From Chloroflexota bacterium (lineage in GTDB: Bacteria; Chloroflexota; UBA11872), in the NCBI GenBank assembly GCA_026708035.1, contig JAPOVQ010000030.1, forward strand, positions 62,001 through 126,000: DNA of 64,000 nt, read 5' to 3'. Positions 1 through 64,000 of the stretch are shown piece after piece. A program made the position numbers and the translations under genes. The notes beneath the pieces are model-generated. The model was not told the origin of the DNA. It saw only the letters and a program-made list of their open reading frames with translations, and did not search any database. Each line of letters starts with the position of its first letter. Position 1 is the stretch's first letter.

Positions 1-367
1 ACTTGCTGTAGCGCACCGCCATGGCCGCCTGCTCGGCCGTCTCGACGTGGGGCACGATCACCCCCATCGCCCCGGCGTCCAGCGGTCGGGCGATCAGGTG
101 GTCCTCGACGCTGGTGGTGCCAGCAATGGGCACCATTCCGGTCAGCTTGGACGCCATGCAGATCGTCGCCAGCTCCGGATAGCCGGGCTGCCCGTGCTCC
201 ATGTCGATGTAGTAGAAGTGAAACCCGGCCGAGCCGAAGATCTGGGCCACGGGCGGGGACGCAAACGAGATGCTGCACGCCCCCAAGACCACTTGGCCTT
301 CGCGCAAGGCGCGCGTCACGGGGTTGATTTGATGGTTGATGGCGGGACGGACGGCATAGCTGCTCAT
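1..367 (-). CDS. HpcH/HpaI-family aldolase (partial, C-terminus beyond window)
   Basis: About 122 N-terminal residues are visible. Members of this family are metal-dependent class II aldolases that cleave 2-keto-3-deoxy or 4-hydroxy-2-oxo acids to pyruvate plus an aldehyde. Seen: the stretch YIDMEHG, matching the HpaI 'D-x-E-H-G' active-site strand, and GVIVPHVETAEQA, matching the conserved 'G..g.ivP.v..aeeA' region. The start is an ATG preceded by GAGGAG about 5 nt away. The metal-binding Glu/Asp and the catalytic Arg lie outside the window or cannot be judged. The gene is transcribed leftward, away from the dehydrogenase that follows. A role splitting sugar-derived keto-acids fits the neighbourhood but is inference. 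Confidence 0.8.
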   Translation of the reverse strand, partial: MSSYAVRPAINHQINPVTRALREGQVVLGACSISFASPPVAQIFGSAGFHFYYIDMEHGQPGYPELATICMASKLTGMVPIAGTTSVEDHLIARPLDAGAMGVIVPHVETAEQAAMAVRYSK

Positions 368-484
368 GGCGCTCCTCGGCGGCAGGGGCTCAAACCGCGC
401 CAATGTATCGCAGGGCCGTGCTTTGGCAGTGGGCCACTGCGGTCGACCATAGGTAAATTCCTGCCTCTGCGCTGAAGTCCGGTG

Positions 485-520
485 CCCTCTCCCTCGATGG
501 GAGAGGGATAGGGTGAGGGT
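485..520. repeat. Palindromic repeat, family A
   Basis: An inverted repeat of CCCTCTCCC (485-493) and GGGAGAGGG (499-507) is followed by the tail ATAGGGTGAGGGT. Similar copies occur at 28105-28141, 39052-39112 and 59397-59431, with a diverged relative at 19997-20030. It sits between divergent genes, so it is not simply a terminator. The rest of 368-654 shows nothing recognisable. Confidence 0.75.
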
Positions 521-654
521 GCCGGGAAGGATTGCTCCAGACGCACGCACGCCTGAGGAATCATGAGTGAGCCGCTGCTCCTGGCCCTGTGGGAGCGCAC
601 TGCCCGGCCGCCGCGCGATACGATCAGGCGCGCCGCCTCACGGCAGGACCCCGC

Positions 655-1596
655 ATGACCCAATCGCCGCTCCAAGTCGTCGTCACCTTCGATGCCCACG
701 GTGTGGCCGAGGCGCTGGAGGACGTACCGGGCGTGCGTCTCGCCGCCGTGGGGGACGCGGATGTGGTCGCGCCGCACATCCGGACGGCCGACGTGCTGCT
801 CGTGGGGGACTTCGACGCGGCCATGCTCGCCCGGGCGGAGCGGCTGCGGTGGGTCCACGCGGCCTCGGGTGGCGTCGAAAAGTTCTTGTTCCCCGAGTTC
901 GTGGCCAGCCCCATTCCCTTTTCGTGCTCCAAGGGCGTGTTCGACACGCCGGGCGCCGAGCACGCCCTGGCCTCGATGCTCGGGTTCGCCCGCAATTTGA
1001 TCTACGACGTGCAGCACCGCGCCGCGCGCGACTACGTCTACGGCTCGCCCACCGAGCTGCGCGGCAAGACGCTCGGTATCGCCGGCCTCGGCCGCATCGG
1101 GCGCGAACTGGCGCGCCTGGCCCAGGCCTTTGGCATGCGCGTGATCGCACTGCGTCGATCGGACGGCGGCGAGCACCCGCACGTCGACGAGATGTTGAAT
1201 CGGGATGATCTCCCGCGCCTGCTCAGCGAGTCCGACTACGTCGCCGTGGCCGTGCCCAATACGCCCGAGACCCAGCAGCTGATCGGCGCCCCGGAACTCG
1301 CGCTGATGAAGCCGTCGGCTTTCCTGATCGATATCTCTGGGCGCGACGCCCTCTACGACCTGGACGCCCTGGCCGACGCCCTGCGCGACGGGCGCCTCGC
1401 CGGCGCCAGCCTGCAGATTTCGCCGCCTCCCGACGACTCGCCGCTGTGGGACATCGACACCTTTCACCTGTCGTTCCACCGGGCCACCTCGACGGAAGAA
1501 GAGCGTCGCTGGCTGGATCTCTTCACCGACAACATCCGCCGATTCCAAGCCGGTGAGCCCCTCCTCAGTCTGGTCGACAAGCACGCGGGGTACTGA
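655..1596 (+). CDS. D-isomer-specific 2-hydroxyacid dehydrogenase family protein
   Basis: This 313-residue protein belongs to the NAD(P)-dependent 2-hydroxyacid dehydrogenases, which reduce 2-keto acids or oxidise 2-hydroxy acids. Seen: the nucleotide-binding motif GLGRIG at about residues 144-149 and the SPLWD block near the C-terminus. The family's C-terminal catalytic region is altered. The segment that normally reads LDVF.EEPL is shortened to LQISPPPDD, so the catalytic Glu appears absent, while Arg (SGRDAL) and a His (SFHRA) remain nearby. ATG 655 was chosen over the upstream 589 start because CAGGA precedes it and the family begins here. It precedes an oxidoreductase on the same strand by 72 bp. 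Activity may be altered. Confidence 0.8.
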   Translation: MTQSPLQVVVTFDAHGVAEALEDVPGVRLAAVGDADVVAPHIRTADVLLVGDFDAAMLARAERLRWVHAASGGVEKFLFPEFVASPIPFSCSKGVFDTPGAEHALASMLGFARNLIYDVQHRAARDYVYGSPTELRGKTLGIAGLGRIGRELARLAQAFGMRVIALRRSDGGEHPHVDEMLNRDDLPRLLSESDYVAVAVPNTPETQQLIGAPELALMKPSAFLIDISGRDALYDLDALADALRDGRLAGASLQISPPPDDSPLWDIDTFHLSFHRATSTEEERRWLDLFTDNIRRFQAGEPLLSLVDKHAGY

Positions 1597-1668
1597 GCGC
1601 CCAGCCCCGGTTGCCACCGCCGGGGCTGGCCGACACAATCCGCCAAACGCACCGCAAGGACCCTCCCC

Positions 1669-2700
1669 ATGAGCGACCAACTCCGCCTGGCCATGCTCGG
1701 CGCCAAGCACGGACACGCGCGCACGAAGACGCGCTGGCTGCGCGACACCCCCGACATCGATCTCGTCGGCATCTACGAGCCCAGCCTCGAGTTCCGCGCC
1801 GACCGCGAGACCACCCCCGACTACCAGCACATCACCTGGATCGACGACATCGACGACGTGCTCGGCGACGCATCCATCGAGGGCGTCGTCATCGGTGGGG
1901 CCGAGGTCGAAAACCCGTCCTACGCCCGCCGGGCGCTCGCCGCCGGCAAGCACGTGCTCATGGAAAAGGCCTGCGGCTGGACCAAGGCCCACGCCGACGA
2001 GCTGATCGGCACGGCCCAGCGGAAGGGCTTGCTCTTCCAGGTCGGCTACAACTTCCGGCCGCTGCCGCCGTTTCGCCGCGTGATCGACATGGTCCGCGCC
2101 GGCGACTTCGGCACCGTGCACCTCGTGCGGGCGCACATGGGCTCGCCGTTCAGCGCCGACGTGCTTCCGCGCCAGCTTGGCGGGCCATACTTTCGCGGCG
2201 GCGCCTTCTACAACCTGGGCTGTCACGCGCTCGACATGGTCATGGCCGTCGCCGGCACTCCCAACGCGGTCCACCCGTTCAGGCGTCAGGTGCGCCCCGA
2301 GTCCCAGGCGCAGGACTACTACGACCTGAACATCGTCGTGCTGGAGTATCCCGAGACGCTGGCCTCGATCGAGTTGAGCTTTCTCGAAACCGAGAACCGG
2401 CGCCCGCGCAGCTTCGAGGTCTACGGCTCGGAGGCCCAGGCCATCGTGACGCCATTCATGATCGCCGGCGACCGCGTGCCCTCAGCCGCGATCCACACCG
2501 GCGGCCCCGGCGCCGGCGCCGACGGCTGGCACATCCATGGCGCCGATCCCTTCGAGCCGTTTCGGGCCGACATTGACGAGTTCTCGGCGTGCATTCGCGG
2601 CGAAAAGGAGCCGTGGATCGACTACGCCCACGACCTGGCCGTGCAACACACGCTGATGGACATCTGCGGCGAGAGCGACGTGGAGGAGCTCCACAGCTAG
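1669..2700 (+). CDS. Gfo/Idh/MocA family oxidoreductase
   Basis: This 343-residue protein is of the glucose-fructose oxidoreductase/inositol dehydrogenase/MocA type, NAD(P)-dependent enzymes that oxidise or reduce sugars and cyclitols. Seen: an N-terminal Rossmann strand (LAMLGAKHGH) with an atypical glycine loop. LMEKACGW stands where the family has EKP; the catalytic Lys is kept and Pro is replaced by Ala. A GGAFYNLGCHALDMV helix follows, corresponding to the family's 'G.l.D.g.H..D' motif. AAGGA lies 8 nt before the ATG. It is codirectional with the 2-hydroxyacid dehydrogenase and convergent with the sulfatase, 8 bp apart. The substrate is not inferable. Confidence 0.88.
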   Translation: MSDQLRLAMLGAKHGHARTKTRWLRDTPDIDLVGIYEPSLEFRADRETTPDYQHITWIDDIDDVLGDASIEGVVIGGAEVENPSYARRALAAGKHVLMEKACGWTKAHADELIGTAQRKGLLFQVGYNFRPLPPFRRVIDMVRAGDFGTVHLVRAHMGSPFSADVLPRQLGGPYFRGGAFYNLGCHALDMVMAVAGTPNAVHPFRRQVRPESQAQDYYDLNIVVLEYPETLASIELSFLETENRRPRSFEVYGSEAQAIVTPFMIAGDRVPSAAIHTGGPGAGADGWHIHGADPFEPFRADIDEFSACIRGEKEPWIDYAHDLAVQHTLMDICGESDVEELHS

Positions 2701-2708
2701 CGCCGTGT

Positions 2709-4361
2709 CTAAATCCCGCGGGTGCGTCCCTCCAGCGAGGCGCGCGCTTCGGGCTGGCCCTCGACGAGGCGCTGATCGCGCAACGCGCCGCCGAGGGCCT
2801 GCGCGTGCCGAATTGCCGCGGCGTCGCCCAGCTCCGAGTCGATCAGTTCCGCCAATAGGCGGTCGGTCAGCTCGCGCCGCACGTCCGCGTACGCGGGGTC
2901 GTCCCACAGGTTGTTGATGTCCTCCGGGTCGTTGACCACGTCGTAGAGCTCGCCGTAAGGCTGCCCGCCGTAGTGCAGCAGCTTCCACTGGTCGGTCACC
3001 AGCATCTTGACCCGAATCTCGATCGGCCCGTCGTGATCGACCGGCCAACTGCCGACGCCAGGACCGCGCCTCGGTTGCTTCGAGTCCAGCAATCGCCGGC
3101 CGCCGCCGCCCAAAACCGTGATGCGCTCCACGATCACCGCGTCGCGGTGGGTGTCGGTTTCGCCGCGCAGGAGCGGCGCGAACGAACGGCCTTCCATTCC
3201 GAGCAGGGGTTCGGCCCCGGCGAGATCGAGCACGGTTGGCGTGAAGTCCAGGTGCGTCGTCACGCTGTCGTACTTGCTGCCGGCGGCCACCGTCGGCGGA
3301 TGCCGCCAGAGGAAGGGGACGCGGTTGACGGCCTCATACGACATCATCGGCTTCGCCGCCACGCCGTGGTCATTCAGCCCCTCGCCGTGGTCCGAGGTAA
3401 ACACCACGTGCGTGGAATCGCGCAGGCCCAGCCGGTCCAGCTCGTCGAGCACGCGGGCCATTACGTCGTCAATGAATGTCGTGAGCCCGTAGTAGTGCGC
3501 CACGATCTCGCCGAAGTGGTCGCCCGACCACCCGACGTGCGTGTTGTATCCGCCGTAGGGCATGCCGTCGCGCGCCCATTGATAGGCCGGCGGCTTGCGG
3601 CTCACGTCTTCCCGCGGCACCGCCGCGGGCATCGCCGCCGGGTCGTACATGTCGCAGTAGGGCCGCGGCGGAGCGAACGGCTGGTGCGGGTCGGCGAATG
3701 ACATCCATAGGAAGAACGGCTGATCGTCGTCGCGCCGGCGGAGCCATTCGATAGTGCGGTCGGCCGTCCAATGGGTGTAGTGCCATTCGGCGGGGATCGA
3801 GTTCTTCCAGCTGACGAAGGCGCCGCTCGGCTCCTCCAGGGCCTGGTCCTGGCGCCAGAGCCGCAGGCCCTCGGGGTGATTCCGCTCCAGCCACACGCGC
3901 CAATGTCCGGCGGGGTAGGCGTGGCCGGTGTGAATCTCGGCGTAGTCGAAGCCGAAGTACGGCCCGTACCACAGCCTGTCCTCGTCGCTGATCGGGGCCC
4001 CGGGCGGCGGCTCATCCGGCAGCACGTCCTCCAGGTCGGCGGTCTTGAAGTGCGCCTTGCCAATTAGCGCCGTGGTGTAGCCGGCCTCGCGCAGCGAATC
4101 GCCCAGCACCGGAATCGACTCGCTCATGTTTACCGCGTGGTCGAAGACCTGGTGTCCGCGCTGGCTGCGTCCCGTGATCATGCTGGCGCGGGCCGGCATG
4201 CAGATGGCGTTCGTCGGATAGGCGCGGTCAAACCGCATCCCGTCGCGCGCCAGCGAGTCCATGGCCGGCGTGCGGATGTGCGGGTTGTTGTGACCCATGG
4301 CGTCCCAGCGTTGCTGGTCCGTGGTGATGAAAAGGAAATTGGGACGCTGCTGGTTCGCCAT
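2709..4361 (-). CDS. Sulfatase (arylsulfatase/choline-sulfatase-like)
   Basis: This 550-residue type I sulfatase hydrolyses sulfate esters and requires a formylglycine made from Cys. Seen: ITTDQQR at the N-terminus (metal ligand Asp15), the signature CMPAR at residues 54-58 followed by ASMITGRSQ, and FTSDHGEGLNDHG with the later Asp/His metal ligands. The Cys-type CxPxR motif can be modified by FGE or an anSME maturase; neither gene is in the window. No signal peptide is evident, so a cytoplasmic location is likely. It follows the GH78 rhamnosidase by 11 bp on the same strand, suggesting an operon acting on a sulfated, rhamnose-containing glycan (inference). Confidence 0.93.
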   Translation of the reverse strand: MANQQRPNFLFITTDQQRWDAMGHNNPHIRTPAMDSLARDGMRFDRAYPTNAICMPARASMITGRSQRGHQVFDHAVNMSESIPVLGDSLREAGYTTALIGKAHFKTADLEDVLPDEPPPGAPISDEDRLWYGPYFGFDYAEIHTGHAYPAGHWRVWLERNHPEGLRLWRQDQALEEPSGAFVSWKNSIPAEWHYTHWTADRTIEWLRRRDDDQPFFLWMSFADPHQPFAPPRPYCDMYDPAAMPAAVPREDVSRKPPAYQWARDGMPYGGYNTHVGWSGDHFGEIVAHYYGLTTFIDDVMARVLDELDRLGLRDSTHVVFTSDHGEGLNDHGVAAKPMMSYEAVNRVPFLWRHPPTVAAGSKYDSVTTHLDFTPTVLDLAGAEPLLGMEGRSFAPLLRGETDTHRDAVIVERITVLGGGGRRLLDSKQPRRGPGVGSWPVDHDGPIEIRVKMLVTDQWKLLHYGGQPYGELYDVVNDPEDINNLWDDPAYADVRRELTDRLLAELIDSELGDAAAIRHAQALGGALRDQRLVEGQPEARASLEGRTRGI

Positions 4362-4372
4362 GACTGCTCCTG

Positions 4373-6958
4373 CTACTCCGTGGCTCGGAGATGGAATTCG
4401 TGCGCGCCGGCGCCGACGGCCGCGATGGTCACTGTGTCCGTCCCAACGTCGACGCCGGACGGTGGCCGGTCCAACGACGACGCGGCGCCGTCGATCACTA
4501 GCTCGATCTGTCCCGCATCGGTTCGCGGCAGCACGACCTCCGCGGATACGCCCTCGGGCACCGTGACCTGAAGCTCGAAGGCGCCACCGTTCCGTTGCCA
4601 GGCGACCTCGATATCACCCTGCGGCGCGGGGTGGACGCCGCGCGCCCACTCCAATCCGCCCGGCCGTGGGCGAATCTCGCAGGTCGAGAACCCGGGACCG
4701 GTGGGGTCCACGCCCAGCACGCGCGCCAAAAGCACGGTGCCGGTGAGCACCCCGCCGCTATGCACCAGGCTGCGGACGCCTGCCGGTCGCACGCGTTGCT
4801 CGGTGGCCCAGGTGGCCATCTGCTCGTCGCGCACGATGCCGTTGCCGGCCGTGAAGTTGTCCCAGCCCTCCCAGATCGTGGGCTGGTCGGACGCGCCCAT
4901 CATGAAGGCGTAGCGCTCGCTGAGGCGCTCGCTGCCGCCGGGCCGTGGCCCAGCCAGCATCAGCGCATCCGCCACGTAGCCGTAGAACAGCGGGGACGTG
5001 GGCACCATGTCCTCCGGCGGGTTCGCCAGATGGTCCGCAATGCTCGCGGTCTGTTCCGGCGTCGCGACGCCGTACATGACTGCCAGCGAGTTGCCCAACT
5101 CGCTCACCACCGGCGATTGCGCGCCGTCGCGCACCGCGTCCACGAATAGCCCGCGCGACTCGTTCCAGAACTTCTCCCGGACCGTCGGGCGCACCTGTCG
5201 GGCGATCTCGCGCCAGCGCGCGGCGTCGTCGTCCCGACCAACATCGTCCGCCAACGCCGCCGCGTCCTCCAGGCTTGCCACGTAGAGGCAGTTGGTGATG
5301 ATGCTCGCCCCGCGGAAGTCGTTGGGGGTCCAATCAATGTGATAGAGCGGGTGCACCCACGTCAGCAGCCCCGTCGTCCGGTCGCGGTGCGGGACGAACC
5401 AATCGAGCTGCTTCCGCACGCTGGGATACAACTCATCCAGCACCCAGCGTCGACCGCCGTAGAGGTAGATTTCGCGAATGCGCGTGCTCCACTGCAGCAT
5501 GAAGTGCTGGTTCACGTGCGTCGGCCAGAAGCTGGGCGGAAAGGCCATCATCAGGTTCCCGTCGCCGCGGTCGCTCAGCGTGAACAAGCGGAAATAGCGG
5601 TCCACCACGGGGAGATCGCCCCAGGCGACGTGGGTGAACCGTCCCCCATGGCTGCCGTCGCCGGCGCTCCAGGGCACGCGCTCGCGGTAGGAATCGCAGA
5701 CCAGCGTATCCTCGATGTGCGACTCCATGGTGTCGACGCACGCCGTCCACACCTTGGTCAGCACCTCGTCCGAGCACTCGAACCGCCCACGAACGTCGGC
5801 CGGATAGCGGTATTCGTTCAGACCGATCGACTGGAGCCGCACTGCCTCGTGCCGGCTTCGAACGGTGACGTGCAGATAGCGGAACTGCCGATACTCGCCG
5901 ACCTGCCAGGTCTGGCGGCCCTCGCGGGTGATGACGCGGTCGCCGTAGCGCAGCGCGGCCGGAATGCGCCCGCCCAGCAGTTGCTGGCCGTAGGTCACGT
6001 CCAGGATGGCCCCGGCAGGCGCCTCGAACTCGAGTCGGGGATAGCCGAAGAGCTGCCGGCCGAAGTCCACCACCATGTACGGCGCGCGAATCCCGTGACC
6101 GGGGGCGAACACGCTTTGCAGCGTTGCCGCCGAATCGTCGGGTGTCAGCGTCGCCGACACCTCGTCCGCAATCGCGTTCTCCAACGGCAGGTGCGGCTCG
6201 CTGTAGAGCAACTCGGGAATGTCGATCTGGCCCGACCGGCCCAGGTCGATGGTCTCGCCCACGTCCACGACCTCGCGCGGATAGAGCATCCGCTCTTCCA
6301 TCTGCGGGATTTCGCGCTTCTCGAAAACGAACCACTCCACGTCGTTGCCGGTGATCTCGACCGCGCGCGCCCAATCGCCGTCGTCGAAGTCCAATTCCAT
6401 CCAATTCGCCGGGTCGGCCCCGGCGTCGTAGACCTCGATGAAGCCCACGAGGCTGTTGATGAGCTCGACATCGGTGCGCCAGCCCCGCGCGGGTTGCAGC
6501 ACCCAGTCCGAATCGGTGCCAATGGTCCGTGCCGAGCCGTCTGCCAGGGTGAGATCGAGCTGCGCCCAGAGTCCCGCCCGCTCGCCGACCGAGTAGGACG
6601 AGCCGCTGCTGCTGCCCCAACCCGTGCCGCGGCTGCCTTCGATCCCGTAGTGATAGACCTGCACGGCGATGACGTTGCGTCCCGACGCCAGGTGCGCCGC
6701 CACGTCATGGGTGTCGTAACTCTTGCGGCGTGGATCGCTGCGCGCCGGTCCGCGCCCCAGATAGCGTCCGTTGACCCACAGCACATAGCGGTCCGCCGCG
6801 GAGACGTGCAGCTCCGCTTGCGTTGCGTCGCCCTCCAGCTCGAAGGACCGCCGGGCCATGAGATAGCAGTTGCGCGGCTTGGGCTCGCCGTCGGTCCAGA
6901 TCCAACGGGCCGGCCAGTGCGAAACCGCCGTCAGCTCCGGTGGGGTGGTCGAATACAT
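4373..6958 (-). CDS. Alpha-L-rhamnosidase, GH78-like
   Basis: This 861-residue protein resembles GH78 enzymes, which release terminal alpha-L-rhamnose by inversion. Seen: an N-terminal beta-sandwich with SAADRYVLWVNGRYLGRG and HLASGRNVIAVQVYHYG; a central (alpha/alpha)6 region with CDSYRERVPWSAGD, the equivalent of the D-x-x-x-R-x-E-R..W.GD catalytic loop; QPTIWEGWDN, matching the family 'T.WE.W' block; and a C-terminal beta-sandwich with PAPQGDIEVAW. Full length for the family. No signal peptide is apparent. It is the first gene of a two-gene unit with the sulfatase. Other (alpha/alpha)6 glycosidases are possible, but the motif set favours GH78. Confidence 0.88.
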   Translation of the reverse strand: MYSTTPPELTAVSHWPARWIWTDGEPKPRNCYLMARRSFELEGDATQAELHVSAADRYVLWVNGRYLGRGPARSDPRRKSYDTHDVAAHLASGRNVIAVQVYHYGIEGSRGTGWGSSSGSSYSVGERAGLWAQLDLTLADGSARTIGTDSDWVLQPARGWRTDVELINSLVGFIEVYDAGADPANWMELDFDDGDWARAVEITGNDVEWFVFEKREIPQMEERMLYPREVVDVGETIDLGRSGQIDIPELLYSEPHLPLENAIADEVSATLTPDDSAATLQSVFAPGHGIRAPYMVVDFGRQLFGYPRLEFEAPAGAILDVTYGQQLLGGRIPAALRYGDRVITREGRQTWQVGEYRQFRYLHVTVRSRHEAVRLQSIGLNEYRYPADVRGRFECSDEVLTKVWTACVDTMESHIEDTLVCDSYRERVPWSAGDGSHGGRFTHVAWGDLPVVDRYFRLFTLSDRGDGNLMMAFPPSFWPTHVNQHFMLQWSTRIREIYLYGGRRWVLDELYPSVRKQLDWFVPHRDRTTGLLTWVHPLYHIDWTPNDFRGASIITNCLYVASLEDAAALADDVGRDDDAARWREIARQVRPTVREKFWNESRGLFVDAVRDGAQSPVVSELGNSLAVMYGVATPEQTASIADHLANPPEDMVPTSPLFYGYVADALMLAGPRPGGSERLSERYAFMMGASDQPTIWEGWDNFTAGNGIVRDEQMATWATEQRVRPAGVRSLVHSGGVLTGTVLLARVLGVDPTGPGFSTCEIRPRPGGLEWARGVHPAPQGDIEVAWQRNGGAFELQVTVPEGVSAEVVLPRTDAGQIELVIDGAASSLDRPPSGVDVGTDTVTIAAVGAGAHEFHLRATE

Positions 6959-6990
6959 GGCTCACTCCCGGCAACGCCCAATCGCCGCAT

Positions 6991-7012
6991 GGTAGCGCCA
7001 GCGGCGGCGGTC
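6991..7012. repeat. 22-bp direct repeat, left copy
   Basis: The 22-bp sequence beginning GGTAGCGCCAGC is repeated exactly at 8979-9000, so the two copies bracket the binding-protein gene between them. A 22-bp exact match is unlikely to be chance even in GC-rich DNA. The rest of 6959-7165 shows nothing recognisable. Confidence 0.7.
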
Positions 7013-7165
7013 ACAGTCGATGACGTCGTCCGAAGCTAGCTCGCGTCCGTCCAAATGCCTCGACTACCTGCAACGCAATTCGATTTGGCCAGCGGCCGGT
7101 AGACACAAGACTCATGGCTGTGTGACGTTGGAGCGCTCCCGGCCGCTTACGAGGCCGCTGATGGA

Positions 7166-8983
7166 TTGCCTGTGACGGGAATTGGCGGCAAGGTCCAAAC
7201 TCGCCGCAATCTGTTGCGCGGTGCGTCCGCCGCACTTTTCGGCGCGGCAGGCGCGGCAGTGCTGGCGGCGTGTGACGAGGCGCAGGTCGTCGAGAAGGTC
7301 GTGACCAAGGAAATAGTCTTTCCCCCAGACTCCGATCCCGAAATAGCAATCCCGGACGGTCCGCTCAGCGGTGAGACGCTGACAGCCAGCGCCAGCGGCG
7401 CGAACACGCAGGACATCTTCACGCCGCTGCGTCAGGTCAGCAGCAAGCAGGCCTTTGTCACCGACTACGTCTTCATGCCCCTGTGGTATGGCGACACCTG
7501 GGGTGACGGCGCCACTCCCGCGCTGAGCGGCCAGTGGGCGCCCGGCGTGGCCAACAGCTGGGACGAGGTCGAGCGCAACCGCGTCTACAACTTCCATCTG
7601 AACCCGGATGTGGGTTGGCACGACGGCGCGCCCTTGACCGCCAGTGACGTGCTGTTCGGCATCGAGATGGCATTCGACACGAACTACAAGAACAACAAGC
7701 ACAAGACCGACTGGGGCGACATCGCCGGCGCCAAGGCGTGGGGTGACAACCCGACGGACAGCGCCGAGGACATCGAGGGCATCTCCGTCATCGACAAGAT
7801 GACGGTCCAGGTGGCGCTCGAGGAGCCGGACCCGTACTGGTGGGCCGCCGGAAGCAAGATCTTCCCCATGGCGCGCCACCACTACGCGGGGCTGGACAAG
7901 GCGATCGCGACCGAGGCGCGGGCCACGAGCTTGCTCGGCAACGGCCCGATGATCTGGGAGCGCTACGTCACCCAGAAGTTCGCCGACATGGCAGCGAACA
8001 AGAGCTACGCCTACGGCGCGCCGTATGTGGATGACTACATCGTGCGCTACGGCGACGGCGAGGCGCTGAACGCGGCCACCGAGGCCAACGAGCAGCCCAA
8101 CCCGATCGACTTCCACCGCGCGGCTGGTTCCACGCAAACCGAGGCCTTCACGAGTCTGGCGGCGCAGCCGCACCTGCGACCGTTCCCGCAGCGCTCGCCG
8201 TTCGGGGCACACGTGTTCTTCAACCAGACCGCCGAGGTCTTTGCGGACATGACCCTCGAGCAGCAGTCGCTGGTGATCGAGGCCATGGTGCGCGCGGTCG
8301 ACCGTGAGACCATGAACAACGAGCTGTACGGCGGCACGCTGCTCATCTCGGACTACATCTTCGAGCACATCGCGCTGCTGCAGGATCCGCCGGAAGGCAC
8401 CTTCCGCGACCTGTCCTACGACCCCGACGAGGCCCGGGCCCTGCTCGAAGAGGCCCAGTGGGACTCCGAGAAGGTCATCAGGTGGATTAAGTGGGGCGCG
8501 CCGTCGGCTGCGGACCTGGCACTCAAGACCTACTGGGACGAGATCGGTGTCCGGATCGAGTTCCTGCTGGTCAGCGGTTTAGCCGTGATCGAGAAGCTGT
8601 ACCAAGAGCGCGTGCACGAAATGGTCTTGGCGAACATGGGCGGCGCCCAGAATCCCCTGGACGCATGCCTGCGCGTGTGCAGCGACCGGGTCTACGAGCT
8701 CGGAGGCTGGAACCACTCGAACATCAACCGCCCGTGGATCGACGAGATGTTCGCGGCGGTGTTCGCGGCGGAGACGCAGGAAGAGAAGCGCGAGCTCTGG
8801 CTGGAGCTGGCCGCCCGGTTGCACTCCAAAGGCAACATGGTGGCCGGTCTGCTATGGCGCGGTTCACTGCTCAACGTGTACCACCGCCGAGTTAATGGCG
8901 CCTTCTGGATGCAGCACTACGCCACTCCGGTTCGGTCCCCGATCAACCAAGTGTGGATCGACCCAGATTGGGAATTGCGGTAG
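7166..8983 (+). CDS. ABC transporter substrate-binding lipoprotein, peptide/nickel family (SBP_bac_5-like), Tat-exported
   Basis: This protein of about 605 residues is an extracytoplasmic solute receptor of the DppA/OppA type. Seen: an N-terminal Tat motif TRRNLLRG, a hydrophobic alanine-rich stretch and the lipobox LAAC, predicting a folded, lipid-anchored protein. The body has typical family text: VYNFHLNPDVGWHDGAPLTASDVLFGIE, and a C-terminal region with LYQERVHEM. The only upstream starts before an in-frame TAG at 7100 are TTG 7166 and GTG 7172; either is possible. A 22-bp direct repeat lies on each side. The likely partner permeases are 3 kb downstream on the opposite strand. In such bacteria this receptor family can bind peptides, oligosaccharides or other solutes. 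Confidence 0.92.
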   Translation: MPVTGIGGKVQTRRNLLRGASAALFGAAGAAVLAACDEAQVVEKVVTKEIVFPPDSDPEIAIPDGPLSGETLTASASGANTQDIFTPLRQVSSKQAFVTDYVFMPLWYGDTWGDGATPALSGQWAPGVANSWDEVERNRVYNFHLNPDVGWHDGAPLTASDVLFGIEMAFDTNYKNNKHKTDWGDIAGAKAWGDNPTDSAEDIEGISVIDKMTVQVALEEPDPYWWAAGSKIFPMARHHYAGLDKAIATEARATSLLGNGPMIWERYVTQKFADMAANKSYAYGAPYVDDYIVRYGDGEALNAATEANEQPNPIDFHRAAGSTQTEAFTSLAAQPHLRPFPQRSPFGAHVFFNQTAEVFADMTLEQQSLVIEAMVRAVDRETMNNELYGGTLLISDYIFEHIALLQDPPEGTFRDLSYDPDEARALLEEAQWDSEKVIRWIKWGAPSAADLALKTYWDEIGVRIEFLLVSGLAVIEKLYQERVHEMVLANMGGAQNPLDACLRVCSDRVYELGGWNHSNINRPWIDEMFAAVFAAETQEEKRELWLELAARLHSKGNMVAGLLWRGSLLNVYHRRVNGAFWMQHYATPVRSPINQVWIDPDWELR

Positions 8984-9000
8984 CGCCAGCGGCGGCGGTC
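8979..9000. repeat. 22-bp direct repeat, right copy
   Basis: Exact second copy of the 6991-7012 sequence, starting within the last codons of the binding-protein gene and running past its stop. Confidence 0.7.
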
Positions 9001-9025
9001 GACGGCCGCGAGGCGCGAGTCTGGC

Positions 9026-10630
9026 CTACTCGGGCGTCACCTCGACCGAGAGTCGGCGCACGTCGGTTTCGGCAAGCTCAGGGCCCGACGCACGCCCGTA
9101 CAGCGTGAGGTAGCACAGCCCCGGCGCATCGCCTTGGATCGGCAACCGGCGCTCGGAGCCGTTGACGTTGACAATCGCTTCGCCGCGGCCGATGTCCCAG
9201 GCCACGGTTACCGGCGTCCACATGCCCGCCGGCAGCTCTGCGATGCCCAGGGACGCGTCCACGGCCCCATCCGTCCGTCGGTCGTTCGGACGCCAGAACG
9301 CTTCATCCAGCACGAGGTCAACGCCAAGCGCGTCCGCCGCGCGCCGAATCTCGAAACGCAGCTCGCCTTTCGGACCGAAGGGGAAGTTCCGCACAGCCGC
9401 CGTGGGCCGCTCGTCCACGCGGTGTAGCCGCAGCATCGCCTCGCCGTCCTCGTGGGCCACGCCGACTCCGCCGCAGCCGTTGGTGGACCAGCCGCGCAGC
9501 CCATGCGTAAAGTCGTCGGCGTCGGTCGTTTCGGTCAGCACGTCGGGGTCGAAGACTACGTAGTCTGTCTCGACTCTTCGCCAGCCGGCAATCACGTGCG
9601 CGAACTGGACCAGGACGCGGCCGTCGGATAGCGGGTTGATGATCGGGTAGCTCACCTGGTCGTCCACGTTGTCGTGGTCGATCTGCCGCGCGAACTCGCG
9701 GTAGCCCTGCCAGGTGGCCCCGTCGTCATCTGAAATGGCGGCATTCATGACATGCCGCGACGCGTGGACGTTGCGCGCCTCGCCGCCGAAGGGCGGGCCC
9801 TGCGTGTTGTTCCAGACGAGCATCAAGCGCCCGTCGGCCAGGCGCGCGGCGGAGCAGGGTGAGTTTGGCGCTCGAAAGCGCGTCGGCTGCGGCGGGCTCC
9901 AGGTGCGGCCATCGCTCGAGAACGACTCGTAGAGGCGTCGGAACTGGGTGCGAATGACCATCCAGACCCGGCCGTCGCCAAGCTCCGCGGCCGTGGGCTC
10001 AACCGCCCCCGAGTGGCTGTGGCGCCCGCCCGAGGGCACCGGGATTTCCGTTGAGTCCGCGTGCCACGTGCGCCCGCCGTCGTCCGAATAGCACGACTTG
10101 GCGACGTTCTTGCCGGCCTCGCGGTCGAAATCGTAGAAGTGCAGCGGCAGCAGCAGCCGTCCGGTGGAAAGCTGCGTGAACCCCAGCAGCGCCCCGGTGT
10201 ATTCACGGCCGTAGTCGACCCGGTGCGGGGGTTCCCAGGTGGCGCCGCCGTCTCGTGACGCGACGTGGAAGACGTCACAACGCATCTCGTCGCGACCCGG
10301 ACGCTCGATGTCCTTGGGCCACTTGAGGAACCGCATGCCGATTCCGTGCAGGTCGCCGTTGCGGTCGACGAGGGCTCGACCAAGCGTCCAGAGCCCCGCG
10401 CTGCCGGGCATGGTGTGCACTATCTCCGACTCGGACCAGACGATGGGTATGCCGCGACCGCGTCGCATCACCAGGCGCTCCGGCGTCCACGGATCGTCGA
10501 AGGCCGCGCCCCCCAGCGTCTCTTGGAAGGGAGGCTTTCCCTCGGCCGTCAGCGTGAAGAACTGCCCGTTGGGCAGCTCGACGATCTGCCCGAGCCTGGT
10601 GCCGGCGCGGTAGCGGGGAGTGGCGAGCAT
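9026..10630 (-). CDS. Sialidase-like BNR/Asp-box repeat protein with C-terminal extra domain
   Basis: This 534-residue protein is predicted to form a six-bladed sialidase-type propeller. Seen: several Asp boxes (S-x-D-x-G-x-T-W), including SRDGGATW, YSDDGGRTW, SSDGRTW and SDDDGATW, in the first 380 residues. About 130 further residues include RFEIRRAADALGVDLVLDEAFW, which look like a beta-sandwich. The ATG at 10630 was chosen because AAAGAAAGGGAC precedes it and the upstream extension is arginine-rich and non-homologous. It diverges from the DapA-like gene 111 bp away, so they may share control. True exo-sialidase activity cannot be claimed; the family also covers other glycan-active and non-catalytic propellers. 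Confidence 0.8.
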   Translation of the reverse strand: MLATPRYRAGTRLGQIVELPNGQFFTLTAEGKPPFQETLGGAAFDDPWTPERLVMRRGRGIPIVWSESEIVHTMPGSAGLWTLGRALVDRNGDLHGIGMRFLKWPKDIERPGRDEMRCDVFHVASRDGGATWEPPHRVDYGREYTGALLGFTQLSTGRLLLPLHFYDFDREAGKNVAKSCYSDDGGRTWHADSTEIPVPSGGRHSHSGAVEPTAAELGDGRVWMVIRTQFRRLYESFSSDGRTWSPPQPTRFRAPNSPCSAARLADGRLMLVWNNTQGPPFGGEARNVHASRHVMNAAISDDDGATWQGYREFARQIDHDNVDDQVSYPIINPLSDGRVLVQFAHVIAGWRRVETDYVVFDPDVLTETTDADDFTHGLRGWSTNGCGGVGVAHEDGEAMLRLHRVDERPTAAVRNFPFGPKGELRFEIRRAADALGVDLVLDEAFWRPNDRRTDGAVDASLGIAELPAGMWTPVTVAWDIGRGEAIVNVNGSERRLPIQGDAPGLCYLTLYGRASGPELAETDVRRLSVEVTPE

Positions 10631-10741
10631 CGGGTCGTCCCTTTCTTTCAAAGGCAAGACCGGCGAGCGGCGCGCAAGCCTACCAGCGGGCCGGGGAGAC
10701 CTTGGGATACGCTGCGGAATCGCCCGACGGGAGAGCCGCGC

Positions 10742-11680
10742 ATGGCCAAGCCGCACCGAATGACGCCAGACGAGATCAAGACGCAACTCGAAGGCCCGGT
10801 GATGTCGATTCCAACCAGTTTCCTGGCCGACGGCCCGATCGACTACGACGGCGTCGCCAACATCATCGAGACCGGAATCGCGGGCGGCACCCAGGTCGCG
10901 CTGCTCACGATCGGCGACAGCCAGTTCGCCTACATGCGCGAGCAGGAAGTGGCGGACATCACGCGTTTCGTCGTGGAGCGCACGGCCGGACGCGCGATGG
11001 TCGTCGCCGCTACGGGCCTATGGGCCACGACGCAGTCGGTTGAGTTCGCGCACTTCGCGCGCGAGGTCGGCGCGGACGTGGTGATGGCCGCGCCATCCGG
11101 TCAGCTGGGCGATCCCGTCGGCATGGCGGCCCACTACAAGGCCGTGGCCGCGGTCATGCCCGTGATGGTCGTCGGCTTTCCGCCGCACGAAATGCTGCAT
11201 CGGCTGGTGGACGAGCCGAACATCTGCTGCATGAAGGAAGACGGCACCGACGCCTACGCCGTGCAGACCATCGAGGAGTTCGACGGCCACTGGAAGTTCA
11301 TGAGCGGCGGCAAGCTTGGGCGCCACATGCTGCAATGGACCTACGGCTGCCGCAGCTTCATGGACTGGTCCACCAGCTTCGCGCCCCAGGTGGGCAACCG
11401 GTTCTGGGAAGCGCTCCAATCCGGCGACGTGCCCGACGCGGCGCGAGTGGTGCGGGACATCGAGACACCGCTGTTCGATTTGTCCGGCCATCCCAAGGTG
11501 GTTCGCATTGGCAAGGCATTCCCCGGCGGGTGGCAGTCGCTCTGGCGCGCGTGCCTGGAGCTGAATGGCATCGCGTCGCGGCACCTGCGGCTGCCGCACA
11601 CGTCGGCGGATGAGGCCGACCTCGAGCGAGTCAAGCCGGAGCTCGAGCGGCTGGGCCTGGTGGGGGCGTCCTCCGGCTAA
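10742..11680 (+). CDS. Dihydrodipicolinate synthase/N-acetylneuraminate lyase family protein
   Basis: This 312-residue TIM-barrel protein is of the DapA/NanA superfamily: class I aldolases using a Schiff-base Lys on pyruvate-like substrates. Seen: SIPTSFLADGPIDYDGV at the N-terminus (family 'tP...dg.iD'), LLTIGDSQFAYM where the family has 'GttGE...L', and CCMKEDG with the candidate Schiff-base Lys. The conserved Tyr strand (YN.P) reads VMVVGFPP, so the usual proton-shuttling Tyr is missing. It is a distant paralogue of the three tandem genes at 31.5-34.2 kb. The divergent BNR gene and nearby sugar genes suggest keto-acid cleavage or dehydration, but the reaction is unknown. Confidence 0.82.
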   Translation: MAKPHRMTPDEIKTQLEGPVMSIPTSFLADGPIDYDGVANIIETGIAGGTQVALLTIGDSQFAYMREQEVADITRFVVERTAGRAMVVAATGLWATTQSVEFAHFAREVGADVVMAAPSGQLGDPVGMAAHYKAVAAVMPVMVVGFPPHEMLHRLVDEPNICCMKEDGTDAYAVQTIEEFDGHWKFMSGGKLGRHMLQWTYGCRSFMDWSTSFAPQVGNRFWEALQSGDVPDAARVVRDIETPLFDLSGHPKVVRIGKAFPGGWQSLWRACLELNGIASRHLRLPHTSADEADLERVKPELERLGLVGASSG

Positions 11681-11817
11681 TCGACGTCGCCCCGGTCCGA
11701 CGGATGATCGGCGCGTCGCCAAAATGAACGGCATTCGCGCGGCAAATGCGTCAGACGCCGCGTGACCTCGGTCGGATAGCCGTCAGGTCCGTGCGAACGA
11801 TCGGCTGAAGGTAGCGG

Positions 11818-12789
11818 CTACTCGCCCGACTGGCTGCGCCCGCGCACGTCGAAGGCGTCGCGCAGGCCGTCACCCATGAAGTTGATGGACAGGACCGCAA
11901 TGCTGATCGCGGCGCCCGGAGCGATCCACAGCCACGGGAATCCGGCCAGGAAGGCGATGCCGCGCGCGCTGTTGATCATGGAGCCCCAGCTTGCGGCGGG
12001 CTCCGTCACGCCGAACCCGAGGAAGCTCAGTCCGGCCTCGGCGAGAATCGCGCCGGCCACGCCCAGGGTGATGGCCACGGTCACCGGACCGACGATGTTC
12101 GGCAGGATATGGCGCGCGATGATGTGCCGTTGACCGGCGCCCAGGGCGCGCGACGCCATGACGTACTCCAGCTCGCGCATCACCAGGATGTTGCCGCGGA
12201 ACAACCGCGCCAGGCCGGGCCAGCCGAAGATTCCGATGATTACCATGATGTTGAAAATATTCGGGCCAGTAATACCGGCCAGAATGATGATCAGAATGAA
12301 CGTCGGGAAGGTCATCACAAAGTCCGTGAACCGCATTAACGCATCGTCGATGTATCCGCCGGCGAGTCCCGCAATGGATCCGATGATGAATCCGATGACG
12401 ACGTAGATGGAAACCGCCACGATGCCCACCGACAGCGACACGCGCGCGCCCTGCAGAATGCGGCTGAACACGTCGCGCCCGACTTGATCGGTCCCCATCC
12501 AGTTCACGGTGTCCGGGGGTCGGTTGACTTTGTACAGGTGCGGCTTCTCGGGATCGAACGGCGACACGACGGCCTGGCTGGCGGCCAGCAACGCCATGAT
12601 GATGAGACAAATGAATCCCGCGAGGGCCAGCTTGTGCGAGAGGAATCGGCGAATCGCCCGTCGAAACGGCGACAGCTCCGGGGGAAGGTGGATGAGGCTG
12701 TCGTCGGCCGCCAGATCCGCAGCCGCCTGAGACATGCCCCCACCAGTCTGAGAGGCGGATGCGCCCGTAGCTCGGCTCTCGGTGCTCAT
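11818..12789 (-). CDS. ABC transporter permease, DppC/OppC-type
   Basis: This inner-membrane subunit of a peptide/nickel-type importer has about 323 residues. Seen: an N-terminal OppC_N-like stretch (RRFLSHKLALAGFICLIIMALL) with one membrane segment, then the BPD_transp_1 domain with the EAA-type loop ASRALGAGQRHIIARHILPN, and the C-terminal family ending INFMGDGLRDAFD. ATG 12789 is preceded by AGGAG and lies 19 nt after the stop of the permease gene upstream on this strand, so the two form an operon. No ATPase gene follows; the ATPases must be encoded elsewhere. The binding protein at 7.2-9.0 kb is a plausible partner. Confidence 0.93.
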   Translation of the reverse strand: MSTESRATGASASQTGGGMSQAAADLAADDSLIHLPPELSPFRRAIRRFLSHKLALAGFICLIIMALLAASQAVVSPFDPEKPHLYKVNRPPDTVNWMGTDQVGRDVFSRILQGARVSLSVGIVAVSIYVVIGFIIGSIAGLAGGYIDDALMRFTDFVMTFPTFILIIILAGITGPNIFNIMVIIGIFGWPGLARLFRGNILVMRELEYVMASRALGAGQRHIIARHILPNIVGPVTVAITLGVAGAILAEAGLSFLGFGVTEPAASWGSMINSARGIAFLAGFPWLWIAPGAAISIAVLSINFMGDGLRDAFDVRGRSQSGE

Positions 12790-12808
12790 GCGCCCCTTCG
12801 CTCCTGAC

Positions 12809-13777
12809 TCACGTGTGGCGCACGCGCGGGTCGACCCACGCATACGCAATGTCCGTAAGGAGATTTGCCGCCAGCGTAATCACTGACGAGATGATCAGCA
12901 CGCCCATGATGACCGGGTAGTCACGCTGCAAGAGGGCCGTGTAGCCCAGCAAGCCGATTCCCGGCCAGCGAAAGATCGTTTCGACAATCAACGCGCCGCC
13001 GAACAGCACCGGCAGCCGCAGACCGATCAGCGTGACGATGGGGATCAGCGCGTTGCGGAACACGTGCTTCCAGAGAATCAGCCGCTCACTGAGTCCCTTG
13101 GCCCGGGCCGTCGTCACAAAGTCGGCGGAGATGGTGTCGAGCACGGACGCACGCGCATAGCGCATCAGGCCGGCGATGTCGTTCATCGCCAGCGCGAACA
13201 CCGGCAGCACCGCGTGGTGCAGCAGGTCCCAGTTGATGCCGGTTTCGCCACCGGGCGTCCACATGCCGAACGTTGGGAACCACCCCAGCGTCACCGCGAA
13301 GATGAACATTCCCATCAGGGCGAAGAAGAACTCCGGCACCGACAGCATGAAGAACGCGCTGATCGTGAGCGTGTAGTCCAGGCGCGAGTACTGGTAAAGC
13401 GCGGAAATCACACCAAACAGCAAGCCAAGGGCCAGGCCTACCGCCACCGTGGCCGTCATCAAGCTGATCGTCGGCGGCAGCCGGTCGAGGATCAGTTCCA
13501 GCACGGGCACATTGTGCGTCTGGATGGAGTAGCCCAGATTGCCTTGGATGGCTTCCTTCAGCCAGAGGAAGTACTGCACGGGCACCGGCTTGTCGAGTCC
13601 GTACTGGGCGAGAAGCTCGTCGATCTCGTGCGGGCCCATATAGAGCATCTCTTCGGGATCGATCAACGCCTGAATCGGGTCGCCCGGTGCGAGCTGGAAG
13701 ACGATGAACGAGGTCAGGGACAGCAAGAACATCAGCGGAATCGAGATGAGAACGCGACGGATGATGTATTGGGTCAT
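12809..13777 (-). CDS. ABC transporter permease, DppB/OppB-type
   Basis: This 322-residue inner-membrane protein is full length for the family. Seen: the hallmark N-terminus YIIRRVLISIPLMFLLSLTSFIVFQLAPGDP, a periplasmic region ending in GYSIQTHNVPV, about six membrane segments, the EAA loop TARAKGLSERLILWKHVFRNALIP, and the C-terminal LLTDIAYAWVDPRVR. It is first in the two-gene permease operon, with its start facing the four-gene BNR cluster across a 248-bp divergent region. Substrates of this family range from peptides to oligosaccharides and opines; the context favours a sugar-derived compound, as inference only. Confidence 0.94.
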   Translation of the reverse strand: MTQYIIRRVLISIPLMFLLSLTSFIVFQLAPGDPIQALIDPEEMLYMGPHEIDELLAQYGLDKPVPVQYFLWLKEAIQGNLGYSIQTHNVPVLELILDRLPPTISLMTATVAVGLALGLLFGVISALYQYSRLDYTLTISAFFMLSVPEFFFALMGMFIFAVTLGWFPTFGMWTPGGETGINWDLLHHAVLPVFALAMNDIAGLMRYARASVLDTISADFVTTARAKGLSERLILWKHVFRNALIPIVTLIGLRLPVLFGGALIVETIFRWPGIGLLGYTALLQRDYPVIMGVLIISSVITLAANLLTDIAYAWVDPRVRHT

Positions 13778-14025
13778 GTCATCCCTTCACGCCGAAGCGT
13801 ATTCCGTGAGTAGCGCGTCCGCCGTGCGCAAGAATTCCGGGCACGCGCATGCTACTCAATTCACGTTGTGACCGGCAACACGGCGAACGGCACGGTCGGC
13901 GACGCGAGGATTCGCTGGGTCGCAATTCCAATCGGACTCTGGAGATTCGCGCGGCGCGAGCCGACGTGGTGTACTCGGGTCACGACGGTTTCGCGGCCCG
14001 GCGGGCCTCAAAGGAGCTCAGGCCC
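13778..14025. other. Divergent intergenic region, presumed promoters
   Basis: This 248-bp gap separates the leftward permease operon from the rightward BNR cluster, so it must hold the leader of at least one of them. AAGGAG at 14011-14016 is the ribosome-binding site of the first BNR gene. No convincing -35/-10 pair or operator palindrome could be picked out. Confidence 0.4.
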
Positions 14026-15234
14026 ATGCTGACCACGGCGACCTATGCCCGCGGCGGACGGCGCGCCACCATCTCGGTCGAGCGCATCGACACGTTTCTC
14101 GAGTACACCGACACCATCGTCAACTTTCCGGGAATCGTCGTGCTCGACGGGGATCGGCTGGTGCTGAGCGCCAATCACGCCCGCCACGGCGACTTCGACG
14201 GCGAGCCGCTGCGCACGTTCCTGTCCGAGGACGGCGGCGCTTCCTGGACGCTGCTGGGTTTCGACAGCCCCTTCCTGGACGCCCACCCGCTGACCGGCGA
14301 GAACTATCTCACCTTTGCCGGCGGCAACCGCGGCTATATGCGGGACGGAACCATCACCCACATTGACGTCCACCAGGCCGACCTCGAAAAGCGCGCGTGG
14401 AGCCGGCGCGAAGGCCCGATGCACGCCATCATGCAAACGCCCGACCCCACGTTTCGCTGGCGGCGCTGGAGCGGCGCCGGCGAGCCGTTGGAGAACCGCC
14501 TCATCACCCTTCAGAACACACCCTGGGAGACGGGGTCCTACGAGAACTACGCCAGGATTCTCGAGCTCGGCAACGGCGAGCTGCTCACGGCCATGGGGGT
14601 GCTGGCCGGCGCGCCGCCGCGCCTCCCCGGCGTGGACCGCCGGGGCCGCCCGCATTTCAACATGCGCTTCTCGGTGGGCATTGTCCGCTCGCACGACAAC
14701 GGCGAAACCTGGGAGGTCACGGAGGCGCTCCATCCCTGGGAGCACGAGCAGGTCTACGGCCCGCACGACCGGCCCGTCGACGAAGGATTCGACGAAGCCG
14801 ACCTGGAGATCGCGACCAACGGCGACCTGGTGCTGATCATGCGCAGCGGCTCCTACTCGCCGATATTCCAGACGCGCTCCACCGACGGCGGCGACACTTG
14901 GACCGAGCCGGAGAACATGGGCTGGCCCGCCGTGAAGCCGCGGCTCCACCTCCTGTCGAACGGCGTGCTCGCGGCCATCTCGGGTCGTGGCGGCTATGGG
15001 CATCCGCAAGTCACGCACGTGACCCTGAGCCTCGACGGCACCGGCAACCATTGGGAGACGCCCTTCGCCTTCCACACCGGACCCGGGTGCTCCTACACGA
15101 CGACATTCGTCAAGGACGGCCAGCTGCACGTCGTCTTCTCGCACTCCGACTTCACCCGCGAGATGGGCACCAATCAGCTGCCCTCACAACGCATCCGGCG
15201 AGCGGTCATCAACGTCGAGGCCCAGGATGTTTGA
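14026..15234 (+). CDS. Sialidase-like BNR protein, tandem copy 1
   Basis: This 402-residue predicted propeller is the first of four adjacent paralogues. Seen: ISVERIDTF near the N-terminus, Asp boxes SEDGGASW, SHDNGETW and STDGGDTW, the block SGSYSPIFQ, and a very conserved C-terminal region (GYGHPQVTHV, FHTGPGC, HSDFTREMGT, LPSQRIRRAVI). AAGGAG 9 nt before ATG 14026 fixes the start; the upstream extension shows no paralogue similarity. No signal peptide is seen, so it is probably cytoplasmic unless exported by another route. It is followed by copy 2 after 12 bp. Possible activities include sialidase, another exo-glycosidase or a polysaccharide-lyase-like function; none is demonstrated by motifs. 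Confidence 0.82.
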   Translation: MLTTATYARGGRRATISVERIDTFLEYTDTIVNFPGIVVLDGDRLVLSANHARHGDFDGEPLRTFLSEDGGASWTLLGFDSPFLDAHPLTGENYLTFAGGNRGYMRDGTITHIDVHQADLEKRAWSRREGPMHAIMQTPDPTFRWRRWSGAGEPLENRLITLQNTPWETGSYENYARILELGNGELLTAMGVLAGAPPRLPGVDRRGRPHFNMRFSVGIVRSHDNGETWEVTEALHPWEHEQVYGPHDRPVDEGFDEADLEIATNGDLVLIMRSGSYSPIFQTRSTDGGDTWTEPENMGWPAVKPRLHLLSNGVLAAISGRGGYGHPQVTHVTLSLDGTGNHWETPFAFHTGPGCSYTTTFVKDGQLHVVFSHSDFTREMGTNQLPSQRIRRAVINVEAQDV

Positions 15235-15246
15235 TCGGAGGCACGC

Positions 15247-16443
15247 ATGATCCGCAGCGCGATTTACACCGACGGCACGCGCTCGGTGCGCATCGGCGTC
15301 GAGCGCATCGACACCTGGCTGGAAGACCACGAGTCGATCATCAACTTCCCCGGCGTCGTCGAGCTCGACGGCGACCGGCTCTTCATTACCATCCACCACG
15401 GCCGCCACGGCGGCGAGGAACCAACGTGGGCCTTTCTTTCCGATGACGCCGGCGAAACCTGGCGCCGCTTGCCCAACGACTTTCCCCTGCTCTCCCGCGA
15501 TGCGCGCACCGGCCTCATCAACGAGACCCATGACTCGGGGGTAACCGGCCACCTGCGCGACGGCTCGTTCGTGCGCATCAACCACAGCACCGAGCACGCG
15601 CTGAGCGTGGGCTACGACCGCGCCCACGGGACCTATCACGAGCAGTTTCAGGAGGAAGACCCCACGTTTCGCTTCCATCGCTGGACCGCCGACGGCACGC
15701 CAATCGAGAGCTTCCCCTTCAAGGTGCGCGGCATCCCCTGGGATCGAGCGTCCTACCAGTGCTATTCGCGCCTGCTCGAGCTCGACGACGGCGACTTCCT
15801 CACGGCATTGGAGTGGGTCAGGATCGTGCCGGAAGCCGAATGGCAGACCCTGCCCAACCGCGTGCGCAAGACGATCACCAGCGTCTTCATCGTGCGCTCC
15901 AGCGACCGCGGCCGGAGCTGGGACTTCGTCCACGCGTTCGACGCCTACGCGCTCAAGCCGACCTACGGCCCCGCCGACCGCCGGTTGGACGAAGGCTTCA
16001 ACGAGGCCGACCTGGTCAGGCTCGCGAACGACGATCTCCTGTGCATGTTCCGCACCGGGTCGTACTCCCCCATGCACATGTCGCGCTCCGAAGACGGCGG
16101 GCGTACCTGGTCGACGCCCGTCAATGCCGGGTGGCAAGGCGTCAAGCCGCGCTTGGAGCTGCTACCCAACGGCGTGCTGGCCTGCGCCGCCGGACGCGGG
16201 GCCTACGGCCACCCGCAGGTGACCCACGTGACCCTCAGCCTGGATGGCACCGGCCGCCACTGGGAGGCGCCGTTCGCCTTCCACACCGGTCCCGGCTGCT
16301 CCTACACCTCGACCATGCAGCGCGACGACCGGCTGCACGTGGTCTACTCCCACTCCGACTTCACGCGTGACATGGGCACCAACCAGCTGCCGTCGCAGAC
16401 CATTCGCCGGGTCGTGTTGGACGTCTCCGTTCTCGATGACTGA
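15247..16443 (+). CDS. Sialidase-like BNR protein, tandem copy 2
   Basis: This 398-residue paralogue of copy 1 shares IGVERIDTW, SDDAGETW, SSDRGRSW and SEDGGRTW Asp boxes, TGSYSPMHM, and the C-terminal GAYGHPQVTHV, FHTGPGCSYT and SDFTRDMGT blocks. CGGAGG sits 5 nt before the ATG, and the gene starts 12 bp after copy 1, so the two are almost certainly cotranscribed. Its middle part (RTGLINETHDSGVTG) differs clearly from copy 1, indicating divergence around the strand-1/2 blades while the last blade is held constant. No export signal is visible. Confidence 0.82.
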   Translation: MIRSAIYTDGTRSVRIGVERIDTWLEDHESIINFPGVVELDGDRLFITIHHGRHGGEEPTWAFLSDDAGETWRRLPNDFPLLSRDARTGLINETHDSGVTGHLRDGSFVRINHSTEHALSVGYDRAHGTYHEQFQEEDPTFRFHRWTADGTPIESFPFKVRGIPWDRASYQCYSRLLELDDGDFLTALEWVRIVPEAEWQTLPNRVRKTITSVFIVRSSDRGRSWDFVHAFDAYALKPTYGPADRRLDEGFNEADLVRLANDDLLCMFRTGSYSPMHMSRSEDGGRTWSTPVNAGWQGVKPRLELLPNGVLACAAGRGAYGHPQVTHVTLSLDGTGRHWEAPFAFHTGPGCSYTSTMQRDDRLHVVYSHSDFTRDMGTNQLPSQTIRRVVLDVSVLDD

Positions 16444-16497
16444 CCGGCGGCGCCACGGAAACACGCCGGCACGCCGCCGCGCAGGAGGTTTATCCCC

Positions 16498-17664
16498 ATG
16501 ATCGAGTCCGCCACTTACACCGACAGCCAGCGCACCGCAACGCTGAGCGTCGAGCGCATCGACACCTGGCAGGAAGACACCGAGGTCATCCTCAACTTTC
16601 CCCATGTCATCGAGCTTGCCGACGACTGCCTGTTCATGCGGTTCAGCCGCTCGCAGCACGCCATCGCCGACGAGGAGCCCCATCGCGACGCCTTTTCGAC
16701 CGACGACGGCGAATCGTGGGGCGATTCGCCGCTGGGCATGGAGTTCGGCGGCGGCAGCCTGGGCTATCTCCGCGACGGCACGATCATGCGGTTGGAGCAC
16801 AACACGGTCGAGGCCAATCGGCGCACATGGGACAAGCACGTCGGCCCGTTCCACCTCGTCATGCAAGAGGACGACCCGACCTTTCGCCTGCGCACCTGGC
16901 GCTCCAACGGCGACCCCATCGACAGCCTCGAGTTCAAGATCGCCGGGCTGCCGTGGGAGACCGCCTCCTACCAGACCTACGCCAAGATTCTGGACCTCGA
17001 CGACGGCAGCCTGCTCGCCGCCATGGAGGCCCAGGTTGGCCCTCCGAGAAAGACCGACCAGATCCGCGACGACGGCCGGCACCGCTGGGAAATCACCATG
17101 ACGACCTTCATCGTCCGGTCGCGCGACCGCGGCCGGACGTGGGATTTCGTCACCGCCTTTCGACCCGAAGAGCTGAACCTGGTCTACGGCGGGGGCGACC
17201 GTCCCGTCGACGAGGGGCTCACCGAGGCCGACCTGGTCGTCGCTGCCAACGGCGACATCCTCTGCGTCAACCGCACCGGCTCGTACTCCCCCATGTGGCA
17301 GACGCGCTCGACCGACGGCGGGCACACCTGGGTAACGCCGCATCCGGTCGGCTGGCAGGGCGTCAAGCCGCGGCTCAATCTATTGCCCAACGGCGTGCTC
17401 ACCTGCGCCGCCGGCCGCGGCGGCTACGGCCACCCGCAGGTCACCCACGTGATGATCAGCCTCGACGGAACCGGCAACCATTGGGAAGCGCCGTTCTGCT
17501 TCCACACCGGTCCGGGTTGCTCCTACACCTCCACGCTAGTCCGGGACGGGAAGCTGCACGTCGTCTTCTCCGACTCCGATTTCACGCGGCCCTTCGGCAC
17601 GCACAACCTGCCCTCGCAGCGCATCCGACGCGCCGTCATCGACGTGCGCGTCCACGACAGCTGA
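16498..17664 (+). CDS. Sialidase-like BNR protein, tandem copy 3
   Basis: The shortest copy, 388 residues. Seen: LSVERIDTW, STDDGESW, SRDRGRTW and STDGGHTW Asp boxes, RTGSYSPMWQ, and the shared C-terminal GYGHPQVTHV, FHTGPGCSYT and SDFTRPFGT blocks. The early insert present in copies 1, 2 and 4 after the first Asp box is shortened here, with the segment GDSPLGMEFGGGSLG replacing it. AGGAGG lies 7 nt ahead of the ATG. It is 54 bp after copy 2 on the same strand. The function is unknown beyond the propeller prediction. Confidence 0.82.
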   Translation: MIESATYTDSQRTATLSVERIDTWQEDTEVILNFPHVIELADDCLFMRFSRSQHAIADEEPHRDAFSTDDGESWGDSPLGMEFGGGSLGYLRDGTIMRLEHNTVEANRRTWDKHVGPFHLVMQEDDPTFRLRTWRSNGDPIDSLEFKIAGLPWETASYQTYAKILDLDDGSLLAAMEAQVGPPRKTDQIRDDGRHRWEITMTTFIVRSRDRGRTWDFVTAFRPEELNLVYGGGDRPVDEGLTEADLVVAANGDILCVNRTGSYSPMWQTRSTDGGHTWVTPHPVGWQGVKPRLNLLPNGVLTCAAGRGGYGHPQVTHVMISLDGTGNHWEAPFCFHTGPGCSYTSTLVRDGKLHVVFSDSDFTRPFGTHNLPSQRIRRAVIDVRVHDS

Positions 17665-17761
17665 GCGGCGGCGCGACGAAGGCAGTCAGCGCCTCCGACG
17701 GTTCGACACGCACCGAGCCCCGGGGCTAGCATTTCGGCGCCCGACACTTGGAGTCGCATCC

Positions 17762-18961
17762 ATGCTGCGGCAAGCCACCTACGAACGAAACGGCCGCTCC
17801 GCATCGATCAGCGTCGAGCGCATCGACACCTGGTTCGAGACCACCGACTCGGTCATCAATTTCCCGGGCCTGGTGGAGCTCGAAGGCGGCCACATGTTTT
17901 TGAGCTATCACCACGGGCGCCACGGCGGCCACGAGCCGCTGGAGCTCGCCGTCTCTGACGACGCCGGCGCCACCTGGCATGAAGCGCCCGACGATCACCC
18001 GATGGTCTACATCCACCCGGAAACTGGCCGCAAGGGCATCGAGTTCGCGTCCGGCGTCTTGGGATACCCGCGCGACGACACCATCGTGTATATCGACCAC
18101 GACACGGTGGAGCTGGCCGAGCGCTGGAAGGACCGCACATCGGGTTCCTATCACGAGGTGGGGCAAGTCGAGAGCCCGACATTCCTCTGGCGGCGCTGGT
18201 CCAAGGCCAGCGAGCCGCTGGAAAAGCACACCTTCAAGGTGCGCGATCTGCCGTTCGCGCGCGCCTCGTATCAGTCCTACAGCTCGCTCATCGAGCTGGA
18301 CAACGGCGACTACCTGACGGCCCTCGAGTGGGTGGACCTGCTGCCGGCCGACGAGTGGTCCACCGACACCCGGGGGCGCATCCGTAAGACGCGCATTGGC
18401 GTCTTCATCGTTCGTTCGAGCGACCAGGGCTACACCTGGGACTTCGTGCACAAGTTCGACGCCGGCGAGGTCAATCCGGTCTACGGCCACGCCGATCGCG
18501 CCGTGGACGAGGGCTTCGACGAGGCCGATCTCTCCGTCACGGCCAACGGCGACATTCTCTGCGTGATGCGGACCGGCAGCTACTCGCCGATGTTCCAGTC
18601 GCGCTCCACCGACGGCGGCCGCACCTGGTCCGAGCCCACCAACACCGGCTGGCAGGCCGTCAAGCCGCGGCTCACGCTGCTCCCCAACGGCATACTCGCC
18701 TGCGCCTCCGGCCGCGGCGCCTACGGTCACCCGCAGGTCACGCACGTGATGCTGAGCCTGGACGGCAACGGCGAGCACTGGGAGACGCCCTTCGCCTTCC
18801 ACACGCGCGGCGGCTGCTCCTACACATCCAAGATGTACCGGGACGACCGGTTGCACGTGATCTACTCGGACTCGGACTTCACCCGCGAGCTGGGAACCAT
18901 TGGCCTGCCGTCGCAGCGAATCTGCCGCGCCGTGATCGACGTGCAGAGCCCGGCGTCCTAG
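17762..18961 (+). CDS. Sialidase-like BNR protein, tandem copy 4
   Basis: This 399-residue protein is closest by eye to copy 2 in its middle section (ALEWVDLLPADEW versus ALEWVRIVPEAEW). Seen: ISVERIDTW, SDDAGATW, SSDQGYTW and STDGGRTW Asp boxes, RTGSYSPMFQ, and a C-terminal GAYGHPQVTHV region in which FHTGPGC has become FHTRGGC. It lies 97 bp after copy 3 and 33 bp before a sugar isomerase gene, so the cluster probably reads through into that gene. This links the propellers to sugar catabolism. Confidence 0.82.
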   Translation: MLRQATYERNGRSASISVERIDTWFETTDSVINFPGLVELEGGHMFLSYHHGRHGGHEPLELAVSDDAGATWHEAPDDHPMVYIHPETGRKGIEFASGVLGYPRDDTIVYIDHDTVELAERWKDRTSGSYHEVGQVESPTFLWRRWSKASEPLEKHTFKVRDLPFARASYQSYSSLIELDNGDYLTALEWVDLLPADEWSTDTRGRIRKTRIGVFIVRSSDQGYTWDFVHKFDAGEVNPVYGHADRAVDEGFDEADLSVTANGDILCVMRTGSYSPMFQSRSTDGGRTWSEPTNTGWQAVKPRLTLLPNGILACASGRGAYGHPQVTHVMLSLDGNGEHWETPFAFHTRGGCSYTSKMYRDDRLHVIYSDSDFTRELGTIGLPSQRICRAVIDVQSPAS

Positions 18962-18994
18962 CCCGCCCCTGCTACACCGAGCGGAGCGTTGGCC

Positions 18995-19990
18995 ATGCGG
19001 CTGGGCCTGTTGGTTCGCCTGTTTACGGCGTCGCATGGCCGGATCGACGTGGAGGCGAGCGCCGCGGCAGCCAAGCCTCGCTGGGAACGCTCCACGGTCA
19101 CCCAGGCCGAGTTCGAGGCGTCTCTGGACCTGGCGGCCGAAATCGGCGCCGAAGTCGTCGAGATCACGCAGGCCGGGCAGCCGGCGGCGGCCGAGCTTCT
19201 CGTGGCAAACGCGCAGCTGCGACGGGAGTTCGGCGCAATGGTCGCGGATCGCGGTCTCGCGATTGCGGCGCTCAACGCCGCGGGAATGCCGCTGCACCCA
19301 CGAATCGGCGGGCGCGCCCGGCGGCTTATCCGGCGCACTATCGAGCTGGCCAGCCTGCTCGACGTCCGCACCGTCGTCAGCATGTCTGGCACGGGTGGCG
19401 ACGGGCCGGCGGCCAGCACGGTCAACTGGGTCAGCTTTCCCTGGCCCGAGGAGTCGGTCGCGCTGCGCGAGCGCCACTGGCAGGCCGCCGTGGGCCTCTG
19501 GCGCGACCTGGCGGGCTACGCGACCAGCCGTGGGATCGAGCATGTGGCGCTGGAGCTGCACCCCATGCACCTGGTGTACAACGTGCCGACGTTCAAGCGT
19601 CTGCACGAGGCGGTGGGACCCGTCATCTCGGCCAACGTCGACCCCAGCCACCTGTTTTGGCAAGGCATGGACCCGGTCGCGGTGGTGCGCGCCCTGGGCA
19701 AATCGGTGGCACACGTGCACGTCAAGGACACGGAGCTGATCGTCGACGAACTCGCCACGGCGGGCGTGCTGGACGGACGGCCATTCGGGGCGCCTGAGCC
19801 GCGCGCCTGGATGCACCGCACCGTCGGCCGCGGGCACGGTGACGACGTGTGGACCGCGTTCTTCCAGGCGCTGCGGTACGCCGGCTACAGCGGCGCGCTG
19901 AGCCTCGAGAACGAGGATCCCTATCAGAGCTACGCCGACGGCGTGCGGGAAGCCGCCGCCTACGTGCGACCACTGTTGGCAAACCTCTGA
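18995..19990 (+). CDS. Sugar phosphate isomerase/epimerase (xylose-isomerase-like TIM barrel)
   Basis: This 331-residue AP_endonuc_2/xylose-isomerase-like protein uses a divalent metal to isomerise or epimerise sugars. Metal-ligand candidates in order are Glu in ALELHP, Asp and His in NVDPSHLFWQG, His in HVHVKDTEL, and Glu in SLENEDP. It is a paralogue of the gene at 60334-61305, which shares the DPSHLFWQG and HxKDT blocks. A TTG at 18989 in frame is an alternative start; ATG 18995 is preferred. It probably forms the downstream end of the BNR cluster transcript and may process the released sugar. Confidence 0.87.
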   Translation: MRLGLLVRLFTASHGRIDVEASAAAAKPRWERSTVTQAEFEASLDLAAEIGAEVVEITQAGQPAAAELLVANAQLRREFGAMVADRGLAIAALNAAGMPLHPRIGGRARRLIRRTIELASLLDVRTVVSMSGTGGDGPAASTVNWVSFPWPEESVALRERHWQAAVGLWRDLAGYATSRGIEHVALELHPMHLVYNVPTFKRLHEAVGPVISANVDPSHLFWQGMDPVAVVRALGKSVAHVHVKDTELIVDELATAGVLDGRPFGAPEPRAWMHRTVGRGHGDDVWTAFFQALRYAGYSGALSLENEDPYQSYADGVREAAAYVRPLLANL

Positions 19991-19996
19991 TCGGGT

Positions 19997-20030
19997 CCCT
20001 TCCCCTTGAGAGGGGGAAGGCTAGGATGTG
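19997..20030. repeat. Palindromic repeat, diverged family A
   Basis: CCTTCCCC (19998-20005) pairs with GGGGAAGG (20013-20020), followed by CTAGGATGTG. It resembles the 485-520 family. It directly follows the isomerase stop codon and could act as a weak transcription barrier, though no T-tract follows. Confidence 0.55.
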
Positions 20031-20137
20031 GGTCAGCGGCCGACGTTCGGAGCGCGGCCGTTCGGCGACCGCGTCACGGAGGGCAGTTGACGCCGCCATC
20101 GCGAGGACCTGTTCAAACCCTTGCTAGAGGAAATCGA

Positions 20138-21265
20138 ATGATCCTCCAGGAGCCGGAAACGCCGCCCCCCGCATCCCTTGAAGAAGTCACGTCCGTTCCG
20201 CTGACGCCGGCCTCGCTCGGCACGCCAATTCCGCAGGGACTCCGCATCGGGCTTATCGGCGCCGGTCGCGTCGTGCACAACTCGGTACTCCCGGCCTACC
20301 GCGAAGCCGGAATCACCCCCGTGGCCGCCGCCGACCCCGAACCCGACGCGCGCGCGGCCATGCAGCGCCGATGGGGAATCGCGCGGGTGTTCGAGGACTT
20401 TCGGGAGATGCTCGACGAGGTAGAGCTCGACGTGGTGGACGTCAACATTCGCTGGGACGTGGGCCTCTCACCGACGCGCGTGACCGCGGTCGAGGAGGCC
20501 GCGCGTCGCGGCATTCACGTGCTCATGGCCAAGCCGTTCGCCGCCACCTACGCCCAGTGCCGCGCCATGGTCGATGCGGCCCAGACCGGCGGCGTCTCGC
20601 TCGCCGTGGACCACAACACTCGCTTCGCGCCGGTGCCCCATGGCATCCGGGCGCTGATCCAAGCCGGCGTGACGGGACCGCTGATCTCGGCCTCGTATCT
20701 CTACCACTCCGCCGTTGGACGCCAGCACACCAACGCCTTCGATGCCGCGTACGACAACGTGGTCCACGCCGCCGACACCCTGCTGACCTGGTTCGAGCAG
20801 GAGCCGGAGGAGGTCTACGCCCACTGGAGCCGCCGAGTCGACGGGGTGGGCTCGGTGTTCAGCGGCACGCTCAGCTTCGCCGACGGCGCCAACGCCACGG
20901 TCCTCTTCGACTTCGCCACGCGGCACCGTCGCCAGATGGACTTCGTGGCCGTCGGAGAGCGCGCCAGCGTCGACGGTCGCCAGGACGCCGGAGCGCCGCC
21001 GCCCGCGACGATGCGGCGTCCGACGCTGCGCTACGGACCGCACACCCCGCGCGGGCTCGTGGTCGAGCTGCCGCTGCGCCACTCCCTCATGCCGGATTCC
21101 TTCCTGGCCACCCGCGCCGACTTCCTACAGGCGATCGATGCCGGCCGCGAGCCGTGGGCGAATGGTCTTCAGGTGCTGCGCACCATGCGCACGCACATCG
21201 CCCTCTGCCGGTCCGCCGCCGAAGGCCGCCCCGTCCGGCCGGCGTCAATCGAGGATTCGGACTAA
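20138..21265 (+). CDS. Gfo/Idh/MocA family oxidoreductase
   Basis: This 375-residue NAD(P)-dependent sugar-type oxidoreductase carries an extra stretch of about 35 residues before the Rossmann fold. Seen: GLIGAGRVVHNSVLPAY (glycine loop) at about residue 38, and LMAKPFA where the family has EKP, so the Glu is Ala but Lys-Pro is kept. FDAAYDNVVHAADTLL carries the C-domain Asp/His helix. AGAGGAAA precedes ATG 20138; the longer upstream frame is arginine-rich and non-homologous. A ureidoglycolate-lyase-family gene follows 59 bp later. Confidence 0.87.
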   Translation: MILQEPETPPPASLEEVTSVPLTPASLGTPIPQGLRIGLIGAGRVVHNSVLPAYREAGITPVAAADPEPDARAAMQRRWGIARVFEDFREMLDEVELDVVDVNIRWDVGLSPTRVTAVEEAARRGIHVLMAKPFAATYAQCRAMVDAAQTGGVSLAVDHNTRFAPVPHGIRALIQAGVTGPLISASYLYHSAVGRQHTNAFDAAYDNVVHAADTLLTWFEQEPEEVYAHWSRRVDGVGSVFSGTLSFADGANATVLFDFATRHRRQMDFVAVGERASVDGRQDAGAPPPATMRRPTLRYGPHTPRGLVVELPLRHSLMPDSFLATRADFLQAIDAGREPWANGLQVLRTMRTHIALCRSAAEGRPVRPASIEDSD

Positions 21266-21324
21266 GCGCCCGACGCCCCATCTGTGGCAAGGTGCCGGAG
21301 CGTTGCCGGCCGGAGGAGCCACCG

Positions 21325-21936
21325 ATGTCCGACGTCGACGTGCGCCCGCTCTCCGTCCGTCCGCTGGAAGCAACGGCATTCCGCCCGTTCGGCGCCGTCA
21401 TCGCGCCCGAAACCGCGGACGCCCCGAGCTTGAACCGCTCGCCGGGCAATCTGGGCTTTCTCTGGGTGCACAAGCAGCTGGAGTTTCCCAAGGCCGCCCA
21501 CATGTGCAGCCTGCGCTACTACTACCGGGGCAACCGATGCGAGTTCCTCCAGAAGCACCCGCAAAGCACGGTTACGCTCATCCCCGTTGCCGGCATCAGC
21601 GCGATCGTGGTGGCTCCCAATAACGCTGCGGGCGGCCCGGACGTCGATGCCGCCCAGGCCTTCCTGCTGGAACCGGGACGGGGCGCGGTGCTCCACCGCG
21701 GCGTGTGGCTGCGCTATGCCTATCCCCTCACGCAGTTCGCCGACTTCGCCTACGTGACCCAGCGCGTCGACCCCGCCACGGCTAACGTTAGCGACGACAC
21801 GGTGCGGGTGAACCTGGACACTGACCTTGGCTTTGTGTTCGACCTCGCGTTCGACGTGCCGTCTGGCGAGGGCCACAAGCACACGCCCAGCGGCGCGCTC
21901 GCGGCAGGCCCCGAACGACACCCCCCACACGCGTAG
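21325..21936 (+). CDS. Ureidoglycolate lyase (AllA) family protein
   Basis: This 203-residue cupin-type protein is somewhat longer than typical AllA (about 160-170). AllA enzymes split ureidoglycolate into glyoxylate and urea late in purine catabolism. Seen: LEATAFRPFGAVI at the N-terminus, EFLQKHPQSTVTLIPVAG (family 'E.H......lip..g'), and a C-terminal GAVLHRGVWLRYAYPLTQFADF corresponding to the family 'G...h.g.W.hp......fl'. GGAGG precedes the ATG. No other purine-degradation gene is nearby; the neighbours are sugar oxidoreductases, so it may act on a related hydroxy-acid. Assignment is to the family, not the reaction. Confidence 0.7.
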   Translation: MSDVDVRPLSVRPLEATAFRPFGAVIAPETADAPSLNRSPGNLGFLWVHKQLEFPKAAHMCSLRYYYRGNRCEFLQKHPQSTVTLIPVAGISAIVVAPNNAAGGPDVDAAQAFLLEPGRGAVLHRGVWLRYAYPLTQFADFAYVTQRVDPATANVSDDTVRVNLDTDLGFVFDLAFDVPSGEGHKHTPSGALAAGPERHPPHA

Positions 21937-21978
21937 CGGTCCGTACACTCGCCCACACCGGAATCCGGGAGCACTCGC

Positions 21979-23004
21979 ATGCTGCAGATCGGTCTCATCG
22001 GGCTAGGCGGCATCGCGGCAAGGCATCTGCAGGGCCTCGCCCTGCTCGAAGCCGAGGGACTCGCCCGCTGCGTCGCGGGCGCGGAGCCGGTTGCCGAGCG
22101 GCGCGAGGAGCATCGGAAGACCTTCGGCATTCCCAAGGTCTACGCCAACCACCGCGACCTGCTGGCCGACCCGGACGTAGAAGCCGTGGGCATTCTGTTG
22201 CCCCATCACCTGCACGCCGGGGTCACCGTCGAAGCCCTGGACGCCGGCAAGCACGTGCTGGTCGAGAAGCCCATGGCCGTCACCATGGATGAATGCGACC
22301 GCATGATCGAGGCGGAAGCCCGTAGCGGCCGGCTGCTGCAGATTGGCCTCACCGGGCAATACCGACCGGCGCTGCGCACCGCGCGGGCCTTTCTGGATAC
22401 CAACGCGCTGGGGCCGGTCATCCAGGTGCTGGCCCTCGTCAGCGCCAAGTTCCCTTATGAGCGCCTCGACCGGTGTTATCTGACCCGCTCCATGGGCGGC
22501 GGCAATTGGATGGGCAACGGCGTGCACATGGTCGACTGGGTCACGCACCTCGTCGGTCGCAAGGCCGTATCCGTGAAGGCCGTCCTCGGAACCCACATGC
22601 ACTACATGCACGGCGACGACCTCGCCACCGCGCTCATCCGGTATGCGAACGGCGTGGCCGGCGTCGTGGTTTCGGTGGCCAGCTCGCGCGGGGCCCAAGA
22701 CACCGCCACTATCGACGTCCACGGCACTCAGGGTCGGCTGCAGGTGCACTTCGACACCGCCGAGTATCCGGGCGGCATGGTGCGGGTGGGCCAGGACGGC
22801 GAATGGCAGAAGCTGGACATCGAGCCCATCAATGACTTTGCCGAGCAATACCGAGACTTCGTCACAGCGATCGACACAAACGACCGTCCGCCGGCCAGCA
22901 GCGCCTACGGCCGCCACATCATGGAGATCCTGTTCGCCGCCGAGCGGTCGAGCGTCACCGGCCGCGACGTGCTGCTGGAACCGCTCGAACGCGAGCCTTG
23001 GTAG
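21979..23004 (+). CDS. Gfo/Idh/MocA family oxidoreductase
   Basis: This 341-residue protein has a canonical set of motifs: GLIGLGGIAARHL (nucleotide loop), LLPHHLHAGVTVEALDAGKHVLVEKPMAV with the catalytic Lys of EKP, and GGGNWMGNGVHMVDWVTHL with the Asp/His of the C-terminal domain. GGGAG lies 8 nt before the ATG. It is 42 bp downstream of the ureidoglycolate-lyase-family gene and likely cotranscribed with it and the preceding oxidoreductase, forming a three-gene unit for one substrate. Confidence 0.9.
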   Translation: MLQIGLIGLGGIAARHLQGLALLEAEGLARCVAGAEPVAERREEHRKTFGIPKVYANHRDLLADPDVEAVGILLPHHLHAGVTVEALDAGKHVLVEKPMAVTMDECDRMIEAEARSGRLLQIGLTGQYRPALRTARAFLDTNALGPVIQVLALVSAKFPYERLDRCYLTRSMGGGNWMGNGVHMVDWVTHLVGRKAVSVKAVLGTHMHYMHGDDLATALIRYANGVAGVVVSVASSRGAQDTATIDVHGTQGRLQVHFDTAEYPGGMVRVGQDGEWQKLDIEPINDFAEQYRDFVTAIDTNDRPPASSAYGRHIMEILFAAERSSVTGRDVLLEPLEREPW

Positions 23005-23064
23005 CGCCTCCGGCAAGTCGTCGGTGAGCACTCTTCCGATACGACGGGCGGAGTCTCGCTACCA

Positions 23065-24297
23065 TTGACGGGTGCGGCGCTGCCGCCCGGGAGGACTTCG
23101 CTGCCCGTTCGCCGCTCCGCCGCATTCATTGCCGCCTATCTGACATTCTCGCTGGCGGTTCTCGGTATTGCGGCCGTTGCCGTTGGACTGGTGATCAGCC
23201 AGCCGTTCGCCGTTGTGGGCGCCTGCACCATTCAGTCCGAATTCACGGCGATTTGGCGCGACCAGCCCACCAACTGTTCCAACACCGACCTGGTCGACGC
23301 GGACCTCTCCGGCGCGTTTCTGCGCGACGCCATCTTTTCCGGCGCGGACCTGTCGGGAGCCAAACTCAACGGCGCGGACCTCCGTTTCGCCGACTTTGTC
23401 GATGCCACGCTGGACGGTGCCGACCTTTCCGAGTCCAACGTCTACGGGGCCACCTTTCGCGACGCTCAGCTACTCGCCGCTCAGTTCGACGGCGCCACCA
23501 TGACCGGCGCAAATCTGCAGAACGCCGACTTCAGCGATGCGAGCCTGCGCGCCGTCAAGGCCGCCTGGATCGAGCTGGACTACGCCGTCGCGGCCAATGT
23601 CGACATGGACGGCGCCGAGCTTAGCCGCGCACGGTTCTATAGCACCCATCTCCCGGGCGCCAATCTCAGCAATGTCGAACTCACGAACTCCACCATGATC
23701 CGCGTCGACATGTCGGGCGGCGCCTTGCGCGACGCGATGATCATCAACACCGACGTCTACGCCTCCAACTTCTCCCAGGCGCAGTTGAGCGGCATGCGGG
23801 TGTATGGGTCCGAGATTCGCCGCACCGACTTCAGCGGCGCGGTGTTCACCGACGTCACCGTGTCGGGCACCCTGCTCATGGCGTCCGACTTTTCCGGGTA
23901 CGAGGAATACGGCGCCAGCGCCGACTTTCGCGGGGCCACCATACGCGCCTCGGTCTTCGACGATGGCGACTTCTCGCACGCCAACGTGGCCGACACGCAG
24001 ACGTTTGCCGTGGGATTTCGCCGGTCGAATCTCCAGAACGCCGATTTCAGTCGAGCCGAATTGATCCGCGCCTCGTTTACGAACGCCGACTTGCGCAGCG
24101 CCCAGTTCACCGACGCCGATCTCTCGGAATCGAATCTGGACGGCGCGCTGCTGCACAACGCCGACCTCACCAACGCCAACCTCTCTGGCGCCGAACTGAT
24201 CGGCGCGGACTTGACCGGCGCCGTGCTCGAAGGCACAAACCTCGAGGGAGCGCTCTTCAGCGAGCGGATGCGGCAGCAGAGGGACAGCGCGCCCTAG
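23065..24297 (+). CDS. Membrane-anchored pentapeptide-repeat protein
   Basis: This protein of about 410 residues has one N-terminal membrane segment (AAYLTFSLAVLGIAAVAVGLVI, residues about 23-44). Then comes a short Cys-containing stretch (ACTIQSEF, PTNCSNTD) and from about residue 70 to the end almost continuous A(D/N)LxX pentapeptide repeats (for example ADLSGAFLRDAIFSGADLSG), predicted to form a right-handed quadrilateral beta-helix. The two Cys may form a disulfide outside the membrane. The start is a TTG at 23065; a CTG preceded by GGGAGGA slightly downstream is an alternative. Pentapeptide proteins include gyrase-protecting factors and many of unknown role; nothing here decides between them. 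Confidence 0.85.
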   Translation: MTGAALPPGRTSLPVRRSAAFIAAYLTFSLAVLGIAAVAVGLVISQPFAVVGACTIQSEFTAIWRDQPTNCSNTDLVDADLSGAFLRDAIFSGADLSGAKLNGADLRFADFVDATLDGADLSESNVYGATFRDAQLLAAQFDGATMTGANLQNADFSDASLRAVKAAWIELDYAVAANVDMDGAELSRARFYSTHLPGANLSNVELTNSTMIRVDMSGGALRDAMIINTDVYASNFSQAQLSGMRVYGSEIRRTDFSGAVFTDVTVSGTLLMASDFSGYEEYGASADFRGATIRASVFDDGDFSHANVADTQTFAVGFRRSNLQNADFSRAELIRASFTNADLRSAQFTDADLSESNLDGALLHNADLTNANLSGAELIGADLTGAVLEGTNLEGALFSERMRQQRDSAP

Positions 24298-24311
24298 CGC
24301 TCCTGCCGCCG

Positions 24312-26078
24312 CTATCCCGGCGCGATGACCGTCATGTCCCAGCCGTCGAGGTCGTGCAATGGCACCGTCCAATCGCCCAGCGCCGGCTCTCCGGCCGCCA
24401 CCCACTCGGCAATCTCCCCGCGGTGACCCAGCCGTCGCAACGCATTCCACATCGGCTGCGAATTGGCGCGCCCGCCGGGACCCGCGCAGTCCCAGAAGAA
24501 CAGATGCTCGGCCCCGGTGCCGTAGATCAGGTGCGCCTTGCGCCGGAAGTCCTCCGCGCTCATGTGACGCGGCATCACGTTCGGCGCCAGGGTGCAGTCG
24601 GTGCCCCGGGTGGCCTCGACGAAGGGCGTCAGCTGCTCCGGCGCTGACCACGTGTCTTCGTCGGTGGGCATCGCCAGCGGCGCGGCGCTGTAGGGAATCA
24701 GCGCGTCGATCAGCCCCTCCCGCGCCCAGGTGGCGATATCGCAACCAAAGAGCACGTTTTCCGCCATCAGGCCCTGTACGCAGGCCGAGACCTCGATGCG
24801 GCGCCGTCCCTGTTCGCGTGCGACGGCGTCCATCTCCTGCCGCACCCGGCGCATGAATCCCGTGAGCACGCCGGCACGATAGGCCAACCACTCGGGATCG
24901 TCCTCGGGCAGTTCCCGCGGGTCGGCGCCGTGGCTCGCGGCGAATCCCTCGATCAGCGGCTCCTCGTACATCAAATACGGCGGACGGCGGTTGAACAGCA
25001 GGCAGATGCCGTCGAGGTCGAACTCGGCCATCTCGCGCAGTGCGGCCAGACAGTAGTCCTGCACCTCGGGAAAGGCATAGGACATGCGCGGCAGCTCGCG
25101 ACCGTCGCGGTCGAGGCAGCGCCACTGCGGATGGTCCTGGAAATACCCGTCCAGATACTCCTGGTTCATCGGCGGCGGGTAGGTCCAGGCGGCGAGCCGG
25201 TAGGCGGCGTGGAACTCCATCCCCAGCTCGTGGGTGTGCTCCAGCGCCACCTGAAACGGGTCGATGCCCTGCTCGTGAAAGCTCCGCCAGCTCTCGGCCA
25301 GCAGTCGGTCGCCCACGCGCGGAAACATCTCAACCCCATGCGCCGTGGCCGTGCGACCGATCTTGGTGAAGTAGCGCATCAGGTCACCCGCGCCCGACTC
25401 CCAATACATGCGGCTGAAATCGGTGTCGCGATACGGCTCGATCTCGCGCCTGACCTCGTCGGCGGTCGTCATGCGGTAGGTGTAGTGCGGACCGTGCGCG
25501 TCGTTATGCGCCCAGAGGCGGCGGTCCCGGCCCGAGGTGCGCTCACCGACCAGTTCCTGCACCTCATCGTCAGCCAGCGACACCAGCTTCAGGTAGGCGA
25601 TGCGCGCCGAGCCGGACTGCACCGACGCGAGCCCATCGCCCGAATCGATGTGCCGGTGCAGCTGCGAGAACACCACTTCTTGGCCCGTGAGATTGGCGAC
25701 CTTCCAAAAGATCTCTTGCAGCTCCTTGCGGCGCAGGTGGTGGCCCTCCGTGCTCCAGGTCAGCGTCGAGTAGGCGGAGTCGCCGCTGAGCATCGCCTGG
25801 ACCAGCGCGAAGTCGCTCTCGCCTCCCGCGGTCGGATGGACGCCCACCGAGATCGCGTGCCAGCCGTCGACCCGCAGGGGATAGGTCACGTCCGGGGCCA
25901 GTGTTTCCGGACCGGCGAAGAGCATGGTCCCGGAAACTCCCTCGGCCTCGAACGGCAGCGTCTGCCAGTGGCCCCGGGTGGCCTCCGTTGCCAGCGCGCT
26001 GGCGGGCGTGCAGCGGTCGAAGTCGGCGACGTAGCGCGGTGCGGCGCGGAATCCACGGTCGGTTATGGCATCGGACAT
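24312..26078 (-). CDS. Putative TIM-barrel glycosidase-like protein, tandem paralogue 1
   Basis: This 588-residue protein is of uncertain family. The N-terminal ~170 residues look like a beta-rich accessory domain. The rest resembles family-10-like glycosyl hydrolases: DFSRMYWESGAGDLMRYF, LGMEFHAAYRLAAWTYPPP, a DLDGICLLFNRRPPYLMYEEPL strand with acidic residues, and GAEHLFFWDCAGPGGRANS near the end. Both Glu/Asp-rich strands are kept in the paralogue 13 bp upstream. ATG 26078 is preferred over GTG 26087 because AGGAAGG sits 8 nt before it. No signal peptide. It is second in a two-gene operon. A catalytic role on glycans is inference. Confidence 0.6.
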   Translation of the reverse strand: MSDAITDRGFRAAPRYVADFDRCTPASALATEATRGHWQTLPFEAEGVSGTMLFAGPETLAPDVTYPLRVDGWHAISVGVHPTAGGESDFALVQAMLSGDSAYSTLTWSTEGHHLRRKELQEIFWKVANLTGQEVVFSQLHRHIDSGDGLASVQSGSARIAYLKLVSLADDEVQELVGERTSGRDRRLWAHNDAHGPHYTYRMTTADEVRREIEPYRDTDFSRMYWESGAGDLMRYFTKIGRTATAHGVEMFPRVGDRLLAESWRSFHEQGIDPFQVALEHTHELGMEFHAAYRLAAWTYPPPMNQEYLDGYFQDHPQWRCLDRDGRELPRMSYAFPEVQDYCLAALREMAEFDLDGICLLFNRRPPYLMYEEPLIEGFAASHGADPRELPEDDPEWLAYRAGVLTGFMRRVRQEMDAVAREQGRRRIEVSACVQGLMAENVLFGCDIATWAREGLIDALIPYSAAPLAMPTDEDTWSAPEQLTPFVEATRGTDCTLAPNVMPRHMSAEDFRRKAHLIYGTGAEHLFFWDCAGPGGRANSQPMWNALRRLGHRGEIAEWVAAGEPALGDWTVPLHDLDGWDMTVIAPG

Positions 26079-26091
26079 GGCGCTCACCTTC

Positions 26092-27927
26092 CTATCCCGG
26101 GGTCACGTACGAAAGATCCCATCCGGCCCATTCACGCAGCGGCATTGACGAACGCGGCAAGTCGGGCTCGCCGGCTTCGATCCACGCCTGGATTTCATCC
26201 TGGTGGCCCAACCGGCGCAGCGCGTTCCATTCATGCCCGAAGTTCGCGCGGCACCCGCCGCCCGCCGAATCCCAGAAGAACAAATGCTCGGCGCCCGCCG
26301 CATAGATGGCGGCGGCCTGCCGCCGATAGTCCTCCGGCGGCATCGACCGCGGCATCACGTTTGGCGCGACCACGCACGGCGAGCCCGCCACCGTATCCAC
26401 CAGGAATCCGAGCTGCTTGGAATCGGTCCACACCATGCCGCCGGGTTCATTGAAGAACGGGCGGAAGTTGGTGCGGGCGCTGTAGGGAATCAGCGTATCC
26501 ACGAGACCCTCGCGCACCCATGTCGCCAGGTCGAGGCCCTGCATCAGGTTCTCGGCCTCGGACGCGGCGACGATGGCCGAAACCGCAATCCGCCGCGGAC
26601 GATCCCGCGACGCCTCGTCCATCGCCGCGCGCACGTCGCGCATGAATTGCGTGAGCGTGCCCGCGCGAAAGGCCAGCCAGTCCGGGTCGTCCTCGGGCAG
26701 CGTCCGGGGATCGCACCCGAACTCGCGCGTGAAGCCCTCTACCAACGGCGGTTCGTATTCGACCACCGGCGGGCGGCGGTTGTAGAGCAGGCACACTCCG
26801 TCGATGGGCCGCTCCGCCATTTCGCGCAGCAACGACAGCACGAACTCGCGGACTTCCGGATAGCTGTACGAGATGCGCGGCGTCTGGTTGCCTGCCCGGT
26901 CTTCGCCGTAGAACTCGGGATGCCGTTTGAAATACGTGTCGCCGTGGTTGTGATGGTCCAACGGCGGCGGATATTGGAATCCGGCCACCCGATAGCCGGC
27001 GTGAAACTCCAGCCCGACGGCGTGCGTCTGCTCCAGCGCCACGTCGAACGGATCGACGCCCTCGTCGCGGAACACCCGCCAACTCTCGGCGTGCAGGCGA
27101 TCGCCGCGGCGGCCGTAGTCCTCCAGGCCGTCCAGCGTGTGCCGCCGCCCAATTGAACTGAAGTAAGACATGAGGTCGCCGCCGCCGGCTTCCCAATACA
27201 TGCGCGAGAAGTCGCTCTCGTGGTACTGCTCGATCTCGCGCCGCACGTCGGCCGCCGACGTGAGCCGGAAGAGGTAGTGCGCGAAATGGGCGTCGTTGTG
27301 CGCGAACAGGCGACGCGTATCGGCGCGGGCCTGATCGGCGCTCCAGTCCGCGATTTCGGCGTCAGTGAGTGGCACGAGTTTTATGTAAACCACCCGCGCC
27401 GCCGCGCAGGCGAACGCCCCGGCTCCGTCGCCCTCGCCGACCCGCGCGCTCGCCTGTCCGATGTCCAATGCTTGGCCGGTGAGGTTCGCGATTTTCCAAT
27501 ACATCTCCACGACGTCCACGCCGTGATCCGGCCGCCGGTAGGGCTCCATCGTCAGAAATGAGAACGCGTCGTCGCCGCTTAGCTTCAGCGGCATACCTAG
27601 TGTCAGTCCCTCGGCGGGCGTCCGGATCGGCACGGTGCCGATCGAGATGGCGTGCAGGCCGCGCGCGTCGAGCGGATAGCGCACCGTGGGCGCCGCCGTC
27701 TCCAGTCCGGCGGCCAGCATCGTGCCGCTCAGCGAGTCCGTGCGATAGGACATCGCCCGCCAGTGCCGCGGTTCGGGAGTGGAGCGGATCGCGGACGCCG
27801 GCTCGGCGCGGTCCAGGTCGGTCAGATACCGCGGCGTGCCGCTGAGCCAGGCGTCGCCGATGCGGTCGGTCACGCCAGGCGCCATCGGCTTGGCGCGGGA
27901 TTGGGAATGCTCATCGGCGTCGGCCAC
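26092..27927 (-). CDS. Putative TIM-barrel glycosidase-like protein, tandem paralogue 2
   Basis: This 611-residue paralogue of the downstream gene has matching blocks in the same order: LSGTMLAAGLETAAPTVRYPL, FSRMYWEAGGGDLMSYFSSIG, VGLEFHAGYRVAGFQYPPPL, PIDGVCLLYNRRPPVVEYEPPL, NVMPRSMPPEDYR and GAEHLFFWDSAGGGCRANFG. It starts with GTG 27927, 9 nt after AGGAGG; an ATG 4 nt upstream is out of frame and gives a seven-codon peptide only. The 13-bp spacing implies cotranscription. Conserved Glu/Asp in the 'Y(E)EP.L' and 'FFWD' strands are candidate catalytic residues. Confidence 0.6.
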   Translation of the reverse strand: MADADEHSQSRAKPMAPGVTDRIGDAWLSGTPRYLTDLDRAEPASAIRSTPEPRHWRAMSYRTDSLSGTMLAAGLETAAPTVRYPLDARGLHAISIGTVPIRTPAEGLTLGMPLKLSGDDAFSFLTMEPYRRPDHGVDVVEMYWKIANLTGQALDIGQASARVGEGDGAGAFACAAARVVYIKLVPLTDAEIADWSADQARADTRRLFAHNDAHFAHYLFRLTSAADVRREIEQYHESDFSRMYWEAGGGDLMSYFSSIGRRHTLDGLEDYGRRGDRLHAESWRVFRDEGVDPFDVALEQTHAVGLEFHAGYRVAGFQYPPPLDHHNHGDTYFKRHPEFYGEDRAGNQTPRISYSYPEVREFVLSLLREMAERPIDGVCLLYNRRPPVVEYEPPLVEGFTREFGCDPRTLPEDDPDWLAFRAGTLTQFMRDVRAAMDEASRDRPRRIAVSAIVAASEAENLMQGLDLATWVREGLVDTLIPYSARTNFRPFFNEPGGMVWTDSKQLGFLVDTVAGSPCVVAPNVMPRSMPPEDYRRQAAAIYAAGAEHLFFWDSAGGGCRANFGHEWNALRRLGHQDEIQAWIEAGEPDLPRSSMPLREWAGWDLSYVTPG

Positions 27928-28012
27928 CCATCCGCGCCTCCTGAACGGTGAACGTTGGTGTACCTTACGCCGCGCCCCATCGCACCATCAATCGCCTGGC
28001 GCGTCGAGACTA

Positions 28013-28037
28013 GTAGGGGCGGGTCTTTGACTCGCCC
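28013..28037. repeat. Palindromic repeat, family D
   Basis: GTAGGGGCGGGTC, then a short loop and GACTCGCCC. It is related to copies at 34323-34352 and 53148-53176, in which GGGCGGG and CCCGCCC arms flank a TTTGAAA-type centre. It lies in the divergent gap between the glycosidase-like operon and the MFS gene. Confidence 0.5.
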
Positions 28038-28104
28038 GGCTAGTGTTGCGCGAAGGTCTCCGGTCGCGCGATCCGGCCCCCTCTTTTTCGTCGGCAGGAC
28101 CGGT

Positions 28105-28141
28105 CCCCTCTCCCTTGACGGGAGAGGGTTAGGGTGAGGGT
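28105..28141. repeat. Palindromic repeat, family A
   Basis: CCCTCTCCC (28106-28114) and GGGAGAGGG (28120-28128) are followed by TTAGGGTGAGGGT. This is a near-identical copy of 485-520. Together with the family D element it occupies much of the 279-bp gap 28 kb into the window. Confidence 0.75.
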
Positions 28142-28206
28142 GAATCCGAGCCACGCTTCCACCGGATATATGCCCCGAATGCGAGCCGCCTCTGCCAGCG
28201 TCGTCC

Positions 28207-29712
28207 ATGCCTGAACCTTCACCGTCGATGAACGACGCGGCGGCATCCGAGGGCGACCCCGGCGGCTGGCTGCGGCTCGTGCGCGATCCCAAATGGCGCG
28301 GCCTGAGCGTCATCCTCATCGGCACCTTCCTCAGCGTGATCGTGCACAACATCGCCACGGTCACGCTGCCCAGCATCGCGGCGGACTTCGGCGCCACCCT
28401 GGCCGAGGTGCAATGGGTCGCCATCGCCGTGTCGCTCACGACCGCCGCCGTGGTCATGCCCGCGGGTTACTTGGCCGACCGGTTGGGCCGCCGCGCGTTC
28501 TTCATCGGCGGCATGGCGCTGTTCGCGGGCGCCTCGCTCATGGCCGGCTGGGCGCCGTCGCTCGAATCCCTGGTCGCGGCACGGCTGCTGCAAGGCGCGG
28601 CGACGGCCATCGTGGGCGCCAACGGCATCGCCATCGCCGTCACCCTCTTCCCGGAGGAAGAGCGCGGCAAGGTGCTCGGGCTCTCCTCCGCCACGGTTGG
28701 ATTCAGCGCCCTGGTGGCGCCGGCGGTCGGCGGCATCGTCGTCGAGGCGGGCGGCTGGCGCTGGGCCTATCACGCCTTGGCGCTGCCCGCGGTCGTCGGG
28801 GCGGTCGGCGCCTGGCTGGTGTTGGAAGCCGGTCGGTCGCCCGAATCCACCAACGGGCCGGGCCGGTTCGATTGGTTCGGCTCGAGCGCCATCGCGGGAA
28901 TCGCCGTCACGCTGGTGCTGGGCCTCACCATGGGTCCGGTAGTCGGTTGGACCGAGCCGCTGGTCTGGAGCTCTATCGCAGCCGCCGCGGTCTTGGGCGG
29001 CGCCTACGTGTGGTGGGAGCTGCGCACGCCCAATCCCCTGTTCGATCTGCGCCTGCTGCGCCGACGCGCTGTCGTCACACCGCTGGGCGCCCGGATCGTG
29101 CTGCTGATGGGCCTGTCGGGCGGCGGGTTCCTGGTGCCGTTCTACATCCAGGGCGTGCTGGGCTTCAGCGCGCGCGACTTGGGGTTCATCCTCGTGCCGG
29201 GATTCGCCGTCTACACGCTGGTCGCCACGCTCGCCGGACGGTTCTCGGATCGCTGGACGCCGCGTCCGTTTCTGATTGCCGGGCCGCTGGTGGGTCTGAT
29301 CAGCGTCCTCGCGCTGGCAAGCTTCGGTTCGGACACGCCGCTGGCCGTGGTCGTGCTGGTGCTGGTCGTCAACAGCGCCAGTCTCTCGCTGGTGACGTCG
29401 CCCAGCACCAACGCCATGCTCGGCGCCGTGCCGGAGAGGGTCTACACCGTCGCCGTGGCGTTCATGAATCTCGCCGGCACCATCGCCGGCATCGTGGCTC
29501 TCGCCCTGATCACCGCCATCGTCACGGCCGTCATGGCCGCCGCCGGAGCCGAGGCCAGCGTCAACGCCGTTGCCTCGGATCCCGCCACTACCGGCGCCTT
29601 CCTCGACGGCTGGCGCGTCGCCTTCCTCGTCCAAGCGGCCTTCATGCTCACCGCCGCCGTGATCGGGCTGATGTATCGCCCGCCGGTCCCCAAGGGAATT
29701 CGACGATCCTGA
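28207..29712 (+). CDS. MFS transporter, DHA2 (14-TM, EmrB/QacA-like)
   Basis: This 501-residue proton-driven exporter-type membrane protein is of a length and segment count typical of the 14-helix DHA2 family. Seen: VTLPSIAADFGATLAEVQWV in helix 1/loop, motif A GYLADRLGRRAFF between helices 2 and 3, RLLQGAATAIVGANGIAI in helix 4 (motif B), and GFSALVAPAVGGIVVE in helix 5 (motif C of antiporters), which indicates export rather than uptake. A hydrophilic N-terminal tail of about 33 residues precedes helix 1. Substrates are usually drugs or toxic metabolites; none can be assigned. Confidence 0.92.
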   Translation: MPEPSPSMNDAAASEGDPGGWLRLVRDPKWRGLSVILIGTFLSVIVHNIATVTLPSIAADFGATLAEVQWVAIAVSLTTAAVVMPAGYLADRLGRRAFFIGGMALFAGASLMAGWAPSLESLVAARLLQGAATAIVGANGIAIAVTLFPEEERGKVLGLSSATVGFSALVAPAVGGIVVEAGGWRWAYHALALPAVVGAVGAWLVLEAGRSPESTNGPGRFDWFGSSAIAGIAVTLVLGLTMGPVVGWTEPLVWSSIAAAAVLGGAYVWWELRTPNPLFDLRLLRRRAVVTPLGARIVLLMGLSGGGFLVPFYIQGVLGFSARDLGFILVPGFAVYTLVATLAGRFSDRWTPRPFLIAGPLVGLISVLALASFGSDTPLAVVVLVLVVNSASLSLVTSPSTNAMLGAVPERVYTVAVAFMNLAGTIAGIVALALITAIVTAVMAAAGAEASVNAVASDPATTGAFLDGWRVAFLVQAAFMLTAAVIGLMYRPPVPKGIRRS

Positions 29713-30238
29713 GCAGCAATTGCGCCCCTGCAGCCTGGGCCGCTTGTCATCGGCGCTGTCAACCATGCTGACCAGGTGTTGCCGCTGACGAACACCGCTG
29801 GCACCATTGGCCCAGATGGCTCCAAGCTCAGGCTTGGACTTCGAATTGCAGGGAGTCGCAACGACATGGCATCCCTCGTGAGCAGTTTCCAATTGTTGGC
29901 GAGCCTTGCGACGCGAAAGGTCGCCCGCTAGCAACCGTCCTTACCGCAGCGCAATGCGCAGGCGGTGAGCAGACCGTCGGTTCACCGGTCCTCGATCGCG
30001 ACCATTGGTCGAGGCGCCAGAAACTAACGCACGCGGCCGCACTGCGCCCCGGGCTCCTGTCCAACACCTCATGAATCAGGGATTGGAGTCCATCCGTGTC
30101 CATGCTTTCCGACCTGTCGCGGCATTCACGCAGCGGCGACCGTGACCTGCCGCACACATTGTCAAGCCAGCGTCGTCTACCGAGCGTCTTTCATCTGCGC
30201 ATGCCCAAGCTCTCGGTCGCAACGACGGGTGGCATTCA
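29713..30238. other. 526-bp gene-free region
   Basis: No open frame here has family similarity or a good ribosome-binding site, and base composition is less GC-rich than the flanks. It lies between two codirectional MFS genes and presumably carries the leader of the second. No repeat or RNA gene was recognised. Confidence 0.5.
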
Positions 30239-31471
30239 ATGAAGCGTCTGCCTGCCTATCCACTCTCCATTGCGATGGCCGGTGTCCAGGGTCTGGCGTT
30301 CACCACCGTAGTGACCACCAACCTCGTATATCAGGTCGAATCCGTCGGCCTGAATGCCCTGCAGCTCGTGTTAGTCGGCACCCTGCTCGAAGCGACAACG
30401 TTGGCGTTCGAGGTGCCGACCGGCGTCGTTGCCGATGTCTACAGCCGGCGCTTGTCGATCTTGATCGGATTCGTCCTCATGGGCGCCGGCTTCATGGTGG
30501 AAGGGTCCATCCCGCTGTTCGCGGGCGTCCTCGCCGCCCAAGTGGTATGGGGGCTCGGATTTACCTTCATCAGCGGCGCAACCACGGCCTGGATCGCCGA
30601 CGAGGTCGGGCAGGAGCGACTCAGCGCAGCGCTTCTGCGCGGTACGCAGGCGTATCTGATTGGTGGCCTCGTGGGTATTTCGCTGGCTGTTGCGCTCTCA
30701 AGCGTGTCGCGGGCCCTGCCGGTTGTCGTGGGTGGCGCAATGTTTGTGGGCCTTGCGGCATTCCTCGCGTTCACGATGCCGGAACGGGGGTTCACGCGAG
30801 TGCCGGCGCACCGGCGCCAGACGTTCAAGACGATGGGCGCGACGCTGCGGACAGCGTTACGTCTCGTTCGAGGCCAGCGCACGTTGCTCCTTATCGTGGC
30901 CGTGCCGTTCTTGTTTGGTGCGTCCAGCGAAATCCCCGACCGCTTGGTCACACCGTTCTTGCTCGAAACCATCACGCTGCCGCCGCTGGGCCCGCTGGAC
31001 CCCGTAGCCTGGTTTGGCCTCAGCGGCTATGTGGGGCGGGGGCTCTCGCTCGCGGCCACCGAAGTCGCGCGCCGCAAGTTCGATACGTCAAACGACCGCG
31101 TGACAGGCACCGTGCTGGTGACCGCGCAGGCGATCTACATCGGCAGCCTGGTCGGGTTCGCGCTCGCCACGAATCTTGGGCTCGCCCTGGCGATGCTGTG
31201 GCTGCGCGGGCCGCTGTTCGCTGTCAGCGGCCCATTGCTCAGCGTGCTACAGAATCGAATGATTCCGTCGCGGGTTCGAGCCACGATGCTATCGGTGGGC
31301 GCGCAGGCCAATGCGGCTGGCCAGCTCATTGCCGGTCCGGCGCTCGGCGCCGTCGCTCTTGGGATCTCGCTTCGCGCGGGATTCTTAGGCTCGGCCCTGG
31401 TGCTTGCCCCGGTTGTCGTGATTCTGCTGATCCTCAGTCGGCGGCGCACCGCGGCGCCTGACGTTGGCTGA
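30239..31471 (+). CDS. MFS transporter, 12-TM
   Basis: This 410-residue major facilitator has about 12 membrane segments. Seen: FEVPTGVVADVYSRRLSILIG, a good motif A at helices 2-3; GLGFTFISGATTAWIADEVG in helix 4; and RMIPSRVRATMLSVGAQANAAGQL in the second half, which resembles the DHA1-type or tetracycline-efflux-like group with an intracellular loop around residues 185-210. The start follows no strong Shine-Dalgarno sequence. Codon use is a little less GC-biased than neighbours, which may indicate recent acquisition. The substrate is unknown. Confidence 0.88.
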   Translation: MKRLPAYPLSIAMAGVQGLAFTTVVTTNLVYQVESVGLNALQLVLVGTLLEATTLAFEVPTGVVADVYSRRLSILIGFVLMGAGFMVEGSIPLFAGVLAAQVVWGLGFTFISGATTAWIADEVGQERLSAALLRGTQAYLIGGLVGISLAVALSSVSRALPVVVGGAMFVGLAAFLAFTMPERGFTRVPAHRRQTFKTMGATLRTALRLVRGQRTLLLIVAVPFLFGASSEIPDRLVTPFLLETITLPPLGPLDPVAWFGLSGYVGRGLSLAATEVARRKFDTSNDRVTGTVLVTAQAIYIGSLVGFALATNLGLALAMLWLRGPLFAVSGPLLSVLQNRMIPSRVRATMLSVGAQANAAGQLIAGPALGAVALGISLRAGFLGSALVLAPVVVILLILSRRRTAAPDVG

Positions 31472-31506
31472 TGGGCCTCACCCGATGGCACGGCTCTCGC
31501 TGCCCC

Positions 31507-32394
31507 CTACAGCAGCTCCAACCCCCGCAGCATGTCCCGCACCTGCTCCATCTCTTCCTCGGTCGCGTTCGGGGCGGGTGAGCGGCGCCAGCGGGGGGCC
31601 ACGCCGCAGACCTCGATCATGGTGTGCACCAGGCCGTCGCCGCCGGCGGGGAACACCGGCCACAGGTCCCAGATCGGCTGCTCGTAGTGCCGCGCCAGTC
31701 GCCAGGCTTCGGGCAGGTCGTCGCGCTTGATGGCGTCCCAATAGAGTTTCTGGGGCAGCAGATTGCAGTAGATGAACACGTCCAGCCAGGAGTTGCAGTT
31801 GCCGTGGGGCCACAGCACGTAGTGGCGCTTGATGCCGCCGCCGCCGGCCATCGGCCAGCGGTCGCCCCAGCGCATCAGCACTTCGTGGGCGTAGTCCAGG
31901 CCCAGGTCTTCTTTGAAGGCCCACATGTTCGGGTCGTCGGCGACGAGCTCCAGCGTGCGGATCGGTACGTCGCCCACGAACATCACCGGGGCGACTTGGC
32001 CGCAAGCCTTGTAGTAGTCCGCCAGGGATTCCGGCGTGCCCTTGGCCCAGTCGGCCGGGCGCACCATGTAGAGGTCATATCCCAACTCGCGCACGAAGCG
32101 CCCAAACTCGATCGCCTTGTTGAGGCCCCACTGGTTGTCGCAGGCGATGGTGAGCGCGCGGCCGTCCACGTGGTCGATCACCACGCGGTGCAGCTCGGCC
32201 ACCTCGTCGTCCGTCAGCAGCGAGATGAGGCTGTCGCCCCAGGTGAGCATGATGACGTTGCAGTTGCCTTCCAGCGACTTGTCGATCACCGCCCGCGTGC
32301 CGTCCCAGTCGATCTCACCGGACTCGGTGAAGATCGTGGGCAGCGAGTTAATCGGGCCGTCGAGCAGGGCGCGGACTTCGTCGTGGTCACGCAT
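31507..32394 (-). CDS. DapA/NanA-superfamily lyase, tandem paralogue 3 (promoter-distal)
   Basis: This 295-residue TIM-barrel protein is of the DHDPS/N-acetylneuraminate lyase superfamily. Seen: LPTIFTESGEIDWDG (family 'tP...dg.iD'), VIMLTWGDSLISLL in place of the 'G.tGE...Ls' loop, and AFKEDLG with the predicted Schiff-base Lys at residue 161. The catalytic Tyr strand reads VMFVGDVP, without Tyr. The paralogue-specific block YDLYMVRPADWAKGTPE is shared almost unchanged with the next two genes. It is last in a three-gene unit, 17 bp after its neighbour. A lyase or dehydratase of sugar acids is likely; the exact reaction is unknown. Confidence 0.82.
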   Translation of the reverse strand: MRDHDEVRALLDGPINSLPTIFTESGEIDWDGTRAVIDKSLEGNCNVIMLTWGDSLISLLTDDEVAELHRVVIDHVDGRALTIACDNQWGLNKAIEFGRFVRELGYDLYMVRPADWAKGTPESLADYYKACGQVAPVMFVGDVPIRTLELVADDPNMWAFKEDLGLDYAHEVLMRWGDRWPMAGGGGIKRHYVLWPHGNCNSWLDVFIYCNLLPQKLYWDAIKRDDLPEAWRLARHYEQPIWDLWPVFPAGGDGLVHTMIEVCGVAPRWRRSPAPNATEEEMEQVRDMLRGLELL

Positions 32395-32411
32395 CGGGAA
32401 CCTCCGGGCGG

Positions 32412-33299
32412 CTACATCAGGCCAATGCCGCGCAGCCAGTCGCGCAGCTCGTCGAGTTCTTCATCGGTCGGATCGGGTGCGGGTGATCGGCGCCAGCGCG
32501 GCGCGACATCGTAGACCTCCAGCAGCGCGTGGGCGAACAGCCCGTCCTTTTCGTAGCGGACCTGCGCGGCGAGGTCCCAGAGCTTCTGCTCGTAGCGCAT
32601 GGCGATTTCCCAGGCCGTGCGGGTGTCGTCGCGCTTGAGCGCGTTCCAGTAGTCGACCGTCGGCTGCGGGTGAAAGCGGATGAAGATGTCCAGCCACGCG
32701 CGCGGGCCGTGGGGATGGAACAGCACATGCCGCTTGTGCGCGCCGCCGGTGACCATGGCCCAGCGGTCGCCCCAGCGCATCTGCACCTCGTGCGCGTAGT
32801 CGATGGCCAGGTCTTCCTTGAACGCCAGCACGTTGGGCACGTTTTCGATCAGCTCGCAGGTGCGCAGCGGCACCATGCCCACCAGCATCACCCGGGTCAC
32901 CTGGGCGATGGCCCGAAAGTGCTCGGCCAGGGTCTCCGGCGTGCCCTTGGCCCAGTCTGCCGGGCGAACCATGTAGAGGTCGTACCCGAGCGCGTCGACG
33001 TAGCGACCGAACTCGATGGCCTTGGGCAGCGCCCACTGATTGTCGCAGCCGATGGTGACGGCTCGGTTGCCGACGTGCTCGATCACGTTGCGATGCACCT
33101 GGGCCAGCTCGGTGTCGGTGAGCAGCGAAACCAGACTGTCGCCCCAGGTCAGCATCACGATCTGGCAACCGGCGTCCAGCGCCACGTCGATGACGTTGCG
33201 CATGCCCTCATGATCGACATCGCCGTCGCGTTTGAACACCGTTGGTAGCGAGAGGCACGGTCCTTCCATGAGGCCGCGGATCTCGTCGGGCGACTTCAT
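32412..33299 (-). CDS. DapA/NanA-superfamily lyase, tandem paralogue 2
   Basis: This 295-residue paralogue starts MKSPDEIRGLMEGPC. Seen: the candidate Schiff-base Lys in AFKEDLA, the LTWGDSLVSLL loop and the YDLYMVRPADWAKGTPE block. The Tyr strand is VMLVGMVP. The ATG overlaps the TGA of the preceding gene by 4 bp (ATGA), which points to translational coupling. A long in-frame extension upstream is only the shadow of the neighbouring gene. The C-terminus VAPRWRRSPAPDPTDEELDELR is common to all three copies, with the acidic tail kept. Confidence 0.83.
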   Translation of the reverse strand: MKSPDEIRGLMEGPCLSLPTVFKRDGDVDHEGMRNVIDVALDAGCQIVMLTWGDSLVSLLTDTELAQVHRNVIEHVGNRAVTIGCDNQWALPKAIEFGRYVDALGYDLYMVRPADWAKGTPETLAEHFRAIAQVTRVMLVGMVPLRTCELIENVPNVLAFKEDLAIDYAHEVQMRWGDRWAMVTGGAHKRHVLFHPHGPRAWLDIFIRFHPQPTVDYWNALKRDDTRTAWEIAMRYEQKLWDLAAQVRYEKDGLFAHALLEVYDVAPRWRRSPAPDPTDEELDELRDWLRGIGLM

Positions 33300-34204
33300 G
33301 CCGGCACCGGCTGTGTCTGCGGACCGAGCCCGGCCAGGAACTCTCGCAACTCGTCCATCTCTTCCTCCGTCGGGTTGACCGCCGGCGACCGCCGCCAGCG
33401 GGGAGCCACGCCCGCAGCCTCCACCATCGCATGCTTGACGAAGCCGTCGGGTCCATAGCGCACGCGCTGCGCCATGGCGCGCAGCGGCACTTCGTATTGC
33501 ATCGCTTGCGCCCAGGCCGCCGCGATGTCGCCGCGTTGTAGCGCGCGCCAATAGTCCTGGGAGACGGCCGGGAAGGTACGGCAGAAGCCGTCGAGCCACG
33601 TGTCGCAGTGGCCGTGCGCCCACAGCAGGTGGTGTCGCTTCATCCCGCCGCCGCCGACCATCGGCCAGCGGTCGCCCCAGCGCATGATGATTTCGTGGGC
33701 GTAGTCCAGGCCTAGGTCTTCCTTGAAGGCCCACATGTTCGGATCGTCGGCGAGCAGCTCGAGCGTGCGCAGCGGCACGTCGCCCACGAACATCACCGGC
33801 GACTCGCGCCCGCAGGCGGTATAAAACTCCGCCAGCGACTCCGCCGTGCCCTTGGCCCACTCCGCGGGGCGCACCATGTAGACGTCGAAGCCCAGCTCGC
33901 GCACGTAGCGCCCAAACTCGACCGCCTTGTTGCGGCCCCAAATATTGTCGCAGGCGATGGTGACCGCGCGCTCGCCGACCTGATCGATGACGACCCGGTG
34001 CAGCTCGGCCACCTCATCGTCGGTGAGCAGCGAGATCAGGCTGTCGCCCCAAGTGAGCATGATGACGTCGCAGCCGCCGTCGATGCTGAAGTCGATCAAG
34101 TTGCGGATGGACGGGTAGTCGACGGTGCCGTCCTCGTGAAAGATCGTCGGCACGGAGTTGCACGGCCCGACCAGCCGCGCGTCGAACTCATCCTTCGACT
34201 TGAT
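33296..34204 (-). CDS. DapA/NanA-superfamily lyase, tandem paralogue 1, apparent AUC start
   Basis: This protein of about 302 residues, first of the tandem set, has the Lys in AFKEDLG and the LTWGDSLISLL loop. The first ATG/GTG/TTG in frame is GTG 34153, which would remove the conserved N-terminus. Reading upstream gives IKSKDEFDARLVGPCNS, matching MKSPDEIRGLMEGPC of the next gene, so the real start should be at 34204-34202, where the codon is ATC. GGAG lies 8 nt before that ATC and an in-frame TGA lies two codons upstream, leaving no other start. Either AUC initiates or the start codon has mutated. The gene overlaps its successor by 4 bp. Confidence 0.78.
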   Translation of the reverse strand: MKSKDEFDARLVGPCNSVPTIFHEDGTVDYPSIRNLIDFSIDGGCDVIMLTWGDSLISLLTDDEVAELHRVVIDQVGERAVTIACDNIWGRNKAVEFGRYVRELGFDVYMVRPAEWAKGTAESLAEFYTACGRESPVMFVGDVPLRTLELLADDPNMWAFKEDLGLDYAHEIIMRWGDRWPMVGGGGMKRHHLLWAHGHCDTWLDGFCRTFPAVSQDYWRALQRGDIAAAWAQAMQYEVPLRAMAQRVRYGPDGFVKHAMVEAAGVAPRWRRSPAVNPTEEEMDELREFLAGLGPQTQPVPA

Positions 34205-34322
34205 GGCTCAAGCTCCGTGGCGGGCTGTCCTGAGCGCCACGATATCCGAATGGGTGATTCAGCGCCGGTCTGGACGGTCCCCCCGACGAAGTCCATCCGG
34301 CACTTCCCCATTTCGAAACGCC

Positions 34323-34352
34323 GTACGGGCAGGTTTCAAACCTGCCCGCACG
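34323..34352. repeat. Palindromic repeat, family D
   Basis: Arms GGGCAGGTTT and AAACCTGCCC around a short centre. Related to 28013-28037 and 53148-53176. Confidence 0.55.
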
Positions 34353-34387
34353 CCCAGCGTCCGGCGTGCCTGGAGATTCGACCGGAC

Positions 34388-34416
34388 TGGATTCCGGCTT
34401 CCGCCGGAATGACGGA
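34388..34416. repeat. Palindromic repeat, family C
   Basis: ATTCCGGC and GCCGGAAT arms (34391-34398, 34403-34410) flanked by CTGG and GACGGA. Further copies are at 53074-53100 (inverted) and 63718-63748. Together with the family D repeat it fills the 244-bp gap between divergently oriented functional units. Confidence 0.7.
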
Positions 34417-34448
34417 CGGGCTACGCAAGGTTCTTCGAAGGCGGGAAT

Positions 34449-35447
34449 CTAGGCGATCCCCCACGCCTGCCCGATCATCCGCGTGAGCCCCCCGGCAATC
34501 TCCGCGAACCCCTCATAATTCGGATGCACCAGGTCCGCCAGGTGCGACTCGTCGCCGGGGCCGATGAGACTGCAACCCTCCAGAACCGCGATGTTGGCAT
34601 CGCCGGCCGCAACCCGCGCGGACACCGCATGGCGAATGACCTCCCGGTACTCCTCCACACTCGCGCCGGATGCGTTTCGCTGGTGCAGCTCCGGGACGTA
34701 CCACGTGGGCGTGATGACGATGATGGGCGTCTCCGCGTGCGAGGCACGCACGACTTCGAGGAAGTCGGCGTAGATGCGGCCGAACTCCTCCGGTCCGGGA
34801 TGGCCGATGGCGTAGGTATTGATGCCGTAGTAGAGCGAAATGGCGTCGGCCGGCAGGTCGGCCACGATTCGCGCCATGCCGGGCTCGCCCCTGGCCGATC
34901 CACCGAAGCCCAGGTTGATGAAATCGGCGCCCAGCGCCCGAGCCACCCGTGACGGATAGGCCAGACCCGACCGCGTGGTCACGGCACCGTGCGTAATCGA
35001 GTCGCCGTGGAATGTGATGAACCTTGAAGGCCGTCTGGTCGGAGCCGAAAGGCTCGCGCCGGGCGCTAGACCCAACGACTTGAGCCGAACTTTCGAGTAG
35101 GGCGGCATGTGCAGCTCGACGTCATGAGTGCCCGTCATGCCCTGGAGCAGATCGGCGGTGCATGGACCGGCGTCGTCACCGCCGTCCGTGCCCGCGAACC
35201 GCCCGTCGACGTAGGCGTCGACCTTGCTGGCGCGGCTCGGTCGTTGCAGGTACTCGAGGTGCAGCGCCACGCGCGGGCTGTCCGTCTGAAAGACCAGCCG
35301 CACGCCCGAAGTCATCTCCGCGCGCTCCCAGGTGCCGGCCGGCAGGCTATCCCGATGCTCCTCCGGAATCCGATGGAGCAGCGCCCGCGGCGCACCGACT
35401 AGTCCCCGCATCTCGACGTCCGGCGACGGCAGCGCGATCCATTGCAT
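34449..35447 (-). CDS. SGNH/GDSL-type hydrolase with N-terminal beta-sandwich
   Basis: This 332-residue esterase-like protein has a C-terminal SGNH fold with block I TFHGDSITHG (catalytic Ser about residue 158), block II region FINLGFGGSARGE (Gly), block III YYGINTY (Asn), and block V DLVHPNYEGF (Asp and His of the triad). The first ~130 residues (GVRLVFQTDSPRVALHLEYLQ) resemble the jelly-roll domain of CE2-type acetyl-xylan esterases. ATG 35447 is preferred; the upstream extension runs into repeat DNA. A role in deacetylating sugars suits the setting but is inference. Confidence 0.85.
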   Translation of the reverse strand: MQWIALPSPDVEMRGLVGAPRALLHRIPEEHRDSLPAGTWERAEMTSGVRLVFQTDSPRVALHLEYLQRPSRASKVDAYVDGRFAGTDGGDDAGPCTADLLQGMTGTHDVELHMPPYSKVRLKSLGLAPGASLSAPTRRPSRFITFHGDSITHGAVTTRSGLAYPSRVARALGADFINLGFGGSARGEPGMARIVADLPADAISLYYGINTYAIGHPGPEEFGRIYADFLEVVRASHAETPIIVITPTWYVPELHQRNASGASVEEYREVIRHAVSARVAAGDANIAVLEGCSLIGPGDESHLADLVHPNYEGFAEIAGGLTRMIGQAWGIA

Positions 35448-35641
35448 GTCGACGACACCCTGGAAGCAGCCGGAGGCATAGTAAGCGCCGGTGGCCACGA
35501 GGAGCGCCCACAAGGGACGCCCCTACACGAAACGGCGATCCAAATCGGACCTTGCCGCCCGACCTGCGGGGCATAATCGCCGCGGACGGCGATCGCCTTC
35601 GCGATTCCGCGATGCGTCGATCCGAGTTGAAGGCCGCACCC

Positions 35642-36730
35642 ATGGCCATCCAATTGCGCAAGATTTGGCTCTCGGTTCACTCCCTGACCTGGCTCGCGTT
35701 GCCTCCCGACAGCCGCGAGCGCATGGACCGCAAGTGGAACCAATTCACTGAGCGCATCCCGCTGGCCTATCCGCTCGAGGTGCAGTTGCAGCGGGACTAC
35801 CAACGCGTGATCGATACTGCCGACGACGACGAGGCGATCTACTTTCTCCCCACGCACTTCGAAGCCGCCGACGAGATCATCGAGTACGCTGACGCGCGCC
35901 TCGGTCGGCGGTCCATGGCGTCGCGCGTCGAAGGCGGCGCCGAGGCCAAGGAACGGGCGCTCGGCGGCGACTTCTTGCAGGGCGTCGAAGACGACCAGCG
36001 GGCGGCCGTTCGCAACCGCGGGCTCGCCGACGGGGTGCTCACCGCCGACGAGCTAAGGCTGGACCGGGCTTCCCGCGATGCCGCTCCCAAGCTGCCCGCG
36101 GGCGGGTTGCAACAAACCGAGATTCGCGGTTGGATGCAGGCCAAGGCCTGGGGATTGGACCTGCTGGCCCAGGCCGAGAGCCGTGGACTCGAGTTCGACC
36201 CCGCGACAGTGGAGATGGAGGCATTCGGCGGCGACTGGTGCTATTGCGCCGCGAGCTTTCCGATTCAGATTGGGCGCGCGATGGGACTCTCGCACCCCAT
36301 CGAGCGGCGGTTCGATTTGATCAACCCGGCCGAAGGCCCCGTGCTACTGCAATCTGAAGTGGTCGAGCAGAACATCCCCCTGGCGGAGAACATTCGGCTA
36401 TTTGTCTGGCGATACACCGACTCGCACGGTCCGCGCTACGTGGCGCAGTTCTGGGAGGGCATCCGCGGGATCATGGAGCGCACCCACGAGGCCGTTGTCG
36501 ACCTGCCCGCCGATGCCGCGGAGATCGTCAACCTCTGGGGTTTCCCGGAGACCCGCGCCCGCGGCGTGGACACCCCGCCCCGGCAAGGACCGCTTCGACT
36601 CAGCGTCGGCTCCGGCGGCCACACGCCGATTCCGTCGTCGATCGTCATGACCGACGGCCGCCTGCCGCTCGACGAGTTTCGGGACGCTCTGACGTCGGCC
36701 GAGATTCGTGTGAGCCACTTGGGTATGTGA
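35642..36730 (+). CDS. Conserved-looking hypothetical protein
   Basis: This protein of about 362 residues was not recognised. It is soluble, with no signal or membrane segment. Notable parts: KIWLSVHSLTWLALPPDSR at the N-terminus, a charged helical central region, DWCYCAASFPIQIGRAMGLSHP with a C-x-C pair that could bind metal, and a C-terminal block IPSSIVMTDGRLPLDEFRDAL. GAAGG lies 8 nt before ATG 35642; an earlier in-frame ATG at 35612 lacks such a site. It is divergent from the SGNH gene. Codon use matches neighbours, so it is probably a real gene, but no function is proposed. Confidence 0.7.
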   Translation: MAIQLRKIWLSVHSLTWLALPPDSRERMDRKWNQFTERIPLAYPLEVQLQRDYQRVIDTADDDEAIYFLPTHFEAADEIIEYADARLGRRSMASRVEGGAEAKERALGGDFLQGVEDDQRAAVRNRGLADGVLTADELRLDRASRDAAPKLPAGGLQQTEIRGWMQAKAWGLDLLAQAESRGLEFDPATVEMEAFGGDWCYCAASFPIQIGRAMGLSHPIERRFDLINPAEGPVLLQSEVVEQNIPLAENIRLFVWRYTDSHGPRYVAQFWEGIRGIMERTHEAVVDLPADAAEIVNLWGFPETRARGVDTPPRQGPLRLSVGSGGHTPIPSSIVMTDGRLPLDEFRDALTSAEIRVSHLGM

Positions 36731-36797
36731 AACGCCAGTGCCATTGGGCTCGTCAGTGATTGGACACCCGATGCGCACCAAGCAGCGGGAGACGAGC

Positions 36798-37088
36798 ATG
36801 AGTGGCAATCCGGTTTTCTATCTCAGGCTGGAGAAGACCTACTACTGTCGCGGGTTCTTCAATGTCATTCGCGCATTCGCTCACCATGTAGGCGACGAGG
36901 GCCCCGTGACACTTGTGCTCTCAGGCAGCGGCCAGATTGCGGGGCAGATTAACCGTACGGCGAATCAGAATGGAACGCCCCGCATCATGGGAAACGCAGC
37001 GTTACGAAACTGGTTTCAGAGCAACTACTCCAGAGGCGACAGGGTGCCAGTCCGGTTCGATTCACCTCGCAGGCTGATCCTCGGATAG
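36798..37088 (+). CDS. Small hypothetical protein, possible nucleic-acid-binding domain
   Basis: This 96-residue protein has lower GC than its surroundings. It is beta-rich with FYLRLEKTYYCRGFFNV at the start and RIMGNAALRNWFQSNYSRGDRVPV at the end, a pattern vaguely like small B3-type or nuclease-associated DNA-binding domains. That resemblance is from memory and weak. ATG 36798 follows GGGAGACGAGC; a longer in-frame start at 36738 is also open. It sits alone between two unrelated genes, and the composition suggests acquired DNA. Confidence 0.5.
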   Translation: MSGNPVFYLRLEKTYYCRGFFNVIRAFAHHVGDEGPVTLVLSGSGQIAGQINRTANQNGTPRIMGNAALRNWFQSNYSRGDRVPVRFDSPRRLILG

Positions 37089-37133
37089 CGCACAGAAGCA
37101 GCACAGATTGAATTCGCTTGTTCTGGTCCTGGC

Positions 37134-37775
37134 ATGACCGAGCGTGTGTTCCTCACTAACGGACCTGCCGACGCGCCGGACCGCTTCGTGTTGGCCCACG
37201 GCGCCGGGTCGCCCATGGACAGCACGACCATGGAGGCCATCGCCACCGGAGTGTCCGCCGCCGGAGTACGCGTCGTTCGCTTCGAGTTTCCCTACATGCG
37301 CCAGCGACGCGACGGCGGTAGCCGCAGGCCGCCCGATCGCCAAGCCGTGCTTCTCGAGACCTGGCGCGAGGTCATCGACGCCTTGGGCGGCGCCGAGAGC
37401 CTAGTGATTGGGGGACGCTCCATGGGCGGCCGCATGGCCAGCCTCATCGCCGACGCGGTCGGCGCACGGGGCCTCGTGTGCCTGGGCTACCCGTTCCATC
37501 CGCCGGGAAAGCCGGAGAGACTCCGCACCGAGCACCTGGCCGACCTGCGCACGCCCACGCTCATCGTGCAGGGAGAGCGCGACGCGTTCGGTTCAAGTGC
37601 CGAGGTCGGCGGCTACGACCTCTCGGACGCAATTCGCATCCACTGGCTAGCCGATGGCGACCACTCGTTCGTCCCGCGCAAACGGTCCGGCCACACGACG
37701 GCTGGTCATCTCGCGACGACCGTCGCGGAGACGGCAGGATTCATCCAGTCACTGGACCGCGCAACGCCGGATTGA
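37134..37775 (+). CDS. Alpha/beta hydrolase, KANL3/TEX30-like family
   Basis: This 213-residue protein has the fold's sequence marks: FVLAHGAGSPMDS (oxyanion strand with the family HGAG), nucleophile elbow GGRSMGGRMAS with Ser at about residue 95, VQGERDAFG with the acid Asp, and DGDHSFVPRK with the catalytic His. This matches the compact dienelactone-hydrolase-like KANL3/TEX30 group. Family members are esterase-like with mostly unknown substrates. It is followed by an oxidoreductase 51 bp later and may share its transcript. Confidence 0.88.
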   Translation: MTERVFLTNGPADAPDRFVLAHGAGSPMDSTTMEAIATGVSAAGVRVVRFEFPYMRQRRDGGSRRPPDRQAVLLETWREVIDALGGAESLVIGGRSMGGRMASLIADAVGARGLVCLGYPFHPPGKPERLRTEHLADLRTPTLIVQGERDAFGSSAEVGGYDLSDAIRIHWLADGDHSFVPRKRSGHTTAGHLATTVAETAGFIQSLDRATPD

Positions 37776-37826
37776 GCCTGGCACCATACCGGACAGCGAG
37801 CACGCCGACCTGAGCAGGAGATCAAC

Positions 37827-38873
37827 ATGAAAACCTACCGCGCCGCCATTCTCGGCCTGGGCCGCATGGGCAACACCATCGACGACGAGATCCCGCCGTC
37901 GCGCGACTTCATGCTGCCCTATGGCTTGCCGGGGGCCTGTCAGGCTGCCGCGCAGCTCGATCTGGTGACGGGGTGCGACCTGCTGCCCGAGAAGCGCGCC
38001 AACTTCGGCGAGCGCTGGGGAGTGCCCACGGTTTACGAAGACCTCGACGAGATGATCGCCAAGGAGCAGCCCGACCTTGTCGCCATCTGCACGCGGGCCG
38101 ACGTGCACTCGGACTTGGCCGTGCGGGTGGCGAATGCCGGCGTGCCCATGATGTATCTCGAAAAGGCCATCGCCTGCTCGCCCCGCGAGGCCGACGACGT
38201 GCTGGCGGCCTGCCAGGCGCACGGCACCGTGTTCAACTCAGGCGTGCTGAACCGGTTCTCGAAGACGTTCGGCGCGGCCCGCGACTTGATCGTTCAGGGA
38301 CGCATCGGCGAGCCCAAGGCCGCGATCCAATACCCAGCACGGAGTCTGCTGCATGGCCACATCCATTCGGTCGACGCACTGTCCTATCTGCTGGGCGATC
38401 CCCGCATCACGCGCGTGCGCGGTGAGCTGCATCCCCGCGATCTTGAGATCGTGGACGGCAGGCTCGACGACGATCCGATGGCGACCTATCACCTGGAGTT
38501 CGAGAACGGGGTGGAGGCGTGGTGCATCTCCGCCGGCCAGCACGAGTTCGAGATCGTCGGGACCGAGGGCGTCGTGCGCACCCTGAACAACGCCGAGGGT
38601 TTGTCTCTGCGCGTCAACCAGCCCACCGACTCGTCGCGCCACCGCGAGTGGCACGCGGAGCCGCTGCCCGAGGTCGAGAAGTCAAGCTCGGTCGTCTCTT
38701 GCCTGGAGGACCTCATCGAGGCCCACGAGACGGGACGGCCGACGCTCAATCACATCGAGCAGGCGCACCACGTCACCGAGGCCTGCTTTGCCATCGCCGA
38801 GAGCCATCGCCAAGGCGGAGCATGGGTCGACCTGCCGCTGACCGACCGCGATCTCTACATCTATCACGTGTAG
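37827..38873 (+). CDS. Gfo/Idh/MocA family oxidoreductase
   Basis: This 348-residue protein has AILGLGRMGNTIDD as the nucleotide loop and YLEKAIACSPREADDV in the EKP position (Pro to Ala, Lys retained). HIHSVDALSYLLGDPRI contains the C-domain His and Asp. AGGAG is 7-8 nt before the ATG. Pro replacement in EKP is shared with the 1669-2700 copy. It is probably the second gene of a pair with the alpha/beta hydrolase. The substrate is unknown. Confidence 0.87.
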   Translation: MKTYRAAILGLGRMGNTIDDEIPPSRDFMLPYGLPGACQAAAQLDLVTGCDLLPEKRANFGERWGVPTVYEDLDEMIAKEQPDLVAICTRADVHSDLAVRVANAGVPMMYLEKAIACSPREADDVLAACQAHGTVFNSGVLNRFSKTFGAARDLIVQGRIGEPKAAIQYPARSLLHGHIHSVDALSYLLGDPRITRVRGELHPRDLEIVDGRLDDDPMATYHLEFENGVEAWCISAGQHEFEIVGTEGVVRTLNNAEGLSLRVNQPTDSSRHREWHAEPLPEVEKSSSVVSCLEDLIEAHETGRPTLNHIEQAHHVTEACFAIAESHRQGGAWVDLPLTDRDLYIYHV

Positions 38874-38954
38874 CAACCGCCGCCGTTCGCGGTGAGCCAG
38901 CACCGTTAGTGGTGAGCGCGTCGAACCACGAACGGCGCCCTGCGTCTTCGCTCG

Positions 38955-38980
38955 GAGCCTGCCCCGTACTTGATACGGGG
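38955..38980. repeat. Small hairpin element G, copy 1 (nested)
   Basis: GAGCCTG followed by arms CCCCGTA (38962-38968) and TACGGGG (38974-38980). It interrupts a family F repeat: where the other copy reads TTCGCTCAGGGCGAACGG, this one has the hairpin between TTCGCTC and CGAACGG. Confidence 0.65.
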
Positions 38981-39004
38981 ACGAACGGAGGCCGTGCCCG
39001 GTGG

Positions 39005-39026
39005 CCCAGGCTGCGGGCAGCCTGGG
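39005..39026. repeat. Palindromic repeat, family E
   Basis: CCCAGGCTG, CGGG loop, CAGCCTGGG, preceded by CGGTGG. A second copy with compensating changes (CCCATGCTG/CAGCATGGG) is at 39717-39738, preceded by the same CGGTGG. The arm changes preserve pairing. Confidence 0.65.
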
Positions 39027-39078
39027 AGCCTCGGCAGCGTCCGGTCCGGTCCCCTCTCCCCACCGCGGGAGAGGGTTA

Positions 39079-39105
39079 GAGCCTGCCCCGTACCGCGATA
39101 CGGGG
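39079..39105. repeat. Small hairpin element G, copy 2 (nested)
   Basis: AGAGCCTG with arms CCCCGTA (39086-39092) and TACGGGG (39099-39105), lying inside a family A repeat between GAGAGGGTTAG and GTGAGGG, which are adjacent in the intact copies. Confidence 0.65.
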
Positions 39106-39211
39106 GTGAGGGAGACGGCCGGTCCCACGCTGCACCTAGCGCGGGCCACCGAACATCCTTGGGATTGTCGGCGCTAACGGCGCACCGGCCCGCACCCGCA
39201 GTCCGCTTGAC

Positions 39212-39700
39212 CTATTCCTCGGCCGTTTGCACCGAATCACTCACGCGCCGGGCAAACTCCGAATCCATGTCGGCGTTCAAGTCTGGCGCCGTGAAGACCA
39301 CCAGATGCCCGTCGGCATCCCGAAAGTGCAAATCACGCGTGTTCCACGGCGTGCGGTTCGGCCCTTCGACGACGCCGCCCGTCTCGCCGGAGGCAAGGGC
39401 CGCCCTCGCGTCCAGGTCCTCGTCCCCGGCGGCGAACGAGACCCGCACGCCCGACGCCTTGTCCTCGGGATCGCGTCCCGGCACCAGCAGAATGTCCTGA
39501 TACCGAAACCGGCGCAGGTGGACCAGCACCGGATCGCCGTTCGGTCCCGGAAGCACAGCCAGCTCCACGAACCCGAGCCCATTCACGTACCAGTGCCGCG
39601 CCGCGGTCATGTCCGACACCTCGAACGTGACGAACTGCGGCATCACGTAGATGCCGCGGTCAATCGTCGTGCTCGGCAGCGAGGCGTCAGGCAAGGTCAT
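39212..39700 (-). CDS. VOC/glyoxalase superfamily protein
   Basis: This 162-residue single-module VOC (betaalpha-betabetabeta) protein resembles glyoxalase and bleomycin-resistance proteins. Seen: MPQFVTFEVSDMTAARHWYVNGLGF (first module with typical 'v.D...a..FY..lGf'), VLVHLRRFRYQDILLVPG, and DLHFRDADGHLVVF, the family's 'f.DPdGn..el' with Asp-Gly. The likely start is ATG 39700; an internal ATG 39643 just before the first strand is an alternative. Neither has a strong Shine-Dalgarno sequence. Substrate unknown. Confidence 0.8.
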   Translation of the reverse strand: MTLPDASLPSTTIDRGIYVMPQFVTFEVSDMTAARHWYVNGLGFVELAVLPGPNGDPVLVHLRRFRYQDILLVPGRDPEDKASGVRVSFAAGDEDLDARAALASGETGGVVEGPNRTPWNTRDLHFRDADGHLVVFTAPDLNADMDSEFARRVSDSVQTAEE

Positions 39701-39716
39701 TGCAGATGTTCGGTGG

Positions 39717-39738
39717 CCCATGCTGCGTGCAGCATGGG
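39717..39738. repeat. Palindromic repeat, family E
   Basis: CCCATGCTG, CGTG loop, CAGCATGGG between the VOC and ThiF genes, both on the minus strand. See the copy at 39005-39026. Confidence 0.65.
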
Positions 39739-39747
39739 AACGCGCTC

Positions 39748-40587
39748 CTACCCCGCGACGCCTGCCTCGACCGGCTGCGAGGCGCGGTCGCCGCCGGCGA
39801 AGCCGCAGAACTCCTCGTAGTCGATCAGCTCGGTGACCGTGGGGGAGTCGCCGCACAGCGGGCAGTCGGGGTCCCGCCGCAGCTTCAGCTCGCGGAACTC
39901 CATGGCCAGCGCGTCGAACAGCAGCAGGCGGCCGGCCAGTGTGTCGCCCGTTCCCAGGATCACCTTGATCGTCTCGGTCGCCTGGATCAGCCCCACCAGG
40001 CCCGGCAGCACGCCCAGCACGCCGGCCTCGGAGCAGCTCGGCGCCATTTCGGGTGGCGGCGGCGTTGGGTAGAGGCAGCGGTAGCAACCTTCGCCCGGCA
40101 CGAAGATGGTCGACATCCCCTCGAACCGCAGCACGCTGCCGTCCACCACCGGCTTGCCCAGCATGTAGGCGGCGTCGTTGACGAGGTAGCGGGTGGGGAA
40201 GTTGTCGCAGCCGTTCACGATCACGTCGTAGCCGCCCAGAACTTCCATCGCGTTTTCGGAGGTCAGCGGCTCGTTGTGCTCGACCACTTCCACGTCCGAG
40301 TTGAGCCCGGTGAGCGTCTCGGCCGCCGACCCGGTCTTGGGCAGCCCCACGCGGTCCTCGCGGTGCAGGATCTGCCGCTGCAAGTTGGAGCGGTCGACGA
40401 CGTCGAAATCCACCACGCCGAGCTTGCCCACGCCGGCGGCGGCCAGGTAGTAGAGCACCGGCGAGCCCAGGCCCCCGGCGCCAATGGCGACGACGCTGGC
40501 GTCCAAGAGCTTCATTTGACCGGCGACCCCAACCTCCGGCAGCAGCATGTGCCGGCTGTATCGCTGAACCTGCTCGACGTTGAACAC
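39748..40587 (-). CDS. ThiF/MoeB-family sulfur-carrier adenylyltransferase
   Basis: This 279-residue E1-like enzyme adenylates the C-terminal glycine of a ubiquitin-like sulfur carrier (ThiS, MoaD or a CysO-type protein). Seen: QRYSRHMLLPEVG at the N-terminus, ATP loop GAGGLGSPVLYYLAAAG, DFDVVDRSNLQRQILH, DNFPTRYLVND, and two Cys pairs CYRC and CPLC for zinc. The candidate catalytic Cys lies in APSCSEAGVLG. It lacks a fused rhodanese domain; a separate rhodanese gene lies 44 bp upstream in the same operon. No sulfur-carrier gene is visible in the window, so thiazole, molybdopterin and cysteine routes cannot be distinguished. Confidence 0.92.
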   Translation of the reverse strand: MFNVEQVQRYSRHMLLPEVGVAGQMKLLDASVVAIGAGGLGSPVLYYLAAAGVGKLGVVDFDVVDRSNLQRQILHREDRVGLPKTGSAAETLTGLNSDVEVVEHNEPLTSENAMEVLGGYDVIVNGCDNFPTRYLVNDAAYMLGKPVVDGSVLRFEGMSTIFVPGEGCYRCLYPTPPPPEMAPSCSEAGVLGVLPGLVGLIQATETIKVILGTGDTLAGRLLLFDALAMEFRELKLRRDPDCPLCGDSPTVTELIDYEEFCGFAGGDRASQPVEAGVAG

Positions 40588-40631
40588 GCGCCTACCCTCG
40601 TTCCTTAGACCTCACATGCGCCGTGCCGGCC

Positions 40632-40958
40632 CTAGTGGCCGGCGGGCGGCTCCTCGGTGTCGTAGCCGGCGGCTTCCCAGGCCTCCATGCCGCCCTGCAT
40701 GTTGTAGGCCTGGTTCAGACCCAGGGCGGTCGCCATCTGCGTGGCGACTCCGCTGGTCTGGCCGACATTGCAAATGAATAGGATCGGCTTGTCGGTCGGG
40801 ATCGCCTCGGTTGGACGCGCCAGGATGTCTTCGAGCGGCACGTACTCCGCCCCGGGCATGGCCGGAAACGGGAACTGTGTCCGAACGTCGATCACGCGGA
40901 CCTCGTCCTGCTCGACCAGCTTCTTGGCCTCGTGGACGTCGACTTCGTTGGAAGGCAT
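40632..40958 (-). CDS. Single-domain rhodanese-like protein
   Basis: This 108-residue sulfurtransferase domain shows VRVIDVRTQFPF (CH2A-type motif), a catalytic loop LFICNVGQTSGVAT with the persulfide-carrying Cys, and NMQGGMEAWEAAGY at the end, all diagnostic of rhodanese. It is first in a unit with ThiF/MoeB and probably supplies sulfur to the activated carrier, as the fused rhodanese domain does in MOCS3/Uba4-type proteins (inference). ATG 40958 was chosen; an in-frame GTG at 40985 is possible. Confidence 0.88.
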   Translation of the reverse strand: MPSNEVDVHEAKKLVEQDEVRVIDVRTQFPFPAMPGAEYVPLEDILARPTEAIPTDKPILFICNVGQTSGVATQMATALGLNQAYNMQGGMEAWEAAGYDTEEPPAGH

Positions 40959-41176
40959 CTGTGCTGCAGCCACGCTAAACCTCACCGCCGGGGAAACACC
41001 CGCCTCTTGTTGCGATCTTCGCGCCGCGCCCGCCGCGAGTCAATCCCCGCACGGCGGAGGCGGTGGATTCGGCGTGCGACCGACCTGCGGGAGAGCCGCA
41101 TGCGGCTTTTCTCACCAAGCGTCTCGGCCAGACGCGGCTATGATTCAGGGTGCATACCGCCCGGGCGGAGTCCACC

Positions 41177-42748
41177 TTGAACCCAGCCGACCTGCGGGAC
41201 CGCCTTGCCGAGGCCAATTTGCCGGACGAGGCGGCTGAAGCCCTGTCCACGCGCTTGGACGATTCCAAGACGAATTCCGCGAGTGTCGCGCGAGCCATCG
41301 GTCTGCCGTGGACGCCCGGCCACGCACGACCGCTCGCGATCGCCCCGGTGCAAAACGCCCTGGAGTCCGAGCACTTCGCGCCCCCGCAAGCCGTGACCAC
41401 CGTTGTCGAGCACGTAACGGCGCACGACGCCCAAGCCGCCGCTGCTCAAACCTCGCACGCTCCGCTGCGACTCCTCTGCCTACACGGACCCAACGGCGTT
41501 GGCAAGACAGCCGTCGCGCGATCCATGGCGCGCGCCCTGGACCGTCCCTGCGAGGTCATCGACCTGGCGCAACTCGGCACGGCCGAGGAAATCTGGCGGC
41601 GCGACGGCCAGCCGGGCGCGCTCATGGGCGCCGTTGAGCGGGCGCAATCCGCGGAGGCCGTGGTCGTGCTGGCCGGACTCGATCGCGCGGCCGAACGTTG
41701 GGGCGCCCAGGCCAGCACGCTCCTGGCGCGGCTGACCGACCCCCACCGCCGCGCCACCGTCGTCGACCCGTTCTTCGGCGTTCCGTTCGACCTGTCGCGC
41801 CTTCTCCTGGTTGTGACTTGCCGCTGGACCCAATCGCTCGCGACGGACGACCTGTCGAGACTCGATCTCGCGGAGTTCCCCGGTTTTCTGATCGATCAGA
41901 AAGCCGAGTTGGCCCGGCGAACCCTGATTCCCGCGGCACTCGCCGACCATGGGTTGACGCCCGACGCGCTGACGTTTGACGGCAACGCCCTTCTGGTGCT
42001 CATCCGGAGCTATACCGACGAGGCTGGCGTCGCTCACCTGGACGAGCTTCTGCGGCGCGTCGTTCGCCGGTCATTGGTCGACCGGGCGCTGCGCGGTGGG
42101 GACCAGGGCGTGATTGAGAGCGAGCATCTCTTCGATCTTGCCGGCCGGCCGCCTGTCCCGGAGCGTCCCGACCGCCGCGCGCAGCGCCGCGGTCGTACCG
42201 CCGCGCTGGTAGTTGACGAGCGCGGCGGCCGGCATGGCGCCGTGATGGCCGTGCTGATGCCAGGGCTCGGCCATGCGTTGGTTTCGGGGCAGGGTCGAAT
42301 CTCCATGCTGGACAGTCACGGCGCCAACGTCTCCGCAGAGTTGGCCGTCGTCACGGCGGCCATCCGCTCGCGCCTGTCGGACCTCGACGTGTCGGCGCGC
42401 TTCATGCAGGAATTCGACATGCAGGTGCATGTTCCGGCAAGCCGGCTCGCCGATGACTCCGGCTCGATCGGCCTTGCCGTATCCATCGCCATTGTGTCCC
42501 TCGGACGCGATCGCCCGGTGGACCCGGAACTCGCCTCCACCGGCAGCCTGTCGGTCGATGGTCGGATCGAGCCCACTGTCGCCATCGCGCCCAAAATGCT
42601 CGCGGCCCATCGCGCCGGCGTGCGCCGGATCCTGCTGCCGCGCGGCAACGAACGCGACCTGGACGATCTCCCGCCCCGAATCCACGACGACATCACCTTC
42701 ATTCCGGTGGACGACATCGCGCAGGCACTGCACGTCGCGCTGCGCTGA
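41177..42748 (+). CDS. Lon-like protein: degenerate AAA+ module fused to Lon protease domain
   Basis: About 523 residues versus about 780 for LonA; the N-terminal substrate-binding domain is absent. Seen: a Lon-type linker AIGLPWTPG, Walker A GPNGVGKTAVARSMARAL, then VVVLAGLDRAAERW where Lon has LLDEIDKM, so the Walker B Asp-Glu is gone. FFGVPFDLSRLLLVVTCRW matches Lon's 'VPFDLS..lFi.TAN' but lacks the sensor-1 Asn, and the aromatic pore loop is not recognisable. The C-terminal protease domain keeps the Ser (DDSGSIGLAV) and Lys (APKMLAAHRAG) dyad. TTG 41177 follows GGAG by 6 nt; GTG 41150 is an alternative. Proteolysis may be ATP-independent or the protein may have another role. Confidence 0.85.
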   Translation: MNPADLRDRLAEANLPDEAAEALSTRLDDSKTNSASVARAIGLPWTPGHARPLAIAPVQNALESEHFAPPQAVTTVVEHVTAHDAQAAAAQTSHAPLRLLCLHGPNGVGKTAVARSMARALDRPCEVIDLAQLGTAEEIWRRDGQPGALMGAVERAQSAEAVVVLAGLDRAAERWGAQASTLLARLTDPHRRATVVDPFFGVPFDLSRLLLVVTCRWTQSLATDDLSRLDLAEFPGFLIDQKAELARRTLIPAALADHGLTPDALTFDGNALLVLIRSYTDEAGVAHLDELLRRVVRRSLVDRALRGGDQGVIESEHLFDLAGRPPVPERPDRRAQRRGRTAALVVDERGGRHGAVMAVLMPGLGHALVSGQGRISMLDSHGANVSAELAVVTAAIRSRLSDLDVSARFMQEFDMQVHVPASRLADDSGSIGLAVSIAIVSLGRDRPVDPELASTGSLSVDGRIEPTVAIAPKMLAAHRAGVRRILLPRGNERDLDDLPPRIHDDITFIPVDDIAQALHVALR

Positions 42749-42803
42749 GTCCGGCTACAGCCACCAGCCGCGTAGACGGCGGCGGGCCTTGGCCTGAATT
42801 GGC

Positions 42804-43835
42804 ATGGGGCGTCGCCTAGGAATCGCAGGATCGCTTGCGTTCGGAGTGGCCCTCGTTGTCCTGGGCGCCCTCGCGCTGGTGTGGGCGATACGAAGCTCGA
42901 CGGAAGCACCCCAGATCGCGCGGCCGCCCGCCGACCTGCCCGATCCGCACGAGCGCATGATGTTCGACTCGGCCTACGACCAGCGCCTCAGCCGCGACGC
43001 CATCCCACCCATTTACATGCCGCAATTCGTGGCCGCCGCCGAGGCGCCGCTCCAGCCGGACGAGCTGGTCATTGGGCTGGTCATCGACGGCGAGGCGCGG
43101 GCTTATCCCGTCGCGACGCTCAACCGGCGCGAGATGGTCAACGACGTCGTCGGCGGCACGCCGGTGCTCGTCACCTGGTGACCGCTCTGCTACACCGGTC
43201 TCGTGCACGACCGGCAGTTCGAGGGCCAGACCCTGGTCTTCGGCAATCAGGGCGCGCTGTATAAGACGGCCATGACGTGGTTCGACCACGCCACGGGCAG
43301 CATCTGGAGCCAACCGATCGGCCGAGCCCTGGTCGGCGAGTTGCGGGGCGCGGCGCTCGACCAGATTCCGTCGACCCTGGATACCTGGGAGGGGTTCCGC
43401 ACCCGGCACCCCGACGCCCTGGTGCTGAGCAACGGGCTCGACGGACCGCGGCTCATTCTTGCGACGCCGCGGGAGAACTGGGTGATCGGCCTGGCCTTGG
43501 GGGACGCCGCCGCAGCCGTCGACTTCGGCCACGCGCGGGCCGCCGGCCTGGTGCAGCTGACGGTGGGCGATGAGCCGGTGTTGGTCTGGGTCGACGCGAC
43601 CACCGGCACCGTGCGCGCTTATCTGCGGCGAGTGGCGAATCGCCTGCTGGAGTTCGAGCCGGCGGGCAATGGCGGCTTGCGGGACCGCGAGACGAGCACT
43701 CTATGGAGCGCGGCGAACGGCCTGGCGCTCAGCGGTCCGCTTGCAGGCCAAGCCCTGAGCCCGGTGCCGTGGACATCGTCGTTCGACTGGGCCTGGCGCG
43801 ACTTTTACCCGAACTCCACGTTCATCGGGGCCTGA
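42804..43835 (+). CDS. DUF3179 protein with in-frame TGA: candidate selenoprotein (or nonsense-interrupted gene)
   Basis: This 343-codon frame is interrupted once by TGA at codon 126. Both halves are in the same frame and belong to one DUF3179 protein. Residues 8-29 form a membrane anchor or signal; MVNDVVGGTPVLVTW precedes the TGA, and PLCYTGLVHDRQFEGQTLVFG then follows with the family's SIWSQPIG, TLDTWEGFRTRHPDALVLS and C-terminal DWAWRDFYP. In DUF3179 proteins this point normally reads CPLC, so the TGA sits exactly on the first Cys and gives a U-P-L-C redox-type motif if read as selenocysteine. TGA is a normal stop elsewhere in the window. A hairpin follows 13 nt downstream. It lies 55 bp after the Lon-like gene. 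Reaction unknown; a thiol/selenol redox role is inferred. Confidence 0.72.
43179..43181 (+). other. In-frame TGA, candidate selenocysteine codon (residue 126)
   Basis: TGG-TGA-CCG-CTC-TGC: the TGA replaces the Cys codon (TGC or TGT) of the DUF3179 CPLC motif, a one-base difference from TGC, and the partner Cys at residue 129 is retained. Confidence 0.6.
43195..43214 (+). promoter_or_regulatory. Possible bacterial SECIS-like hairpin
   Basis: CCGGTC (43195-43200) can pair with GACCGG (43209-43214) around an 8-nt loop. Alternatively CCGG/CCGG carries a two-base TC bulge below a TCG/CGA upper stem and a TGCA loop, reminiscent of the bulged U and G-containing loop of the E. coli fdhF element. The stem starts 13 nt after the TGA, within the range where bacterial SECIS elements lie. 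This is hand folding only. Confidence 0.4.
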
Positions 43836-43918
43836 TTCCGCCTAGAGTCACCGATTCGGCGGTGCGGCCCGAGCAATCGCACACCGAGTGGGCGGGAGTT
43901 TTTTTGCACGTTCGGCGT

Positions 43919-44545
43919 TTAAGTTCGACTCCGAATCACCTCCGCAACCACCGGAATCTCAACGCAATGGTCGAGCAGCGGACAAACCGCGCAGTCGATG
44001 ATGAGCTTCGCCGGCGGCCGGGTCGCCCGACAGAAGCCGGCCCGCTCGAACAGCCCCACCACGTCCCGGTTCACGAGCGAATAGAGCTGACCGAACCCCC
44101 GGGACCTGGCCTCGGCCTTTGCCGTTTCGATTAACTGCAAGCCCAGCTGCCGACCACGAAAGGCGTCGCTCACCGCCAGGGAGCGCAGCTCCGCCATCTG
44201 GCCCAGGTCGTCGTTGGCATCGTGCTGAATCCCAAAGTCATCCGCCGGCAGCCTGTTCGCCAGCCAGGCGATGACCTCTTGGTGGTTCGACGGCATGCCG
44301 TAGACGGCGACGGAGACGCACCCGACGACTTCGCCGGAGGGCGCGACGGCCGTGAAGAATCGACCCAAGTCCTCATCCCCAAGCATCCGGAGAATCTGCT
44401 GCGGACTGACCGGCAGCAAGGCTCCCGACCCATCCGACCGAAACCGGTTGGCCGCAATGAGCGCCGCGATGCTCGGGATGTCGTCCAGCAACGTGGGGCG
44501 AATCACCGCCGGCACATCGCTCGTTGATTCTCGGTGCGTAGTCAT
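43919..44545 (-). CDS. GNAT N-acetyltransferase, N-acetylglutamate-synthase-like
   Basis: This protein of about 208 residues has a GNAT fold: VIRPTLLDDIPSIAALI at the start, GCVSVAVYG (strand 4), ELRSLAVSDAFRGRQLGLQLIETA with the acetyl-CoA loop (R/Q-G-x-x-L-G/A type), and LVNRDVVGLFERAGF. The C-terminal CAVCPLLDHC cluster with three Cys resembles the tail of ArgA-type N-acetylglutamate synthases. ATG 44545 or ATG 44572 may be the start; the longer frame overlaps the preceding gene. It follows an oxidoreductase on the same strand. Arginine biosynthesis is possible, but no other arg gene is present. Confidence 0.8.
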   Translation of the reverse strand: MTTHRESTSDVPAVIRPTLLDDIPSIAALIAANRFRSDGSGALLPVSPQQILRMLGDEDLGRFFTAVAPSGEVVGCVSVAVYGMPSNHQEVIAWLANRLPADDFGIQHDANDDLGQMAELRSLAVSDAFRGRQLGLQLIETAKAEARSRGFGQLYSLVNRDVVGLFERAGFCRATRPPAKLIIDCAVCPLLDHCVEIPVVAEVIRSRT

Positions 44546-44580
44546 TTCATGCGACTGCGATCGGTCCGGCATGACCGAAG

Positions 44581-45636
44581 CTATGCGGAACGGTAGAGAT
44601 CGGCGATCGTGACCGGATCGCCGCTGGCCGCCGAACGATAGGCCGCGTCGACCATCTCCACCGACCACTGCGCAATCGAGCCCGGCGACAGGTTTGGCGC
44701 CCGGCCCAACACCACGTCGGCCAGGTTCTTCGCCGGCTCCCGCAGCGGGTAGTGCAGCGAGGCATCCTCCTCGCGCATTTCCTCGCCGCCGCCGCCATAG
44801 CGGTGCAGCGTCAGCCGCGGCGTCCGCTCCATATCGACTTCCATCCAGCCCCGCGAGCCAAAGATGCGCAGCTCGTTGTGAGGGGTGTCGTCGCCGGGTT
44901 TCGTCCCGATGCTAGCCACCGTGCCCAACGCGCCGCCGGTGAAGCGCACGCTCAGCGCGTCCACCGCGTCGACGGGCACTTCGAGATTCGACATATACCC
45001 ATGGACCGACTCCGGCCCGTCGTCAATCACGAAGGCCGCCAGCGCCGCCGAATGCGTGAGCTGATTCTGCCCCTGCCCGTGGGCGCTGAAGTTTTGGCCC
45101 GTGGGGCCGTGCACCGGAAAGTCCCAGCCCTCGAGCACGTCCGGCTGCCGCACGAGCTGGATGGCCGAGCTTGCAAATAGGCTATGGACCAATTCGACCT
45201 CGCCGATCGCACCGCCGGTAATCAACTCGCGGGCGCGGCGCGCCAGCCGCGTGTAGTGAAACGTGTGGCCGACCAAGACTTCGGTGCCGGCGCGCTCGGC
45301 CGCTTCCAGCAGCACCCGGCCCTCGGGCGCAATCTCGGTCATTGGCTTCTCGATCAGCACATGCAGCCCCGCGTCGATGGCCCGGTGCGCCAGCTCGAAA
45401 TGCGTGGCGTTGCTGCTGGCGACGACCAGTCCGTCCAGCGGCTCCCGCGCCAGCATGCGGTCGAGGTCGTCGTAGACCGCGGCCACGCCGTAGTGCTCGG
45501 CCGCCCGCGCCGCGCGCTCCGCATCCAGGTCGCAGAGCGCCGGAACCTCGGCCAGCGGATGCTCGATGAGCCCCGGAATGTGCGCCTCGGTGGCCCACCA
45601 GCCCGTGCCCACGACCCCGATCCGTGCCACCCGCAT
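44581..45636 (-). CDS. Gfo/Idh/MocA family oxidoreductase
   Basis: This 351-residue protein has GVVGTGWWATEAHIPGL as its nucleotide loop and VLIEKPMTEIAPEG with a full EKP motif. The C-domain is atypical: GPTGQNFSAHGQGQNQLTHSAALAAFV carries the candidate active-site residues, with His replacing parts of the usual 'D.g.H..D' helix. ATG 45636 is preferred over GTG 45648 because AGGAG lies 11 nt before the ATG and overlaps the GTG. The acetyltransferase gene starts just after its stop on the same strand. Confidence 0.87.
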   Translation of the reverse strand: MRVARIGVVGTGWWATEAHIPGLIEHPLAEVPALCDLDAERAARAAEHYGVAAVYDDLDRMLAREPLDGLVVASSNATHFELAHRAIDAGLHVLIEKPMTEIAPEGRVLLEAAERAGTEVLVGHTFHYTRLARRARELITGGAIGEVELVHSLFASSAIQLVRQPDVLEGWDFPVHGPTGQNFSAHGQGQNQLTHSAALAAFVIDDGPESVHGYMSNLEVPVDAVDALSVRFTGGALGTVASIGTKPGDDTPHNELRIFGSRGWMEVDMERTPRLTLHRYGGGGEEMREEDASLHYPLREPAKNLADVVLGRAPNLSPGSIAQWSVEMVDAAYRSAASGDPVTIADLYRSA

Positions 45637-45702
45637 GGCGCTCGTCACTCCTGGACTCCGTCCGCACCGCCACCGGCAACATAGCGCACGGACACGCCCT
45701 GG

Positions 45703-46926
45703 CTAGCCAAGGCTTATCGGGTCGCGGGGATAGTCGGTCAGCACTTCGCAGCCATCGGCGGTAACGGCCACCGTCTCGCTGATGCCCACGCCCGCGCGGC
45801 CCACGTCGCGCGCCACCGCCCGGACGTGAAACACATGGCCCGCCTCGAGCGTCGGGTAGGTGGCGACCGACCGCTCGGTGCGGCCGCTGCGCGGGCAGAT
45901 CTGCAGGCCGGGCACATCCATCCAGTCCGGTTCGAAGCTCAGGCCCACCGAATACCCGCGATTGCCGTCCCTGAATACGCCTGGTGGCAGCTCGCTCAGT
46001 GGCTCGGTTGCGTGCTCGCCGAGCTCGAGCGTGGACACGCCGGGGCGCATGCCGGCGATCGTTCGTTCCACCGCCGCGACGCAGGCCGCATACATCGCGT
46101 CCCAAACCGGATCGGCCAGCTCGCCGATCACGCCCGTGCGGATCATGGGCGCGGTGTAGCGCTTGACGCACGCGCCCCACTCCAGAATCGCCGGATGGCC
46201 AGGCGTGAGCCGCGAGCGCCCGAACGTCGTGTGCGGAATGCCGGAGTTCCGACCGGCCGTGATGATGGGCTGAATCGACATGCGCTCGCTGCCGGCGCCC
46301 ACCAGCGCCTGATAGGCCGCCGCCGCCACGTTGGTGTCGGGCGCGTCCGGGTGCAACTCGGCCCTGGCGGCATCAAACCCGCGCGGCGTGATCGCCCCGG
46401 CGGACCGAATGGCGGCGATCTCGGCCGCGCTCTTCCGCGCCCGCACTCCGTCCACCAGCCAGTGGACGTAGCTCCACGAGGCACCCACCGACTCCGAGGC
46501 GTGCAGAAAGCCCTGGTGCGCCCCGCCGTGCTGATGGTGCTCCCAGCCCAGCCTTGCCTTGGCCCAGCCGCGATGTCTCAGCACGTCGACGAGCGCGGCG
46601 GCGGGGTCTTCCGACCACGGATACGTGACCACGTCCTCGACCCAACTCGAGACCAAAGCGTTGAAGACCTCGAAGTCGTCCACCAGCAGCGTGGGATCGC
46701 GGTCGATTCCGACGATGAGGAATGCGGGCACGAACGACGCCAGCGTTTCGTAGCCGCTCACATAGCAGACGCTCGGCGCAAAGGTGCACACCAGCGCATC
46801 CAGACCCTCTTCCGCCATGGCGGTCCGCAGCGCCTCGTGCCGCCGCTGAAACTCGGTTTCGTCAAAGGTCAGCGACCGGATGTCGCCGGCATCCGCCGGA
46901 CGCTTGAGCTCACCGAACAGCGGCAT
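45703..46926 (-). CDS. M24-family (creatinase/ectoine-hydrolase-like) protein lacking metal ligands
   Basis: This 407-residue 'pita-bread' protein has an N-terminal creatinase domain (LDALVCTFAPSVCYVSGYET) and a C-terminal M24 domain. The five metal ligands of aminopeptidase members are mostly missing: WGACVKRYTAPMIRTG replaces the two-Asp strand, GYSVGLSFEPDWMDV replaces the His strand, and only the last Glu (GISETVAV) remains. This pattern resembles the non-metallo creatinase/DoeA branch that hydrolyses C-N bonds in small molecules. AGGAAAAAGGG precedes ATG 46926; the longer upstream frame is not homologous. A second member lies at 53277-54413. Confidence 0.82.
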   Translation of the reverse strand: MPLFGELKRPADAGDIRSLTFDETEFQRRHEALRTAMAEEGLDALVCTFAPSVCYVSGYETLASFVPAFLIVGIDRDPTLLVDDFEVFNALVSSWVEDVVTYPWSEDPAAALVDVLRHRGWAKARLGWEHHQHGGAHQGFLHASESVGASWSYVHWLVDGVRARKSAAEIAAIRSAGAITPRGFDAARAELHPDAPDTNVAAAAYQALVGAGSERMSIQPIITAGRNSGIPHTTFGRSRLTPGHPAILEWGACVKRYTAPMIRTGVIGELADPVWDAMYAACVAAVERTIAGMRPGVSTLELGEHATEPLSELPPGVFRDGNRGYSVGLSFEPDWMDVPGLQICPRSGRTERSVATYPTLEAGHVFHVRAVARDVGRAGVGISETVAVTADGCEVLTDYPRDPISLG

Positions 46927-47105
46927 GGGCCCTTTTTCCTGAGCAGCTGGCTGCACGACCCGAAGATCGCACAGCCGCCGCAAAAACGCGTTGAGGACTG
47001 CGTTGTGCCGCAGGAATCGCAGCGTCCCGGCCTGACGTGGCACGATAGCGGCTAGGTTTCGGCGCCGATGCCCATCCGTCGGCTCAGAGTGTGAGGTGTG
47101 CGCCA

Positions 47106-47705
47106 GTGCCCTACGACCTTGCCGAGAACAAGATGCTCACCGACTGGCTGCGCGGCCGTGGAGGGTTCAGGGTTGGGCTCGCAATCGGAGGCATCGTCAC
47201 GATCATCTGGCTGGCGATTTCATATGCCTCGCCGCTGTTCTTCGTGGGCGAGTGGTATGGGTTCGCGATGGCCACGCCGGTTCCCATCGCCGCCTTTATC
47301 GCCGCCGGCGTGATTTGGGGTCTCTTGTTCCGCCTGGCCGCCGGAGTGACCTGGCTGTTTGGCTGCGGCCTGGTCTTCGGCATCTGCGCCGGCATGTCCG
47401 AGGGACTGGCCGCCAGCCTGGGCTGGTCCCTGGACTGGGGATTCAACGTAAAAACGTTCTACAACCCCATCGATGTCGAGCCACAGGGGCTTGCCGTCGG
47501 CGTGGTCAAGGCGCTCATCCATGCCGGTGCGGGCGCCGCCGCGACCATCCTCGGGGCGTTTGCCGCCACGGTTGCCAGCACGTTGTTCATTCGCCGCTTC
47601 GTCGCCAAGCGCATGCGCCACGCGGGGCCCCGCCTCGTGGCCCGGTTCCCTGTGCGGGCCCGTCAGGTGATTGACCCGGGCTACCGCTACGGCGGCGAGG
47701 GATAG
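47106..47705 (+). CDS. Integral membrane protein, duplicated family member 1
   Basis: This 199-residue membrane protein has about four segments (VGLAIGGIVTIIWLAISYA, PIAAFIAAGVIWGLLF, GVTWLFGCGLVFGICAGM, AAATILGAFAATVAST). Its ends match the gene at 48259-48861: PYDLAENKMLTDWLRGRGGF near the start and FVAKRMRHAGPR, VRARQVIDPGYR at the C-terminus. GTG 47106 is chosen because the paralogue also begins at the same tyrosine-aspartate motif and GAGG lies 9 nt upstream. GTG 47091 is also open. Function unknown. Confidence 0.72.
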   Translation: MPYDLAENKMLTDWLRGRGGFRVGLAIGGIVTIIWLAISYASPLFFVGEWYGFAMATPVPIAAFIAAGVIWGLLFRLAAGVTWLFGCGLVFGICAGMSEGLAASLGWSLDWGFNVKTFYNPIDVEPQGLAVGVVKALIHAGAGAAATILGAFAATVASTLFIRRFVAKRMRHAGPRLVARFPVRARQVIDPGYRYGGEG

Positions 47706-47766
47706 TTGTCCGAGCGGACTACGTACGGCTTGCGATCGTCACGAATTCGCCTTCGCCGACATCCGC

Positions 47767-48246
47767 ATGCTGAAAGAGTTGCTGCTTCATAGCTCGCACA
47801 CGGTCCGCACAAGCGCCGTGATTGCACGCGACAGAAAGATCGTCCTCGTCGAGTTCGACGACGCCGGCTTCGTGCACTTCAACCTGCCGGGCGGCGGCGT
47901 GCAAGGCGGCGAGACGATTCACGATGGTCTGATCCGCGAAGTGCGTGAGGAAATCGACTGCGACGTGACCGTGCGCGAGTTACTGTTTGCCGACGAGTAT
48001 CAGCCCACGGGGCGCGGTCCGACTGAAGGCGGGCTTCCGGCCATCCGATTGATTTTTCGCTGCGACCTTGCCACGGGCGCCACGCCGCGCATGCCGGCTC
48101 GGCCCGACCCGATGCAAACCGCGGTTCGCTGGGTGTCTCTCGATGAGATGGGGCATCCGACGCCGCTGCTTCCCGACATCCGTGACAACCTCGCGGCGGC
48201 GCTGCACTCACCTGGAACCCAGCGCATGTTCACGTTCGGGCCGTAG
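47767..48246 (+). CDS. Nudix hydrolase
   Basis: This 159-residue protein has an intact Nudix box, GGVQGGETIHDGLIREVREEID (G-x5-E-x7-R-E-V-x-E-E), with the metal-binding Glu residues present. Such enzymes hydrolyse nucleoside diphosphates linked to another group X, often for housecleaning. The fold begins at SHTVRTSAVIARDRKIVLVEF, and WVSLDEMGHPTPLLPDIRDNL is the usual C-terminal helix. It lies between two paralogous membrane protein genes, 12 bp before the second. ATG 47767 lacks a strong Shine-Dalgarno site. Substrate unknown. Confidence 0.88.
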   Translation: MLKELLLHSSHTVRTSAVIARDRKIVLVEFDDAGFVHFNLPGGGVQGGETIHDGLIREVREEIDCDVTVRELLFADEYQPTGRGPTEGGLPAIRLIFRCDLATGATPRMPARPDPMQTAVRWVSLDEMGHPTPLLPDIRDNLAAALHSPGTQRMFTFGP

Positions 48247-48258
48247 GCAGTCGCCGAC

Positions 48259-48861
48259 GTGCTCTACGACCTTGCCGAGAACAAGACTGTCACCGACTGG
48301 CTGCGCGGCTGGGGCGGGTTCAAGGTCGGGCTCGTGCTTGGGGCCATTATCGCGGCGATCTGGATGCCGCTGGTCTTCACCGCCCCACAGGTCATTGACG
48401 AGGGCGGTCTCTACAACCTCTCCATGACCGTGCATATCCCGGTCTTCAGCTTCATTGGCTTCGGCCTCGTGTGGGGGCTGCTGTTCAAGAACGTTGCCGG
48501 GGTGACCTGGGCGCTCGGCGTCGGCCTGGCGGTGGCCGCAACCGCCGGGATGGTCGCCGGCATGGACGTTTCCCAAGGATGGGGCGTGGACTGGGGCTTC
48601 GGCTTCAAGTCGTTCTATACCCGCGTCGACGTGGTGCCGCTTGGCGCCGCGAACGGCGCCCTGGCGGGCCTGATGTTTGGCGGCGCGCTAGGCGCCATGG
48701 CCGCGCTCGGGTCGCTGCTCGCCATGGTGGTCAGCATGGTCTACCTGCGTCGCCACGTCGCCAAGCGAATGCGCAACGCGGCGCCCCGCATCGTGAGCCG
48801 GCTCCCCGGCCGCGTGCGACAGGTCATCGATCCGGCCTATCGGCACGGCGCCGCCCGCTAG
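48259..48861 (+). CDS. Integral membrane protein, duplicated family member 2
   Basis: This 200-residue paralogue of the 47106 gene shares LYDLAENKTVTDWLRGWGGF, GLVWGLLFKNVAGVTWALG, GWGVDWGFGFKSFYT and HVAKRMRNAAPRIVSRLPGRVRQVIDPAYR. About four membrane segments are predicted, with a positively charged C-terminal tail likely inside. GTG start, 12 bp after the Nudix gene. The pair with the Nudix gene between them looks like a tandem duplication split by, or grown around, the Nudix gene. Function unknown. Confidence 0.75.
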   Translation: MLYDLAENKTVTDWLRGWGGFKVGLVLGAIIAAIWMPLVFTAPQVIDEGGLYNLSMTVHIPVFSFIGFGLVWGLLFKNVAGVTWALGVGLAVAATAGMVAGMDVSQGWGVDWGFGFKSFYTRVDVVPLGAANGALAGLMFGGALGAMAALGSLLAMVVSMVYLRRHVAKRMRNAAPRIVSRLPGRVRQVIDPAYRHGAAR

Positions 48862-48952
48862 CCAGCCGAGGAGATCTCAAACAGCTCGCGCGGGTCACCT
48901 CGAGAGTCCGTGGTAGCTTGCAGGAGCATTGTGCACAGTTGAGGAGCCCCTC

Positions 48953-49135
48953 ATGACGCGTGTCTTTGCGAATCTCGCCCGAACGATCGCCAGTCGCCTT
49001 CGACGATTCGCGAACATAATCGGCGACGCGCTGAACGGTCCCGCTAACGACAACCGCACCGAGTACATTGGCAGCATGACCTCGCTCAGCTCGCATCGTC
49101 GAGACGATCACGGTTTGCCCATGAGGCGGCGCTAG
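48953..49135 (+). CDS. Small hypothetical protein (60 aa)
   Basis: ATG 48953 follows GAGGAG by 6 nt. The product has a basic amphipathic start (TRVFANLARTIASRLRRFAN) and a polar tail containing GPANDNRTEYIG. No membrane segment or known domain. It is included because of the good ribosome-binding site; it could still be spurious. Confidence 0.35.
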   Translation: MTRVFANLARTIASRLRRFANIIGDALNGPANDNRTEYIGSMTSLSSHRRDDHGLPMRRR

Positions 49136-49187
49136 CACCACCTGACCCCGAGGCACAACCACGGAGAGCGCCGGCGACCAGGGCCGA

Positions 49188-50279
49188 TTAGGTCGGCTTC
49201 ACCGTGATCCAGGCGCCCAGAATGGCACTGCGCCGCGGGTCGTTGCGGTCGGTTTCGGCATAGGCCGCCAGCAGCGTGTCGGGCGCCACCTCGATGACCC
49301 AGTCGTAATTGCCGCAGTCCCACGCCTGCGTGCCCAGGTTGAGGCAGGTGTGCCCCATCCAGCTGTGGCCGTCGTCGCGGCTGAAGGCGAGCCAGTCGCC
49401 AGGCCTGCCATAGATCACGGCGAGCACGCCGTTCGACATGCGGCAGGCCTTGGGCAAGACGCCGCGGTCGGCGACGGGCTCGGGAGCGCTCCACGAGTGG
49501 CCGTCGTCCGCGGAGCGGCTCATCGCGAGCGCGGTGTGCCGCCCCTCGTATCGCCCGCCGGTGCGCATGAAACACAGCAGGTCGCCGTTCGGCAGCGCCA
49601 GCAAGTCGGGCTCGGTGAATCCCTCGATGTGGTGCGTGTGGGTCGGGTTGAGGTCAAAGGCCACGCTCGCGCGATAGCTCCAGGTCGCTCCCCGATCGTC
49701 CGAGCGAATGACAAACGTCCGATGCTTGACGTCGCCGGCGAACTTTCCGAGCACGGTGGCCAGGAGGCTCCCGTCGCGCAGCGCCACGAGGCCGTGATCC
49801 ACGTAGGCGTAGAGGTGCCGCCCCCACTTCTCGCTGTCTTCCTCCGCCAGCTCCGGAACACCCGAGATCAGCGCCGATTCCGGGGCGTGCGTCTGGCCGT
49901 TGTCGTGGGAGCGATGGATCGAAAAGCGATAGGCGCCCGGCGCGTCGCCGCGCGTCAGCCACGGTTCGCCCGGCGTTCCCACGTGCAGCAGCTCGCCGTC
50001 GTCGAATTGGTGCACGTAGAAGCTGGGCCAGGCAGGCGCGGCGTACCACGTCTCGCCGCCGTCACGCGACCGGCGCCAGGTGAGCTCGGGCTCGACCGTA
50101 CGAGGCCCGCCCACCACCAGCTCGCCATTGGCCAGCTGGAAGAGGAAGCCGCAGGGGCACTGATTCTCATGCGCGGGGATTAGGGTCTCGGTGCGCTCGA
50201 CCTGCACGGTGAGACCGGGAAACGAATAGGAGCCCCGGCCGAGCGCCTCGCGCCGGCCGTTGGGCTTGGTGATTGCCAT
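49188..50279 (-). CDS. Sialidase-like BNR/Asp-box protein
   Basis: This 363-residue predicted six-bladed propeller has Asp boxes SRDGGETW, SDDRGATW, SADDGHSW and SRDDGHSW, and shares the block LPNGDLLCFMRTGGRY with the 14-19 kb cluster but not its conserved last blade. The start ATG 50279 has GGAG 7 nt upstream. It is isolated, with a 248-bp gene-free stretch on its 5' side that shows nothing else recognisable. The Asp-box pattern supports the fold; catalytic residues were not identified. Confidence 0.8.
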   Translation of the reverse strand: MAITKPNGRREALGRGSYSFPGLTVQVERTETLIPAHENQCPCGFLFQLANGELVVGGPRTVEPELTWRRSRDGGETWYAAPAWPSFYVHQFDDGELLHVGTPGEPWLTRGDAPGAYRFSIHRSHDNGQTHAPESALISGVPELAEEDSEKWGRHLYAYVDHGLVALRDGSLLATVLGKFAGDVKHRTFVIRSDDRGATWSYRASVAFDLNPTHTHHIEGFTEPDLLALPNGDLLCFMRTGGRYEGRHTALAMSRSADDGHSWSAPEPVADRGVLPKACRMSNGVLAVIYGRPGDWLAFSRDDGHSWMGHTCLNLGTQAWDCGNYDWVIEVAPDTLLAAYAETDRNDPRRSAILGAWITVKPT

Positions 50280-50527
50280 GTGGCGACTCCGCCAGCAACG
50301 AGTGGGGTCCACTTTACGCGGTTCGAGGTAGCGCTCGGCACGACGGGAGTGGTCACCCACCATGGGCGCCATCGACTGACCCACGGCGCCACCTACCTGG
50401 GCATGGCGACAGCTCAATCCAGCTCCCGCGGCGGCCGGGATGTCAGGTCACCGGCTTGGCACACCACAATGCCGCTATCCGGGGCGTGCTTCGCGGCCTT
50501 TCTCCTCCACGAGTGTTCGCCCTCCGT

Positions 50528-51628
50528 CTAGCTTCGCTCGTCGATCGCGCGCACCTCATCGGACCAGTCGCGCCAGATGCCGCCGCCGTCATCGTCCATC
50601 GCCAGCGCATCGGAGAGCGACTCGAGCGTTTTGAGATAGCCGTAGATCGTGGCCTGGCGGATGACGTCGCTGGATTGGTTCTGTCCGGGGATGTGCAGAA
50701 TCTTCGTGTGCCACAAGACCAAGGTGCCAGCCGGCCCATGTGTCTCGAAAGGCTGGGTATCGGCCTTGATCTGCTCGAATAGGGGGTCGGGGCGATATTC
50801 GTAGCCTCCCGCCTCGCGCATCTTTTCACGCTCGCCCGTGTGCGTCAGTCCGTGTTCGTGAAAGGCCTTCCACTGCTTCTCCCAGATCCGCGTGTGGCTG
50901 CCCGGCCACACGGTGAAGCCGCCGGAGGCGGGCGGAAGGTCGTCGATGTAGGCGGCGAACTGTAGGCGGGTCCTGCCATAGCACGGGCCGTCGGAATGGG
51001 AGCCGCGCCAGTTCGGCCCTGGCGAGGGGCTGTTCGGCAGCGTGCAATACAGGCCGCGTGTCCCTTGTCCGTTCATCCACACCGGTCCGGTCTTGGGCAC
51101 CCGCAGATCGTCCGTCGTGTAACTCGCGGCATCCCGATAGTTCTCAATCTGCCGGCCCAAGTGACTCGCGAGGCTCTCCATGGCGCCGTCGTCCATAAAG
51201 CATGGGCCCGTCGCAAACCCCGACTGGTCCAGACCGGCGGGCCATACCACCGTCCCCTCCCCGAGCAGTTGCTCGGCGATCTGCCACACCGCCCGCGGAC
51301 CAAGGTCGAGCGCGAGATCTTCAGACCCATTGCGAATCGTCAACCGGTGGCCCTTGCCGCTCAAGAGCGGCTCGCCGCCGTCCGCGGGACGACGGGCGCT
51401 GAAGCCGGCGGTCTCCTCTTCAGTGATCGGGCCCCACGTCGAGGGATCGTCTCGCTTCATGCGGGGCAGGTCGGCCGCAATCGTCTCCCACATGTCGTCC
51501 CGGGCGCGGCGGCAAAGATCTGGGTCGAGCACCGCCGGAAGCACGAGAACGCCATCGCGCTTGAACTGGGCGATCTGACTGGCCGTCAAGGGCGCAACTT
51601 GCGGCACGCTGGGGGAAGGCGTCGGCAT
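50528..51628 (-). CDS. Phytanoyl-CoA dioxygenase (PhyH) family protein
   Basis: This 366-residue Fe(II)/2-oxoglutarate-dependent oxygenase-type protein shows an N-terminal TASQIAQFKRDGVLVLPAVLDP ('f..dGyl.l...l') and facial-triad candidates HSDG (His-x-Asp) and the distal His in ILHIPGQNQSSDVIRQ with a following Arg for 2-oxoglutarate. FTVWPGSHTRIWEK sits between them, typical of the family. The likely start is ATG 51628, with AAGAAGGA about 10 nt upstream. PhyH proteins hydroxylate diverse small molecules; the substrate is not evident. Confidence 0.88.
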   Translation of the reverse strand: MPTPSPSVPQVAPLTASQIAQFKRDGVLVLPAVLDPDLCRRARDDMWETIAADLPRMKRDDPSTWGPITEEETAGFSARRPADGGEPLLSGKGHRLTIRNGSEDLALDLGPRAVWQIAEQLLGEGTVVWPAGLDQSGFATGPCFMDDGAMESLASHLGRQIENYRDAASYTTDDLRVPKTGPVWMNGQGTRGLYCTLPNSPSPGPNWRGSHSDGPCYGRTRLQFAAYIDDLPPASGGFTVWPGSHTRIWEKQWKAFHEHGLTHTGEREKMREAGGYEYRPDPLFEQIKADTQPFETHGPAGTLVLWHTKILHIPGQNQSSDVIRQATIYGYLKTLESLSDALAMDDDGGGIWRDWSDEVRAIDERS

Positions 51629-52013
51629 CGGATCCCATCCTTCTTGTTTTGGCAACAATACGCATCCGAACGGATCAGATGATTTCCGACTCTAAGAATG
51701 TGTCGCTGGCGTCGGTGCCGCAAGTCTCGTGACCGGCGGTGGCCGCGTCGTCGCCGGTGGTCGTCAGTCCAGGATTTCGAGAGTGTCGCGGATGAAATTC
51801 ACCGACCTGGCAAGCGCCCGCCTCGGGTCGCCCGCCGTCTGAATGAACTCGATGGCGTCCGACTGACGCCGCAACAGATGTTGCTCGCAGCGGTTGGATG
51901 TCGGGAAGCCGCGGCGACCCGAAGATCGGCAGGACAGCGCAGCGCCCTGCGCGTCTCTGGACGGCGTGACACACTCGCCCTAGCGGCAACGGCGCGCACG
52001 GGGAGACAGGGCC
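51629..52013. other. 385-bp gene-free divergent region
   Basis: This gap lies between the leftward PhyH gene and the rightward aldo/keto reductase, so it must contain promoters for both. No palindrome, repeat family or RNA gene was recognised, and no credible short frame with a ribosome-binding site. Confidence 0.45.
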
Positions 52014-53021
52014 ATGGAGTACCGCAATCTCGGTCGCACGGGGGTCAAGGTCAGCCCGCTGTGTCTGGGCTGTTGGAACTTCGGCCAGGTGACCGATCAG
52101 GACCAGACGCAGGCCATCGTCGACTGCGCCCTGGATGCGGGCGTCAACTTCTTCGATACCGCCAACTCCTATGGCCGCGGCACCAGCGAGACCATGGTCG
52201 GGAAGGCGCTCGGCGGGTCGGGCCGCCGCTCGCGCGTGGTGCTGGCCACCAAGGTCCACTTCCCCATGGACGACGACGATCCGAACGCGCAGGGCAACAG
52301 CCGACGCCACATCATCGAGCAGTGCGAGGGATCCCTGCGGCGCCTGCAGACCGACTACATCGACCTCTACCAGGTGCACCGACCCGTGACGGACGTGCCA
52401 CTGGACGAGACGCTGCGCGCGCTCGACGACCTGATTCGCGCCGGCAAGGTGCGCTACGTCGGAACGAGCACGTACCCGGCCTGGCAAGTGGTGGAGTCGC
52501 TCTGGGTCTCACGCGAGCTGGGACTCAATCGCATCATTTGCGACCAGCCGCCGTATCACCTGCTTGACCGGCGCATCGAGCGCGAGCTGGTGCCGATGGC
52601 ACTGAACTTCGGCATCGGGATCATTCCCTGGGCGCCGCTGGCGGGTGGCTTCCTCACAGGGCGGTATGCCCGCGGCGCGACGCCTCCAGCGGGATCTCGC
52701 TATGAACGCAGCGTCGAAACGCAGCGCCAGCGAGGCCTCTTCACCGACGCCGCGTTTAAGGTGGTGGACGAGCTGACGGCCATCGCCAACGACAAGGGCT
52801 GCACGCCCGGCCAGTTGGCCCTGGCGTGGAACATGCGGCAGCTGGGGATCACGAGCCCCATCGTGGGACCGCGCACGCCGGAGCAGTGGGCGGAGAATCT
52901 GGGCGCGATCAACGTGGCGGTGACCGACGCCGACCGCGAGCGGCTGGACGCGGTGGCGCCGCCAGGCCGGGCGATCGCCACCTACTACAACGCCCCTTGG
53001 GGTCCGCACGAGTACCGCTGA
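52014..53021 (+). CDS. Aldo/keto reductase
   Basis: This 335-residue NADP(H)-dependent carbonyl reductase has the TIM-barrel family's catalytic tetrad: Asp and Tyr in NFFDTANSYGRG, Lys in VLATKVHF, and His in YQVHRPVTD. Seen also: MEYRNLGRTGVKVSPLCLG at the start, VRYVGTSTYPAWQV, and the C-terminal cofactor region SPIVGPRTPEQWAENLGAI. Length and motif set match the AKR7/AKR11-like bacterial group. GGAGACAGGGCC precedes the ATG. It may reduce a sugar aldehyde or ketone. Confidence 0.93.
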   Translation: MEYRNLGRTGVKVSPLCLGCWNFGQVTDQDQTQAIVDCALDAGVNFFDTANSYGRGTSETMVGKALGGSGRRSRVVLATKVHFPMDDDDPNAQGNSRRHIIEQCEGSLRRLQTDYIDLYQVHRPVTDVPLDETLRALDDLIRAGKVRYVGTSTYPAWQVVESLWVSRELGLNRIICDQPPYHLLDRRIERELVPMALNFGIGIIPWAPLAGGFLTGRYARGATPPAGSRYERSVETQRQRGLFTDAAFKVVDELTAIANDKGCTPGQLALAWNMRQLGITSPIVGPRTPEQWAENLGAINVAVTDADRERLDAVAPPGRAIATYYNAPWGPHEYR

Positions 53022-53073
53022 TGCGGCGGAGTCAATCGATGCGCAACACCTGGTCGTTCCCGCAAGCTTCTTC

Positions 53074-53100
53074 GTCATTCCGGCGGAAGCCGGAATCCAG
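53074..53100. repeat. Palindromic repeat, family C (inverted)
   Basis: ATTCCGGC and GCCGGAAT arms with GTC and CCAG flanks, the reverse of the 34388-34416 arrangement. Confidence 0.7.
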
Positions 53101-53147
53101 TTCCCCAATTGCCTGGCTGACTGATCGAGAGTGCTTGGCGCCTAGGG

Positions 53148-53176
53148 TGCGGGCGGGTTTGAAACCCGCCCCTACG
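53148..53176. repeat. Palindromic repeat, family D
   Basis: GCGGGCGGGTTT and AAACCCGCCC arms, followed by CCTACGC. It lies with a family C element in the 255-bp gap after the aldo/keto reductase; the same C-D pairing occurs at 34323-34416. Confidence 0.65.
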
Positions 53177-53276
53177 CGGCTGTGCCGGAATCCTTGGAGC
53201 AGCTAGCCATGCGCCTGCATTCCAGCCTTGAGGGCGATCGGTTTCCAGCCGGTGACCTGGGGATGTCAGCAAAGAG

Positions 53277-54413
53277 TTGGCGTTTTCCGTCGACGAGTAC
53301 CGCGGCCGAATGCGACGCGCCTACGCCGCCGTGGACGCCGCCGGACTGGACGCCCTGCTGGTGATGAACCCGGCCAACGTTTTCTATCTTTCGGGATTTC
53401 AGACTTTCGCCGTGGACGGCGCCGCCTGTCTGGTGGTGCCGCGACACGGCGAACCGTCCATCGCGATGGATCCGCCGGAGTTCGGCAGCGCCTGGATCAG
53501 CGCGTGGTTCGACGATCTGCGCGGCTATCCGCCCGGGAGCGATCGTCCGGCCTATGCCGCATCGATGCTGGCCGAGCACGGGCTGGATCGCGGCCGCATC
53601 GGCGTCGACGACGCCAGCTGGGGACAGACGCCGGCATTTCGGGCAGGGCTGGAGCAAACTCTTCCCCACGCCGAGTTCGTCAGCGCCGGGGAGTTGTTCA
53701 TCGAACTCAAGCGCCTGAAGTCACCCGCCGAGATCGAGCACATCCGCTGGGCGGCGCTCGCCACCCGGGCGGCCACCGAGGCAGCGGTCAAGACGGCGGC
53801 TGCCGGCGTGACGGACGGCGAGATCGCCGGCGCGGCCTATGCCGCCATGGCGCGCGCCGGCGGCGAGTATCCCTGCCTGTCGCCCATCGTCACCAGCGGC
53901 CGCCGCTCGGGCATCCTGCACTCCACCCACAAGCGCCGCACGCTCGAACGCGGCGACAACGTCCTGCTCGAGATCGGCGCCTGCCATCAGCGCTACACCG
54001 CGCCGCAAATGCGCACGCTGACCATCGGCTCGCCCTCCGACGAGGTCCGACGCACGGCGGATGCCTGCATCGCCGCCCTCAATGCCGTGCTAAGCGTCCT
54101 GCGACCTGGAGCGGTGGCCAGGGACGTGGCCGAGACCGGCTGGCGCGAGCTGGCCACCGCCGGCGACGACCTGGTCTTCCACGGCAATTTCGGCTACGGC
54201 ATCGGCGCGGGATTTCCGCCGAACTGGGCCGACGCCACGGGGTTCATCCAGCGCGATCAGTCCACCGTGCTGGAGCCCGGCATGGTCTTCCACCACCCCA
54301 TCGCCGTACGGCGGCTCGGACAGTTCGGCGTCGCGTTCAGCGAGACCAGCGTCATCACCAAGGACGGCTGCGAGGTGCTCACGCACGGCGAGCGCGCCCT
54401 CATCGAGCGCTAG
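53277..54413 (+). CDS. M24-family (creatinase/ectoine-hydrolase-like) protein lacking metal ligands
   Basis: This 378-residue protein is a paralogue of the 45703-46926 gene. Seen: EYRGRMRRAYAAVDAAGLDALLVM (creatinase N domain), EIGACHQRYTAPQMRTLTIG instead of the two-Asp metal strand, GYGIGAGFPPNWADA instead of the His strand, and SETSVITKDG at the end. The RYTAP..RT segment is shared by both copies and may form the active site of this non-metallo branch. Start is TTG 53277; ATG 53310 is possible but cuts into the first helix. Likely to cleave C-N bonds in a small amine or amide, by analogy only. Confidence 0.82.
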   Translation: MAFSVDEYRGRMRRAYAAVDAAGLDALLVMNPANVFYLSGFQTFAVDGAACLVVPRHGEPSIAMDPPEFGSAWISAWFDDLRGYPPGSDRPAYAASMLAEHGLDRGRIGVDDASWGQTPAFRAGLEQTLPHAEFVSAGELFIELKRLKSPAEIEHIRWAALATRAATEAAVKTAAAGVTDGEIAGAAYAAMARAGGEYPCLSPIVTSGRRSGILHSTHKRRTLERGDNVLLEIGACHQRYTAPQMRTLTIGSPSDEVRRTADACIAALNAVLSVLRPGAVARDVAETGWRELATAGDDLVFHGNFGYGIGAGFPPNWADATGFIQRDQSTVLEPGMVFHHPIAVRRLGQFGVAFSETSVITKDGCEVLTHGERALIER

Positions 54414-54470
54414 TGCGTATGGACAGGCGTAGCGTGTACCCCTGCGCGTGCGGGCATGGCCGCACCGCCG

Positions 54471-54532
54471 TTCGTGGTGAGCCTGTCGAACCATGAACGG
54501 CGTCCTTCGACTTCGCTCAGGGCGAACGGGGG
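54471..54532. repeat. Dispersed repeat, family F (uninterrupted copy)
   Basis: TTCGTGGTGAGCCTGTCGAA, then CATGAACGGCG, CTTCGACTTCGCTCAGGGCG and AACGG. The copy at 38884-38988 has the same parts but is interrupted by element G. Confidence 0.6.
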
Positions 54533-54595
54533 TGAATTGAATACACCGTCTTCTGGCATCCTGCATCGGACCCGTTGGAACCACCACTAGTGCCC

Positions 54596-55333
54596 ATGGC
54601 CCACCACCGCATAGGCATCGTCTGGCCCGAGGCGGTGCAGGCTGGGCATCTCGTCGAGTTGGAGCAGTTCGTTCCGCCGGGCCTCGAGCTCGACATCGAG
54701 CCGGTGGACTCCGCGCCCGAGCTTGGACCCGAGGGCATCACGCTGGGGCACGTGGAAGGCATCGCCAGCGATCCCGCCATTGGCCGCGCGGCGCGGCGCC
54801 TCGTCCAGCGCGGCGCCCAAGCTGTGGCCTACGGCTGCACCTCGGGCAGCTACGTCCTTGGCCCCGACGGCGACGCGGCCATTGCGGCCGACATGCACAC
54901 TGCCGCGGGCGTCCCGGCCACTACAACCTCCACGGCCGCGGCCGCCGCGCTGCGTGAGCTTGGCGTGCGCCGGGTCGCCGTGCTCTCACCGCACCTCGAC
55001 GCGCTCAACGAGCGTCTGCGCGCCTACCTGGAATCCAGCGGATTCGCCGTGGTCAACATGATCGGCCTGAACCGGCGCGGCGACATCGAGGCCATCGAAC
55101 CCGGCGAGACGCGCGATCTTGTCGCTGCCGGCGTCGACACGCCGGAGGCCCAGGCCATCTTCATCAGCTGCACGGGCCTGCGCACGGCCGCCATCATCGA
55201 CGACCTCGAAGCGGCAATCTCCAAACCCATCGTCACCGCCAACCAGGCCACCCTGTGGCGCGCCGCCCAGCTCGCCGGCGCCCCGGCCACCGCGCCAGGA
55301 CGAGGGCGCTTGCTCGTCGCCTCGCCCAGCTAA
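54596..55333 (+). CDS. Asp/Glu racemase superfamily protein (maleate isomerase/arylmalonate decarboxylase-like)
   Basis: This 245-residue protein has two similar half-domains, each with a candidate active-site Cys: AYGCTSGSYV (about residue 81) and IFISCTGLRT (about residue 197), the two-Cys arrangement of maleate cis-trans isomerases and Asp/Glu racemases. RIGIVWPEA at the N-terminus and LGVRRVAVLSPHLDALNERL in the middle fit the maleate-isomerase/AMDase branch. ATG 54596 is chosen; GTG 54590 and TTG 54575 are in frame. Substrate is probably a dicarboxylic acid. Confidence 0.82.
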   Translation: MAHHRIGIVWPEAVQAGHLVELEQFVPPGLELDIEPVDSAPELGPEGITLGHVEGIASDPAIGRAARRLVQRGAQAVAYGCTSGSYVLGPDGDAAIAADMHTAAGVPATTTSTAAAAALRELGVRRVAVLSPHLDALNERLRAYLESSGFAVVNMIGLNRRGDIEAIEPGETRDLVAAGVDTPEAQAIFISCTGLRTAAIIDDLEAAISKPIVTANQATLWRAAQLAGAPATAPGRGRLLVASPS

Positions 55334-55522
55334 CCGCGTTGGTCCGCAACGCCGGAGCGAGTGGAAGCGCTTCATAGCCCCAGCAGTGATGACTCCCGCG
55401 CATCGGCCATTTCATAATCCAACTTTGGATTGGCCGACACCGCCGATTTGCCGCACAAGTGCGTACGCCCGATTTGCGATGCCAAGATGGCCGCCTACGC
55501 GCGCCCGTGGGTGGAGCCGAGC

Positions 55523-56413
55523 ATGAGCCAATCGGGTTTGGAACGAGATCCAGATCGGTCCATTGGTTCGAATCTCTCCGCCGACGTCTTCGCCGGTACT
55601 GCCGAGGTTTATGCGCGATACCGGCCTCCCTACCCGGACGAGCTGCTCGACGATCTTAGGGGGCGCGCCGATATCACGGACAAAGGCCGCTTGCTGGATT
55701 TGGCCTGTGGACCAGGACGCGTGGCGATTCCGCTGGCGGAGTACTTCCGCGAGGTCTGGGCCGTCGACCAGGAGCCGGAGATGATCGAGGTTGGGCAGTC
55801 GAGGTCCAAGCGGAAGGGCCTGGCAAACATTCGCTGGATGGTTGGACGTGCCGAGGAGATCGAGACCGCACCGGGCTCCTTCGAGCTAATCACCATCGGC
55901 GAGGCCTTTCACCGGTTGGATCAGCCGGTGATCGCCGAACGGGCCATGGCTTGGCTCGCGCCCGGCCGCTGCCTGGTGACGCTGGGGTGCTTCAGTCTGA
56001 TGGTGGGCCGGGAGCCGTGGCATGACGTGCTGCGGGCGGCCGTTCGGCGTTGGACGGATCGCGGCGCCGCCGGGCAAGCCACGAGCGCCCGAGCCTCACC
56101 GCAGACTCGCGGCGCCGATCATGAAGGCGCAGTGTTGACGGGCCACGGGTTCGAGCACGTCGGCACGTTCGAGTTCCCGCATCCATACGTCTGGACGCTG
56201 GACTCGATTCTGGGGAACCTCAACTCCACTTCACGACTTTCGCGCCGTGTACTCGGCAGTGAGGCCGAGCGCTTCGACGCCGACGTGCGGCGGGCGCTGC
56301 TCGCCTTCGACTCCACCGGTCGCTACCCGGAGACGCTCCGGTTTGGGTACAGCCTGTTCAGGGCGCCGGAAGGTCGAACCTCACGCGACGCCCCTCCCAA
56401 AAGGACGCGCTAG
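55523..56413 (+). CDS. Class I SAM-dependent methyltransferase
   Basis: This 296-residue protein has motif I LLDLACGPGRVAIPLAE, an acidic end of strand 2 (VWAVDQEPEMI) to bind the SAM ribose, AEEIETAPGSFELITIGEAFHRLD as motifs II/III, and ERAMAWLAPGRCLVT (post-III). The opening segment ADVFAGTAEVYARYRPPYP is typical of small-molecule UbiE/Methyltransf_11-like enzymes. ATG 55523 follows GGAG; a longer frame from 55430 exists but is unlike the family. Substrate unknown. Confidence 0.87.
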   Translation: MSQSGLERDPDRSIGSNLSADVFAGTAEVYARYRPPYPDELLDDLRGRADITDKGRLLDLACGPGRVAIPLAEYFREVWAVDQEPEMIEVGQSRSKRKGLANIRWMVGRAEEIETAPGSFELITIGEAFHRLDQPVIAERAMAWLAPGRCLVTLGCFSLMVGREPWHDVLRAAVRRWTDRGAAGQATSARASPQTRGADHEGAVLTGHGFEHVGTFEFPHPYVWTLDSILGNLNSTSRLSRRVLGSEAERFDADVRRALLAFDSTGRYPETLRFGYSLFRAPEGRTSRDAPPKRTR

Positions 56414-56414
56414 C

Positions 56415-57986
56415 TCACCAGGGAGTCACCGGGAATGCAACGGGCACGGGCGTCCAATGTGGCCAACCGACGTAGCCCTCGTTTTGGGTCAACTGCGTCA
56501 GATCCGAGCCATCCGAGCCCATCACGAAGATCTCGTGGCTAAAGACGACTTTCGAATGGAATGCGATGTACCGCCCGTCGGGCGACCAAGCGGGGTTTCC
56601 GTCTGCCCCGCCGTGACGGCTCACCCGTTTCACGTCCGAGCCGTCCACGCCCATCACGTGGACTTTCCGAACCCCGTTGACTTCCGAGACGAATGCGAGG
56701 CGGCTCCCGTCGGGCGACCAATCCGCGTCCAGGTCCGCCACGTCGTTATGGGTCAACTGCGTCACGTCCGAGCCGTCCACGCCCATCACGTAGATTTCAG
56801 GGTCCCCATCGCGGTTCGAGTGGAAGGCAATTTGACGCCCGTCGGGCGACCAACTGGGCACCGCGTCCAAGGCGCCGTTGAAGGTCAGCTGCGTCACCTC
56901 GGACCCATCCGCGCGCATCACGAAGATCTCATAGTCCCCATCACGGTTGGAGAAGAACACGAGGCGGCTCCCGTCGGGCGACCAGCGGGGGGACCAGTCG
57001 ATCTCACCGTTGTGGGTCAACTGCGTCAGGTTCGTGCCGTTGGCGTCCATCACATAGATTTCATAGTCCCCGTCGCGGTCGGAGCCGAATGCAATGCGGC
57101 TCCCGTCGGGCGACCACCGTGGGGCCCCGTCCCGCGCGTCGGCATGGGTCAACTGCGTCACGCTGGAGCCGTCGGGGCGCATGACGTGAATCCTGGTCTT
57201 TCCGTAAACGGGCGAGCCGAAGGCGAGCAGGGCGCCGACCGGGCGCTTCGCGGCATCGGGAATGATCACGTCGCTCAGCCGCTTCACCTTGTCCGGCACG
57301 TTCTGCAGATTCACCCGGCCCTCCGTCACACCCGGGGCCGGCACGTTCCAGATCACGAACACCGTCCGCTGTGACCGCAGCATCTGCAAGCCCTGCGGAT
57401 TCCCGTTGACCTCGCGCTCTTCATACCGGATCGGCAGCCCGTAGAGGTTCAACCAATCCGGCTCGGCCAGAAATCGCTCCTTGATCGCCGGGTTCTGCTC
57501 CAGCAGCGCCAGATGGTTCCGAATGATGGCGCCGAAAGTTGCGCCCTGGTCGGCTTCCAGCACCTGGTGTGGCGGCACGTTGGGTAGCTCGACGTTGGGG
57601 TAACGGTTGGCCAGCACATCCAGCGTGTTGTAGTAGTTGATCCGCTCCTTGCCGGGATCCCACTGGAGGATGACCTTCTGGAATGCCTGCAAGGTGAACG
57701 GGCCGTTCACCCACCGCTGGCTGATCGGATAGCCAATGGAATCCGCGCTGCGCGCGCGCACGAAGTCCCACAAGGGCACGCCGTCGGCGTTCGTCACGGC
57801 AAATCCGTCGTCAGGATAGGGCGTGTCGCCGCCGGTATTCGTGAACAAGCAGCCATCGTTGAGTTCGGCGCCTACGCAGTCCAGCGCCAGCGACGTGGAC
57901 GACACCGCCATCAGCGCCATCACTCCGGCGACCGCTGCCACCGCGACCATCCGGCACCGGCGCAATCGATCACGCGACAAGTACAT
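56415..57986 (-). CDS. Secreted WD40-like (PD40/TolB-type) beta-propeller protein
   Basis: This protein of about 523 residues has a signal peptide (RRCRMVAVAAVAGVMALMAVSSTSLA), a ~230-residue N-terminal domain of unknown type (GFAVTNADGVPLWDFV, NVPAPGVTEGRVNL), and then six PD40 repeats of about 43 residues, each with WSPDGSR(I/L)AF, RDGDYEIYVM and GS.VTQLTH. This gives a complete six-bladed propeller like the C-domain of TolB. No peptidase or catalytic domain follows. ATG 57986 was chosen for the signal peptide. It may bind extracellular ligands or envelope proteins; role unknown. It converges with the methyltransferase. Confidence 0.85.
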   Translation of the reverse strand: MYLSRDRLRRCRMVAVAAVAGVMALMAVSSTSLALDCVGAELNDGCLFTNTGGDTPYPDDGFAVTNADGVPLWDFVRARSADSIGYPISQRWVNGPFTLQAFQKVILQWDPGKERINYYNTLDVLANRYPNVELPNVPPHQVLEADQGATFGAIIRNHLALLEQNPAIKERFLAEPDWLNLYGLPIRYEEREVNGNPQGLQMLRSQRTVFVIWNVPAPGVTEGRVNLQNVPDKVKRLSDVIIPDAAKRPVGALLAFGSPVYGKTRIHVMRPDGSSVTQLTHADARDGAPRWSPDGSRIAFGSDRDGDYEIYVMDANGTNLTQLTHNGEIDWSPRWSPDGSRLVFFSNRDGDYEIFVMRADGSEVTQLTFNGALDAVPSWSPDGRQIAFHSNRDGDPEIYVMGVDGSDVTQLTHNDVADLDADWSPDGSRLAFVSEVNGVRKVHVMGVDGSDVKRVSRHGGADGNPAWSPDGRYIAFHSKVVFSHEIFVMGSDGSDLTQLTQNEGYVGWPHWTPVPVAFPVTPW

Positions 57987-58150
57987 TTCCACCCTATCCA
58001 ACCCCCGCCCCACGTACGCCGAACACGCATGGTGCGTCGGTTCGAATCCGAAGGTCAACTCCGCCGCCGCGGCGGATTCGCAGCGCATTGACCGCAATCT
58101 CACATTCACGCGCCCGCAGTCCGGGACCGATCCGTTGACGGCGATTCGGG

Positions 58151-59263
58151 CTAGAGCTTTATGTCAATCTGCTGGCCGGTCTCCGCCGAGCGGTAGAGCG
58201 CGTCGATGATGGTGCTGGTGATGAGGCCCTGATCGCCGGTCACCAGCGGCTCGGTGCCCTCGATGATGGCGTTGACGAAGTTCTGTATCGACAGCGTGTG
58301 CGGCTTGGGCGGGTCACGCGGCGGGTATGACCCAATCGCGCGGTCCGAGCTCGGAATCAGGTCGACCAGCATCTCGCCGGTGTCCTTGAACACGCGCACC
58401 GGATGCGTGCCGGCCCTGGCGTGCCGCGCCTCGTCGAACTGCACCTCGCCGCCGCCCTTGTCGCCCGCCAGGTCGATGCCAAAGTCGTTCTCCCCCACGT
58501 TCATTCCCCAGGCGCATTCGAGCGTCATGGCGGCGCCGTTGGCGAACTTGATCAGCCCCACGGCACTCTCATCGACGTCGGTCGCCGACCGGTCCCAATC
58601 GCCCATGGGGTTGAACAATTCCTCCTGGGTGATGAGCTTGTGGAAGATCGATCCGGACGCCGACACCGCGGTGGGGAATCCCATGAGCCACAAGCCGGTG
58701 TCGAGAATGTGCACGCCAATGTCCATCAGCGCGCCGCCGCCGCTCTGCTCCCTAGTGTGGAACGCCTGGCGACCCGGGATGCCCCGTCGCCGCACGTAGC
58801 GCGCGCGGGCAAAGTAGATTTCGCCCAGCTCGCCGGCGTCGATGAAACGCTTCATGGTCTGGGCCTGCCGGATAAAGCGCGTCTGGAAGTCCACCGCCAG
58901 GATGCGCTTGGCCCTGTGCGCGGCCGCAACCATGGCGCGAGCCGAAGCCAGGTCCACCGCCATCGGCTTCTCGGTCATCACGTGGCGACCGGACTCCAGC
59001 GCGGCAATGGTCACCGGCGCGTGGTAGTCCGAATGGGTGCACACGCTCACGGCGTCAATCTCGTCCACGCCGAGCATTTGCTCCCAGCGGTCGAAGACGT
59101 GCGGGATGTCGAACTGCGCCGCCAATGCCTCGGCCCGTTCGATCTCGATATCGGCAATGGCCACAATGCGGCAGCGGTCCGGCATGCTCAGGTAGCCGGG
59201 AACGTGCGCGCCCCTGGCGACCCCTCCCGCGCCCACGATGCCAACGCCAATCTCACCCGCCAT
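58151..59263 (-). CDS. Gfo/Idh/MocA family oxidoreductase
   Basis: This 370-residue protein is highly canonical: GIVGAGGVARGAHVPGY as the nucleotide loop, HVMTEKPMAVDLASA with EKP, and SGGGALMDIGVHILDTGLWLMG with the C-domain Asp/His. The N-domain also shows VCTHSDYHAPVTIAALESGRH, diagnostic of this family. GAGGAG precedes the ATG by 7 nt. It is on the same strand as the three-gene sugar operon that follows at 59.5-62.5 kb but is separated from it by a 276-bp gap containing a family A repeat. Confidence 0.93.
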   Translation of the reverse strand: MAGEIGVGIVGAGGVARGAHVPGYLSMPDRCRIVAIADIEIERAEALAAQFDIPHVFDRWEQMLGVDEIDAVSVCTHSDYHAPVTIAALESGRHVMTEKPMAVDLASARAMVAAAHRAKRILAVDFQTRFIRQAQTMKRFIDAGELGEIYFARARYVRRRGIPGRQAFHTREQSGGGALMDIGVHILDTGLWLMGFPTAVSASGSIFHKLITQEELFNPMGDWDRSATDVDESAVGLIKFANGAAMTLECAWGMNVGENDFGIDLAGDKGGGEVQFDEARHARAGTHPVRVFKDTGEMLVDLIPSSDRAIGSYPPRDPPKPHTLSIQNFVNAIIEGTEPLVTGDQGLITSTIIDALYRSAETGQQIDIKL

Positions 59264-59396
59264 GGCACGTGCTCCTCATCAGATTCGGACAGGCCCTAGT
59301 GTCATGTGTGCGGGGCGAGGCGGCAACGTGGTTTCCCGCAAGCCACGGTGAAGCGCCCGGTTCTCGCACGTTCCGGGCGGGGAGTTGAAGGGCCGT

Positions 59397-59431
59397 CCCC
59401 TCACCCTGGCCCTCTCCCCAGGGAGAGGGAA
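59397..59431. repeat. Palindromic repeat, family A (inverted tail)
   Basis: CCCTCTCCC (59410-59418) and GGGAGAGGG (59421-59429), with the CCTCACCCTGG tail on the left instead of the right, so this copy is in reverse orientation relative to the others. Confidence 0.7.
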
Positions 59432-59539
59432 GAAGACCGCTCTCCAGACTCTCCGTTGGCGAGGTTATGCGATCGTCTCCATCAAGGGAGATGGAACCAG
59501 GCGGGACAGGCCGAAGAGTCGATGCTGGCGGCGAACGCC

Positions 59540-60337
59540 CTAAGGAACGCGCGCTCGCAGGAACTCGTAACTGGAGCGCAGACAGTCGAACGGGTCGCGC
59601 AAGCACTGGTCCTGCTCGACGACCCACGCCTCGGTCCCGGCAGCATGGCTGGCGGCCAGGATGCGCTCCCAGTCCAGGTTGCCCTCGCCGACCGGCGCAA
59701 AGAAGGGGCGCGCGCCGGCCTCGGCGTCGCGGACCATCTCCAGGTCCTTGCAGTGCAGCAGCGGCACCCGCCCGGAAAGGCGCTCGATCAGGCTGCCCGG
59801 GTCGACGCCGGCAAACGCCGCCCAATAGACGTCGATCTCGATGGCCAGACTTGGTTCGTCGATCAGAAGGTCGAACATCGTGCGGCGGTCGGGGCCGAAG
59901 CGCAGGAACTCGTGGGCGTGATTGTGATAGCCCAGGCGCATGCCGTGCTCGCCGAGGATTTGCGCCACCAGCGCCGCCTCGCCGGCGAATGCCGCGTAGC
60001 TGTTGGGGTCGAACTTGTCGAACTCGTCGACGAAGGCGGGAATGCTGATGATGGAGCAGTCGAGCGCATAGAGCCGATCGACCACTGCTGAGGTGTTGCC
60101 ACGGATCTCGCGCCACCGGGCGTGGGCGCCGACGCAGGCCAGGCCGGCATCGTCCAGCATGCGCTTCAGCTCGCGCGCCGAAATCGCCGGGTCGGGCCCT
60201 TCCAGCAGCGGCACGCCGGCCGCCTCGACGCCGTGATAGCCAATATCGCGCAGCCGTTCCAGTCCAGCGGCGAATTCCGCGGGCGATGTGACTTCACGTC
60301 GGATCGTGTAGAGGGCCGCGGCGAGCGTCACGGTCAT
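59540..60337 (-). CDS. Sugar phosphate isomerase/epimerase (xylose-isomerase-like)
   Basis: This 265-residue TIM-barrel protein is of the IolE/AP_endonuc_2 type. Metal-ligand candidates: HNHAHEF in strand 5, Asp in EIDVYWA, His in LLHCKDLE, Glu in VVEQDQ. Its start codon overlaps the stop of the next gene upstream on this strand by 4 bp (ATGA at 60334-60337), so translation is coupled. It is shorter than its partner at 60334-61305 and only distantly similar. In the operon it would act on the product of the oxidoreductase, as in inositol or related cyclitol catabolism (inference). Confidence 0.87.
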   Translation of the reverse strand: MTVTLAAALYTIRREVTSPAEFAAGLERLRDIGYHGVEAAGVPLLEGPDPAISARELKRMLDDAGLACVGAHARWREIRGNTSAVVDRLYALDCSIISIPAFVDEFDKFDPNSYAAFAGEAALVAQILGEHGMRLGYHNHAHEFLRFGPDRRTMFDLLIDEPSLAIEIDVYWAAFAGVDPGSLIERLSGRVPLLHCKDLEMVRDAEAGARPFFAPVGEGNLDWERILAASHAAGTEAWVVEQDQCLRDPFDCLRSSYEFLRARVP

Positions 60338-61305
60338 GCCCAGTACGCGTCGCTGGTGGGCTGCTCGATGATGATCTCGCGCAGGAACCGCACCGCCTTC
60401 TCCAGGCCCTCCCGTGGCGACATCAGCGCGTCCTCGTGCTCGATGCTCAACGGCCCGTCGTAGTTCACCGTGCGCAGCGCGGTCACGATGTCGCGCCACA
60501 CCTCCGCGCCGTGGCCGTAGCCGACGGTGCGGAAGATCCAGGCGCGCTCCGACGTATCGGCCAACGACTTGGTGTCCAGCACGCCATGCTTCCGCGCGAT
60601 GGTGGGCTCGATGCGCGTGTCCTTGGCGTGGAAGTGGTGCAGCGCGCCCGCGCGTCCGATATCCAGAACCGCTTCCGGCACGTCGATCCCCTGCCAGAAC
60701 AGGTGGCTCGGGTCCAGGTTGGCGCCGATTTCGGGTCCAACCGCGTCGCGCAGCCGCAGCAGCGTCTCGGTGTTATAGACCACGAAGCCCGGATGCATCT
60801 CCAGCGCGATCTTGTGGATGCCGTGATCGCGGGCGAACGCCGCCGACTCGCGCCAGTAGGGGATCACCTTGGTCTCCCACTGCCACTCCAGGATCGCCGG
60901 AAAGTCCGTTGGCCAGGCATTGGTGACCCAGTTGGGATATTTCGCGCCCTCGTGGTCACCGGGACAGCCCGAGAAGCCGACCACCGTTTCCACACCAAAC
61001 TTCTCCGCCAGCAGGATCGCGTCGCGTTCCTCGGCGATATGCCGTTCCGCAATCTCCGCGTTGGGATGGATCGGATTGCCGTGCATGGCCAGCGCGCTCA
61101 GGTTGAGCCCACGCGACTCGATGGCCTCCTGGAACTCCGCGCGCTTCTCGTCGCTGGCCAGCAGCTCTTGGGCGTTGCAGTGCTCGTTGCCGGGATAGGC
61201 CCCGCAGCCGATTTCCAGGTCCTGCACGCCGATCGAGGACAGGTAATCCAGGGCCTCCGTCAACGGCAGATCGCGCAGCAAGACCGTCACCACGCCGATC
61301 CTCAT
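60334..61305 (-). CDS. Sugar phosphate isomerase/epimerase (xylose-isomerase-like)
   Basis: This 323-residue TIM-barrel protein is a paralogue of the 18995-19990 gene. Metal-ligand candidates: Glu in ALEMHPG, Asp and His in NLDPSHLFWQG, His in FHAKDTRIEP, Glu in SIEHEDAL. It starts ATG 61305, overlapping the TGA of the oxidoreductase gene upstream by 4 bp, and ends overlapping the start of the next isomerase by 4 bp. The three genes are thus a tightly coupled unit for one sugar or cyclitol pathway. Confidence 0.9.
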   Translation of the reverse strand: MRIGVVTVLLRDLPLTEALDYLSSIGVQDLEIGCGAYPGNEHCNAQELLASDEKRAEFQEAIESRGLNLSALAMHGNPIHPNAEIAERHIAEERDAILLAEKFGVETVVGFSGCPGDHEGAKYPNWVTNAWPTDFPAILEWQWETKVIPYWRESAAFARDHGIHKIALEMHPGFVVYNTETLLRLRDAVGPEIGANLDPSHLFWQGIDVPEAVLDIGRAGALHHFHAKDTRIEPTIARKHGVLDTKSLADTSERAWIFRTVGYGHGAEVWRDIVTALRTVNYDGPLSIEHEDALMSPREGLEKAVRFLREIIIEQPTSDAYWA

Positions 61306-62507
61306 GGGGCGTACTCGATCACGATGGGAACTCCGCCGCCCGCGGCGGACCTGGTGATGCCATCGAGGATCACGTCGCAGCGCCAGCCATCCTCGAACGT
61401 CGCGCCGTAGGGCGCCACGTCGGTGTCGTTCACGACGGCGTCCAGCAGGTGATGGATTTCATGCACGAAGGTGTGCTCCCAGCCGATGATATGTCCCACC
61501 GGCCACCACCACTCGATGAACGGGTCCTCGGGCTCGGTGATCAGCTCGCTGCGGAATCCCGGCTGGGGGTTCGACGGGTCGGGACGCAGGTGGACCTCGA
61601 GCTCATTGAGCCGCTCCAGGTTGAATCGGAGCGAGCCCTTCGAGCCGTTGATTTCGAAGATGTTGGCGTTGCGATGGCCCACGGCAAAGCGCGTGGCTTC
61701 GAGCGTGCCGATGGCGCCGTTCTTGAACTCGACCAACGCCACGAACGCGTCGTCCACGTCCACCGGCCCCTGCTCAGCCGGGTTCTCCGGCAGCGGTCGC
61801 TCCGACACGAACGTCTTGAGGCGCGCATTCACCACCGTCGGCTCCCCGACGAGGAAACGCGCCAGGTCGACGATGTGCGATCCCAGGTCGCCGAGGACGC
61901 CGCTGCCGGAGAGCGCCTGCCGCAGCCGCCACACTCGCGGATGTTCCGGGTCGGCCAGCCAGTCCTGGCAGTAGCGCGCGCGGAAGTGGTGAATTTGGCC
62001 CAGCGCTCCCTGCTCCAGCAGCAGGCGCGCCTTGCGCACGGCGGGCACGAAGCGGTAGTTGAACGCCACCATGTGCTTGCCGGGGGCGCGCCGGGCCGCA
62101 TCGAGCATTTGCCGGGACTCCACCGCATTGCGGCCCATGGGCTTCTCGCACAGCACGTGCTTGCCCGCGTCGAGGGCGGCGATGCTCACTTCGGCGTGAA
62201 TGTTGTTGGGGCCGCAGTTGTCGACCAGTTGGATCGATGGGTCGGCCAGCATCTCCCGCCAGTCGGCGTGGGCGCGCTCGAATCCGTAGCGACCGGCGGC
62301 CGCCTCGGCGCCCGCAAGCGAACGCGAGGCGACGCCTCGCAGCCTGGGCCGCGCCGGCGGCGGATAAGCCATGTAGGGCAACGTGCGAAAGGCATTCACA
62401 TGCGCCTGGCACATGAAGCCCGTGCCGATGATGCCGACGCCGATTTCGGGGATTCCGTCGACCAAGCCGCGGCCCGCCTCGGTCGCCACGCCCGCTTCAA
62501 CGTTCAT
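61302..62507 (-). CDS. Gfo/Idh/MocA family oxidoreductase
   Basis: This 401-residue protein is first in a three-gene operon with two sugar isomerases. Seen: GIIGTGFMCQAHVNAFRTLPY (nucleotide loop), VLCEKPMGRNAVESRQML with EKP, SGSGVLGDLGSHIVDLARFLVG with the C-domain Asp/His, and a longer C-terminal extension than its relatives (RSELITEPEDPFIEWWWPVGHIIGWEHTFVHEI). This resembles dehydrogenases acting on larger sugars. A 3-keto intermediate that is then isomerised by the next two enzymes is plausible. Confidence 0.9.
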   Translation of the reverse strand: MNVEAGVATEAGRGLVDGIPEIGVGIIGTGFMCQAHVNAFRTLPYMAYPPPARPRLRGVASRSLAGAEAAAGRYGFERAHADWREMLADPSIQLVDNCGPNNIHAEVSIAALDAGKHVLCEKPMGRNAVESRQMLDAARRAPGKHMVAFNYRFVPAVRKARLLLEQGALGQIHHFRARYCQDWLADPEHPRVWRLRQALSGSGVLGDLGSHIVDLARFLVGEPTVVNARLKTFVSERPLPENPAEQGPVDVDDAFVALVEFKNGAIGTLEATRFAVGHRNANIFEINGSKGSLRFNLERLNELEVHLRPDPSNPQPGFRSELITEPEDPFIEWWWPVGHIIGWEHTFVHEIHHLLDAVVNDTDVAPYGATFEDGWRCDVILDGITRSAAGGGVPIVIEYAP

Positions 62508-62648
62508 GGATCGGAATCTCGCCCGCCCAACAGCCGCACTCTAGCGGAATGGCGGCGCGTTAGCCCGTGCGCTGGGGAGATAGAGTGTCGCAATGTCACA
62601 GGTCGGGGCGCCTGTGGACGCGACTTCTGACGTTCGGGAGATTCAAAC

Positions 62649-63635
62649 ATGACTGACTTTGCGATTTCGAAGCTTGAATCTGTGAACCTGCGAACGGTGT
62701 GGGCGGAGGAGGCACAGCACTTCACGCCTTGGTTGGCGCAACCCGAGAACCTGGCGCGCTTGGGCGAGGCACTTGGTCTCACGCTGGAACCGCGCGGAAC
62801 CGAGCAAGCAGTCGGCGGCTTCAGCGCCGACATTCTCTGCCGCAGTCTGGACGGTGGAAGCGACGACGATTCTTGGGTCGTGATCGAGAACCAGTATGAG
62901 CGCACCGATCACGATCACCTCGGCAAGCTGCTTACCTATGCGGCAGGTCTCAACGCACGGACAGTGGTCTGGATTGCCGAAGAGTTTCGCGATGAGCATC
63001 GCGCTGCCCTCGACCTGTTGAACGCCAGCACCACGCGGGATTACGCCTACTTTGGGATCGAGATCGAGCTGTTGAGGATCGACGACTCGCGGCCCGCGCC
63101 TCGGTTTAACGTTGTCGTGCAGCCGAATGACTGGGCAAAAACAGTGCAAGCCGGAACTGGCTCGGGCGGTGAATTAAGCGAAACGCAGGCGATGCAGCTT
63201 GAGTTTTGGTCGGGCTTCTCAGAGCTCATGCAGTCGGACGGGGCCATTCCCTGCCGGCGGCCAAGGCCGCAGGCGTACATGACACACAACCTAGGAGTGT
63301 CAGGAATCAGGGTTGTTTCGTTCTTCACAACTTGGAACTCCGCCAGAGAGACTTCCTCGATTGGCGAATTGCGGGTTGCCCTAGAGTTCTTTGGACGTGA
63401 TCGTCAAGCGAGGTTCGACGGGCTAGCCGAGTCAGCGGACCTGATTCACCGCGACGCCGGGCAGCCATACCACTGGCAACCGTGGGAATCCGAGAGCATC
63501 AAGAGGGTCATGGTTCGGACGGATGCGGAGCTAGAAGACCGCGATAAGTGGCCCGACTACCAGACCTGGCTGAAGACTGAAGTCGAGCGCATGTTCAGCG
63601 TCCTCGTTCCGAAGGTACGTGAGTTGGCCGGGTAA
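62649..63635 (+). CDS. DUF4268 protein with PD-(D/E)XK-like N-terminal region
   Basis: This 328-residue protein has an N-terminal ~165 residues (FTPWLAQPENLARLGEALGLTL, then GGFSADILCR and VIENQYERTDHDHLGKLLTYAAGL) that show the Asp...Glu-x-Gln pattern of a PD-(D/E)XK nuclease-like core. A C-terminal DUF4268 domain has LEFFGRDRQARFDGL. Such genes are often solitary and are found near restriction or defence loci. Base composition is visibly lower in GC than neighbours, consistent with acquired DNA. It starts ATG 62649, codirectional with nothing nearby. Confidence 0.85.
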   Translation: MTDFAISKLESVNLRTVWAEEAQHFTPWLAQPENLARLGEALGLTLEPRGTEQAVGGFSADILCRSLDGGSDDDSWVVIENQYERTDHDHLGKLLTYAAGLNARTVVWIAEEFRDEHRAALDLLNASTTRDYAYFGIEIELLRIDDSRPAPRFNVVVQPNDWAKTVQAGTGSGGELSETQAMQLEFWSGFSELMQSDGAIPCRRPRPQAYMTHNLGVSGIRVVSFFTTWNSARETSSIGELRVALEFFGRDRQARFDGLAESADLIHRDAGQPYHWQPWESESIKRVMVRTDAELEDRDKWPDYQTWLKTEVERMFSVLVPKVRELAG

Positions 63636-63717
63636 GCCGGCCCTCGGAGACTCTTGCATAGCCGAGGCAGCTTCGGATGGCACGGAGTACCCTGGGCGGC
63701 TTCAGCTTGCGCGAGGA

Positions 63718-63748
63718 CTGGATTCCGGCTTTCGCCGGAATGACGGAC
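63718..63748. repeat. Palindromic repeat, family C
   Basis: CTGGATTCCGGC, TTTC, GCCGGAATGACGGAC: third copy of the 34388-34416 family, in the same orientation as that copy. Confidence 0.7.
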
Positions 63749-63809
63749 TCAAAATCGCCCACTGCCCGGGCGTTCAGGCCACGCAGGGAGGCTATTGAGA
63801 CGCCATACC

Positions 63810-64000
63810 ATGGGCTTCACGTATTGGGCTCAACGTGGGCGGAGGCGAACTGACTTGAAGTCCGTATGCTTCAAGGCCCTTGCCTTACTTGGCCTGGCGA
63901 CTCTGATGTTGGTTGCGTGCGGGGAAGCGGCGACGCCGGCTTCAGACGCCGAGCCGGCCGCGACGGCTGCCGCGGCCAGCGACGCGTCGGCGCGGGCGGA
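63810..64000 (+). CDS. Lipoprotein, partial (C-terminus beyond window)
   Basis: About 63 N-terminal residues are visible. From ATG 63810 the frame reads RGRRRTDLKSV, then a hydrophobic segment CFKALALLGLATLM ending in the lipobox LVACG, followed by an alanine- and acid-rich linker. It is therefore a lipid-anchored exported protein, possibly by the Tat route given the arginines. TTG 63855, 9 nt after GGAGG, is an alternative start that keeps the lipobox but drops the arginines. The mature domain lies outside the window, so no function can be named. Confidence 0.6.
   Translation, partial: MGFTYWAQRGRRRTDLKSVCFKALALLGLATLMLVACGEAATPASDAEPAATAAAASDASARA

Follow-up and report, generated by a model that had tools for sequence, protein, structure and literature searches.

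The window analyzed here is a 64,000-nucleotide stretch of DNA from a Chloroflexota bacterium. It contains a gene of the DUF3179 family whose reading frame is interrupted by a single in-frame TGA, which raises the question of whether this codon terminates translation or is decoded as selenocysteine (Sec). A sequence-only reading had proposed the latter, since the TGA splits an otherwise open frame with DUF3179-like sequence on either side, and falls on the first Cys of the CPLC motif with the partner Cys kept (U-x-x-C). These observations hold, with the coordinates, frame and codon exactly as claimed (Table 1). The frame starts with an ATG and has no other internal interruption. With the TGA read through, the product matches DUF3179 (PF11376) with 221 bits, well above the Pfam gathering cut-off of 27 bits, and the two halves match the same profile on their own, with 68 and 130 bits (E 1.2e-18 and 2e-37). 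The TGA occupies the first Cys position of W-C-P-L-C, and the second Cys is intact. The AlphaFold2 model of the protein (pLDDT 87) consists of an N-terminal helix followed by a beta-rich domain. The helix is probably a membrane anchor, and therefore the DUF3179 domain is probably located outside the cytoplasm. Judging from the comparisons described below, the apparent stop codon is almost certainly read as selenocysteine, and we assign a probability of about 96% to the reading in which the gene encodes a membrane-anchored DUF3179 selenoprotein with the motif Sec126-Pro-Leu-Cys129, produced by SECIS-directed Sec insertion.

Table 1. Positions of the DUF3179 gene and its features in the window.
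Feature	Positions	Strand	Remarks
DUF3179 selenoprotein gene (predicted)	42804..43835	+	343 residues, UGA read as selenocysteine
Predicted N-terminal membrane helix, residues 8-31	42825..42896	+	AlphaFold2 model, low confidence there; putative topology
In-frame TGA, predicted Sec codon, residue 126	43179..43181	+	First position of U-P-L-C; same codon in all Sec homologues
Partner Cys129 of U-x-x-C, codon TGC	43188..43190	+	Invariant in 44-sequence alignment
SECIS hairpin (predicted)	43195..43214	+	CCGGTC-TCGTGCAC-GACCGG, -9.5 kcal/mol, starts 13 nt after TGA
Terminal stop TGA	43833..43835	+	In the genus, TGA in 3 species, TAG in 3

The argument for a real selenoprotein is that the same codon, together with the hairpin, is kept in more than 50 related species. 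Within the order of the source genome, 24 genomes were examined, including six species of the genus. In 6/6 of these species the orthologue has a single internal TGA, and the proteins of the five others are 85–91% identical to that of the window. The TGA form is also found in three of the 24 genomes that belong to another family of the order, and among 400 genomes of the phylum a further search picked up G386, again from another family; the four further genomes of the phylum with TGA on the first Cys of CPLC are G020, G021, G022 and G386. In a wider survey, a DNA pattern for W-UGA-P-x-C-Y-[TS]-G-L-V, with synonymous third positions left free, was scanned against about 85,000 species genomes. 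It returned 51 stretches, every one of which (51/51) is a DUF3179 gene with TGA at the same codon. Nearly all derive from Chloroflexota (SAR202/Dehalococcoidia, Anaerolineae, Caldilineae), with one record labelled Armatimonadetes and one Proteobacteria. Homologues with this TGA are thus found in more than 50 species, at 35–91% protein identity. Such a distribution makes a single-base assembly or sequencing error vanishingly improbable, as the TGA appears, judged from the assemblies, in dozens of separately assembled genomes, including the chromosome-level records CP070785, CP046147 and OX638325. The second of these is the complete chromosome of a named strain, Candidatus Lucifugimonas marina JH1073.

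Several copies of the gene depart from the common form. The JH1073 copy has an extra in-frame TGA (L129:3724-3726) eight codons before the Sec codon, at a position occupied by Gly in relatives, and its remaining frame and SECIS are intact; it may be a pseudogene or carry a second recoded codon. Frameshifted copies occur in relatives of Lucifugimonas (L150 of G445, L082 and L151 of G402), which suggests repeated loss of the DUF3179 gene in this genus. In G022, a second, distant DUF3179 paralogue has a TGA at the same motif position (TY-U-VVC; L079:1000-1002), accompanied by a different SECIS-like hairpin with 7 bp and the loop AGUU, possibly a sign that Sec arose independently here.

The main rival named in the sequence-only reading was a recent nonsense mutation, in which case the TGA would be a true stop and the gene a pseudogene. 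A single base change is enough to convert TGC or TGT into TGA, and a young pseudogene would likewise show a shortened frame followed by an undamaged tail. This rival is refuted by the deep conservation of both the TGA and the downstream frame, and is now extremely improbable. Comparison of the six species of the genus gives a dN/dS of 0.14–0.28 downstream of the TGA and 0.15–0.32 upstream, and the codons of the hairpin are frozen. The downstream half is under purifying selection, with dN/dS equally low on either side of the codon, so the decay of this half that had been named as counter-evidence is not the case. The terminal stop of the gene switches between TGA and TAG (three species each), whereas the internal TGA is invariant across the genus. 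The same observation bears on an altered code, in which TGA would stand for an ordinary amino acid everywhere, or on general suppression of TGA. Either would also leave the frame open, but both are refuted by the use of a terminal TGA at the end of the very same gene, in accordance with the earlier statement that TGA is a normal stop in this DNA. The presence of tRNA-Sec, SelA, SelB and SelD, and the restriction of the hairpin to TGA forms, also stand against an altered code, which is no more probable than a nonsense mutation. Taken together, low dN/dS on both sides and an invariant internal TGA next to a varying terminal stop exclude nonsense mutation, altered code and assembly error in practice.

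Decoding of UGA as Sec depends on a dedicated machinery, all parts of which were found in the source genome: selA (contig C14, 493 bits), selB (C17, 318 bits, with both parts), selD (C15, 377 bits) and tRNA-Sec (C17, 71 bits, anticodon TCA, in agreement with ARAGORN). The sequence-only reading had named the absence of this machinery, and of homologues with TGA at the codon, as counter-evidence, and neither is the case. The selD gene (G000:C15:47642-48568) is itself a selenoprotein gene with TGA at the catalytic Cys position (GAG-U-ACK), which provides an independent positive control for the reading of UGA as Sec in this genome. A selD with one internal TGA is present in 6/6 species of the genus, its catalytic placement having been read in the source genome. 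A tRNA-Sec was detected in 21 of the order's 24 genomes, and among 42 other genomes carrying the TGA form it was detected in 39. It was not detected in the remaining three of these 42, nor in the metagenome-assembled genome G022, probably as a result of incompleteness.

The candidate SECIS hairpin, placed by the sequence-only reading 13 nt downstream of the TGA, is present as claimed. It is formed by a 6-bp stem (CCGGUC/GACCGG), a further pair U43201-A43207 and a bulged nucleotide at 43208, which enclose the apical loop CGUGC (43202-43206), 20 nt after the UGA. The published rules for bacterial SECIS elements (PMC13188914) ask for a loop of 3–9 nt, a stem of 4–16 bp, a G in the first two loop positions, a distance of 16–37 nt after the UGA and a minimum free energy (MFE) of at most -7.5. 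The hairpin conforms to them with the loop CGUGC, 7 bp with one bulge, a spacing of 20 and -9.5 kcal/mol. Taken alone it is weak evidence, because the same rules are passed by 5% of synonymously recoded versions and, within the same genes, by 23% of codon positions picked at random. The stability of the hairpin alone was rejected as evidence, as many random positions in this G+C-rich DNA pass and shuffled versions of the 50-nt stretch fold about as well (z -0.8).

What is, on this comparative evidence, far beyond chance is the combination of the TGA with a near-identical predicted 20-nt hairpin in more than 50 species. The codons were compared across 40 non-redundant TGA forms with a mean protein identity of 50%. 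Those at U+5 to U+11 are nearly frozen (ACC GGT CTC GTG CAY GAC CGG), and where the amino acid is invariant, mean codon identity is 0.77 over the first 13 codons behind the UGA vs 0.36 elsewhere (Mann-Whitney p = 2e-5). Most hairpin codons reach 0.86–0.95; the only one that varies freely is CAC/CAT, whose varying base is unpaired in the preferred structure. This structure, CCGGUC-U[CGUGC]A-Y-GACCGG, is satisfied by 99.4% of cells. A second way of folding, with the loop UGCA and a bulged UC, was considered and rejected as slightly worse (98.6% vs 99.4% of cells); it is broken by four TCTGGTTCAT sequences. Among the TGA-form hairpins compared, no pair has changed on both sides and there are no compensatory base changes; covariation is uninformative here because the hairpin is nearly invariant. 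A SECIS covariance model scores the hairpin of the window at 67 bits and none of the Cys orthologues above 18.4; across the source genome it yields no convincing site besides the DUF3179 gene. The selD hairpin of the source genome has the loop CGUGA, closely similar to CGUGC in the DUF3179 gene, a likeness that recognition by one and the same SelB would favour.

In the sister genus, the orthologues carry TGC or TGT at the position of the Sec codon. They are full-length, 45–48% identical and carry C-P-L-C, but lack the SECIS hairpin, and their codons vary freely in that stretch. The presence of TGA in one group and TGC or TGT in the other at a single codon is, by this alignment, the Sec/Cys exchange that defines selenoprotein families. 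In the tree, 40 Sec forms and nine Cys orthologues group together, and the longer Cys paralogues fall outside this group. The genus with Cys is placed in an unresolved fork, and thus may have lost Sec or never had it. The tRNA-Sec was detected in all members of this genus but one; therefore the loss of Sec, if any, did not follow the loss of the machinery.

In the proposed mechanism, SelA would make Sec-tRNA-Sec from Ser-tRNA-Sec with selenophosphate supplied by SelD, and SelB bound to the hairpin would deliver it to the UGA at 43179, giving the 343-residue protein with Sec126-Pro-Leu-Cys129. In this protein, Sec126 may act as the attacking residue and Cys129 as the resolving one of a thiol/selenol redox reaction. 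The actual insertion of Sec, the extracytoplasmic location and this redox role are what we infer beyond the comparison itself. UGA/Sec decoding is known to be inefficient, and a selenium-dependent switch can be envisaged, in which translation mostly terminates to give a 125-residue product and Sec is inserted only under ample selenium; a second ORF start, GTG at 43203, could be seen in the same light. However, the 125-residue piece would lack Cys129 and the greater part of the conserved fold, and nothing conserved points to a separate role for it, which leaves the switch very unlikely.

DUF3179 is listed as a prokaryotic selenoprotein family with UxxC/T in reviews from 2022 and 2026 (PMC9312934, PMC13188914), so the novelty as a selenoprotein suggested by the sequence-only reading does not stand. 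The passages of these reviews on the family credit it to Zhang and Gladyshev 2007 and the Olavius algarvensis delta1 symbiont. As far as the description in the reviews goes, the catalogued proteins belong to the same Pfam family (PF11376) and have Sec first in U-x-x-C, but come from a deltaproteobacterial symbiont and not from Chloroflexota. Catalogued DUF3179 selenoproteins include MBW1804167.1 and MDJ0986319.1. Since the family is already listed, the gene represents a phylum-wide branch of a known kind rather than a new selenoprotein family. In the literature on Chloroflexota or SAR202 selenoproteins, nothing was found on the DUF3179 gene. Standard annotation breaks genes at UGA, and the protein is therefore likely to be truncated or missed in many Chloroflexota genomes.

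The motif and the neighbours in other species indicate that the role of the protein is most likely thiol/selenol redox chemistry outside the cytoplasm. A lipobox-like start (LTAC) is seen in one relative (L091). Just upstream of the DUF3179 gene, four loci have a TlpA/AhpC-like gene of the thioredoxin fold. In six loci (L102, L104, L105, L113, L119, L120), a redoxin/deiodinase-like gene, itself interrupted by an in-frame TGA (EFGSFT-U-PYCGM), lies on the same strand, approximately 860–1000 nt downstream of the DUF3179 UGA. This gene also has a SECIS-like hairpin, and the six loci hold two adjoining selenoprotein genes in Chloroflexota of the Anaerolineae type. In the window itself, the upstream neighbour encodes a Lon-like AAA protease and the other, on the opposite strand, a GNAT acetyltransferase; neither gives a functional hint.

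Searches with the protein gave no match in NCBIfam, and no solved relative by sequence in the PDB. Foldseek ranks Rieske ferredoxins first among the matches to the model (E 6.5e-3), but they superpose poorly (rmsd 5.5), and the profile comparison with Rieske by hhalign has a probability of 3% and aligns the other half. The C-P-x-C-Y-T-G of DUF3179 resembles the C-P-H-x-G loop of the Rieske [2Fe-2S] ferredoxins, but the cluster ligands C-x-H and C-x-x-H are missing; the DUF3179 alignment has no matching His pair, and only Cys126 and Cys129 are invariant. It is a doubtful proposal that the protein is a phylum-wide extracytoplasmic selenoenzyme of Chloroflexota with a Rieske-like fold, in which the Fe-S cluster was lost, Sec-x-x-Cys replaced the cluster loop, and TlpA-like and deiodinase-like proteins act as redox partners. 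In a viral fold library, the model has one match, an uncharacterised giant-virus protein of Indivirus (ILV1), A0A1V0SD44 (E 6.6e-8).

With more than 50 Sec forms, their Cys counterparts, and a single SECIS whose synonymous sites hardly vary throughout the phylum, the set offers clean natural data on the constraint acting on a SECIS element. The finding also points to extracytoplasmic use of selenium in marine and other environmental Chloroflexota.
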